This document shows positions 1-40,889 of a stretch of 40,889 nt of DNA, in pieces. Numbering within the stretch: position 1 is the first letter of the stretch; the number at the start of each line of letters is the position of its first letter. The notes beneath the pieces are model-generated. The model did not search any database, was not told where the DNA came from, and saw only the letters and a list, made by a program, of their open reading frames with translations. The stretch covers positions 1-40,889 of the forward strand of contig JADLCC010000211.1 in NCBI GenBank assembly GCA_020847425.1, given 5' to 3'. Position numbers and translations under genes: made by a program. The stretch comes from Saprospiraceae bacterium. Lineage in GTDB: Bacteria > Bacteroidota > Bacteroidia > Chitinophagales > Saprospiraceae.

Positions 1-20
1 AAGAACAAACCTCTTTCATT

Positions 21-494
21 ATGAATGTCTACGCACCTATTTCCAGTCTGATGACCGATCACAAGCATTTAGTTACGATCGGTCCGGAAGAAACCTTATT
101 GAAAGTCAAAGAGATTTTCGATACCCATAAATTTCACCACATACCTGTTGTTCGTTTCCGGGAAATTGTTGGCATTATCAGCAGAACTGATTTTGAACAT
201 TTCGTAGGTGGCGCTTACAAATTTGACGAAGACCAGGTTGTTAATGACCTGCGATTGAAACGCACCCAGGCAGGAGAAATTATGACATCCCGTTTGGGGA
301 AAGTCGCACCAGATGATCGTATCAATGTTGCTTTGGAAATATTCATTATCAATCGTTTTCATGCACTTCCAGTTGTGGAAGACGGCGATCTGGTTGGTAT
401 TATTACACCTTTTGACATTATGAAGGCCCTGGCAGACGAACGACCTATTGACCCCACAAGTGTATATGATCATGTAAACACCCCTGCTTCCTGA
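21..494 (+). CDS. Tandem CBS-domain protein
   Basis: A 157-residue soluble protein made almost entirely of two CBS domains (about residues 8-65 and 83-145). Each ends in the usual hydrophobic strand plus turn: 'VVGIISRTDF' style in the first and 'LVGIITPFDIMKAL' in the second. Paired CBS domains form a Bateman module that binds adenosine nucleotides or SAM and senses energy state. There is no attached enzyme or channel, so the protein probably acts in trans. It lies 30 bp upstream of a universal stress protein on the same strand, which suggests co-transcription; both families bind adenine nucleotides. The ATG at 21 gives the full first domain. Any promoter is outside the window. The ligand cannot be told from the sequence. 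Confidence 0.85.
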   Translation: MNVYAPISSLMTDHKHLVTIGPEETLLKVKEIFDTHKFHHIPVVRFREIVGIISRTDFEHFVGGAYKFDEDQVVNDLRLKRTQAGEIMTSRLGKVAPDDRINVALEIFIINRFHALPVVEDGDLVGIITPFDIMKALADERPIDPTSVYDHVNTPAS

Positions 495-524
495 AAAACA
501 GGAGATGTCCAAAATAAGGAAATC

Positions 525-1736
525 ATGAAAGAATTTGCCTCTATCCCATCCAAATCCTGTGCAGGCAGCTGCCGGGGATGTGGCAAAGCGCATATCAAAG
601 TGTACAGCTACCGCGACCAACAAAGCCAGGAATTGCACGATAGGCTTAATGAAGCATTGATCGCATTCCCTATGGCTCATAAACTGATTGATGTTTTTGA
701 ACCGGGAACTATAGCAGGCGATGGTATAACTTCTTTGCCGGCCCTCGTGTTGGACGGCGTTTTGGTCTCTGAAGGGCAGGTCCCTTCTGTTGATGAGTTG
801 GTTCAACTGTTCAGAAACAGGTACTTACTCAAAAGCAAATTGAACAGACTGAAACACATTATTGTACCCGTCGACATGAGTACAGTGTCGGCAAATGCGT
901 TGCTTTTTGCCTGGCAAATCGCCAAAAAAACCGATGCGCACCTCGAAGTGATTTTTGCTATGGACAGCATATTTGAGGGCAGTAAACCCTCCGCTTCCGG
1001 GTTTCTTTCGGGATATAATAAAACGATGCAATCCGAACTGGATACTTTTATTCAGCAGACCATGGCATCTGACGTAGTGGCTTATGCACCGACAACTCCT
1101 CAACCGGGCGCTCCGGGGCAAACCACGGAGATCAAAGGGCCTTATGTCAGTTCAAAAGTAATCTATGGCTTTCCGGATACCGCAATTCAAACGTACTCGG
1201 AGCGCTGTGACCTGATCGTTATGGGCACCACGGGTGGCGGAACGGTAACGCACAAACTGTTTGGCTCTGTGAGTATGGAAGTTTCAAAAAATGCTCTGGC
1301 TCCGGTATTATTTATCCCGCCAGGTTTGACATACACCGGCTTCCCTAACATGCTGTATGCCAGCAATTTCGAGTCGCTGGATGCCTTGCAGATACAACAA
1401 GCAGTCTCTTTTGCCCGCCGTTTTGACAGCCAGATTCACTTTGTGCATATCGGGCCGCCGGATGAAAAGGGGCTTGCCATGGAACGCAAATTATTTGAAG
1501 CCAATTACCAGGAATCAATGCCTGAAAAACCGTTTATTTTTACTAAAATGGTGAGTGAAGATATTGTGGATCCGCTCTATGAGTACGCATTTTATCACAG
1601 GATCGGTTTACTTGTCTTCGTAACACATCACCGCAGTTTTTGGGAAAATTTTCTGCACAAAAGCATCACAAGAGAAGTACTGTCGAGCAGCTCCTTACCG
1701 GTTCTGGTTATTCACTCCGACAGTGATATGATATAA
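525..1736 (+). CDS. Universal stress protein with N-terminal Cys-rich thioredoxin-like region
   Basis: 403 residues. Residues 1-100 hold a CX3CX2C cluster (C12, C16, C19) followed by a thioredoxin-like segment with a cis-Pro-type 'SLPALVLDG' turn but no CxxC at the usual redox position. Residues about 107-265 are a UspA domain. Its ATP-binding signature fits G-X2-G-X9-G-S exactly (starting 'GTTGGGTVTH'), so nucleotide binding is likely. Residues about 270-400 look like a second, degenerate Usp domain without the glycine motif. Tandem Usp proteins are common in Bacteroidota, but the Cys-rich head is unusual. The gene follows the CBS protein and ends at a clear hairpin terminator. A stress or redox-linked role is inferred. 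Confidence 0.85.
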   Translation: MKEFASIPSKSCAGSCRGCGKAHIKVYSYRDQQSQELHDRLNEALIAFPMAHKLIDVFEPGTIAGDGITSLPALVLDGVLVSEGQVPSVDELVQLFRNRYLLKSKLNRLKHIIVPVDMSTVSANALLFAWQIAKKTDAHLEVIFAMDSIFEGSKPSASGFLSGYNKTMQSELDTFIQQTMASDVVAYAPTTPQPGAPGQTTEIKGPYVSSKVIYGFPDTAIQTYSERCDLIVMGTTGGGTVTHKLFGSVSMEVSKNALAPVLFIPPGLTYTGFPNMLYASNFESLDALQIQQAVSFARRFDSQIHFVHIGPPDEKGLAMERKLFEANYQESMPEKPFIFTKMVSEDIVDPLYEYAFYHRIGLLVFVTHHRSFWENFLHKSITREVLSSSSLPVLVIHSDSDMI

Positions 1737-1790
1737 CGGTGTAAACCGAAAGGTTGCACTTGCAAAATCTATGCAAGAGGGTTTTGTTCA

Positions 1791-1829
1791 CCCCGCTGAG
1801 AGTTAGTCTTTCTGGCGGGGCATTTTTTT
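1791..1829 (+). terminator. Rho-independent terminator after usp
   Basis: A CCCCGC/GCGGGG stem with an 18-nt loop is followed by a run of seven T. It lies 54 bp after the usp stop and reads in the + direction. The stem is short for the loop, but the T tract is good. Confidence 0.6.
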
Positions 1830-2018
1830 AGAGGTGAGAAGTGAGAAGTGAGAGGTGAGAGCCGACTTAGATTACACCTGATTACGTTGGACATTCATCA
1901 TAAGGAACGAAAAATATTGACATCCCAATGTTTGACATCCCATATAGGGAATGCCAAACATTGTCAGGTGTAATCTAAGTCGGCTCTCAATTCTCACCTC
2001 TCACTTCTCACTTCTCTA
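1829..2018. repeat. Long nested inverted repeat with heptamer words, between convergent genes
   Basis: The left arm starts with four tandem heptamers (GTGAGAA, GTGAGAA, GTGAGAG, GTGAGAG at 1834-1861). It continues into a segment ending 'ATTACACCTGA'. Positions 1857-1881 are perfectly complementary to 1964-1988 (25 bp), and the heptamers are mirrored at about 1990-2018. The loop holds a second near-palindrome (CAATGTTTG ... CAAACATTG, roughly 1926-1963). The right arm runs into the 3' end of the histidine kinase gene and contains its TGA stop. It could form a large hairpin on either transcript and may end transcription from both sides. Confidence 0.85.
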
Positions 2019-3540
2019 AAAACCTGACCCAGAATTCGCTGCCTTTTTCCACTTCGCTGGTAAATCCCACTTCTCCGTTCATCATTTCCGAATATCGCTG
2101 AACAATATAAAGTCCCAGACCGGTGCCCTGAATATTGGTAGCATTGGTTGCCCGGAAGAATCGATCAAACAAGTGTTTTTGTTCGCTTTCAGGAATGCCC
2201 ATGCCTTGATCGCGCACACTAATCCGGACGCCATCCGGCCCTATTTTACTTTCCACAGTAATAGGAGAATCCTCCGGCGAATATTTGACAGCGTTAGAAA
2301 CCAGGTTAATCAGAATGTTTTTTAACAACCCACCATCCAGTTTGGCTAATTCCGGACCTTCGTGCAGGCAAACCAGTTTTTGCCCGCTCTTAAACAGGTT
2401 TTTCATTTCCAGGTGGACTTCTTCAATACAATTCGGGAGGTTGATTTCTTCCAGTTTAGCCTGCGTGCGGCCTTCCTCCAGGCGCCCGAGGGAAAGAAAT
2501 TCGGTCAGGATAGTATTCAGACCGTTTACGGCATTTTTAATGCGGTCGGCGTGTTTTTTTACATTGGGAATATCCTGCCGGTCAGCGTATTGCAGAATCA
2601 ATCCGGCAGAAGAAAGCACGGAGGTAAGTGGCGTGCGGAATTCGTGAGAAGCCATACTGACAAATCGGCTTTTCAACTCACCCAGTTCCCGTTCATTTTC
2701 GAGTGCGGCAGCGAGGTCATTTTTAGCCTGCTCCAATTCATGCGTACGGTCGGCTACTTTGTTTTCCAGGCTTTCATTGGATTGCTGGAGGGCTTCCGAC
2801 AATTGGGCCAGTTCCAGTTTTTGGAGAAGAATGGAATTTTCATAATTTTTCCGGATAGTATTGTCGATCACAAAGGCCACTACGAATTCTCCATCCCGGT
2901 TTTTAAACGGGCTTAAACTAACTTCCACAGGAAATTCTTCCCCATTTTTTCGCAATCCACTCAGGTTCAGCCCCGTCCCCATGCTACGCGGGTGCGGGTT
3001 TCCATGAAAATTATCCCGGTGATGAACGTGGTGCTGTGCAAAACGTTTTGGGATCAATTTTTCTATAGGTTGGCCGGACAATTCTCCCGAAACGTATCCA
3101 AATAAATTTTCAAGTGCCGGATTGGCCGTTACGATAATGCCTTTGCGGTTCGTCATAAGAATGCCACTGGTAGCATATTCAAACAATGCTTTAAAACGGC
3201 CTTCCTGTTTCTCTTCCACTTCCCGGAGGGCAATGAAACGCACCACAAAAAATGCGGCGGCCCAAAAACTCACCACCGGAGGAATACGTTCAAAAAGGAT
3301 TTCCTGCAAGGGCGCTTCTTGAGGTCTTATAAATACCGCAACAATCGTCAGCGCTGTGGTGGCTACCGCCAGCAAAAAAACATCGCCTTTTTCCTTGAAA
3401 AAAATGGCCATAAAATGCGCCAGCAAGTAGGCGAATACGATATTGAATTGCCTGGGCAACAGCAAATCCGCGATAAAAATAGCAGCTACAAGTAACCACA
3501 CGAATTTGGACCAGCGACTATCGCTTTGAAGTGTAAACAT
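2008..3540 (-). CDS. Membrane-bound PAS sensor histidine kinase
   Basis: 510 residues. Residues 10-105 contain about four membrane helices (7TM/MASE-like in appearance, family not assigned). Residues 112-232 are a PAS domain with the strand pattern 'RKNGEEFPVEVSLSP' and a His-rich loop around 169-185. A coiled coil (235-290) leads to the HisKA domain with the phosphoacceptor H299 in 'ASHEFRTPLTS'. The HATPase domain carries the N box at N416, G1 'DQGMGIP' and G2 'GTGLGL'. All catalytic motifs are intact. No response regulator is adjacent, so it is an orphan kinase whose partner lies elsewhere. It is divergent from the photolyase gene (85 bp gap). The signal is unknown. Its TGA stop is inside the downstream repeat. 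Confidence 0.92.
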   Translation of the reverse strand: MFTLQSDSRWSKFVWLLVAAIFIADLLLPRQFNIVFAYLLAHFMAIFFKEKGDVFLLAVATTALTIVAVFIRPQEAPLQEILFERIPPVVSFWAAAFFVVRFIALREVEEKQEGRFKALFEYATSGILMTNRKGIIVTANPALENLFGYVSGELSGQPIEKLIPKRFAQHHVHHRDNFHGNPHPRSMGTGLNLSGLRKNGEEFPVEVSLSPFKNRDGEFVVAFVIDNTIRKNYENSILLQKLELAQLSEALQQSNESLENKVADRTHELEQAKNDLAAALENERELGELKSRFVSMASHEFRTPLTSVLSSAGLILQYADRQDIPNVKKHADRIKNAVNGLNTILTEFLSLGRLEEGRTQAKLEEINLPNCIEEVHLEMKNLFKSGQKLVCLHEGPELAKLDGGLLKNILINLVSNAVKYSPEDSPITVESKIGPDGVRISVRDQGMGIPESEQKHLFDRFFRATNATNIQGTGLGLYIVQRYSEMMNGEVGFTSEVEKGSEFWVRFLEK

Positions 3541-3625
3541 GGCGTGAAGATCAGAATAAATCAGTAATTACTTTAAACCTTGTGGGTTGAAGAACTTTTG
3601 GCAGCAACACTTGTTCCCGGCTATC

Positions 3626-4978
3626 ATGCAAACTCCCGTTTCTATTTTCTGGTACCGACGCGACCTGCGGATGCACGACAACGCTGGTCTGTATCATGCA
3701 TTAAAAGGCCCTGATCCGGTATTGCCCCTTTTCATTTTCGACCGCAATATTCTGGATGACCTGACAAATAAACAAGATGCAAGGGTAACATTCATCCATC
3801 AGGCTATCATAAACCTTAAAAACACCCTGGAATCACTGGGCAGCAGTATATTGGTGCTTTACGGTTCGCCTGAGGAAATATGGCCTGCACTCCTACAGCA
3901 ATACCACGTTGCCGCAGTATACACCAACCGCGATTTTGAGCCTTATGCCGGCCGGCGCGACGCCGCAGTAGAGCAGTTATTGGCCGGCAAAAACATTCCT
4001 TTTTTTACATACAAAGACCATGTAATTTTTGAAAAAGACGAGGTATTAAAGGCTGACCGGACCCCCTACACGGTGTTTACGCCATACAGCCGGCGCTGGT
4101 TGGAGAAACTCGAAAGCCGCCAGATGGAAATACCCAATTCAGGCGATGTACCCGATAAGGTTTCGTTTTACCTGAGCTCCTACCCTACTGAAAAATACGC
4201 GCACAACTTATTCAAAACCAAGCCATTACCATTACCTCCATTGGATGAAATGGGGTTTCGCCCGGCAACGGTTTCTTTCCCGCCCGTTTCTGTCGCCCGC
4301 GGCCTGATAAAAAACTACGACAAAACCCGCAACTTCCCGGCCATCAACGGCACTTCAAAACTTGGGATTCATTTTCGTTTCGGCACCATCAGTATCCGAG
4401 AAAAAGCGCGGCATGCCCTGGCTTTGAATGCTACATACCTGAACGAACTGATCTGGCGCGATTTTTACAGCCAGATCCTCGGGCATTTTCCCCATGTGGT
4501 CGGCCATGCCTTCCGGCCGCAATACGATAAAATGGAATGGCGCGATGCCCCGGAAGATGTTGAAAAATGGCGCCAGGGGCGTACCGGTTACCCCATTGTA
4601 GATGCAGGTATGCGTGAACTGAACACGACGGGTTACATGCATAACCGGGTACGGATGATCACCGCCAGTTTTCTGACCAAACACCTGCTCATCGACTGGC
4701 GCCTGGGAGAGGCTTATTTTGCGGAAAAACTGCTTGATTTCGACCTGGCCAGCAATTCCGGCGGCTGGCAGTGGGCAGCAGGTTGCGGCACAGATGCGGC
4801 GCCGTATTTCCGGATTTTCAACCCCACGGAACAAACCAAAAAGTTCGACCCTGAATTCAAATACATCCGGCAATGGGTGCCCGAATTCGGCACGCCCCGG
4901 TACCCGATGCCGATGGTCGACCACGTTTTTGCGCGGGAACGCTGCCTTGCTGCATATAAAAAAGCGTTGGCAGAATAA
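3626..4978 (+). CDS. phrB: Deoxyribodipyrimidine photolyase (cryptochrome/photolyase family)
   Basis: Repairs UV-induced cyclobutane pyrimidine dimers using blue light and FAD. The N-terminal antenna-binding Rossmann domain starts 'VSIFWYRRDLRMHDN'. The C-terminal FAD-binding domain carries the family signature 'GGWQWAAGCGTDAAPYFR', the Asn/Trp region and a final 'FNPTEQTKKFDP'. At about 450 residues the length matches class I enzymes. I start it at the ATG at 3626, because the track's extra 13 N-terminal residues precede the conserved 'MQTPVSIFWYRRDLR' start; the ATG at 3587 remains possible. A non-repairing cryptochrome cannot be excluded, but the motif set favours CPD photolyase. A light/UV stress role agrees with the nearby stress protein, though nothing shows co-regulation. 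Confidence 0.92.
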   Translation: MQTPVSIFWYRRDLRMHDNAGLYHALKGPDPVLPLFIFDRNILDDLTNKQDARVTFIHQAIINLKNTLESLGSSILVLYGSPEEIWPALLQQYHVAAVYTNRDFEPYAGRRDAAVEQLLAGKNIPFFTYKDHVIFEKDEVLKADRTPYTVFTPYSRRWLEKLESRQMEIPNSGDVPDKVSFYLSSYPTEKYAHNLFKTKPLPLPPLDEMGFRPATVSFPPVSVARGLIKNYDKTRNFPAINGTSKLGIHFRFGTISIREKARHALALNATYLNELIWRDFYSQILGHFPHVVGHAFRPQYDKMEWRDAPEDVEKWRQGRTGYPIVDAGMRELNTTGYMHNRVRMITASFLTKHLLIDWRLGEAYFAEKLLDFDLASNSGGWQWAAGCGTDAAPYFRIFNPTEQTKKFDPEFKYIRQWVPEFGTPRYPMPMVDHVFARERCLAAYKKALAE

Positions 4979-5108
4979 AATTGTATGGTTTGTACGTTAA
5001 TATGCGGCGGGTATAGTCTACCATAAAATTTCATATTGCATTTGTGCAAAACCCGCTACTTTCACCTGCGTTTTCAAAAACCTTTTTAACAACAAATTTT
5101 CATTTCAC

Positions 5109-5543
5109 ATGAAAACTCTCCTTTCATCATTGAAAATCAATACTTTAGTACTGTCACTTGGCCTGCTTTTTGTTGGCTCGATGGTTACTGTGTCTTCCTG
5201 CGTCGCGTCCTTTGATGCAATGAGCATGGAAAATGTCACCAGCATTTCCAAAAAACTGCCCGATTTGATGGGTAAAGCAACCGAAGCCTACAGTAAACAC
5301 GAAGCCGATGCAACGTCACTTTTGAACGACATTGGTAAAGCAGCTACTCACGCCGCTTCCCTGAAGAAAAACAAGGAAGTAGCAGAGTCCTGGAAAATTT
5401 TGCAAAACGACCTGGTGACTCCATTTTTTGCACGCTGGAAAGAAAAAGGCAAACTGGACAAGGACTTTATCAAGGAAGCCGCTATGCAAGTCAGCAAAAG
5501 CCTGGATGCCATTAAAAAAGCAGAAAGCGCAAAAAAGAAATAA
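5109..5543 (+). CDS. Small helical lipoprotein, unknown function
   Basis: 144 residues. A signal peptide with a hydrophobic core (about 12-29) ends in a plausible lipobox 'VSSC' (C31), so the mature protein would be lipid-anchored. The rest is charged and mostly helical, with a Lys-rich C-terminus ('IKKAESAKKK'). No catalytic motif is recognisable. It precedes another short helical protein by 45 bp on the same strand; the two may be co-expressed. I do not recognise the family. Confidence 0.65.
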   Translation: MKTLLSSLKINTLVLSLGLLFVGSMVTVSSCVASFDAMSMENVTSISKKLPDLMGKATEAYSKHEADATSLLNDIGKAATHAASLKKNKEVAESWKILQNDLVTPFFARWKEKGKLDKDFIKEAAMQVSKSLDAIKKAESAKKK

Positions 5544-5588
5544 ACAACTGACAATCAACTATTTGAAAATCTAAACTCAACGAAAAAT

Positions 5589-5924
5589 ATGCCAGGTAAA
5601 GGTCAAGAAATTCAGGACGCGCTCGACGGATTGGACAACCAGATCGTAGATATGGTGAGCAATTTTGTGAAGCGCCGCCGCAAGCACTATGAAGAAGCTG
5701 CGGCAAAACTCCACGCCAATCTCAAAAAAGACGCCCGCCGCTACGCGGAAATGCTATCCGACAAAAAAATCACCAAAGATGATTTTGAAATGCTCATTCA
5801 GGGTCGCTGGGCACAGTTGAAAATCGAACTGCTGTCCGAAGTGGCCGTTTCAAAAGCCAAATTTGAAGATATAGCGCTGGAGGTTTTGAAGATTACGGTT
5901 AAAACGTTGTTGGTTGTAATTTAG
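5589..5924 (+). CDS. Small helical cytoplasmic protein, unknown function
   Basis: 111 residues, no signal peptide, rich in Lys/Arg/Glu with heptad-like spacing ('VKRRRKHYEEAAAKLHANL'). It is probably a helical bundle or coiled coil. The C-terminus is hydrophobic ('LEVLKITVKTLLVVI'). The TAG stop is the first triplet bordering a 41-bp inverted repeat, so the end of the protein may have been set by that repeat. Function unknown. Confidence 0.6.
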   Translation: MPGKGQEIQDALDGLDNQIVDMVSNFVKRRRKHYEEAAAKLHANLKKDARRYAEMLSDKKITKDDFEMLIQGRWAQLKIELLSEVAVSKAKFEDIALEVLKITVKTLLVVI

Positions 5925-6018
5925 GGTTTGATGGTTCGAAAGGTTTGATGGTTTGAGGTGGTAATTCTCGGCTTGAGTTACCACCACAAACCATCAAACC
6001 TTTCAAACCATCAAACCC
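5924..6018. repeat. Long inverted repeat after 5589-5924
   Basis: Arms 5924-5964 and 5978-6018 are complementary at 39 of 41 positions, with a 13-nt loop. Each arm contains repeated GGTTTGAT-like words (begins GGGTTTGATGG). It lies between the stop codon and a separate conventional terminator at 6042, so it is not simply the gene's only terminator. Confidence 0.9.
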
Positions 6019-6041
6019 CTCTTCAAACCTCCCCATCCCAC

Positions 6042-6069
6042 AGCCCTGCCTCCCGCAGGGCTTTTTTTT
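6042..6069 (+). terminator. Rho-independent terminator
   Basis: A perfect 8-bp stem AGCCCTGC / GCAGGGCT with a 5-nt loop is followed by eight T. It reads in the + direction and ends transcripts from the 5109-5924 genes before the miaB promoter. Confidence 0.8.
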
Positions 6070-6091
6070 GCCCCCTGCAAAAGATGACATT

Positions 6092-6126
6092 TTGTCACGT
6101 GGTTTGACAACTATCGCCTATCTTTG
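6092..6126 (+). promoter_or_regulatory. Probable miaB promoter (Bacteroidota type)
   Basis: TATCTTTG at 6119-6126 matches the Bacteroidota -7 consensus TAnnTTTG exactly. A TTG at 6092-6094 is a candidate -33 element with a 24-nt spacer, slightly long. The miaB ATG follows 35 bp downstream, and a terminator lies just upstream. Confidence 0.55.
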
Positions 6127-6161
6127 CGGCGCTTTACCAATTTTCAATTGTTTTTTAAGAC

Positions 6162-7595
6162 ATGTACGATAACAACCCGACCATAGAAGGGATCAAAACC
6201 ATAGACGAAGCGCGTCAGGGCACTGTATTGTTCAAGGAGCACTGGCAGGAAAACAATGCGCCGGGTATCAAACGGTTTTACATTGAAAGTTACGGCTGTC
6301 AGATGAATTTCAGCGACTCCGAAATTGTTGCCAGTATTCTGGGCGATGTGGGTTACGCCCCTACCCGCAACATGGAAGAGAGCGATCTGATCCTGATCAA
6401 TACCTGCTCTATTCGGGAAAAAGCGGAAGAAACTGTGCGTAAACGCCTCAGAATCTTGGAGTTGTTAAAAAAACAACGCCCGGGTATGAAAGTAGGCGTA
6501 CTCGGCTGCATGGCCGAACGCCTGAAAAAGCAGTGGCTGGAAGAAGAAAAACTTGTCGACCTCGTTGTAGGCCCCGATGCTTACCGCGACTTGCCCAACC
6601 TTATCGGCGCCGCCGAAGAAGGTAACCGCATGGTGAACGTGCTGCTCAGCCGCGATGAAACTTATGCCGATATCAGCCCTGTGCGACTCGAAAGCAATGG
6701 CGTTGCCGCTTTTATTTCCATCATGCGCGGCTGCGACAATATGTGCTCCTTCTGCGTGGTGCCCTTCACGCGCGGCCGGGAGCGTTCGCGCGACCCATTC
6801 AGCATCGTAGCGGAAGCCGTCGACCTGTACGAGCGCGGTTACCGGGATGTGACGCTGCTGGGACAAAATGTGGATTCCTATAAATGGGAAAATCCGGACA
6901 CGGGTGAACTCGTTCGTTTCGATAACCTGCTGGAAATGACCGCTTTAGTGCATCCCGACCTGCGGGTGCGTTTCAGCACCAGCCACCCGAAAGACATGAC
7001 CGACGATGTGCTGTACATCATGGCAAAATACGAGAATATCTGCAAATACATCCACTTGCCGGTACAATCAGGCAACAGCCGCGTGCTGGAAATGATGAAC
7101 CGCACCTACGACCGCGCCTGGTACATGAATCGCATCGAAGCGATTCGCCGGATCATGCCGGATTGCGCTATTTCGAGCGACATCATCACAGGCTTTTGCA
7201 GCGAAACGGAAGAAGAGCACCAGGATACCCTGAGCATGGTCGAGTGGGCCAACTACTCGATGTCCTATATGTTTTTTTACTCCGAACGCCCCGGAACGCT
7301 AGCTGCCCGCAAATACGCCGACGATATCCCGGAAGAAGTAAAAAGGCGCCGCCTGAGCGAAGTGATTGCCTTGCAAAGGGCCGTCAGCCTGCGCCACAAC
7401 CAGGCAGATATCGGCAAAACATTCAAGGTGCTGATCGAAGGCAATTCCCGCAAATCAGACCAGGCATTCAGCGGGCGGAATACGCAGAACAAGGTGATTG
7501 TGTTCCCGAAAGTGGAAGGGTTGAAACCGGGAGATTATGCGATGGTGCGGGTGAACGAGGTGAATAGTGCGACGTTGATCGGGGAGGTGGTGTAG
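6162..7595 (+). CDS. miaB: tRNA-2-methylthio-N6-dimethylallyladenosine synthase MiaB
   Basis: Radical SAM methylthiotransferase that adds the ms2 group to i6A37 of tRNAs reading UNN codons. The N-terminal MTTase domain binds an auxiliary 4Fe-4S cluster through C46 ('YGCQMN'), C82 ('NTCSIRE') and C116 ('LGCMAE'). The radical SAM cluster motif CX3CX2C is at C191, C195 and C198 ('[12 protein letters not shown]'). A TRAM domain closes the protein (about 410-477, '[10 protein letters not shown]'). The 477-residue length is normal with a short N-terminal extension, common in Bacteroidota MiaB. It is transcribed alone from the promoter described just upstream. Confidence 0.96.
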
Positions 7596-7644
7596 CGCCT
7601 TCTAAACAGATTAAATCAACCACCAATTAATTAATTGTACACCA

Positions 7645-8403
7645 ATGTACGCGAAAAAATTGTGCCATTTAATCCTTTTGTTTATTGTTTTCCCCAGCTT
7701 GAATGCACAATCTATTGCGCTAAAAGGTTACGGTGGTATACGTTCAGAAAAAGAATATAGATTTTATGGAGATATGTTAGGCGCATGGCCTAGAGAGCCT
7801 GAAAATAACAACATTCAAATCTATACTATCAAATCAGAGTCGGGTTTCATTATGCCTGCCATAGTTATCCAACAAGCCAATGGCAATTTTTGGGAATTGA
7901 GTTTTTCTTCAAAGGGTAAATACGATCAGACGCAATCCTATTATCAATATGATACTGGAGGCGCCATGAATGCGAAAGGTGGGATCCAGTATGGGCAGGC
8001 AAAAGGTTCAGGTTTCGACGCGCAATTAGAATACAATATTATGCTCCGAAAAAATCAGGAGAACCTGAAATGGAGACCTTTTTTAGGTGCTTTATTGAAT
8101 GTAACATCTTCATCTATGACCTTTACGCCCAATTACGGAGATTTATTTACCCGCGAAAAAAAGAAAAAAGGGGCAGGATTGGGTTTTATTCCACGTATGC
8201 AATATTTAATCGGGGATAATCTTTTCCTGGATTTTAGCGCCACTTTTTTTGTTTTCGCAGTTGACTTGGAGCATTCAGCAAATCGCAATCCGGTGTTGAC
8301 AACTGAACAACAGGAAAACGATGTATTGGAATCTGATATTTTTGGTAAATACTGGTTACGTGTAGGGATAGGTTGGAAAATACCTTTGAAAAAGAAAAAA
8401 TAA
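7645..8403 (+). CDS. Secreted/outer-membrane-like protein of unknown function
   Basis: 252 residues with a clear signal peptide (cleavage near 'SLNAQS', about residue 22). Alternating hydrophobic/polar strands and a C-terminal 'YWLRVGIGWKIPL' strand suggest a beta-barrel or periplasmic beta protein. By eye the gene is more AT-rich than miaB and the sigma-54 activator around it. Its stop (TAA, 8401-8403) abuts an ATG that starts the truncated copy of the sigma-54 activator, so this gene and an activator gene were probably once a tight operon. Confidence 0.65.
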   Translation: MYAKKLCHLILLFIVFPSLNAQSIALKGYGGIRSEKEYRFYGDMLGAWPREPENNNIQIYTIKSESGFIMPAIVIQQANGNFWELSFSSKGKYDQTQSYYQYDTGGAMNAKGGIQYGQAKGSGFDAQLEYNIMLRKNQENLKWRPFLGALLNVTSSSMTFTPNYGDLFTREKKKKGAGLGFIPRMQYLIGDNLFLDFSATFFVFAVDLEHSANRNPVLTTEQQENDVLESDIFGKYWLRVGIGWKIPLKKKK

Positions 8404-8544
8404 ATGTCGAGTAATCTTCAATCCATAAAAGCCCGTTTCGGGATCGTCGGCAGTTCCAGTCTCCTGATTGTCGCGCTTGACAGGGCCCTCCGTATAGCAG
8501 CCACCTGGCCCACTGATAAAGAGGTCAACTATGGAAAAACATAA
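8404..8544 (+). pseudogene. Truncated 5' copy of the sigma-54 activator gene
   Basis: This frame starts at the ATG right after the upstream stop. It encodes about 33 residues closely matching the N-terminus of the activator at 8850 ('LQSIKARFGIVGSSSLL'), then unrelated residues and a stop inside the MNT gene. Positions 8419-8466 are identical to 8868-8915. Downstream of that, similarity falls away over about 40 nt, mostly through third-codon changes and I/V/L swaps, and ends near 8505. It looks like the remnant of a related but diverged activator gene. Confidence 0.85.
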
Positions 8545-8915
8545 AAACCCAACCAAATCCGCCATCCTCCAATTCCTCTCCCAGGAAAAGGAGCAATTCG
8601 AAGCTCGCTTTCGGATTGCCAAAATCGGTTTGTTCGGTTCTTATGCCCTTGGAGAAGAGACAGAGCATAGCGATATTGACATCTTAGTTGAGTTTTATCC
8701 AAACACAGAAAACCTGAGTGAAATCAAATCATCACTCAAACAATTCATTAAAACAGCGTTTGAAAAAGAGGTAAACATTGCACGGGAAAAATACTTAAAA
8801 CCTTATTTCCGGGAGCAAATCCTCCGATCAGCGATTATCATATAACATTGTGGCTAACAACCAATTACAATCCATAAAAGCCCGTTTCGGGATCGTCGGC
8901 AGTTCCAGTCTCCTG
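8419..8915. repeat. 48-bp perfect direct repeats bounding the MNT gene
   Basis: 8419-8466 and 8868-8915 are identical (start CAATCCATAAAAGCCCG, end CCAGTCTCCTG). The repeat period is 449 bp and the MNT gene lies between them. Both copies are in the activator reading frame (five codons after the ATG at 8404, six after the GTG at 8850), so recombination between them would remove MNT and leave an intact activator starting at ATG 8404. Confidence 0.9.
8531..8845 (+). CDS. Minimal nucleotidyltransferase (MNT, HEPN-MNT antitoxin type)
   Basis: 104 residues. The nucleotidyltransferase signature G-S-x-x-x-G-x(5)-S-D-I-D is clear in 'GLFGSYALGEETEHSDIDIL' (about 34-53), giving the two metal-binding Asp residues; a third acidic strand follows with 'KEVNIAREKYLKP'. 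MNT proteins usually pair with a HEPN toxin and neutralise it by AMPylation, or act as stand-alone NTases. No HEPN-type ORF is adjacent: the next gene starts 4 bp later and is a sigma-54 activator. The gene starts inside the truncated activator copy and is AT-richer than it. It is probably a recently arrived orphan antitoxin. The start ATG has only a weak GAGG upstream. Confidence 0.88.
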   Translation: MEKHKNPTKSAILQFLSQEKEQFEARFRIAKIGLFGSYALGEETEHSDIDILVEFYPNTENLSEIKSSLKQFIKTAFEKEVNIAREKYLKPYFREQILRSAIII

Positions 8916-10145
8916 GATGCCGCGCTCGACACGGCCGTACGCGTAGCGGCGACCGACCTTACCGTACTCATCACCGGCGAAAGCGGCGTAGGCAAGGAAG
9001 TTTTTTCCAAAATCATACACGGACTCAGCAGCCGCAAGCACAACGATTTTATCGCGGTAAACTGCGGCGCCATACCCGAAGGAACGATCAATTCCGAGTT
9101 GTTCGGCCACGAAAAAGGTTCGTTCACCGGCGCCATGGGCGACCGCAAGGGCTACTTTGAAACCGTCAATGGCGGCACCATTTTCCTCGATGAAATCGGC
9201 GAAATGCCGCTCGATACCCAGGCGTACCTGTTGCGCGTGCTCGAATCCGGCGAATTTATCCGCGTGGGCGCCAGCAAAAGCATGAAAACGGATGTGCGCA
9301 TCATTGCCGCCACCAATGTGAACCTCGAAGAAGCGGTGCGCAAAGGGAAATTTCGCGAAGACCTGTATTACCGCCTCAGCACCGTACCAATCCGTGTACC
9401 TGCATTGAAAGAGCGCCGGGAAGATATCACCCTGCTGTTCCGCAAATTCGCGTATGATTTTGCCGAAAAATACCGGATGCAGCCGATTCGCCTCGATGAA
9501 CGCGCAGAAATAGTGCTGGAAAACTACAACTGGCCGGGCAATATCCGCGAACTGAAAAATGTAGCCGAACAACTCAGTGTGCTTTCCGAAGAGCGTCTGC
9601 TGACGGCGGACCAACTACAGCGCACCATGCCCCAATTGTTCAACCGAAACCTGCCGGTCATTGCAGAGCGGCACAGTGGCGGCGAAAGTTTCCAGGAACG
9701 GGATATCCTCTACAAGGTCCTGTTCGATATGAAAAACGACCTCAACGACCTCAAGTCGCTGATATACGAACTCGTGCGCAGCAACGACCTGCACATGCCC
9801 GATATCGGATCCGTTCGACAACTGACGCCGGCCTACGGCTCCACTTATCCGGCCCACAATACGCCTGCTTTTGAGAGTTCAGACTACGGCACCAACGAGC
9901 GCGGGAAATATTTTCCGTCCGGCGAACATGACCGGGTGATGCCGATTATCATCGATCCAGGCAAAACCTCTTCCAATTTTGACAAAAGTGAGGAAGCAGA
10001 TTCGCCACTGGCCATGGACGAAATAGAAAAGGAAGCCATTCGCCGGGCACTCAAAAAGTACAACGGCCGCCGCAAGGAAGCCGCGGAAGAACTCAAAATC
10101 AGCGAGCGCACCCTGTACCGCAAGATCAAACAGTACGACCTGTAA
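8850..10145 (+). CDS. Sigma-54-dependent transcriptional activator (AAA+ / Fis HTH), no receiver domain
   Basis: 431 residues. The AAA+ domain begins almost at the N-terminus: Walker A 'GESGVGKE' (43-50), sigma-54 contact loop 'GSFTGA' (90-95, usual GAFTGA), Walker B 'TIFLDEIGE' (about 110-118), and R-fingers before 'NWPGNIRELKN'. A variable linker (about 250-385) leads to a Fis-type helix-turn-helix ('NGRRKEAAEELKISERTLYRKI'). It lacks a receiver, GAF or PAS domain, so activity must be controlled by a partner or by expression, as in PspF-type activators. The start is a GTG at 8850, 4 bp after the MNT stop, with no Shine-Dalgarno. The 5' end is duplicated upstream. In Bacteroidota such activators often control envelope or secretion genes; the target here is unknown. 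Confidence 0.93.
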   Translation: MANNQLQSIKARFGIVGSSSLLDAALDTAVRVAATDLTVLITGESGVGKEVFSKIIHGLSSRKHNDFIAVNCGAIPEGTINSELFGHEKGSFTGAMGDRKGYFETVNGGTIFLDEIGEMPLDTQAYLLRVLESGEFIRVGASKSMKTDVRIIAATNVNLEEAVRKGKFREDLYYRLSTVPIRVPALKERREDITLLFRKFAYDFAEKYRMQPIRLDERAEIVLENYNWPGNIRELKNVAEQLSVLSEERLLTADQLQRTMPQLFNRNLPVIAERHSGGESFQERDILYKVLFDMKNDLNDLKSLIYELVRSNDLHMPDIGSVRQLTPAYGSTYPAHNTPAFESSDYGTNERGKYFPSGEHDRVMPIIIDPGKTSSNFDKSEEADSPLAMDEIEKEAIRRALKKYNGRRKEAAEELKISERTLYRKIKQYDL

Positions 10146-10147
10146 GT

Positions 10148-10380
10148 TAGTTATCCGTTATTAGTTATTGGTTATTAGTGTTGATAATCAAGCATTTATA
10201 CTTTAGGTTGCTAGGTTTTGTGCATGGGTTACGCCTAGGATACGTTTACTAAACTTTTAAATCTAGTAAACGCCGCTTGCCTTTTCATGTTAACAATTAC
10301 AAAAAGCCGGTCATTCCATACCGCGAAGATGGATATTTGCGCGTCCTAAGGTTTCAACAATAACTAAAAACGGATAACTA
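10148..10380. repeat. Intergenic gap flanked by 22-bp inverted repeat with heptamer array
   Basis: 10148-10169 pairs with 10359-10380 (21 of 22 bp; starts TAGTTATCCG). The left arm continues as four tandem heptamers GTTATCC, GTTATTA, GTTATTG, GTTATTA (10150-10177). The 189 bp between the arms shows no gene. A partial -7-like GATATTTG (10332-10339) before the next gene is weak. The arms frame nearly the whole 242-bp gap. Confidence 0.75.
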
Positions 10381-10387
10381 CTTTCGG

Positions 10388-11833
10388 ATGAAACGTATTT
10401 TTTCCCTTTCCATCGCTTTTTTGATTTCCCTTTCCTGTTTATTGGCCAATAATGGTTCGGGTTACAACATCCGGGTCAAACTGGATAATTACCCTCAAAC
10501 CCAACTGGTACTCGGATTTTACTATGGCGATAAAACCTATGTAAAAGATACGGCCGACATCGGTACGGATGGTTATTTCACGTTTACAGCCGATACCTTG
10601 CTGCCCTGCGGTGTTTACCTGCTGGTGACCAAACCGGACAACAATTTTATCCAGTTTGTGCTGCCGCCTGACGAACAGCGTTTCACGATCCAAAGCGATG
10701 TGAAGGATTTTGTTAGTAAAATGAAATTCAAAGGATCGGACGACAACGACCGCTTTTACGATTACCTGCGTTTTTTGGGCAAAATGCGGCCGGAAGCAGA
10801 TAGCCTGCGCGCCCAAATGAGCCGGTTGAAAAACAACCCCGCCGACTCTATCCGTATTACAAACAAACTGGCTGACATTGACAAGCAGGTCAAAAAATTG
10901 CAGTCCGATATCACGAGCAAATACCCCGGCAGTATGACCGCAAAAGTGGTCAAAGCATCCATCGAACCGGAGCCGCCTATCTTTCCCGGAGACGAAAAAG
11001 AGGCCAGCCTGAAACGGTATTACTGGTACAAAGCGCATTTTTTCGATAATATCGACGTGGCGGATCCCTGTATGTTGCATGGTCCGGTATTGCACACTAA
11101 AATTGATCAGTACATCACCAAAGTCACCCCGCAACACCCTGACAGCCTCAATATTTCGATTGATTATGTGCTGTCTAAAATGAGCGGCTCCAGTGAAAAC
11201 TTCAAATATTACCTGATCCACTTCCTGAATCAATACGCCAAATCCAATATTGTCGGCATGGACGGGTGTTATGTCCATATCGTGAACAAATACTATGCTA
11301 CGGGCAAAGCGCCGTGGACCAAAAAAGAAGATCTGGAGAAAATTGTGGACAATGCAAAACGCCTGGAACCTATCCTGATCGGGAAAATCGCTCCGAATAT
11401 TACCGTCATGGACCGCAACAACCAGCCGCACAGCCTTTGGGACGTGGACGCTGATTATACCGTTTTGTTTTTCTGGGCGCCCGACTGCGGCCACTGCAAA
11501 AAAGCCGCGCCATTCCTGGTCGAGTTTGCTAAAAATTTCCAGAACCGGGGCGTGAAAGTATTTGCCGTATGTACCGCTACGGGCGATAAAGGCCCTGAAT
11601 GCTGGAAAGGGGTGGAGGAAAAAGGATTCACGGACGACCTGTTCCTCAACATGCAAGATCCCTACATCCGCAGCCGATACAAAACACTATACGATGTGCA
11701 AACCACACCGCAGATTTTTATCCTCGACCGCAAACATGAAATCCTGATGAAACGAATCAGCGGGGAGGAATTAAGCAAAGTCATGGAGCAGGTAATGAAG
11801 TTTCAGGAAGATAAGAAGAAGGCGAAAGGGTGA
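10388..11833 (+). CDS. Periplasmic thioredoxin-like protein (DUF4369/DUF5106-TlpA type)
   Basis: 481 residues with a signal peptide (about 1-20). The N-terminal part (25-110) resembles the DUF4369 beta domain, and the middle (110-330) is a long helical DUF5106-like region. The C-terminal AhpC/TlpA thioredoxin domain (about 332-475) has the redox pair C367-C370 in 'FFWAPDCGHCKKAAPF' and a cis-Pro 'TTPQIFILD'. This architecture is typical of Bacteroidota envelope thiol oxidoreductases that reduce or oxidise exported proteins. It is flanked by inverted repeats on both sides and is probably a single-gene transcript. Its substrate is unknown. Confidence 0.88.
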   Translation: MKRIFSLSIAFLISLSCLLANNGSGYNIRVKLDNYPQTQLVLGFYYGDKTYVKDTADIGTDGYFTFTADTLLPCGVYLLVTKPDNNFIQFVLPPDEQRFTIQSDVKDFVSKMKFKGSDDNDRFYDYLRFLGKMRPEADSLRAQMSRLKNNPADSIRITNKLADIDKQVKKLQSDITSKYPGSMTAKVVKASIEPEPPIFPGDEKEASLKRYYWYKAHFFDNIDVADPCMLHGPVLHTKIDQYITKVTPQHPDSLNISIDYVLSKMSGSSENFKYYLIHFLNQYAKSNIVGMDGCYVHIVNKYYATGKAPWTKKEDLEKIVDNAKRLEPILIGKIAPNITVMDRNNQPHSLWDVDADYTVLFFWAPDCGHCKKAAPFLVEFAKNFQNRGVKVFAVCTATGDKGPECWKGVEEKGFTDDLFLNMQDPYIRSRYKTLYDVQTTPQIFILDRKHEILMKRISGEELSKVMEQVMKFQEDKKKAKG

Positions 11834-11847
11834 TTCCCTTTCTCAAA

Positions 11848-11937
11848 AAAAGAACACGGATTGAACGGATAAGACACGGATTTTCAAGGTGCAATTAACC
11901 TGAATCCGTGTCTTATCCATTTAATCCGTGTTCTTTT
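11848..11937. repeat. Long inverted repeat after the thioredoxin-like gene
   Basis: Arms 11848-11882 and 11903-11937 match at 33 of 35 positions with a 20-nt loop. Each arm holds two ACACGGAT/AACGGAT-like words (starts AAAAGAACACGGATT). The inner end is AT-rich but no separate terminator is visible, so this hairpin may be the terminator of the thioredoxin-like gene. Confidence 0.88.
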
Positions 11938-11967
11938 ATCCTGTTATCCCGTAAATCACTTCTTGTG

Positions 11968-11995
11968 TTGCATTCAAAGAAATTTTCTTCCTTTG
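11968..11995 (+). promoter_or_regulatory. Possible promoter of the 1332-residue fusion gene
   Basis: TTCCTTTG (11988-11995) matches seven of eight positions of TAnnTTTG, with TTG at 11968-11970 and a 17-nt spacer. The ATG follows 19 bp later. It is a candidate by pattern only. Confidence 0.4.
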
Positions 11996-12014
11996 CCGGG
12001 ATAAAATTTTCATC

Positions 12015-15000
12015 ATGACTTGCAAGGCAAAATCTCTGTTCTCAATCTTATCATTCTTATTTCTTACGATTTGGGTCAATGCCCAGACGACAGATGCCCT
12101 ACCCCGCAGCACACCGGAGGCGGAGGGTGTATCTTCAGAAGGAATCTTGAAGTTTCTGGATGCAGCAGGCAAAAGCAATCATGAGTTCCACAGCATCATG
12201 GTGCTGCGGCATGGCAAGGTTATTACGGAGGGTTGGTGGAATCCGTACAGCCCCAACCTGAAACACACCATGTATTCCGTGAGCAAGAGTTTTACCGCCA
12301 CGGCTGTCGGGTTTGCCGTGCATGAAAACAAACTAAGTGTACAGGATAAAGTCATCTCGTTTTTCCCGAACGATCTGCCCGAAACCGTCAGCCCTTTTCT
12401 GGCGGAACTGAGTATCAGGGATTTATTGAGCATGTCAGCCGGTCAGGAGCCCGACCCGACGCCATTGGTCAGAGCAGACAGCAATTGGGTGAGAGCATTC
12501 CTGGCCACACCGATTATACACAAGCCCGGCAGCAAATTTCTGTATAACTCCTTGTGTACCTATATGTTATCGGCTATTGTACAGCAGGTGACAGGAGAAA
12601 AAATCATCGATTACCTGCGCCCCAGGTTATTTACGCCGCTGGGAATTTCGGGTATGGATTGGGAGGTAGACCCCACCGGTGTCAATGTAGGCGGCTGGGG
12701 CCTCCGCGTCAAAACGGAAGACATGGCCAAATTTGGGCAGTTGTTCCTGCAAAAAGGCATGTGGAACGGCAAACAGGTGTTGCCGGCAGCCTGGGTGGAA
12801 GAAGCGTCCACGCTCAAGATCATTCAACATCCGGATTTGCCCCAGGCCAAAAAAGACTCCAGCGACTGGGAACAGGGCTATTGCTACCAGATGTGGCGCT
12901 GCCGAAACAACGCTTACCGGGGAGACGGCGCTTTTGGCCAGTTCATCATCGTTATGCCCGATCAGGATGCCGTTGTGGTGATCACCGCCGAAACTTCTGA
13001 TATGCAGCAGGAGTTCAACCTCGTCTGGAAGTATTTGTTCCCCGCCATTCAAAAAGACCCGCTGACTGCCAATAAAAAGGCCCTTTCGATGCTCAAAAAG
13101 CAACTCAGGGCCCTTGCACTCCCCATACCGGCAAAAGGCGCCGCTACTCCCACAGCAAAAAACATTGCCGGCAAAACCTATTCGCTTTCTCCAAATGATA
13201 TGTTTATCCAAAATATCTCTTTTCAATGGAAAGGAGATGTTTGTGAAATGGTATTAAAAAACAATACCGGAACGTATAACCTGCGTTTCGGGTCCGGCAA
13301 ATGGGTTTACGGAGAAACGCCTAAACGCGGCCCTTCGCTGGTTGCAATGGCGAAGGCTCATTTTGTTGGTTTGCCCGATCCCAAAGTGGCAGGAGCCTAT
13401 CGCTGGACGGATCAAAACACCCTGGAACTGACCCTGCGCTATTACGAAAGTCCGCATACGGAAACCTACGTCTGCCGGTTTGATCAAAACAAGGTGGCCC
13501 TGGAAGTTCAAAGTAGTTTTGTCAAAAACAAATCGGTGGCAATCAAAGGGTTACTGGCTGAAGGCCAGGCAAAACCCGTCCGGCTGATTCTCCGCGGCGA
13601 CGACATGGGTTTTTCCCATTCCGGCAACGAAGCGCTGATCAAATCCTGGAAAGAAGGTATCCAAACCTCGATCGAAGTGATTGTTCCATCGCCCTGGTTT
13701 CCGGAAGCGGTGCGGTTGCTGCAACAAAACCCCGGCGTAGATGTGGGTATTCATTTGGCCATTACCAGCGAGTGGGACAATGTCAAATGGCGGCCAATGA
13801 CAGATTGCCCGAGTATCCAAAACCAGGACGGCTACTTTTTCCCGATGGTTCAGCCCAACAAGAACTATCCCGGTCAGTCCATTGCAGAAAACCCTTGGAA
13901 GATAGAAGACATTGAAAAAGAATTTCGGGCGCAGATTGAAATGGCGCTTGAAAAAATTCCGCGCATCAGCCACATGTCCGCCCATATGGGTTGTGCATAT
14001 TTATCAGATGAGGTAAGGTTACTTACCCAAAGACTGGGTGAGGAGTATAACATCCCGCTCGAAGGTGGAGAAAAGGCTTTTAACTGGACTGGCTACGACG
14101 GTCCGCACCAGACATTCGCCGAGAAAAAACAAAGTTTCCTGAAAATGCTTCAAAAACTGGAGCCGGGCAAAACCTACTTGTTCTTAGATCATCCCGGGTT
14201 AGATGGCCCCGAACTCCAGGCCATTCACCATATCGGTTATGAAAACGTGGCCGAAGACAGGCAAGGTGTTACCGACCTGTTTCTGGACCGGGACATTCGT
14301 GATTACATCGATCAAAACGGCATACAACGTATTGGTTATAATGAACTTACATCGCATGAAGACTGGTGGAAAGAGGCTATTGTATACCAGATTTACCCCC
14401 GCAGTTTTAAAGACAGTGATGGTGACGGAGTCGGCGACCTGAAAGGGATAATTTCAAAACTGGATTATGTGAAAAACCTGGGGGTCGATATGGTTTGGTT
14501 GAACCCTATATTTTCCTCACCAAACAAAGACAATGGCTACGATATATCTGATTATCAGAATATTATGAAAGAATTCGGCACAATGGCCGATTTCGACGTT
14601 TTGCTCTCGGGTTTCCATAAAAGAGGTATCAAGGTTTTTATGGATATGGTACTCAATCATTGCAGCGACGAACATGCCTGGTTTAAATCGGCCCGCAGCT
14701 CGCGCAACAGCCCCTATTACAACTACTTCCATTGGTGGCCCGCAGAAAAAGGCAAACCGCCGTATCGCTGGAGCATTTTTGATGAAAAAGGAGATGCCTG
14801 GGAATACAATGAAGCCACCAATTCCTATTACCTGCATTATTTTGCCGATGCGCAGCCCGATCTGAACTGGGAAAATCCGAAATTGCGGCAGGAAATATTC
14901 AAAATGATGCGTTTCTGGCTCGACAAAGGTGTCGATGGTTTTCGGCTGGATGCGATTGCTTTTTGTTCCAAAGACACCAACTGGCCACCCCTGCCTGCAG

Positions 15001-16013
15001 CATACAATGGCAATTGGGGCATGTATTACGCGAGCGGCCCCCATCTGCACGATTACATGCAGGAAATGAACCGCGAAGTGTTGTGCAAATACAACGTCAC
15101 CACCGTTGCCGAGGCCATGGGCGATGTGGAACGCGTGATGAAATTTGTCGACCCGGCACGAAAGGAACTGGATATGGCCTATTATTTCGAAGCAATCGAC
15201 TTCGGTTATTTGCCCAATGAATATAAAATGCCTGACCCCAAAGGCTATGATCTGGTAGCCTGGAAAAAGATTTATGCCAAGTGGACCGATGCCTTTTCCC
15301 AAAAGGGCTGGGGCACCATGTACCTCGCCAACCACGACCAGCCGCGCATGCTCACGCGCTGGGGCAATGACGACCCGGCTTTCCGGGAACGCTCTTCCAA
15401 ACTACTCACCACTTTTATTTTAAGCATGCGCGGCACGCCGTTTTACTATTATGGCGATGAAATTGGTATGAACAACATCAAATTTGATAAAGTGGAAGAG
15501 TACAACGATATCGAATTGCTGACCAATTACGCACAGGTTAAAGCCAAAGGGGGAGATTTAAACCGTTTTCTGGATGGCATGAAAATATCCTCGCGCGACA
15601 ACGGCCGCACACCCATGCAATGGGACGCCACCCAGCAAGCCGGATTTACAACAGGCAAACCCTGGTTGAAAGTGAACCCGAATTATACGGCTGTCAACGT
15701 ACAGGCACAGGAAAACGATCCGGGGTCCATCCTTTCATATTTCAAAAAAATGGTTGCGCTGCGGAAAAACAACCCGGCGCTGGTTTACGGCGATTTTGAA
15801 CTGGTAGACATCGACAACCCCTCCGTTTTTGCATTTACCCGCACGCTGGACCACAAAAAAATGCTGGTACTGCTCAACTTTAAGGCCGTAAATGCTTCTG
15901 TAAACACCGGGCTGGATCACAGTAAAGCAAAAGTGCTGATCAGTAATTATGCTGCCCCCATGACAGCGGGAAAACTGAGGCCTTATGAAGCCATAGTGCT
16001 CGAAATCAATTGA
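12015..16013 (+). CDS. Secreted fusion: serine beta-lactamase-like + ChbG/YdjC-like deacetylase + GH13 glycosidase
   Basis: One open frame of 1332 residues with a signal peptide (cleavage near 'VNAQTT', about 24). Module 1 (about 30-370) is a class C beta-lactamase/esterase fold: nucleophile S88 in S88-V-S-K91, Tyr motif 'YNS' (177-179), plus a beta domain (380-500). Module 2 (about 518-775) is ChbG/YdjC-like: metal-site 'RGDDMGFS' (D529/D530), 'GIHLAITSEW' (H580) and 'HMSAHMGC' (H653/H657). Module 3 (about 783-1332) is GH13, closest in look to oligo-1,6-glucosidases: 'YQIYPRSF', 'DMVLNH', nucleophile D979 in 'GFRLDAI', acid E1033 in 'VAEAMG', D1108 in 'ANHDQPR'. All three sets of catalytic residues are present. 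It is probably a periplasmic or extracellular multi-enzyme acting on an acetylated amino- or alpha-glucan; the substrate is inferred only. Each module is normally a separate protein. Confidence 0.9.
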   Translation: MTCKAKSLFSILSFLFLTIWVNAQTTDALPRSTPEAEGVSSEGILKFLDAAGKSNHEFHSIMVLRHGKVITEGWWNPYSPNLKHTMYSVSKSFTATAVGFAVHENKLSVQDKVISFFPNDLPETVSPFLAELSIRDLLSMSAGQEPDPTPLVRADSNWVRAFLATPIIHKPGSKFLYNSLCTYMLSAIVQQVTGEKIIDYLRPRLFTPLGISGMDWEVDPTGVNVGGWGLRVKTEDMAKFGQLFLQKGMWNGKQVLPAAWVEEASTLKIIQHPDLPQAKKDSSDWEQGYCYQMWRCRNNAYRGDGAFGQFIIVMPDQDAVVVITAETSDMQQEFNLVWKYLFPAIQKDPLTANKKALSMLKKQLRALALPIPAKGAATPTAKNIAGKTYSLSPNDMFIQNISFQWKGDVCEMVLKNNTGTYNLRFGSGKWVYGETPKRGPSLVAMAKAHFVGLPDPKVAGAYRWTDQNTLELTLRYYESPHTETYVCRFDQNKVALEVQSSFVKNKSVAIKGLLAEGQAKPVRLILRGDDMGFSHSGNEALIKSWKEGIQTSIEVIVPSPWFPEAVRLLQQNPGVDVGIHLAITSEWDNVKWRPMTDCPSIQNQDGYFFPMVQPNKNYPGQSIAENPWKIEDIEKEFRAQIEMALEKIPRISHMSAHMGCAYLSDEVRLLTQRLGEEYNIPLEGGEKAFNWTGYDGPHQTFAEKKQSFLKMLQKLEPGKTYLFLDHPGLDGPELQAIHHIGYENVAEDRQGVTDLFLDRDIRDYIDQNGIQRIGYNELTSHEDWWKEAIVYQIYPRSFKDSDGDGVGDLKGIISKLDYVKNLGVDMVWLNPIFSSPNKDNGYDISDYQNIMKEFGTMADFDVLLSGFHKRGIKVFMDMVLNHCSDEHAWFKSARSSRNSPYYNYFHWWPAEKGKPPYRWSIFDEKGDAWEYNEATNSYYLHYFADAQPDLNWENPKLRQEIFKMMRFWLDKGVDGFRLDAIAFCSKDTNWPPLPAAYNGNWGMYYASGPHLHDYMQEMNREVLCKYNVTTVAEAMGDVERVMKFVDPARKELDMAYYFEAIDFGYLPNEYKMPDPKGYDLVAWKKIYAKWTDAFSQKGWGTMYLANHDQPRMLTRWGNDDPAFRERSSKLLTTFILSMRGTPFYYYGDEIGMNNIKFDKVEEYNDIELLTNYAQVKAKGGDLNRFLDGMKISSRDNGRTPMQWDATQQAGFTTGKPWLKVNPNYTAVNVQAQENDPGSILSYFKKMVALRKNNPALVYGDFELVDIDNPSVFAFTRTLDHKKMLVLLNFKAVNASVNTGLDHSKAKVLISNYAAPMTAGKLRPYEAIVLEIN

Positions 16014-16049
16014 TTGCATTTAAGTACAAGGACAATAAAGCCAACAATA

Positions 16050-17213
16050 ATGGACAAAAGCAGTAAAAAAAGTAAACGGCGGGATCGCAATGAAAAGGCA
16101 ATCATCAGGGGTCGCGATGAAAAGACCAGCGTTGCGGAGAAACCAGCCAAAAGCAATTATTTCGGAGCATTAACAGGTGTACGAGCCATTGCGGCTTATA
16201 TGGTATTTCTGCTGCATTACAATCCATTCAGCCCAACGGTGATCGGCAAACCATTGTATGATTTTACAAGAGAATTGCACATCGGCGTGACCATTTTTTT
16301 TGTATTGAGCGGCTTTCTTATTGCATATCATTATTCCGATTTAAAAGAATTCCGGTTTAAAAAATACCTGGTCAATAGAATTGCGCGGATATATCCAGTC
16401 TATTTTATACTCACAACATTTACCTTTTTGGTATTTATCCAAAACAATGCGATTTCAGGCACCCTTATTAATGTTTACCTTTTGAATATCACCTTTTTAA
16501 GGGGCTTTTTCGATGATTTTAAATTTACCGGAATTGCACCTGGCTGGTCTTTAACCATTGAAGAAACATTCTATTTTTCAGCACCGCTGTTTTTTCTGTT
16601 GCTGAATCGAAGCAGATACTATTTTATCATTCTACCGCTCCTTCTTGTGTCCCTGGGGGTCGGGCTCGTTGTAGTATTTTCTCAGGTCGACTTTTACGGG
16701 TTTTTCAAAACGTACGAATTCATGTTCCGATACACGTTTCTCGGAAGGTGTTCAGAGTTTTTTATTGGAATAGGTTTAGCCTTCTTTTTTAAACAAAAAG
16801 CCTGGCAGCCGAAATTCAATTACTTCACCTACGCGGGTATACTTGGAATAATTATTTGTATGTACTTCATTTCCTTGTATAAAGGCAACTTTGATTATGG
16901 CATACGGCACCCGGTTGGCAAAGTGCTGAATACCCTGGTGTTACCCATTTTTGGGATCGTTCCGTTTTTTTACGGGCTTTTAACGGAAAAAACCTGGATT
17001 TCTTCCTTACTGGGCAGTAAATTGTTTGTGTTCCTGGGCAAAAGTTCCTACGTGTTTTATTTAATTCACATGAGCGTAATCAGTGTGTTTTTACACCAAT
17101 ACAGCCCCAGCATTTTATTGCTTTTTCTGGAGTTAAACCTGGTCGCCATGCTGATTTTTAAATTCATTGAAGAGCCTTTAAATCTTTTTATCAGGAAAAA
17201 GTTGGCCCCCTAA
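16050..17213 (+). CDS. Membrane O-acyltransferase, acyltransferase-3 (OatA-like) family
   Basis: About 387 residues from the ATG at 16050; the track's TTG at 16014 abuts the previous stop and is unlikely. A Lys/Arg-rich cytoplasmic head (about 1-35) precedes 10 or so membrane helices. The family motif is near the first helix ('TGVRAIAAYMVFLLHY', with the conserved Arg and His), followed by 'VTIFFVLSGFLIAYHY' and a late 'YVFYLIHMSV'. Such enzymes move acetyl or other acyl groups to glycans, lipids or peptidoglycan. It begins 36 bp after the fusion gene and may be co-transcribed; acetylation and the neighbouring deacetylase-like module could act on the same glycan, but this is speculation. The gene is AT-richer than its neighbours. 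Confidence 0.88.
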   Translation: MDKSSKKSKRRDRNEKAIIRGRDEKTSVAEKPAKSNYFGALTGVRAIAAYMVFLLHYNPFSPTVIGKPLYDFTRELHIGVTIFFVLSGFLIAYHYSDLKEFRFKKYLVNRIARIYPVYFILTTFTFLVFIQNNAISGTLINVYLLNITFLRGFFDDFKFTGIAPGWSLTIEETFYFSAPLFFLLLNRSRYYFIILPLLLVSLGVGLVVVFSQVDFYGFFKTYEFMFRYTFLGRCSEFFIGIGLAFFFKQKAWQPKFNYFTYAGILGIIICMYFISLYKGNFDYGIRHPVGKVLNTLVLPIFGIVPFFYGLLTEKTWISSLLGSKLFVFLGKSSYVFYLIHMSVISVFLHQYSPSILLLFLELNLVAMLIFKFIEEPLNLFIRKKLAP

Positions 17214-17315
17214 CATCGCTTGTCCAACGTTCAACCCTTGTTTCGCAGCACTCACCCCTTTTTCCTTGCTCCAATGGATCCGAATGCCGCATTCTTGTAT
17301 CAAAAAAATACACAG

Positions 17316-18338
17316 ATGCGCAAAATAGTTTTAATTATTACCCTGTTCTACCTCTTTGTTGGGTCGCTTTTGGCTCAATACAACTGGGAAATGCTCCCCA
17401 ACTCGCCACAAAACGGCCAAAAACAAGATGACGTATTTTTCCTTTCGCCAACGCTTGGGTGGAGCGTCAACGGCTCAGGACGCATTTATAAAACCGTGGA
17501 TGGTGGCGCATCCTGGACAAAAATATTCGAGCAGCCGGGTACCTATTTCCGCTGTATCGGGTTCATCGATTCCCTGAACGGCTTTGCCGGCAATATCGGA
17601 ATGGATTATTTCCCAAACGTAACCGACGCCACACCACTCTATCGTACTGGCGACGGTGGGGTTTCCTGGCAACCCGTGACTACCATCAAAGGCAGTGCTC
17701 CAACAGGGCTTTGCGCAATCCAGATAGTCTCTCCCAAAGTAATTGTTGCCGGAGGGCGGGTCGGAGGACCCACGCACTTGATGCGCAGCATCGATGGAGG
17801 TGCGACCTGGATCAGCCAAAGCCTTGATAATCAAATTGCTATGGTCACCGACCTCTATTTTTCAAGTCCCGATACAGGTTTTATATTCGGTGGTACTGAC
17901 GCAAATATTCAGGTTTCCCACGCTAGTATCCTGCATACTGTGGATGCCGGCAAAACCTGGACCAAGGTTTATCAGTCCACACGCCCATTTGAAATCATCT
18001 GGAAAGCGCATTTTCCAACGCCTACTACCGGTTACGCGACGCTTTTGAGTTATGCGCCGAACACACTCGACCGCTTCATCGCCAAAACGACGGATGGCGG
18101 GCGCAACTGGAATGACCTGTCGCTTGTTAGTAATGGCGCAAAATCATTCGGTGTCGGTTTTTTGACTGAAGAGACCGGTTGGGTAGCCTGCGACCACTCC
18201 ATCTATGAAACATCTGACGGTGGAAAGACGTGGGTGCCTGAAAATGTCGGTCAATATGTGAACAAAATCAGGGTATTGGAAGGCGTCGCATATGGAGTCG
18301 GTGTGCGTATTTACAAAATGACACTCAGTAAACCTTAA
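17316..18338 (+). CDS. Secreted Asp-box (BNR/YCF48-like) beta-propeller protein
   Basis: 340 residues from the ATG at 17316, which gives a clean signal peptide ('MRKIVLIITLFYLFVGSLLAQ'); the TTG at 17220 would bury it. Six Asp-box repeats of the form S/T-x-D-G-G-x-x-W are visible, e.g. 'KTVDGGASWTK', 'RTGDGGVSWQP', 'RSIDGGATWIS', 'TVDAGKTWTK', 'KTTDGGRNWND' and 'ETSDGGKTWVP'. This predicts a six- or seven-bladed propeller like YCF48/Hcf136 or sortilin. Such proteins are usually assembly or binding factors; sialidase catalysis is not supported because no arginine triad is apparent. It is followed by a membrane protease at 9 bp, so co-transcription is likely. Confidence 0.85.
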   Translation: MRKIVLIITLFYLFVGSLLAQYNWEMLPNSPQNGQKQDDVFFLSPTLGWSVNGSGRIYKTVDGGASWTKIFEQPGTYFRCIGFIDSLNGFAGNIGMDYFPNVTDATPLYRTGDGGVSWQPVTTIKGSAPTGLCAIQIVSPKVIVAGGRVGGPTHLMRSIDGGATWISQSLDNQIAMVTDLYFSSPDTGFIFGGTDANIQVSHASILHTVDAGKTWTKVYQSTRPFEIIWKAHFPTPTTGYATLLSYAPNTLDRFIAKTTDGGRNWNDLSLVSNGAKSFGVGFLTEETGWVACDHSIYETSDGGKTWVPENVGQYVNKIRVLEGVAYGVGVRIYKMTLSKP

Positions 18339-18347
18339 TCTTACAAA

Positions 18348-19550
18348 ATGAAAAAACAACAAAAATCGCCCTGGAAACCCCTCCTTTTAGCGCTTTTTTT
18401 GGGCGGATTGGGGCTTCTTTGCGGCTATTATGCAGGTACATTTATTAAATCATACCTGCCACTTCGGGCTATGGAGCCGCATGGAACGGGTGAAAAAGTA
18501 TTGTTCCTGCTGCTCGTTTTTTTTGCAATCTGGGTAGTGATTGCTTTCCACGAACTCGGGCATCTTCTTACTGGAATTGCACAAGGGTTTCGCGTCGCAT
18601 TGTACACAGCAGGTTTTCTCGGGGTGCGCGGCACCGCTACCGGTGTGCGTTTTTTCTTTAACCGAAGCCTGAATACCATGGGAGGACTGGCGGCTACCTT
18701 TCCGGAGCATCTGGAAAGCGGGCCGGATTTGCGCCGCAAGTTTGTACGCATTGTTGCTGCGGGTCCACTGTCCAGCCTGTTTTTAAGTGTGATTGCGTTG
18801 CTAGCGGCCTATTTCATATTACAAAACCCCGGCGCTTCACCAGGTCTGGCGATGCGGGCCGGCACCGTCTTTCTGCTGGTTACCGGATTTATGTCGGCCA
18901 TGATATTTCTGGCGACCATGATTCCCAGCCGTGCCGGCGGATTTATGTCAGATGGCGCCAGGCTCATTTCCCTGCTGGACAAAGGAGAAAAAGGGCTGTA
19001 TGAAGAAGCCGCTTTGTCTGTCCTGGTCTTATTGGGCGCAGGAAAATTACCCGGAGAATACCCGGTTGATTTGCTGGACCGCCTGAAAACCCGTCCGCCC
19101 GATTCACTTTTAGGGTTAAACGGGCATTTTCTTGTTTTTTCGCACCACCTCGACAGGGATGAAACAGAACGAGCACTACACTACGCGAAAATTGTGGAAG
19201 ACAATATTGATGCAGCGCCTGCGCCATTTCAGCCCTATTATTTGAAAGACATCGTCTTTTTTTATGCGTTCCTGGCCCAGGATGCCGAAGCAGCCCATGC
19301 ATGTTGGGATATTATCGAAAAAAAGGCTGAAAAGGACCCCGATGCTGCCACATTCAAGGCAAAAGCAGCACTGGCTTTGCTGGAAAACAAAACTGACCTG
19401 GCTATAGAATTTGCTGAAAAGGGCCTGACTAAAGTCACAGATTTGCCTTTTGAAGGGCAGCGGAGGTTTGAGGAAAAATGGCTGTGGGCTGTTTTACAGC
19501 GTACCAAAACATACCCGCAAAATATCGAAGTAACAAGTGTTCCAATTTAG
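18348..19550 (+). CDS. M50-family (site-2 protease-like) membrane metalloprotease
   Basis: 400 residues. The zinc motif HExxH is in 'IAFHELGHLLTG' (H68, E69, H72) inside a membrane helix. A later 'SDGARL' (near residue 205) can supply the third zinc ligand Asp of M50 enzymes. About five membrane helices occupy the first 200 residues. The C-terminal half is soluble and helical with TPR-like spacing. Site-2 proteases cleave within membranes and release regulators or anti-sigma factors. It sits between a secreted propeller and a LytS/LytTR pair on one strand with very short gaps. A loss of activity cannot be excluded because the LDG motif is not canonical. Confidence 0.85.
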   Translation: MKKQQKSPWKPLLLALFLGGLGLLCGYYAGTFIKSYLPLRAMEPHGTGEKVLFLLLVFFAIWVVIAFHELGHLLTGIAQGFRVALYTAGFLGVRGTATGVRFFFNRSLNTMGGLAATFPEHLESGPDLRRKFVRIVAAGPLSSLFLSVIALLAAYFILQNPGASPGLAMRAGTVFLLVTGFMSAMIFLATMIPSRAGGFMSDGARLISLLDKGEKGLYEEAALSVLVLLGAGKLPGEYPVDLLDRLKTRPPDSLLGLNGHFLVFSHHLDRDETERALHYAKIVEDNIDAAPAPFQPYYLKDIVFFYAFLAQDAEAAHACWDIIEKKAEKDPDAATFKAKAALALLENKTDLAIEFAEKGLTKVTDLPFEGQRRFEEKWLWAVLQRTKTYPQNIEVTSVPI

Positions 19551-19563
19551 CCCGAAAAAAGAG

Positions 19564-20610
19564 ATGCAGATGTTCTTTTCTAAACGCCAGGCTTACTGGG
19601 TTTCCCAGGTTTTCGGCTGGAGCACTTTCGTAGTGTACGAAATTGTCAACCTCCTGGGACTGGGCTTTTTCAGCTGGAACAATGCCGTATTAATGCTGCT
19701 GGCGGCGCCCCTGGGCGTTGCGATCACACATATTTATCGGGCTATACTTGTCAGATGGCGCGTTTTGGAAATGCCCTTCACACAAATGGCGGTTTTGGCG
19801 CTTGTGGCAGTTTTCGGATTATCTACCGTGCTTTTTGCCGGTTTGATTCTCGTTTCATGGGCTTTGGAAGGCGCCCCAAACTGGGCAGAAGTCAACGCGA
19901 ATTACGTATTTATGTCGATCCTCAACTGGTCGCGCTACATTTTCGTCTGGGTCCTGATTTATCACCTGTTCGGCCTGATGGAACGGATCAATCGCACACA
20001 ATTTGAGCGCCTCGCCTCTGAAAACCAACTCAAAAATATCGAACTGCAAAACCTGAAAGCACAACTCAACCCCCATTTTTTGTTCAATGCGCTCAACAGC
20101 GTTAAAGCGCTCACCCACAGCGATCCCAAGCGGGCAGGCGACGCAGTGATGCTCCTGTCTGACCTGCTTCGTTACTCGTTGAACTACGAGAAACAAACAC
20201 TCGTCCCGCTTACTGACGAACTCGCAGTGACCCGGGATTACCTGGCTCTTGAAAAAATCCGTTTTAACAGTCGGCTCGAATACGCCCTCGACATTGACCC
20301 TGCCGCAGAAAAATGGCCCATTCCACCCATCCTGCTGGTTACTTTAGCCGAAAATGCGATCAAACACGGCATTGCTCAGTCTGTACAGGGAGGGTTTGTT
20401 CGGATCAGCGCAAGGCTGGAAAATGACAAATTGTGGCTCACCGTATGTAACACAGGCAATCTCTTGCCCAAATCCGGTCATCAAGGCATTGGACTTGATA
20501 ATATTCGACGGCGGCTGGATATGCTTTTCGCCGGTAAAGCCGTTTTTGATCTAAAAAACGATCTTGAACAAAACACCGTGACTGCTGCGGTACAAATTCC
20601 GGCGTTTTGA
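19564..20610 (+). CDS. LytS/YehU-type sensor histidine kinase
   Basis: 348 residues from the ATG at 19564 (19570 is also possible; the track GTG at 19537 overlaps the previous gene). Four membrane helices lie in residues 10-140. The His_kinase domain has the phosphoacceptor in 'KAQLNPHFLFNALNSV' (H171 from this start), and the ATPase region has 'LAENAIKHGI' (N box) and 'GIGLDNIRRRL' (G box). This type is paired with LytTR response regulators. The partner follows 1 bp downstream, so they are co-transcribed. The signal is not known. The preceding membrane protease might feed into this system (inference). Confidence 0.92.
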   Translation: MQMFFSKRQAYWVSQVFGWSTFVVYEIVNLLGLGFFSWNNAVLMLLAAPLGVAITHIYRAILVRWRVLEMPFTQMAVLALVAVFGLSTVLFAGLILVSWALEGAPNWAEVNANYVFMSILNWSRYIFVWVLIYHLFGLMERINRTQFERLASENQLKNIELQNLKAQLNPHFLFNALNSVKALTHSDPKRAGDAVMLLSDLLRYSLNYEKQTLVPLTDELAVTRDYLALEKIRFNSRLEYALDIDPAAEKWPIPPILLVTLAENAIKHGIAQSVQGGFVRISARLENDKLWLTVCNTGNLLPKSGHQGIGLDNIRRRLDMLFAGKAVFDLKNDLEQNTVTAAVQIPAF

Positions 20611-20611
20611 T

Positions 20612-21352
20612 ATGACAATCCGCACCTTGCTTATCGACGACGAAGACCTGGCGCGCCTGGAAATGCGACATTTGCTCAGCGCTTTTCCCGAAATCCATAT
20701 CCTCGACGAAGCCTCTGATGCATCCGATGCGCTGGATAAAATCCGGCGGTATCGCCCAGACCTGATTTTTCTCGATATCAATATGCCGGGCAAAAACGGT
20801 TTTGAGATGCTCACTGAATTGGAAGAAAGCCCGCATGTGGTTTTTGTAACGGCTTACGACGAGTTTGCTGTACGTGCATTTGAAACCAATGCGCTGGATT
20901 ACCTGCTCAAACCTGTCCGTCCGGAAAGGCTGGAAAAAGCCATTGCAACCGTGCGCGAAGCCGGTCGGGAACTGGCCACACCCGTTTCAACAAGCGCATC
21001 GGCTCAAAACTATATGTTGCGACGTGACAGCCTTGTTTTCATCAAGGATGGCGAAAAATGTTTCTTCGTCCGCCTCTCCGATATTTTTCTATTTGAGAGT
21101 GAAGACAATTACGTTCGAGTCTATTTCGGCACTGAAAAGCCGTTGCATCGTAAAAGCCTTAATATGCTTATCGAAAAACTTCCTCCTGAATTGTTTTTCA
21201 GGGCTAATCGTCAGCAGATTATCAACCTGGAAAACATAAAGAACATCGAGCCTTTTTTTAACGGCACACTACGGTTAACACTGCACAATGGCATGCGGGT
21301 GGAAATTTCCGTGCGCCGGGCTGGTGAGTTCAAGGAACGACTCAGTTTGTAA
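20612..21352 (+). CDS. LytTR-family response regulator
   Basis: 246 residues. The receiver domain (about 3-120) has acidic residues in 'LLIDDED', phosphoacceptor D55 in 'LIFLDINMPG', and the conserved Lys in 'YLLKPVRPE'. The C-terminal LytTR DNA-binding domain (about 145-246) contains 'FLFESEDNYVRVYF' and 'FFRANRQQIINLENI'. LytTR regulators bind direct repeats upstream of targets. The cognate kinase is directly upstream. No obvious binding repeats were identified in the window. Confidence 0.95.
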   Translation: MTIRTLLIDDEDLARLEMRHLLSAFPEIHILDEASDASDALDKIRRYRPDLIFLDINMPGKNGFEMLTELEESPHVVFVTAYDEFAVRAFETNALDYLLKPVRPERLEKAIATVREAGRELATPVSTSASAQNYMLRRDSLVFIKDGEKCFFVRLSDIFLFESEDNYVRVYFGTEKPLHRKSLNMLIEKLPPELFFRANRQQIINLENIKNIEPFFNGTLRLTLHNGMRVEISVRRAGEFKERLSL

Positions 21353-21357
21353 AACAA

Positions 21358-21789
21358 TTGCGCACCCTCGAGGTTTTTGCGGGAAACGAAAACCGTAACG
21401 CACTGTACCATCATGTACAACAGTCGGTTGTCCATACCGAAATGTGTTGCTTCTGGATGGATCCCAATATCCACCAAAAGACCTGGCTTAATTTTTACAT
21501 CTGGTTGTGTGTAGCCTATGCTTTGCGGGTATTCGGCACAAAACAGTTGATTTTCGGCACTAACTCTGCGCGTTTAGCCGCATTGTACAGTTCTGCTTCA
21601 AAATACCAACTGCTGCACACTGATTGTGTAAATCAAAAACAGACGTTCATTTTTACCTGCCCGCGCAAGGATTGCCTGCTGGGAGTTGCGGAGATTTTAT
21701 ACTATAAAATGAAAAGGTTGGGGAAAATAAAAGGGCGGGCTATTAAATCGCAAGCAAATGATTTTCAGGCTGTTGTAGTGATGGGGTAA
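21358..21789 (+). CDS. Hypothetical protein, possibly a gene remnant
   Basis: 143-residue open frame beginning at a TTG 5 bp after the regulator stop; no good ATG is near the start. The translation has hydrophobic segments ('NFYIWLCVAYALRVFG') and looks protein-like in parts, but no motif is recognised. It may be a real gene with a non-ATG start, or the remains of a longer one. It ends 36 bp before an inverted repeat. Confidence 0.35.
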   Translation: MRTLEVFAGNENRNALYHHVQQSVVHTEMCCFWMDPNIHQKTWLNFYIWLCVAYALRVFGTKQLIFGTNSARLAALYSSASKYQLLHTDCVNQKQTFIFTCPRKDCLLGVAEILYYKMKRLGKIKGRAIKSQANDFQAVVVMG

Positions 21790-21825
21790 CTGACAGTCCA
21801 TTGTCGTCAAATTGAAACCAGTGAA

Positions 21826-21921
21826 GAGGTGTCATTTGCGAGGTACGAGCAAGTGACATCTCTGAACGATGGCGCTCCCGCGATGAGATAACACCTGCTC
21901 GTACCTCGCAGATGTCACCTC
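21826..21921. repeat. Inverted repeat between convergent genes
   Basis: Arms 21826-21862 and 21885-21921 match at about 32 of 37 positions with a 22-nt loop. The perfect core is TGCGAGGTACGAGCA. The words GTGACATCT/GTGTCATTT recur within each arm. It lies between the + strand ORF ending at 21789 and the - strand radical SAM gene ending at 21954, so it may act as a two-way terminator. Confidence 0.8.
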
Positions 21922-21953
21922 ATCGCTAATCTGACGGGATTAGCCTGGCAACG

Positions 21954-24152
21954 CTATAACACCAGCAACCCATATCCCCGCAGCGTTCCAATCGCCTTTC
22001 CGTACCAGAACAACTCAAAATCTTCCAGTCCGGCAGATTCATAATGGACTTTCACTTCCTGAAAAGTGAGCACTTCAGGGTTTTCCACTGATAGTTTTTG
22101 CAAGATAGCGGCCAGCCATTTGCCCTGTGTCTGTTCCACATTAATGCGCAAGGTTTCTCTTTTATCCTGAAAAGTCAGGCTGAGCATTTCCCATTGTCGA
22201 CCTTTTTTTGTTTTGGTAAAAGGGGTCGTTACTGGGGCGGTACCCAGCCAGACTATTTTTGCAGTAGGTTTCAAGGAAAAAAGTTCTTCCTCCTGTAATG
22301 CTTCGACAATGTATGTTTTGGAAACACTGCTGCGCGGCGTTTTAAAATCGAACCATTCGTGTAAGGGGAAATCCAGGCCGATGCCGTGCATAAAATTGAG
22401 CAATGATTTTTTCAGGCCGTAACTGTACGCATCGTGGTCGGCGCCGGTCGGGTCGATGTGTACGATATCGTTGTTGGCAAAACTGCCCGTTTGATCCGTT
22501 TCTTTTTGTACGCCGAAACGCTCAGGGTACATGCCTACAGGGCTATGCGCCGTCATGGCAAACTGGTGCCAGAAACCTGACTGCAGGATACCTGCCTGAA
22601 ACATCTGGCGCACCATTTCCAGCGAATCAATGGTTTCCTGCGCTGTTTGTGTGGGGAAACCGTACATCAGGTAAGCGTGTACCATTATACCTGCATCGGT
22701 AAAATGTTTGGTCACCCGCGCTACCTGGGCCACCGTCACACCTTTTTGGATCAGATCGAGCAGGCGATCAGAGGCCACCTCCAATCCACCGGAAATAGCC
22801 ACACAGCCCGAAGCCTTCAACAAAAAACACAGGTCGCGGCTGAAACTTTTTTCAAACCGGATATTGGTCCACCAGGACACAACAAGTTTTCGCCGGATAA
22901 TTTCCAATGCCAGTGCCCGCATCAATGCAGGCGGGGCGGCCTCATCCACAAAATGGAAGCCGTTTTGTCCGGTTTGAGCGATCATCTCCTCCATCCGGTC
23001 GCAGAGCAATTGGGCTGTCAGCGGTTCGTAGACTTTGATATAATCCAGGGAAATATCACAAAACGTGCATTTGCCCCAGTAACACCCGTGCGCCATGGTC
23101 AGTTTGTTCCAGCGTCCGTCGCTCCACATGCGATGCATCGGATTGGCAATTTCCAGCACCGAAATGTATTGATCCAGCAGCAGATCGCTGTAATCTGGCG
23201 TGCCCACTTCCGTCTGTTTGTAATCCTTGCTCAAACTGTGGTTCAGGTACTCCACTTTCCCGTCGACCAGCGCAAAAGCGCGTTTCAACAATTCCAGCGG
23301 ACGTTTCCCGGCAATATGTTCGATCAAATGTTCAACCGGCGCTTCACCATCGTCGAGCGTGATAAAATCGAAAAACTCGAATACCCGTGGTTCGCTGAGT
23401 GAACGCAGTTCCGTATTGGCAAAACCGCCGCCCGTCGCTACTTTGACGCCTGGACAATGTTGTTTGATCCACTGTCCGCAACGAAAAGCTGCGTATAAAT
23501 TTCCCGGAAAAGGCACCGAAATCGCCACTAAATCGGGTTTGATTTCAGCCATCCGGTCTTTAAGAATAGCGATCAGGAGTTGGTCGACGTATGTGTAATC
23601 CTGTTGTAAAGCCGCATACAGTTCATCAAACTGATTGGCAGAGCGGCCCAGGCGTTCGGCGTAGCGACTGAAACCGAAATGCGGATCCACACATTCTTGA
23701 ATCAAATCCGACAGGTCTTCCAAGTACAACGTAGCCAGGTGTTTGGCTTTGTCCTGCGTGCCCAGCGCGCCGAAAGCCCAATCCAGATCATCCAACTGAG
23801 CAAAACGCGCGGCTTCGGGTAAAAAACCATCCTGACAGATCAGGTGGGAAAGGGTCGGATTTTTACCCTGCAAAAACAGAACCACCGCGTCGATGCTGCG
23901 GATGTAATGGTCCCGTAAAGCAATAATCCGCTGCGCATTTTCCGAAAACGTGTTCGAATCGGCTGCGATATGGGCAAATAATTGCTGCAGCCCTTTTTTA
24001 GAAAACAGCGCCAGAATAACCTCTATGCCCAGGTCAGCCTGACGGGAAGCGATTTGCCTGGTATTCAAGAAACCCTTCAGATATGCCGTAGCGGGGTAAG
24101 GCGTATTCAGTTGGGTAAACGGAGGTGTGATCAAAAAAACGCTGGGTTGCAA
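21954..24152 (-). CDS. Large radical SAM protein (B12-binding-type architecture)
   Basis: 732 residues. The N-terminal ~300 residues resemble the Rossmann-like region of B12-binding radical SAM proteins ('LITPPFTQLNTPYP', 'PDLVAISVPFPGNLY', 'KVATGGGFANTEL'), but no DxHxxG cobalamin signature is seen. The radical SAM core (about 345-560) has the Fe-S motif C357-X4-C362-X2-C365 ('GCYWGKCTFCD'), one residue longer than the classical CX3CX2C, followed by 'GLEVASDRLLDLIQKGV' and 'YLMYGFPTQTAQE'. The ~150-residue C-terminal tail is of unknown fold. It is a single gene without a recognisable substrate peptide or partner, so the reaction is unknown. Confidence 0.85.
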   Translation of the reverse strand: MQPSVFLITPPFTQLNTPYPATAYLKGFLNTRQIASRQADLGIEVILALFSKKGLQQLFAHIAADSNTFSENAQRIIALRDHYIRSIDAVVLFLQGKNPTLSHLICQDGFLPEAARFAQLDDLDWAFGALGTQDKAKHLATLYLEDLSDLIQECVDPHFGFSRYAERLGRSANQFDELYAALQQDYTYVDQLLIAILKDRMAEIKPDLVAISVPFPGNLYAAFRCGQWIKQHCPGVKVATGGGFANTELRSLSEPRVFEFFDFITLDDGEAPVEHLIEHIAGKRPLELLKRAFALVDGKVEYLNHSLSKDYKQTEVGTPDYSDLLLDQYISVLEIANPMHRMWSDGRWNKLTMAHGCYWGKCTFCDISLDYIKVYEPLTAQLLCDRMEEMIAQTGQNGFHFVDEAAPPALMRALALEIIRRKLVVSWWTNIRFEKSFSRDLCFLLKASGCVAISGGLEVASDRLLDLIQKGVTVAQVARVTKHFTDAGIMVHAYLMYGFPTQTAQETIDSLEMVRQMFQAGILQSGFWHQFAMTAHSPVGMYPERFGVQKETDQTGSFANNDIVHIDPTGADHDAYSYGLKKSLLNFMHGIGLDFPLHEWFDFKTPRSSVSKTYIVEALQEEELFSLKPTAKIVWLGTAPVTTPFTKTKKGRQWEMLSLTFQDKRETLRINVEQTQGKWLAAILQKLSVENPEVLTFQEVKVHYESAGLEDFELFWYGKAIGTLRGYGLLVL

Positions 24153-24217
24153 GTCGGATGATTTTGGGCTTGAAAATACGGGGGTTTGGGAGAATGGAGC
24201 GTTTTTTTATGGGTGGA

Positions 24218-24302
24218 GTTGATTGTTGAGGGGTTGAGGGGTTGAGATTGTTGAGAGGCTTGGGAGGGGACCCTCAACAATCTCAACCCCTCAACAATCA
24301 AC
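24218..24302. repeat. Inverted repeat with unequal word number
   Basis: The left arm 24218-24255 (starts GTTGATTGTTGAGG) pairs with 24273-24302, except that the left arm has one extra 8-bp GGGTTGAG unit. This shows that the arms can gain or lose single tandem words after forming. It lies upstream of the radical SAM start at 24152 and downstream of the barrel gene's terminator. Confidence 0.85.
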
Positions 24303-24311
24303 CTTTCAAAC

Positions 24312-24349
24312 AAAAAAAGCCACCTTCTCAACTGAATGAGAAAGTGGCT
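24312..24349 (-). terminator. Rho-independent terminator of the barrel gene
   Basis: A 13-bp stem (AGCCACTTTCTCA / TGAGAAGGTGGCT on the - strand, one mismatch) with a 6-nt loop is followed by seven T in the - direction. It lies 34 bp after the stop of 24383-24991. Confidence 0.85.
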
Positions 24350-24382
24350 GGCGCATGGGATTATATTCTTTTTTATTTTTAT

Positions 24383-24991
24383 TTAAAACCCGAAAGCAAC
24401 GCCGAGATTGACATTTACCAGGCGGTTTTTGCCGGTTGAACTGTTTTTTTCACCGGTTACGTCGATCAGGCCGTGTGTGTAAGCCACATCAAAGTTGAGC
24501 CAGGTGCGTTCGGCCAGTCGGTAGTTGAAACCCGCGCCGCCTTGCAGACCCGCATCAAAACTTTCGTACAAGTCTTTAGAATCCACAGTTGTGGTGAGTT
24601 CTCCGCTGCGCACCTCAGATTTACCGCCCACGAGGAAGGCAAAAGATGGTCCTGCAAAAACTTTCGGGCGGAAATTTTCTCCCAGTTTACCAAAAAAATA
24701 TTGAAATTTCAGTGGCAAACGGATATAATTGATTTTGCTGGTGATCGTGGCATTGCCTACATCCTGTTTAACACCTTCTTCAGAATAACGCGCTTCGATA
24801 CCTACACCGCCATTTTGCAGAATACTGTAATTGTAGGTAAAGCCGATGTTATAGGACGGGCGGGACGAGGCATTATCAACATCTGACAGCCAGGCATAGT
24901 TGAAGCCCAGCGTTGGGCCGAACGATTGAACCTGCGCTTGTGCGATATACGCTGAACACACTGCGAATACGGCGAAAAGTAGTTTTTTCAT
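24383..24991 (-). CDS. PorT-like outer membrane beta-barrel protein
   Basis: 202 residues with a signal peptide ending 'YIAQAQVQ' (about residue 20). Strands such as 'GPTLGFNYAWLSDV', 'INYIRLPLKFQYFFG', 'RPKVFAGPSFAFLVGG' and a terminal 'NVNLGVAFGF' ending in Phe fit the small eight-strand OMP_b-brl_2 family common in Bacteroidota. The C-terminal Phe is the usual BAM signal. Function beyond membrane barrel is unknown. It is a single-gene transcript with its own terminator. Confidence 0.88.
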   Translation of the reverse strand: MKKLLFAVFAVCSAYIAQAQVQSFGPTLGFNYAWLSDVDNASSRPSYNIGFTYNYSILQNGGVGIEARYSEEGVKQDVGNATITSKINYIRLPLKFQYFFGKLGENFRPKVFAGPSFAFLVGGKSEVRSGELTTTVDSKDLYESFDAGLQGGAGFNYRLAERTWLNFDVAYTHGLIDVTGEKNSSTGKNRLVNVNLGVAFGF

Positions 24992-25026
24992 GACGATTTA
25001 AGTTTAGTTTCGTTTGGAGCATATGT

Positions 25027-25062
25027 AAAAAAGCCGTGCCAGGGAGGTAGCACGGCTTTTTT
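25027..25062 (-). terminator. Strong hairpin terminator after the T9SS cargo gene
   Basis: A perfect 13-bp stem including A/T ends (core AGCCGTGC / GCACGGCT) with a 10-nt loop has A and T runs on both sides. It could act in both directions, but the only gene ending toward it is the - strand gene at 25124, 62 bp upstream in that direction. Confidence 0.88.
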
Positions 25063-25123
25063 ACATCGAAGTGTGTATTTTTTGCCCAATATGAGGTGTT
25101 CTTAGGTAAGCCGAGCGGCGCCC

Positions 25124-27211
25124 CTACCCTTTCACCAGTTTCCGAACGATGCGGCCGTCCGCAGTTTCCAGAGCAATGATATACATTTCGGTAGGCAGGT
25201 CTTTTACATTCAGTTTTTCTTCTCGCGAAAACGCACCCACTTTGCGCTCCGTCAGCAATTTTCCAAAGCGGTCCAATAGGCGTATTCTATTCACGATCAA
25301 TTCATTGCCCCAGGTCAATGACACTTGATCACGCGCCGGATTAGGGCTGATGAGGAGCGTTTGTTCTCCCGGGACCTGAGTCGCTGTAGACCCATCATTG
25401 ACAACAAATTTTCTCGTCTGGTGGCTCACCGCATTACTGATGGTAACAAAGTAAATTCCGGGTTCTGTCACCGTAATGGCTGTTGTAGTATCTCCCGTAC
25501 TCCACAGGTAGCGAAATCTACCGAACTGCTCTCCGGAAAAAGATATAGACCAGTTCAGGAGATTTCCGGAAAAATTCGTATTGTCATCCATCAACGCCAG
25601 TTTCCATGCTCCGTTTACAGGCGAATTCAGGATATCATTCCAGACACCTTCCGGCTGGAACACGCCTGTAAACGGCGCCGCACTGGCTGGTGCAAAAGGG
25701 CCTGGGAAATTGATCGGCACGGTGGCATCGGGCGAAAAGCAGGTTCCAGTGTAGTTGTCTCCGTTGCCCCCGTTGTCCGTTGAAAGTTCAACAAAACGAC
25801 CATCCGGTGCAATCAGGTAGATATCCAGATCGTCCGCCCAACTATGCTCGATATTAATACAAACAGATTGGATCGTATGTATATCGTTCAAATTGTCGAT
25901 TGGCAAATCAACCTGTACTGGAGATTCTATCACAAAGAATGCTGGCATAATGGGCATATCCGTTTCATTGGAAAAAGTATATTCGGACGCAGAAACCGCC
26001 GTAGGAGAAGCCGCCAGCAGCGCAGTACCATTTACCAATGCATATATCTCCTCGCCTTGCAACATACTGGAATCCGGGTCGCTGATAACCAGCGAAAACT
26101 GTTGTGCAAGACAACCTGCACCGGATACATTAATCAACAGGGTTTCCAGGTTTTCCGACAACGTATCCGCAATCGGCTGGAAAAGCAGGTAAACAATAGT
26201 ATCGGATGTTGTAATGGTATAAGTCGTGTCAACTGTCTGATAATCAATACCATTTTGTGCTTCGCCACCTAATGAAATCGTTATGGGCAGCACGGAAGCC
26301 GGAATATTGGTCAATGTAATGGCAATGGTGTCGCCCTGCGCATTTTCAGGGATCACGTTTTCAGAAAGGCCAAAAGAGGCGCCGACGTCGATAGCGCCGC
26401 CAAAACTGTTGCCTTCCAGAAAAACCCCGGAATCATATACACCATCAGACACATCGGCAATGGCAAGTGTCATCACATAGGTTTCACATGGAATAACCGC
26501 CGCTTCCGCTATAAACGGGGTTGTGAAACCATCGTATACAGGTTGTTCAAGGGATTGGTTGTTGTCGATATAATATAGGTTGTTTAAAGGCGGGCAGCTG
26601 TAGGTCGGGTTGGCGGGATGAATATTATTGATGGCAACAGGAAGGTTTGTGCCAGGTATCAATGCAATATTATAATGTAAGTACGGATTGGAGCCGTCCG
26701 GTCGCGGCCCATCCAGGAAAAATGCAAAAATGTCGTTGTAGGCTGTGCAGGCAAATTCCGGGTATTCTTCGGAAGCAAAAACATATCGGAAACGGATAGA
26801 ATCGCCTGTAGGCTTGAAGGTGATGCGGTAATACATTACATCGTACAGTGGTGCAGTGGCCAGTGTCGCCAATTCAGGCAACAGGGCTGCACTCGAATTA
26901 TTGGTATTGGCAAAATTAATGCCCTGCTCTTCGGCGCCTAATTGTGCTCCGCCAGATGCCGCTTTGCCAGTGGTCAGAACGAGCCCGCGTTCAAGATTTA
27001 CTGCATCGTTTCCGCCGGAAAAAAAACCTACAGAACCGGGATCGCCCTGGAACTCGACGTTTAAAATCTGAATACCCGCACTGGTAAAGAAGTTGTCAAT
27101 CAGCGTATTGGCATCATAAGGCGGTTGAGTGGCAGAAGTCACCGTCAGCAGGTTTTGGCTCTGAAGTGATTCAATAAGCAGGCAACAGGTAAATAGAAAT
27201 AAGGAGCGCAT
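25124..27211 (-). CDS. T9SS-secreted choice-of-anchor L protein with P domain
   Basis: 695 residues from the ATG at 27211, which starts the signal peptide 'MRSLFLFTCCLLIESLQSQ'; the track start at 27241 overlaps the promoter. Residues about 20-260 are the choice-of-anchor L domain ('VFASEEYPEFACTAYNDIFAFFLDG'). About 270-380 looks like a Calx-beta domain. About 395-560 is a proprotein convertase P-type domain ('HSWADDLDIYLIAPDG', 'GAWKLALMDD'). The end (~70 residues) is a type A T9SS sorting domain ('LLISPNPARDQVSL' to 'RIVRKLVKG'). It is exported by type IX secretion and attached at or released from the cell surface, probably as an adhesin or matrix protein. No protease domain is present, so the P domain acts as a structural module. 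Confidence 0.92.
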   Translation of the reverse strand: MRSLFLFTCCLLIESLQSQNLLTVTSATQPPYDANTLIDNFFTSAGIQILNVEFQGDPGSVGFFSGGNDAVNLERGLVLTTGKAASGGAQLGAEEQGINFANTNNSSAALLPELATLATAPLYDVMYYRITFKPTGDSIRFRYVFASEEYPEFACTAYNDIFAFFLDGPRPDGSNPYLHYNIALIPGTNLPVAINNIHPANPTYSCPPLNNLYYIDNNQSLEQPVYDGFTTPFIAEAAVIPCETYVMTLAIADVSDGVYDSGVFLEGNSFGGAIDVGASFGLSENVIPENAQGDTIAITLTNIPASVLPITISLGGEAQNGIDYQTVDTTYTITTSDTIVYLLFQPIADTLSENLETLLINVSGAGCLAQQFSLVISDPDSSMLQGEEIYALVNGTALLAASPTAVSASEYTFSNETDMPIMPAFFVIESPVQVDLPIDNLNDIHTIQSVCINIEHSWADDLDIYLIAPDGRFVELSTDNGGNGDNYTGTCFSPDATVPINFPGPFAPASAAPFTGVFQPEGVWNDILNSPVNGAWKLALMDDNTNFSGNLLNWSISFSGEQFGRFRYLWSTGDTTTAITVTEPGIYFVTISNAVSHQTRKFVVNDGSTATQVPGEQTLLISPNPARDQVSLTWGNELIVNRIRLLDRFGKLLTERKVGAFSREEKLNVKDLPTEMYIIALETADGRIVRKLVKG

Positions 27212-27228
27212 AGGGTCAATTTTTTGTT

Positions 27229-27258
27229 CAAAAGTAATCATTCGTTTTTTATTTCCAA
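27229..27258 (-). promoter_or_regulatory. Promoter of the T9SS cargo gene
   Basis: On the - strand TACTTTTG (27236 to 27229) fits TAnnTTTG exactly, with TTG (27258 to 27256) and a 19-nt spacer. The start ATG at 27211 is 17 bp after the -7 element, leaving a very short leader. Spacing and position are the best of all promoter candidates here. Confidence 0.65.
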
Positions 27259-27332
27259 CAGCCAGATGTTTCCATCGTATTCATCGCTGTGATCAATAAT
27301 GGATTATAAAGAATAGGGTAAAACTGAAGCAC

Positions 27333-27366
27333 TTGCCAGAACGTGCAAAGGTTTTACATACCTTTG
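27333..27366 (+). promoter_or_regulatory. Promoter of the His/Cys-repeat lipoprotein gene
   Basis: TACCTTTG (27359-27366) is an exact TAnnTTTG match. TTG at 27333-27335 is a possible -33 element with a 23-nt spacer. The ATG at 27396 is 29 bp downstream. Confidence 0.55.
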
Positions 27367-27395
27367 TCTTCACACTTAATTATAAAAGCACAATC

Positions 27396-27848
27396 ATGAC
27401 AGTCAAAATATTGCCATTTATCCTGTTACTCGCCTCTTGCTGGATTTCTTGTAAAAACGATGCCCCTCCATCCGCTACAACACAAACCGAAACGACGCCT
27501 ACAGAAGTCGCTCCTGTAGCGGCTCCAGACGCCACATTTGGCTCCGCTCCTGATGCGCCTATTCAAACCGCTACACCCGGAAATGCAACTGCCGGAACAC
27601 CCGGCATGAAAAACCCGCCACACGGCGAACCTGGCCACGTCTGCGGCAAACCCGTCGGTTCCATACTTGATGGCACGGCTGTTACAACCAATTCTGCCAC
27701 GCCTGCACAAGCAGCGCCAACAACAGCCGCCAAACCCGCCGCAGCCCCAACTACTGTTGCACCCGGCTCCAACCCGGCGCACGGCCAACCCGGCCACCGT
27801 TGCGATATTGCAGTTGGTGCTCCATTGAACAGCAAGCCAAAGCAATAA
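27396..27848 (+). CDS. Lipoprotein with duplicated NPxHGxPGHxC motif
   Basis: 150 residues from the ATG at 27396 (signal peptide 'MTVKILPFILLLASC'); lipobox LASC at C15, with C19 a second option. The body is a low-complexity Ala/Pro/Thr linker carrying two copies of a short motif: 'NPPHGEPGHVCGKPVGSIL' and 'NPAHGQPGHRCDIAVGAPL'. Each has two His and one Cys, so metal or haem binding is possible but not shown. I recall similar 'HGxPGHxC' ends in other Bacteroidota proteins; function unknown to me. It is tail to tail with the acyltransferase gene (4 bp). Confidence 0.75.
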   Translation: MTVKILPFILLLASCWISCKNDAPPSATTQTETTPTEVAPVAAPDATFGSAPDAPIQTATPGNATAGTPGMKNPPHGEPGHVCGKPVGSILDGTAVTTNSATPAQAAPTTAAKPAAAPTTVAPGSNPAHGQPGHRCDIAVGAPLNSKPKQ

Positions 27849-27852
27849 CGAA

Positions 27853-28926
27853 TCAGGTAATCTTTTTTCCGCCTGGAAAACTACGGATAAATGCAATGAC
27901 CAGAAACGACATGATCGTTATCATGCCGATTAATATGGGTATTCCTTTCAGCGGGTGGAATTTGCTGTGCCAGTAACCGCATTGACCCCACCAATCCATT
28001 ACCAGGACGTGAATGAAGTATACCCCAAAACTCGCTGCCGCAAATTCTTTTTCAATATCCAGCAGTGGTCGTTTGTTGAACGAAGTTTTTACAAACATAA
28101 ACCATCCAATGGCAGAAATGGACACATTTGGGGTCAGGTAATCGTAAAACAATGTAAAATTATGCCCTTTGGCGCTGCTGAACCAATACGTCAGCATAGC
28201 AGTAGACACGGTCCCCAAAATAATAAGCGCTAATGCTATCCTAGAAAGTTGTTGTCTGCTAAAACGCCAGGGCATATATTGTTTTTCATCATCCGCCGCG
28301 GATTTTGTACCTAAGTAATACCCTAAAACGAAGTACCCTGCATTGTTGGAGGCCAGTTCAAAATAAATGCCGATGGAAACATGAGCAAACTCGCTCATCA
28401 ATTTATAACCCCAGGTCGCCACAGCGCAAAGTGTCAGGAAATACAGCAGATCGCGCTCTGAGGCGGATTTTATCCAGGGGCGAAGAATCGGGTACACCAG
28501 GTAAAGACCGAGAATGAGGTAAATAAACCACAAATGGTAGTGTACGGGGCCATTGATCAATCTTTTAATGGCCTCCCACCAGGTCGCAGGGTCTCCTTTG
28601 GCGATATAACTATACAACATGTAAATGCTCATCCAAAAAAGGGCCGGTATCACGATTCGGCTGAACCTTTTTTTCAAAAAAGGGCCCAATTCATAGTCCT
28701 TGCTCAGCAACAAATACCCGCTCAGCATAACAAACAAGGGAACAGATGGTCGCCCCAATGAATTCCACCAGTTACCTGCCCACCACCACCAGGTATTCAG
28801 GTCCTGGTATCCGTGCGCTATTGGAGATGAAACATGGATGGCAATAACCAGAACCGTAGCAATATTGCGCAGCCGGTCGGCCCAAAAAAACACCTCCTTA
28901 TTCTGCTGTACGGCCTGTTCTTGCAT
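27853..28926 (-). CDS. Membrane acyltransferase-3 family protein
   Basis: 357 residues with about 10 membrane helices. Family motif at the start ('RLRNIATVLVIAIHVSSPIAHG', with the conserved Arg and His), then 'VPLFVMLSGYLLLSKDY' and 'HLWFIYLILGLYLVYPIL'. It probably O-acylates a surface glycan or lipid. It starts 18 bp after the MBL-fold gene and is likely in the same transcript. It is a different subgroup from the acyltransferase at 16050. Confidence 0.88.
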   Translation of the reverse strand: MQEQAVQQNKEVFFWADRLRNIATVLVIAIHVSSPIAHGYQDLNTWWWWAGNWWNSLGRPSVPLFVMLSGYLLLSKDYELGPFLKKRFSRIVIPALFWMSIYMLYSYIAKGDPATWWEAIKRLINGPVHYHLWFIYLILGLYLVYPILRPWIKSASERDLLYFLTLCAVATWGYKLMSEFAHVSIGIYFELASNNAGYFVLGYYLGTKSAADDEKQYMPWRFSRQQLSRIALALIILGTVSTAMLTYWFSSAKGHNFTLFYDYLTPNVSISAIGWFMFVKTSFNKRPLLDIEKEFAAASFGVYFIHVLVMDWWGQCGYWHSKFHPLKGIPILIGMITIMSFLVIAFIRSFPGGKKIT

Positions 28927-28944
28927 AAATTCAATTTGAATACA

Positions 28945-29706
28945 TTAAAAATCAATCTCCAGACCATCGTATGCGAGTGCGATACCTGGTTTCATTTCCG
29001 TACTTATTTCAGCGGCGAGCCCCATCTGGTGGCTGATATGTGTAAACCAGGTTTGTTCCGCTCCAATCTGCTCCGCAAACTCGAACGCCTCTTCCAGGTT
29101 CATATGCGTTGGGTGATATTCATGGTGCAATGCACTGGTAACCAAATATTTAGACCCTCTAATTTTGTCCATTTCTGCAGAAGGTACCGACTTTACATCT
29201 GTCAGATAAGTCAGGTCGCCTATCCGGTAACCCAGAATGGGAAGTTTGCCGTGCAGAATACCAATCGGATGAATACAAAGCCCTTCCATTTGAAAAGGGA
29301 CATCCGGCTCGACCGGTATCATTTCAATGCGTGGTAACCCGGGTATCGGCTTTCCAAAAATATACTCAAACCGGTTGCGCACTTCTCCGGCTACTCTGGA
29401 CAAAGCATACACCCGCATGGGCTGGCCGGAACGGTAATTAAATGGCCGGATATCATCGAGACCGATAACATGGTCGTTGTGCTCATGGGTAAGCAGGATC
29501 GCGTCCAGGTGCCGCACCTCGGCACGCAACATCTGCTGGCGGAAATCGGGACCTGCATCGATCAAAATATTCAGGTTGCCGGCAGTAATCAGGACGGAAC
29601 TGCGTAGGCGTTTGTCACGGCTGTCCGTCGATCTGCACACCCTGCATCCGCACCCGATAACGGGAACGCCTTGTGATGTGCCGGTACCGAGGAACGTAAG
29701 TTTCAA
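28945..29706 (-). CDS. MBL-fold metal-dependent hydrolase (PhnP/phosphodiesterase-like)
   Basis: 253 residues from a TTG at 29706 that begins the conserved 'LKLTFLGTGTSQGVPVIGCGC'. The track start at 29799 would translate the heptamer array and is unlikely. Metallo-beta-lactamase motifs: 'LLTHEHNDHVIGLDDIR' (HxHxDH-type), 'YLTDVKSVP' and 'HEYHPTHMN' / 'FTHISHQMG'. The 'GCxCxxC' near the N-terminus fits PhnP-like cyclic phosphodiesterases and their relatives. The exact substrate (cyclic ribose phosphate or similar) is inferred from family resemblance. It is followed by the acyltransferase. Confidence 0.88.
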   Translation of the reverse strand: MKLTFLGTGTSQGVPVIGCGCRVCRSTDSRDKRLRSSVLITAGNLNILIDAGPDFRQQMLRAEVRHLDAILLTHEHNDHVIGLDDIRPFNYRSGQPMRVYALSRVAGEVRNRFEYIFGKPIPGLPRIEMIPVEPDVPFQMEGLCIHPIGILHGKLPILGYRIGDLTYLTDVKSVPSAEMDKIRGSKYLVTSALHHEYHPTHMNLEEAFEFAEQIGAEQTWFTHISHQMGLAAEISTEMKPGIALAYDGLEIDF

Positions 29707-29710
29707 AGTC

Positions 29711-29821
29711 GTGAGTGGTGAATCGTGAGTCGTGAATCGTGAGTTGTGAATCGTGAGCGTATGATATATCTCGGCCACCGTGAGTGATTGTACACTCACG
29801 ACTCACGATTCACGATTCACG
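29711..29821. repeat. Heptamer array with inverted partner
   Basis: Seven exact-length heptamers (GTGAGTG, GTGAATC, GTGAGTC, GTGAATC, GTGAGTT, GTGAATC, GTGAGCG) fill 29711-29759. The inverted partner 29793-29821 is four heptamers (CACTCAC, GACTCAC, GATTCAC, GATTCAC). An inner stem GTGAGTG/CACTCAC (29780-29786 with 29793-29799) closes a 6-nt loop. The right arm covers the last codons and TGA stop of the 86-residue gene; the left arm ends 5 bp before the TTG start of the MBL gene. Confidence 0.9.
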
Positions 29822-30070
29822 TTTCCATTTTTCAATAAGTTCCCGCGACTTATCGCTCAGCACATCCGGCTGGAACTCAATATTGTTCAGAATTTCCATC
29901 AGGCAATTGATGCGGGCTTCCGTGTCAAAAAAACGGTTGACCACGGCCATCCGGCGGTTTTCCACCAGGCAGTAACCACTCTGGAAGTTGCCTTTTTCGT
30001 AACGAATGGTGTAATCCAGTTCGCCAAACAGATCTTCAATTTTTTTCAATGTCGTCTGGGTATAGCGCAC
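29810..30070 (-). CDS. Conserved small protein, unknown function
   Basis: 86 residues from a GTG at 30070. I chose this start because 'RYTQTTLKKIEDLFGELDY' begins a compact domain, while the extra track residues (from 30238) translate a heptamer array and overlap the divergent gene. The core 'YEKGNFQSGYCLVENRRMAVVNRFFDTEARIN' looks like a small conserved Bacteroidota protein I have seen annotated only as hypothetical. It is mostly alpha/beta and cytoplasmic. Its TGA stop falls in the downstream heptamer array. It is probably co-transcribed with the MBL-fold and acyltransferase genes. Confidence 0.7.
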   Translation of the reverse strand: MRYTQTTLKKIEDLFGELDYTIRYEKGNFQSGYCLVENRRMAVVNRFFDTEARINCLMEILNNIEFQPDVLSDKSRELIEKWKRES

Positions 30071-30079
30071 AAAAGAAAT

Positions 30080-30107
30080 GATGAATGGTGAACGATGAAT
30101 GATAAAT
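30080..30107. repeat. Short heptamer array
   Basis: Four heptamers GATGAAT, GGTGAAC, GATGAAT, GATAAAT in a row, 10 bp upstream of the GTG start of the 86-residue gene. No inverted partner was found nearby. A -7-like TACTTTTG on the - strand (30204 to 30197) lies 90 bp further upstream. Confidence 0.7.
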
Positions 30108-30220
30108 AGTCTGTAAGATTCAGGCAGGTCGTTTACAAAGTCCGGGGAAACATACAACGGCGTGTTATCTTCGTCCCGATTTTGTGATGACAAACGCAAA
30201 AGTATCCAAATTCTGAGACT

Positions 30221-30871
30221 ATGAAAGTGTTGATCCAACCACTGTTGCTCTTGTTAATTATTTGTTTTTTGCCAACTGCTATAATGGGGCAGCAGCGTTT
30301 CCGCGCCGGGGTGATCCTGGGGCTTACCGCTTCCCAGATAGATGGCGACCGCTCGGCGGGGTACAACAAACTAGGTTTGCAAACCGGCTTACGGGCCATT
30401 GCCAGGCTCAAAGGCCGCACAGAGGCCAGTCTTGAGTTTCTTTTTTCGCAGCGCGGCAGCCAAAGCGAACTGGTCAAAGACGAGTTCAGCAATTTCTTTT
30501 CCCTGACGACCAATTACCTGGAAATACCTGTCCAATGGCATTACAAAGACTGGCTCGTGGAAGGAGAAGGTGATGATCCGGATTATTACCGCGTTTCGTT
30601 CAATGGCGGTTTTTCGTATGCGCGACTAATGGGAACCAAGGTAAATGACGATTTGAGCGCCATCCGGGTTGTTGCGCCCGATTACCTGAAAAAAAACGAC
30701 TTCAGTTTTTTGCTGGGCGCCAACTTTTATGCTAACCGCTACCTATGCTTTACCTTCCGCTATGTTCGCTCCATCGGGTATATGTACGACCCGCGCGATT
30801 GGGACCCGGCGCCCGCACAAAGTGGCTGGAATAGCCATTGCCTCTATTTTCAGTCGGCCTGGATGTTTTAG
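30221..30871 (+). CDS. Outer membrane beta-barrel protein
   Basis: 216 residues with a signal peptide (to about 'IMGQQRF', residue 23). The mature start 'GVILGLTASQIDGDRSAGYNKLGLQTGL' is typical of PorT-like Bacteroidota barrels, followed by alternating strands ('EASLEFLFSQRGSQ', 'YLEIPVQWHY') and a terminal 'CLYFQSAWMF' ending in Phe. It resembles the barrel at 24383 in plan but not in sequence. Function unknown. The first 18 bp would overlap the long form of the divergent ORF, another reason for the shorter start of that gene. Confidence 0.85.
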   Translation: MKVLIQPLLLLLIICFLPTAIMGQQRFRAGVILGLTASQIDGDRSAGYNKLGLQTGLRAIARLKGRTEASLEFLFSQRGSQSELVKDEFSNFFSLTTNYLEIPVQWHYKDWLVEGEGDDPDYYRVSFNGGFSYARLMGTKVNDDLSAIRVVAPDYLKKNDFSFLLGANFYANRYLCFTFRYVRSIGYMYDPRDWDPAPAQSGWNSHCLYFQSAWMF

Positions 30872-30872
30872 A

Positions 30873-30997
30873 CCACACTACTCGACATTTTTGTACGCTG
30901 GAACGCTGTTCCAGCGATGCTCGGCCATTTTCGATGCCAGAACAGCGTTCCAGCGTACTGTTTTTTTCACCCAGGCTTAAAATGTCCAGTAGTGTGG
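30873..30997. repeat. Nested inverted repeats (cruciform-like)
   Basis: Outer arms 30873-30891 and 30979-30997 match at 18 of 19 bp (starts CCACACTACTCGACA). Inner arms 30893-30910 and 30941-30958 match perfectly over 18 bp (GTACGCTGGAACGCTGTT). The left inner arm also folds on itself: CGCTGGAAC-GCT-GTTCCAGCG (30896-30916), a 9-bp perfect stem. It begins 2 bp after a TAG stop and lies between convergent genes. Confidence 0.9.
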
Positions 30998-31233
30998 TTT
31001 TAGACATCTTCTATTTAATAGAAATTTAATTACTGTTTTACAATATCTAATAAATTTAAATGTTTCTTTGTGCAACAAAACAAGCTTGCATCAGATTCTA
31101 ATTCTAATCTCAATTTCTAATCATAAACCCGCCGAGACCTGCTCATGGTTACCAATTTTATTATTTTTCTGACGTTGTTCATTTCTGCTTCTTACGGCCT
31201 TTCCAACGAAAAATCCAAGGCAAATCAGCGAGA
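30998..31233. other. Intergenic stretch, AT-rich
   Basis: Apart from the small ORF listed separately, this holds AT-rich sequence and an imprecise run of TCTAAT-like words at about 31094-31121 (6-7 nt spacing). No promoter, tRNA or terminator is clear. Confidence 0.5.
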
Positions 31234-31237
31234 TTAA
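31145..31237 (+). CDS. Short ORF resembling a lone signal peptide
   Basis: 30 codons: a hydrophobic segment 'FIIFLTLFISASYG' after a short start, then 'LSNEKSKANQRD' and TAA. It looks like a signal peptide with a tiny mature part. It overlaps the end of the convergent fucosidase gene by 4 bp. It may be a secreted small peptide, the remnant of a longer secreted protein, or chance. Confidence 0.3.
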   Translation: MVTNFIIFLTLFISASYGLSNEKSKANQRD

Positions 31238-32679
31238 ATTTTATACACCTCTACCTCGCTTAATGCAGGGGCTTTTTTTGATGCCTCTACCGTGATTCGT
31301 ATTTTTCTGGACTTGTGTTCCGGAAAACAGAGTATTTTTCTTGCTCCGATCGTGGTGGAGCGTGCAATTTCATGCCACTTGCCATTTTCCCAGACTTCAA
31401 CTTTAAACGCCTGTATGTTTTGCCCTTCTGCAATGGCTTCCCGCAGTAGAATGGCATTAAAGACCTGCTTTTTACCCAAGTCGATTTGGATACCCTTATT
31501 ACCAGGCGTGATTTTTTCCGATGTGCTGCGATCGCCATCGAGCAGGTAGGAATTTTGTTTTTTGGAATTATCTGCACGAATTTCGGGCATAATCGCCTTT
31601 TTCCCTGCGGCCAGGTTATGCTGAAACGCTCCGCGTACTTTTTCGCCAAATGCCAGCAGCGACAAGGAATCGTTTTCATGGATGCGACCGCGCCTGTCTG
31701 GAGGCACATTGAGGATCAGATTGGCGCCACGCCCAACGGAATGCACGTAAATATCCCAAAGTTGGTCCGGCGTTTTTACTTTATTGTCTTCTTCCTGGTG
31801 GTAAAACCAGCCTGGCCGGATGCTTACATCACACTCTGCGGGTATCCAGTGTGCGCCGTTTTCGTTGCCCCGGTTCAGGGTGTCATTGTGTGGGGCGCCG
31901 AGGCCGCGCTGGAAACCAGCCGTATCCAGCGTGCACCAGTTCGTTTCAGTCAGAATCAGCCCGCGTTCATTGCCCACCCAGCGGCATCCCGGACCTATAT
32001 CGCTGAAAACCACCGCATTGGGTTGCAAACGGGCAGCAAGCTCCTCGAAGCGGTGGAAATCGTACACCTGTTTTTTGCCGTTCGGGCCTTCCCCGTTGGC
32101 GCCATCCCACCAGATTTCAAACAGTTCGCCATAGTTTGTCAGGAGTTCTGTTAAAGTGTTGACATACACGTCATTGTATTCGGGCGTGCCATATTGCGGA
32201 TGGTTGCGGTCCCAGGGGCTCAGGTAAACGCCGAATTTCAGTCCGTTCCGGCGACAGGCATCGGAAAGTTCGCGAAGCACGTCGCCCTTGCCATCGCGCC
32301 ATTTGCTTTCCCGAACGGTATGTTTGGAATATTTAGAGGGCCACAGGCAAAAACCGTCGTGGTGTTTGGCAGTAATGACAATACCCCGGGCGCCGGCCTG
32401 TTTGGCCACTCTGCACCATTGTTCGCAATCCAGATCAGTCGGGTTGAAAATATCCTCCGTTTCCGTACCGTGCCCCCACTCCACATTCGTGAACGTGTTC
32501 GGACCGAAATGGAAAAAAAGATAAAATTCCGTGTCATGCCAGGTCAATTGCTGCGGCGTGGGAACAGGCATGGTTGTCTGTGCCGAAAGCGCAAACATGG
32601 CTTGCAAAAAAACCAGGCTTACGAGCATCCGTTTACCGAAAAAAAGGAGCGTTGACAAGCATTTTTTTGAATATAGCAT
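31234..32679 (-). CDS. Secreted alpha-L-fucosidase (GH29) with C-terminal F5/8-type C domain
   Basis: 481 residues (ATG at 32679; the ATG at 32628 would give a more standard signal peptide 'MLVSLVFLQAMFALSAQ'). The GH29 barrel (about 40-340) has 'FYLFFHFGPNTFTN', 'ITAKHHDGFCLWPS', and nucleophile D192 in 'FEIWWDGANGEG'. The C-terminal ~125 residues (about 355-481, 'GIQIDLGKKQVFNAILLREA') form a discoidin-like carbohydrate-binding domain. It removes alpha-L-fucose from glycans in the periplasm or outside the cell. The acid/base residue is not conserved enough to assign by eye. It is monocistronic, convergent with the short ORF and close to the nitrilase gene. Confidence 0.93.
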   Translation of the reverse strand: MLYSKKCLSTLLFFGKRMLVSLVFLQAMFALSAQTTMPVPTPQQLTWHDTEFYLFFHFGPNTFTNVEWGHGTETEDIFNPTDLDCEQWCRVAKQAGARGIVITAKHHDGFCLWPSKYSKHTVRESKWRDGKGDVLRELSDACRRNGLKFGVYLSPWDRNHPQYGTPEYNDVYVNTLTELLTNYGELFEIWWDGANGEGPNGKKQVYDFHRFEELAARLQPNAVVFSDIGPGCRWVGNERGLILTETNWCTLDTAGFQRGLGAPHNDTLNRGNENGAHWIPAECDVSIRPGWFYHQEEDNKVKTPDQLWDIYVHSVGRGANLILNVPPDRRGRIHENDSLSLLAFGEKVRGAFQHNLAAGKKAIMPEIRADNSKKQNSYLLDGDRSTSEKITPGNKGIQIDLGKKQVFNAILLREAIAEGQNIQAFKVEVWENGKWHEIARSTTIGARKILCFPEHKSRKIRITVEASKKAPALSEVEVYKI

Positions 32680-32722
32680 GTGCTAAGTAATTAGTAATCT
32701 TTTGATAATCAAGCATGTATGA

Positions 32723-33622
32723 TCAGACCGGCACCCTAACCACCCTCACAGCATTCCCCCGAAGTAAATACCCGATATCCTGCTGGTCTTTGTAGTTAAA
32801 AACGTGGCCGTCTTCCCGGACGGATGCATTAAGCGAAAAATCCAGGTCCTGTAACAACCAGCCTTCTTTTTGAGCGGCGCTGTTTGCAATTATCCCTTCT
32901 TCAGGCAGGCCTTGGTCAGGTGTGGAATAGAACCCTGCGTAACCGTAATTGACATCTACGGCCGGCGACCAGGGCGCATTTCCGACCGTTTGGGAAACCG
33001 CGACAAAACACTGGTTTTCCAAAGCCCGCGCCCGGGCGCCCACATGCACCCGCGTTGCGCCACGAATCGTTTCCGTACAACTGGGCGCTACAATCAATCC
33101 GGCGCCATGTTTACACAACAGCGCGGCGCCGATCGGAAACTCGACATCGTAACAAATCTGAATCCCGAATGCGCCCCAGTCGGCCTCAAATACCTTTAAC
33201 TCCGGCGCCCCGGCATGAATACCCCAGGATTCGTTTTCAAAACGTGTCATAAAAAACTTGTCCTGCCAGCCGACAAGCCCTTTTGGAGATACGACATAAG
33301 CCCGGTTCAATATTTTTTCAGCCTCCAGCACCGGAAAACTGGGCGCTACGATAATTACATTCCAGGTTCGCGCCAGTTGTACCAGTACTTCCAGAAACGG
33401 ATCTTTAAACTGCTGCAATAAGTACAACTGCTGCTGCAGATCCTGCTGTTCCGCTTCAGATAACAACCCGGTTAATTCCATGGCTCCGTACTCTGGAAAC
33501 AACAGCAATTGTGCCTGTCGGCGGGCAGCATCCGCCACCCACGCTTCTATGTGGGTCATCCAATCCGCCCAGTTGCGGTGCCGGGTCATCGGATAGGTGG
33601 CAGCGGCAATTTTTACATTCAT
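32723..33622 (-). CDS. Carbon-nitrogen hydrolase (nitrilase superfamily)
   Basis: 299 residues from the ATG at 33622, which overlaps the previous gene's stop as ATGA, so translation is coupled. The Glu-Lys-Cys triad is visible: E in 'LLLFPEYGAMELTG', K in 'WQDKFFMTRFE', C in 'GIQICYDVEFPIG'. The family hydrolyses amides or nitriles. The absence of a signal peptide puts it in the cytoplasm. Last gene of the NTF2-like/GNAT/nitrilase operon. Other genomes carry GNAT and nitrilase fused in one protein, which supports a shared pathway; the substrate is not known. Confidence 0.92.
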   Translation of the reverse strand: MNVKIAAATYPMTRHRNWADWMTHIEAWVADAARRQAQLLLFPEYGAMELTGLLSEAEQQDLQQQLYLLQQFKDPFLEVLVQLARTWNVIIVAPSFPVLEAEKILNRAYVVSPKGLVGWQDKFFMTRFENESWGIHAGAPELKVFEADWGAFGIQICYDVEFPIGAALLCKHGAGLIVAPSCTETIRGATRVHVGARARALENQCFVAVSQTVGNAPWSPAVDVNYGYAGFYSTPDQGLPEEGIIANSAAQKEGWLLQDLDFSLNASVREDGHVFNYKDQQDIGYLLRGNAVRVVRVPV

Positions 33623-34212
33623 AACTGACGGACCCAATAGGTCATAGGTTTGGCAGTGGAGTCTTTTTCGCCTACATCAGGCCAACTAAATAAACTTTGC
33701 AAATCCGGCACTTTCTGGTAGCCCCGCTTGCCCCAAAATTGGTCTAATGGCTGATAATCAAGCGGTTGCAAAGGGTGATTAGGGGTGCGCTGAACGGCGC
33801 AAAAGCAGGTCATAGTATACGTGCCGAAACCCGCGGCATGCGCTTCCCTTTCATCAAAAAAACGGTGCCCGATCCCCCTGCCCCTGTAGGCGGGCAGCAA
33901 AATACTTTCGCCAAAATAAAACACTTTGCTCAGGTCGTAGCCGGCGTCCAAAAAAGGCTGTTGCACCTCCTGGGTTTCATCGGCCAGTGGAATACAGGTC
34001 GTCGCGCCGACCATCCGTTCTGCATCATAAACGGCGCATAAAAAAGCGCGCGGCGCATCGGCATAGGTTTGCAGGTATGCCTTTTCGTAGTCCAGCGTCC
34101 CTTCGTACAGGTATGGATAATCGCGAAAAACGGCGATGCGCAAGGGCGCCAGGTCATCAAACAACCCGGCTATTTCAGCACCTCTTTTGCGGACAAATCG
34201 AAGTTCAGTCAT
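33619..34212 (-). CDS. GNAT-family N-acetyltransferase
   Basis: 197 residues. The acetyl-CoA-binding motif A is 'ILLPAYRGRGIGHRFFDERE' (about residues 105-125, R/Q-x-x-G-x-G/A pattern). The end 'YWVRQL' overlaps the nitrilase start by 4 bp (ATGA). The start ATG is 1 bp after the NTF2-like stop. It acetylates an amine on a small molecule or protein; the substrate is unknown. An acyl group added here could be removed by the divergently encoded HDAC-family enzyme (inference). Confidence 0.9.
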   Translation of the reverse strand: MTELRFVRKRGAEIAGLFDDLAPLRIAVFRDYPYLYEGTLDYEKAYLQTYADAPRAFLCAVYDAERMVGATTCIPLADETQEVQQPFLDAGYDLSKVFYFGESILLPAYRGRGIGHRFFDEREAHAAGFGTYTMTCFCAVQRTPNHPLQPLDYQPLDQFWGKRGYQKVPDLQSLFSWPDVGEKDSTAKPMTYWVRQL

Positions 34213-34213
34213 T

Positions 34214-34612
34214 TCAGGATACCAGTTTGATCCAGAGCGGCAGGTTGTAATACGTGGTTACCCGGGTAATTTTGCCGTTTTTCACTTCCAGAAATGCGCC
34301 GGCAGGCAGCACATAGGTCTGGTTGTGCGCTGGTGGCAGTCCTTCCTCTCCTTTTTTGTAGATCCCGTTAACGACAAATTCGCAGGCAAAACGGCTGCCG
34401 CTGGCTTCGGACAGGAAAACCATATCGGTCAGTGTTTCTTCGTAAGACTCGTCCATGTGCTGTAGAAACTGCTCATACAACGCCAGGCCGACGCGTGGGT
34501 CACCCTGGTTCACTTCGTGCCGGATATCGTTATCGAGCAGTGCGAGCATTCCAGCCCAGTCTTTTCGGTTAAAACAAGCGTAGTATTCTTTGACTACTTC
34601 GAGTGATTGCAT
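34214..34612 (-). CDS. NTF2-like/ketosteroid isomerase-related protein
   Basis: 132 residues from the ATG at 34612 ('MQSLEVVKEYYACFNRKDW'); the track's upstream start runs into the inverted repeat. The pattern 'WAGMLALLDNDIRHEVNQG...' and 'FLEVKNGKITRVTTYYNL' is typical of the SnoaL/NTF2 cone fold, specifically ketosteroid isomerase-related proteins found next to GNAT and nitrilase genes. Small-molecule binding or isomerase/dehydratase activity is possible; catalytic residues are not certain. First gene of a three-gene operon. Confidence 0.85.
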   Translation of the reverse strand: MQSLEVVKEYYACFNRKDWAGMLALLDNDIRHEVNQGDPRVGLALYEQFLQHMDESYEETLTDMVFLSEASGSRFACEFVVNGIYKKGEEGLPPAHNQTYVLPAGAFLEVKNGKITRVTTYYNLPLWIKLVS

Positions 34613-34638
34613 GGTGTGTTTTTGTTGAAACTTAGAGG

Positions 34639-34734
34639 GTGTTTTACTACATAGATCACATAGGTTTGCCACATAGGACACATAGTCTGATGTGACCTAT
34701 GTGGCAAACCTATGTGATCTATGTGGTAAAACAC
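34639..34734. repeat. 39-bp inverted repeat in a divergent promoter region
   Basis: Arms 34639-34677 and 34696-34734 match at 38 of 39 positions with an 18-nt loop. The word ACATAG recurs three times per arm. Each arm contains TAGGTTTG, an exact TAnnTTTG -7 element: on + at 34661-34668 and on - at 34712-34705. They point toward the HDAC-family gene and the NTF2-like operon respectively, across the loop. Confidence 0.92.
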
Positions 34735-34818
34735 ATAAAAACGACGCAAAAATAGAAAAGGAAATACCGAACATTGCATGTCGCCTGCTGTTTCAAGCGC
34801 AATTGCACTCAAATTCGT

Positions 34819-35721
34819 ATGCTCAAAATCGCCTGGTCGCCCATTTACAAATATGAATTGCCCGAAGGGCATCGTTTTCCGATGGCGAAATACGAGTTAT
34901 TGCCCGAGCAGTTGTTGTACGAGGGCACGGTGACGGACGCCAATTTTTTTCACCCGGAACGCCTGGAAGCGGAGGTGGCATTGCTGACGCACACACCCGA
35001 CTGGTGGACGCGCATGAACGCCGTGCAACTGACGTCGCAGGAAATCCGTGCCATTGGTTTTCCGATCAATGAAAAATTTGTGGAACGCGGCAGGCATATT
35101 TCCAACGGCACCCTGCAATGCACCCATTTTGCCCTGCAACACGGTTGCGCCATGAATATTGCAGGTGGCACCCACCACGCATTCGCTGACCGTGGAGAAG
35201 GTTTTTGCTGCTTCAACGACCAGGCTGTAGCGGCTAACTACCTGTTGAACAAACAATTAGCCACCAAAATCCTGATCGTCGACCTGGATGTACACCAGGG
35301 CAACGGCACGGCTTCCATTTTTCAGCACGAACCCCGCGTTTTTACATTTTCCATGCATGGCGAACGCAATTATCCCCTGCGAAAGGAGCAATCAAACCTG
35401 GACATCGGCCTACCCGACGGCATGACCGATGCCGCGTACCTGAACATCCTGCGCGACACCCTGCCCCGCCTGTACGACACCGTTCAGCCCGATTTTGTGT
35501 TTTATCAAAGCGGGGTCGATATCCTGGAATCCGATAAACTGGGCCGCCTGGCCATCAGCCGGGAAGGTTGCCGGGAGCGGGACCGGATCGTTTTCGACTT
35601 CTGTAAAACCCGCCGGCTGCCTGTTGTGGCCAGCATGGGCGGCGGGTATTCCACCCGGATCGCCGACATCGTGGAAGCGCATGCCAACACCTTTCGGGTG
35701 GCCCAGGAGATTTTTTTCTGA
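34819..35721 (+). CDS. HDAC-superfamily deacetylase (class IV/acetylpolyamine amidohydrolase-like)
   Basis: 300 residues from the ATG at 34819. Zinc deacetylase motifs: His pair in 'GGTHHAFADRGEGFCCFND', Asp-His zinc ligands in 'LIVDLDVHQGNGTASIF', second Asp in 'FYQSGVDILESD', and a Tyr-type end 'SMGGGYSTRIADIVEAH'. Such bacterial enzymes remove acetyl groups from polyamines, lysines or small amines. It is divergent from the NTF2-like/GNAT/nitrilase operon with an inverted repeat between them, which suggests opposing control of acetylation of one metabolite. Cytoplasmic. Confidence 0.92.
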   Translation: MLKIAWSPIYKYELPEGHRFPMAKYELLPEQLLYEGTVTDANFFHPERLEAEVALLTHTPDWWTRMNAVQLTSQEIRAIGFPINEKFVERGRHISNGTLQCTHFALQHGCAMNIAGGTHHAFADRGEGFCCFNDQAVAANYLLNKQLATKILIVDLDVHQGNGTASIFQHEPRVFTFSMHGERNYPLRKEQSNLDIGLPDGMTDAAYLNILRDTLPRLYDTVQPDFVFYQSGVDILESDKLGRLAISREGCRERDRIVFDFCKTRRLPVVASMGGGYSTRIADIVEAHANTFRVAQEIFF

Positions 35722-35735
35722 AAAGATACCAGAGA

Positions 35736-35770
35736 TTGTTTTAAATATTCGGAATTCCCGATTACCTTTG
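35736..35770 (+). promoter_or_regulatory. Probable rpsU promoter
   Basis: TACCTTTG (35763-35770) is an exact TAnnTTTG match, with TTG at 35736-35738 and a 24-nt spacer. The transcript would start about 45 nt before the rpsU ATG. Confidence 0.6.
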
Positions 35771-35810
35771 CAGCCCGAAATCCAACAGAATATTTTTTTC
35801 ATTAAACACA

Positions 35811-35816
35811 AAGGAG
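35811..35816 (+). promoter_or_regulatory. Strong Shine-Dalgarno site before rpsU
   Basis: AAGGAG, 7 nt before the ATG. Most other genes in this window lack such a site, as usual in Bacteroidota, whose ribosomes hide the anti-SD behind bS21, bS18 and bS6. In Flavobacterium johnsoniae a strong SD on rpsU lets ribosomes lacking bS21 make more bS21; the same feedback is likely here. Confidence 0.85.
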
Positions 35817-35823
35817 AAATTTC

Positions 35824-36018
35824 ATGCTCATCGTTGAAGTAAAAGACGGCGAAGTACTCGACAAGGTACTGAAAAAGTACAAACGCAAATTTGAAAAGGC
35901 CGGCATCCTGAAAGAATTGCGCCGCCGCAAAAACTTCACCAAGCCATCTGTATCACGCCGTACGGAAGTACTCAAGGCGGTATACAAAGAAGAAATGTAC
36001 GGCAATAAAAACGATTAA
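35824..36018 (+). CDS. rpsU: 30S ribosomal protein bS21
   Basis: 64 residues, Lys/Arg-rich, with the family core 'VLKKYKRKFEKAGILKELRRRKNFTKPS'. It binds the small subunit near the 3' end of 16S rRNA. In Bacteroidota it blocks the anti-Shine-Dalgarno sequence. The site AAGGAG just upstream fits autoregulation. It is followed at 79 bp by xerC; this neighbourhood is common in Bacteroidota, though the hibernation factor and tuf that often follow are absent here. Confidence 0.97.
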   Translation: MLIVEVKDGEVLDKVLKKYKRKFEKAGILKELRRRKNFTKPSVSRRTEVLKAVYKEEMYGNKND

Positions 36019-36097
36019 TTCGTTCGTACAAGGCTGCTGAAGTGCGCGGTATTGCAATATGTAGTATCATTGCCTTATCATAGCGTAGTGCGCAGCC

Positions 36098-37003
36098 ATG
36101 TTCCACGAAGATTCGTTTTTTCGATATTTATCGCTCGAACGCCGTATGTCCCCGCATACCATTACGGCGTACCGGAACGATATACAACAATTTATCGCTC
36201 ATTGTACGGAGCAGCAATGCCTTAGTTCGGTTACCGAGCTAAGGCATTTGCATATACGCTCCTGGATCGTTTCTTTGATCGAGTCCGGCCAGAGCCCGCG
36301 CAGCGTCAACCGGCGCCTCTCCTGCCTCAAAACCTATTTCAAATACCTGCGCAAACGCGGTTTTATGGAAACCGACCCGATGAAAAAGGTCATAGCGCCC
36401 AAAACCGGCAAACGCCTGCCCGTGGTGGTGCAGGAACACCAGATGCTTTCCCTGTTTACCCATATCGAATTCGGGTCTGATTACGGCGGACAAATGCAGC
36501 GCCTGCTCCTGGAGATTTTATACTCCACAGGTATGCGTCGCAGCGAGGTTTCATCGTTGAAAATCAATGATATAGACCTGAGTCGTATGGTATGCCGGGT
36601 GAGCGGAAAAGGCAACAAACAACGTATGCTGCCCTTTGCGCTGTACCTCGCCAACCTGCTGGAAAAATTTATTCAAACACGCAGCGAGACTTTCCCCGGT
36701 ACCGACCAACCCTGGCTGTTCCTGAATCGTAAAGGCGAGCAATTGAGCCCGGAAAGTATTTACCACATCGTACGAAAGCACCTTTCCGCTGTCACTACCA
36801 TCGAACAGCGCAGCCCGCACGTGCTACGGCACTCTTTTGCCACACACCTCTCCAACAACGGTGCCGACCTGAACGCCATCAAGGAACTGTTGGGACACTC
36901 GAACCTGGCAGCCACGCAAGTGTACATGCACAACAGCATCGAAAGGCTGCAAAAGGTATACGAGCAGGCACATCCAAAAGGCGCGGAAGAAGAAAAGCAG
37001 TAA
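36098..37003 (+). CDS. xerC: Tyrosine recombinase XerC/XerD
   Basis: 301 residues. N-terminal SAM-like core-binding domain (about 1-90, 'YLSLERRMSPHTITAYRNDI'). The catalytic domain (about 105-290) has Arg in 'STGMRRSEVSSL', Lys in 'VSGKGNKQRMLPF', 'HVLRHSFATHL' (His and Arg), a His in 'LLGHSNLAATQ', and the nucleophile Tyr in 'QVYMHNS'. Length and motif order match chromosome-dimer resolution recombinases. It is next to rpsU, not in a mobile element. XerC versus XerD cannot be settled by eye. Confidence 0.92.
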   Translation: MFHEDSFFRYLSLERRMSPHTITAYRNDIQQFIAHCTEQQCLSSVTELRHLHIRSWIVSLIESGQSPRSVNRRLSCLKTYFKYLRKRGFMETDPMKKVIAPKTGKRLPVVVQEHQMLSLFTHIEFGSDYGGQMQRLLLEILYSTGMRRSEVSSLKINDIDLSRMVCRVSGKGNKQRMLPFALYLANLLEKFIQTRSETFPGTDQPWLFLNRKGEQLSPESIYHIVRKHLSAVTTIEQRSPHVLRHSFATHLSNNGADLNAIKELLGHSNLAATQVYMHNSIERLQKVYEQAHPKGAEEEKQ

Positions 37004-37390
37004 AAGGATTTATTTTCTTTGTTTGCAGGTAAATGGCGAGTTGAAACACCAGATTTGGGGAAAATTGTGATTGTGAGTACTTTGAGGCGGACATGAGTCA
37101 TGCGAATCATCCTGAATTTTATTATCCTGCAAAATCGAAGCACAAGTGCCCCTGCCGCTGTTGCGCGTCCCCGCCAACAGCAAGTTGCGTTGAATTTCTG
37201 GCAAAATAAAGGATCAATTTGCCTGGCTTGGGCGCATATTTGTCGTTGGCGGGGACGCGCAACGACGGCAGGGGCGGCTCTCCTTACCCTAAATGAAGTG
37301 AAAACCCTGGCCAATAGCATCGTTACAAAAATTCGGGATATCTCCTGTTTTCTTGCCCGACTTAGAGATTTCCATCAAGCAACCATAGCC
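37004..37390. other. Intergenic region between xerC and the TIM-barrel gene
   Basis: Contains the inverted repeat 37148-37275. The remaining sequence shows no convincing ORF, promoter or terminator. The long + frame from 37100 reads through the repeat and is not taken as coding. Confidence 0.6.
37148..37275. repeat. GC-rich inverted repeat
   Basis: Arms 37148-37178 and 37245-37275 match at 29 of 31 positions (starts GCCCCTGCCG). The 66-nt loop is AT-rich. Unlike the others its arms show no clear short tandem word. It lies between codirectional genes. Confidence 0.88.
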
Positions 37391-38254
37391 ATGAGATTTT
37401 TCCTTCTGTTCATCCTTTTCTGCGGCGTTTCCAGGCAAACCGAGGCCCAAAAATCAGGCTTAAAACCTGCCATCTGTATCGTCGAGAACCCTGAAAACGA
37501 CAGCATTCTGGCTGCTGCGGGTTATTCCTGCATAGTCGTGTCCATTGGCAGGTTTATTTCGCCGCGATCGGTTTCAGATGCCGCGTTTCAGCAGAACGTG
37601 GCGCTTTTCCAGCGCCTTAAAACGCCGGTTTATGCGGTCAATTTATTTATACCCGGCGACCTGAAACTGGTCGGCCCAAACGTGGATGAAAAAGCGGTGC
37701 TGTCTTACGTGGACAGCATCATGTTTCGACTGAGCCAAACGAATATCCGGATGATCATCTGGGGCAGCGGCGGCGCCCGCAGGATTCCGGATGGGTTCGA
37801 CCGGAAAATTGCCACACGCCAGATGATCGCAATCAGTAAAAAAATTGCAGATGTGGCAGCGCGCAACCACATAGTGCTAGCACTTGAAAACCTGAATTCC
37901 ACGGAAACCAATTTTATCAATACCGTTGAAGAAGCGCTCTATATCGTCAAAAAAGTGAACCACCCCAATTTGCGGCTGAACGCGGATATTTACCACATGC
38001 TCAAGGAAGGTGAATCGCCTGCAATCCTCAAAAAAACCAGAAAATACCTGGTGCATGTTGAAATTGCCGAAAAAGAGCAGCGAACTGCACCTGGTGTCAC
38101 CGGCACTGACTTCAGGCCATATCTGCAAGCGCTACGCTCCATCGGTTACCACCAAAAAATCGGGGTCGAGGGCAGGTGGAAAAACATATCCGATATTGCG
38201 GTTCCGGCTTTGCAATATCTTCAGAATCAGATAGATGAGGTGTGGGGACGCTGA
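37391..38254 (+). CDS. Secreted sugar-phosphate isomerase/AP endonuclease-like TIM-barrel protein
   Basis: 287 residues from the ATG at 37391, which starts a signal peptide ('MRFFLLFILFCGVSRQTEAQ'). The rest is a xylose-isomerase-like TIM barrel: 'MIIWGSGGARRIPDGFDRK', metal-ligand Glu in 'IVLALENLNSTETNF', 'NLRLNADIYHMLKEGE', His/Glu in 'YLVHVEIAEKEQRTAPG' and 'KIGVEGRWKN'. Secreted members are frequent in Bacteroidota sugar loci, where they isomerise or epimerise sugars or keto-sugars. It is convergent with the GH2-GH53 gene (8 bp). Confidence 0.85.
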   Translation: MRFFLLFILFCGVSRQTEAQKSGLKPAICIVENPENDSILAAAGYSCIVVSIGRFISPRSVSDAAFQQNVALFQRLKTPVYAVNLFIPGDLKLVGPNVDEKAVLSYVDSIMFRLSQTNIRMIIWGSGGARRIPDGFDRKIATRQMIAISKKIADVAARNHIVLALENLNSTETNFINTVEEALYIVKKVNHPNLRLNADIYHMLKEGESPAILKKTRKYLVHVEIAEKEQRTAPGVTGTDFRPYLQALRSIGYHQKIGVEGRWKNISDIAVPALQYLQNQIDEVWGR

Positions 38255-38262
38255 TTGCGTTC

Positions 38263-40889
38263 CTATTTATCTAAATACCGCTTTTTCAACTCATCATACA
38301 ACTTCAACCAGTCATTCGATTTCCCTTCCCGGTCGAACACCGATTCCCAGGTGTTCAATGGCTCCCAGATAAACGTGCCTTTTCCACGGCCGCCGGCAAT
38401 ATCGAATACAATTTTGTGGACTTCTTCTTTTTTGGCGGAATACTCCACCACCACCACATCTTTATCAAAACGGCGGACCAGGTCGTTGAGGTTATCGCGC
38501 AGGTCGTCCAAAGTGCCGTGCCATTTAGGGTAATACGATTCGCCGATGATATCGAAATGGACGCCGCGGCGCAACATGTTTTCGATAAAAAACACCGACT
38601 CGTCGTTCTGCCCGCCCAGCGCCACATGAAGCATCATCACAGTATTCGGCTCGACGGCTTTCACTGCGGCGGTACCCGCGCAGAGCAGTTGCGCGAGGCT
38701 ATCCAGGTTAGCAACTGAACCTTCGGGCCAGACGATGCCGTGGTTGATTTCATTCCCGATTTGTACCATATCCGGCGGCGTACCCTGCGCTTTCAACTGG
38801 CTGATCACGTCAAACGTGTAATCGTACAGCGCTTTTTTCAAGCCTTCAAAATCCAGGCCTTCCCAGGCTTTGGGTTTGAACTGTTTGCCCGGATCCGCCC
38901 AGTAATCGCTGTAATGGAAATCCAGCAGCAGTTTCATACCGGAGGCTTTCACACGTTTGGCCATGGCTTTGGTGTATTCGAGGTCGCAAAATCCTTTTTG
39001 AGGCGAGTAACCTTTTTCCAGTGCCGGGTCGTTAAAAATACGCAGGCGGACATAGTTAAAACCGTGCGATTTCAGGATTTCCATGGCGTCTTTTTCCACG
39101 CCGTTGTCCTTAAATTTTATGCCGCGCGCTTCCAGTTCTGGCAAAAAGGAAATGTCAGCGCCGATCATGTTATCCACTTTCCGGGGTTTGGCGGCGTCTC
39201 CTTTCAGTATATATTTTGGGTCGATAGTGACACTGGCTAGACTGGCCGGGCTGACCGTATGAATATCGGTAGAACCCGCCCACAAATTGGGCGAACGCGC
39301 TTCAAAATGAATCTTATCCGCCTTGTTGCCTGCCCGAACCAACACCTGGCATTTCCCGTTGAACAGGCTGCGCTCCCAGGCGCCGTCGGTACATTTATCC
39401 GGTTCGTGGCTGGATGGGTCGCCGTTGCCGACGCCGATGATTTTGGCGTCGCCTTCGATAACAAACTGGATCATGTTGTTGGCATCGGGCACTTCGCGGC
39501 CTTCACTGTCGATTGCCGTAACGTTCATCACTGTAACATCCTGTCCATCAGCCATCATCGTCGTTTTGTACGGCGTGAGCACGATTTCCGTGGGAATACC
39601 AGTGGTTTCGACTTTGGCTTTCAGCATTTTGCCCGCTTTATTTCCTACTGCTTCCAGTTTGCCCGGCTGGTAATCGACCGTCCAGTTCAGGTGGCCGTTG
39701 CGGGGCATCGTTTTTTTACCAAGGCTGGTCCCATTTAAAAACAATTCCACGTCATCCGCATTGGAATTGACCCAAACCTCGATGGGTTCGCCGCGTTTTC
39801 CGCGCCAGTTCCAGTGTGGGGAAATATGCAGGATGTCTTTGTCGGTCCACCAGGATTGATAGTAGTAGTAAATGTTTTTCGGGAAACCGCACATATCCAT
39901 AATGCCGAAATGCGAATTGATGTTCGGCCAGATGTAGGGTGTCGGTTCGCCGCGGTAATCGATTCCCGTCCAGACGAATCCGCCGAGCCAGAAATCATTA
40001 TCTGCCGCCAGGGTCCACCAGGTTTCCGCCGTGCTGGCCCACCAGGGCGCTGTGATATCCTGGTCGGGCACATACGCCCGAATCGTGTCTTTTTCATAAA
40101 TCCCCCGGGTGGTTACCGTGCTGCCCATTTCGGTGCCGATGATGGGCTGGTTCGGGTGGTCGCGGTGGTAATCCGCCACGGCAAATTGCCGGTAATTGAA
40201 ACTGCGCACCGGAATTACTTCATTGACGCCGTTGTAGACGTTGGCCAAATCAGCAGCGTAGGTTGCAGTCCGGGTCGGGTCGAGTTCGTGTTGCTTTTTA
40301 AGGAAAGTCTCCGCAATATTTTTGCCGGTCGGCGTGGTGTGTATCCAGCCCTCTTCATTGCCGATGGACCACATGAATACGCTGGTCCGGCTGCGGTCGC
40401 GTTTCAGCAGGCGGACAAACTGATCCATGTATTCCGGGCCGCTGTTGAGCAGGCGCGTTTCATCCATGACCAGCATACCAAGGCTGTCGCAGGCGTCAAG
40501 CAATTCAGGCGTCGGTGGGTTGTGGCTGGTGCGGTAGGCGTTCACGCCGAGGTTTTTGAGCAGTTTGATGCGGTAATATTGCAGGTAATCCGGTAGCGCG
40601 CTACCGACACCCGCGTGGTCCTGGTGGCAATTGACGCCCAGGATTTTCATTTTTTTGCCGTTCAAAAACATCCCGTCGGGCTTGATCTCGATGTTGCGAA
40701 ACCCGAATTTGAGCGTTTGGCGATCCACTAATTTTCCGGCTTTTTTCAGATTTACCTGAATGCGGTACAAATACGGATCGTCCAGGTTCCAGAGGCGCGG
40801 GTTGGCGAGGCTGATCACATGGCTTGTTTTGCCGGATTTATTGACTTCCAGGCGTATGTTCTGCGCAGGTGATTGCGCAACAATTTTGC
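38263..40889 (-). CDS. GH2 beta-galactosidase-like + GH53 endo-galactanase fusion (5' end outside window)
   Basis: The frame stays open past the track's GTG (40818) to the window edge, so the N-terminus is missing ('LEVNKSGKTSHVISLANPRLW' precedes it). GH2 part (track residues about 1-400): 'DDPYLYRIQ', acid/base E155 in 'WSIGNEEGW', nucleophile E230 in 'PIIGTEMGS', then Ig-like beta domains (about 340-535). GH53 part (about 545-851): 'GADISFLPELEARG', 'YVRLRIFNDP', acid/base E690 in 'VQIGNEINHG', nucleophile E792 in 'VVVVEYSAKK'. GH53 enzymes cut beta-1,4-galactan; the GH2 part would release galactose from the ends. The signal peptide cannot be seen. Together with the nearby fucosidase it suggests use of plant-type galactan. 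Confidence 0.92.
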   Translation of the reverse strand, partial: KIVAQSPAQNIRLEVNKSGKTSHVISLANPRLWNLDDPYLYRIQVNLKKAGKLVDRQTLKFGFRNIEIKPDGMFLNGKKMKILGVNCHQDHAGVGSALPDYLQYYRIKLLKNLGVNAYRTSHNPPTPELLDACDSLGMLVMDETRLLNSGPEYMDQFVRLLKRDRSRTSVFMWSIGNEEGWIHTTPTGKNIAETFLKKQHELDPTRTATYAADLANVYNGVNEVIPVRSFNYRQFAVADYHRDHPNQPIIGTEMGSTVTTRGIYEKDTIRAYVPDQDITAPWWASTAETWWTLAADNDFWLGGFVWTGIDYRGEPTPYIWPNINSHFGIMDMCGFPKNIYYYYQSWWTDKDILHISPHWNWRGKRGEPIEVWVNSNADDVELFLNGTSLGKKTMPRNGHLNWTVDYQPGKLEAVGNKAGKMLKAKVETTGIPTEIVLTPYKTTMMADGQDVTVMNVTAIDSEGREVPDANNMIQFVIEGDAKIIGVGNGDPSSHEPDKCTDGAWERSLFNGKCQVLVRAGNKADKIHFEARSPNLWAGSTDIHTVSPASLASVTIDPKYILKGDAAKPRKVDNMIGADISFLPELEARGIKFKDNGVEKDAMEILKSHGFNYVRLRIFNDPALEKGYSPQKGFCDLEYTKAMAKRVKASGMKLLLDFHYSDYWADPGKQFKPKAWEGLDFEGLKKALYDYTFDVISQLKAQGTPPDMVQIGNEINHGIVWPEGSVANLDSLAQLLCAGTAAVKAVEPNTVMMLHVALGGQNDESVFFIENMLRRGVHFDIIGESYYPKWHGTLDDLRDNLNDLVRRFDKDVVVVEYSAKKEEVHKIVFDIAGGRGKGTFIWEPLNTWESVFDREGKSNDWLKLYDELKKRYLDK

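Follow-up and report, generated by a model that had tools for sequence, protein, structure and literature searches.

In ChbG/YdjC deacetylases, three of which (KpChbG, 7VI8; 8JQE; 2I5I) were used here for comparison, a set of metal ligands and acid/base residues is found, corresponding to D10, D11, H61, H125, H206 and R223 of KpChbG (PMC9402603). Subfamily 31 of the glycoside hydrolase family 13 (GH13_31) includes alpha-1,4- as well as alpha-1,6-specific enzymes (PMC10096246). The literature searched held no description of a protein in which a class C beta-lactamase-like serine hydrolase (BLA), a YdjC deacetylase and a GH13 enzyme are joined, in agreement with the initial annotation, to which this architecture was not known as a described one; no paper on YdjC fusions with glycoside hydrolases, or on 8JQE/8JQF, was found there either. 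Such a protein is encoded in the window, i.e. the whole stretch of 40,889 nucleotides of Saprospiraceae DNA that was analysed. This architecture is unique among the genomes searched, while its origin is understandable and its modules are of known kinds.

Modules of the fusion protein

The open reading frame at 12015-16013 (+ strand; ATG at 12015, stop codon at 16011-16013) encodes 1332 amino acids in a single uninterrupted frame. Pfam searches and motifs agree with the initial annotation that it holds three enzyme modules with intact catalytic residues, and the junctions that had been placed at about residues 505-520 and 778-785 proved correct. The sequence begins with a predicted signal peptide lacking a lipobox (residues 1-23, with the boundary between VNA and Q; 12015-12083, +), in which residues 10-21 form a helix in the structural model. 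It is the only signal-peptide-like stretch of the protein, none being present ahead of the YdjC or the GH13 module.

The first catalytic module (residues 60-332; 12192-13010, +) belongs to the class C beta-lactamase-like serine hydrolases (PF00144, E 1e-34, 120.5 bits) and contains their SxxK and YxN motifs (S88-x-x-K91 and Y177-N178). Over residues 4-512, the protein resembles other class-C-beta-lactamase-like hydrolases and NF045925 (3-succinylated cholic acid synthase), but its score for the latter (427.4 bits, cut-off 800) places it outside that family. The nearest named family to this BLA subfamily is an acyltransferase, matched below the cut-off. An AlphaFold model showed that the BLA module is followed, on its C-terminal side, by a beta-sheet domain (residues about 385-515; 13167-13559, +), which lies within the NF045925 match. 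The model covered residues 1-783, i.e. BLA-YdjC, and its pTM of 0.52 makes the single domain folds usable, but not their mutual placement.

The YdjC module (residues 523-767; 13581-14315, +) scored well above the cut-off of PF04794 (E 3e-41, 142.8 bits versus 29.7). Its residues D529, D530, H580, H653/H657, H726 and R749 correspond, as judged from motif order, to the D, D, H, H, H, R set of the ChbG/YdjC deacetylases. It differs from these enzymes in being predicted to be secreted, in belonging to a distant subfamily and in being fused to other enzymes. The chitin disaccharide deacetylase model NF002559 gave it 54.5 bits (cut-off 227).

The GH13 module with its C-domain (residues 784-1325; 14364-15989, +) is subfamily 31-like, with a complete PF00128 domain (residues 792-1259, E 2e-148, 496 bits, 446/446 positions), the catalytic triad of nucleophile Asp, acid Glu and transition-state Asp (D979, E1033, D1108) and a Malt_amylase_C domain (residues 1259-1325) scoring slightly above its cut-off, the other three Pfam domains lying far above theirs. 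Its closest solved relative is the oligo-1,6-glucosidase 1UOK (E 5e-175; module residues 2-550 against 4-557 of the 558 in the chain), so nothing essential has been lost. The QPDLN motif was seen, and the nucleophile is followed by Ala980, which is Val in 1UOK; in this family, such an alanine suggests some alpha-1,4 activity.

The BLA-YdjC pair and the partners of YdjC

The initial annotation regarded each of the three modules as usually a separate protein, which is true of GH13 in the relatives but not of BLA and YdjC. The architecture search, carried out first in 60 relatives, then in 398 genomes of the family (named members Saprospiraceae) and in 394 other genomes of the phylum, revealed what had been overlooked, namely that BLA and YdjC form an established pair and that GH13 is a recent insertion in a single genome. 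Two-domain BLA-YdjC proteins, about 777-807 amino acids long, were found in 11 other Saprospiraceae genomes (G006, G016, G028, G034, G184, G166, G245, G304, G257, G084 and G078). Named records added Emticicia sp. CRIBPO (L183) from outside the family, which brings the total to 12 other genomes. These proteins share domain order, N-terminal signal and beta-sheet domain with the window protein (56-78% identity), and the genes of G006, G016 and G028 share its genomic neighbourhood as well; all of them stop after YdjC, however, where the window protein continues into GH13. The catalytic residues of both modules were invariant across 12 aligned BLA-YdjC proteins.

The first junction is therefore old and ordinary. 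Moreover, the reverse order, YdjC-BLA, occurs without the beta-sheet domain in two Saprospiraceae genomes, G411 and G110 (L100:6690-8501, - strand; L102:233-2056, + strand). Fusion in both orders suggests that the two activities belong together and points to a functional pair, so the proposal of coupled steps is supported for this half of the protein. For YdjC and GH13 the case is thinner and consists of the present fusion, one operon and one YdjC-CBM20-esterase fusion.

In Dyadobacter, Spirosoma, Larkinella and other Bacteroidota, proteins of this YdjC subfamily are mostly stand-alone secreted proteins of about 280 amino acids. The subfamily is a promiscuous fusion module: in related genomes it was found joined to a SASA (sialic acid-type) acetylesterase, twice to a 3-keto-disaccharide hydrolase, to an apiosidase-like domain and to an esterase with a starch-binding CBM20 domain (L101:5672-7294, +; L103:5212-6681, +; L105:7264-8832, -; L104:510-2756, +; and, for YdjC-CBM20-esterase, L119:5950-7905, +). 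Proteins with the 3-keto-disaccharide hydrolase domain (DUF1080) take part in periplasmic glycoside use (PMC9007349). A GH13-GH13-YdjC operon of abutting genes on one strand is present in a Bacteroidetes MAG (L152:2-4200). It was the only such operon in the 80 loci; among the matches listed in the 394 other genomes of the phylum, GH13 and YdjC were never adjacent. These recurrent fusions of an uncharacterised secreted subfamily to esterases and glycosidases provide testable hints on a substrate class outside the work on ChbG.

Origin of the GH13 junction

YdjC and GH13 share one frame in a single genome of the 398, that of the window itself, which is metagenome-assembled, and in none of the 394. 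The second junction is thus recent and unique to this genome among those searched. The relatives have their GH13 as a stand-alone lipoprotein in unrelated neighbourhoods. Such GH13_31-like alpha-glucosidases of Bacteroidota (G023, G166 and G257; 79-90% identity to the nearest) have all catalytic regions and a complete C-domain in common with the window module but carry their own lipoprotein signal, which the window copy lacks. In the GH13 tree the genera are dispersed (11 changes, which is no better than with shuffled labels), which indicates that the gene moves between lineages. The branch of the window module (0.14) is within the range of its stand-alone sisters (0.07-0.23). The dN/dS ratio was uninformative for the time since fusion, as synonymous sites are near saturation.

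The empty site is preserved in G006, whose contig C1 is collinear with the window between a histidine kinase gene (2008) and the gene at 21358, apart from the absence of GH13 and of the following acyltransferase gene; there, a BNR-repeat gene directly follows BLA-YdjC. DNA homology extends to 14369 and resumes at 17221, right after the acyltransferase stop codon, so that a segment of about 2.85 kb (14364-17220, +) is absent from G006. The BLA-YdjC gene of G006 ends with GAC-TGA-TGG, and the aligned site of the window reads GAC-TGG-TGG-AAA-GAG-GCT, exactly as the start of the stand-alone GH13 gene of G015; the join is GACTGATGG in G006 versus GACTGGTGGAAAGAG in the G015 gene and the window. Codon 784, in the junction D783-W784-W785 (14361-14369, +), aligns with the TGA stop codon of G006. 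The parent genes have only about 9 bases in common at the join. The simplest history would be an insertion joined at this short match, through which TGA became TGG and GH13 came to be read in frame. The second gene of the segment (16050-17213, +) encodes an acyltransferase-3 family membrane protein. Its GC content is 39%, compared with about 49% in the surrounding DNA, and it lacks close relatives within the family, the best ones (at most 49% identical) belonging to other families. By these sequence features it is foreign, and it arrived on the same segment as GH13.

Vertical inheritance of the triple fusion was rejected, as the parents are separate in all relatives. An insertion sequence or a duplication of the target was rejected as well, since the only repeats seen were weak and attributable to chance. 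A donor with adjacent GH13 and acyltransferase genes, from which both could have arrived jointly, was not found. With the parent forms and the empty site available for comparison, the locus clearly illustrates how DNA insertion at a stop codon can give rise to a new multi-enzyme protein.

Possible function and alternative explanations

We suggest an origin in two steps and a function as an exported trifunctional enzyme that trims acylated alpha-glucosidic oligosaccharides, and we give this reading about an even chance (roughly 0.5). In the first step, the BLA-type hydrolase would have been fused via the beta-sheet domain to a secreted metal-dependent deacetylase of the YdjC/ChbG type. In the second, recent one, the segment with the GH13_31-like alpha-glucosidase and the unrelated acyltransferase gene would have entered at the YdjC stop codon, appending in frame a complete enzyme without a signal of its own. 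After export to the cell surface or the periplasm, an acyl group in ester linkage might be removed by the serine hydrolase and an acetyl group by YdjC; GH13 might, presumably last, free terminal alpha-glucose, so that a single polypeptide would trim the oligosaccharide and could benefit from coupling the three steps. It is plausible that an exported enzyme trims acylated alpha-glucosides in this way. The fusion partners of YdjC, together with the GH13-GH13-YdjC operon, speak for an exported activity that processes acylated glycosides, GH13 being a further partner. A bolder version, in which the protein would be the first exported deacylase-deacetylase-alpha-glucosidase for acylated amino- or alpha-gluco-oligosaccharides and YdjC a general adaptor that each lineage combines with an enzyme acting on the product of deacetylation, seems unlikely.

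On the other hand, the addition of GH13 might be a neutral or near-neutral accident, in which a mobile gene fell in frame on a stop codon and its product, exported by the host protein's signal, acts independently of BLA-YdjC. The confinement of the triple form to one genome, the free movement of GH13 among genera and its unrelated neighbourhoods, the foreign acyltransferase on the same segment and a join made by microhomology only would all be expected of such an event, although the operon at L152 and the repeated fusion of the YdjC subfamily to carbohydrate-active modules speak against it. We consider it a serious, if somewhat less probable, explanation; as adjacency of GH13 and YdjC is rare, independent action of an accidentally attached GH13 is nearly as likely as the proposed processing.

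That an assembly or binning artefact joined two genes is improbable. The genome is indeed a draft of 628 contigs with 3.8% contamination, and the second junction is seen in no other genome searched, but G006-syntenic DNA on both flanks of the segment means that two false joins would be required. Moreover, the roughly 9 shared bases are well below usual assembly k-mers and the join is in frame, exactly between modules; an assembly error was therefore rejected as unlikely. Cleavage of an exported precursor into separate enzymes is equally hard to credit: although each of the modules occurs elsewhere as a complete fold on its own, the second junction has neither a linker nor a recognisable cleavage site and BLA-YdjC stays fused, with both modules conserved, in many genomes.

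The listed TTG start of the BNR-repeat gene falls in the former intergenic region (17220-17320), and homology to G006 suggests that the true start is the in-frame ATG at about 17316. Further downstream, the radical SAM gene of the window (21954-24152) has a relative in G026 that directly precedes a GH13 gene of another clade (L050:2601-6544).
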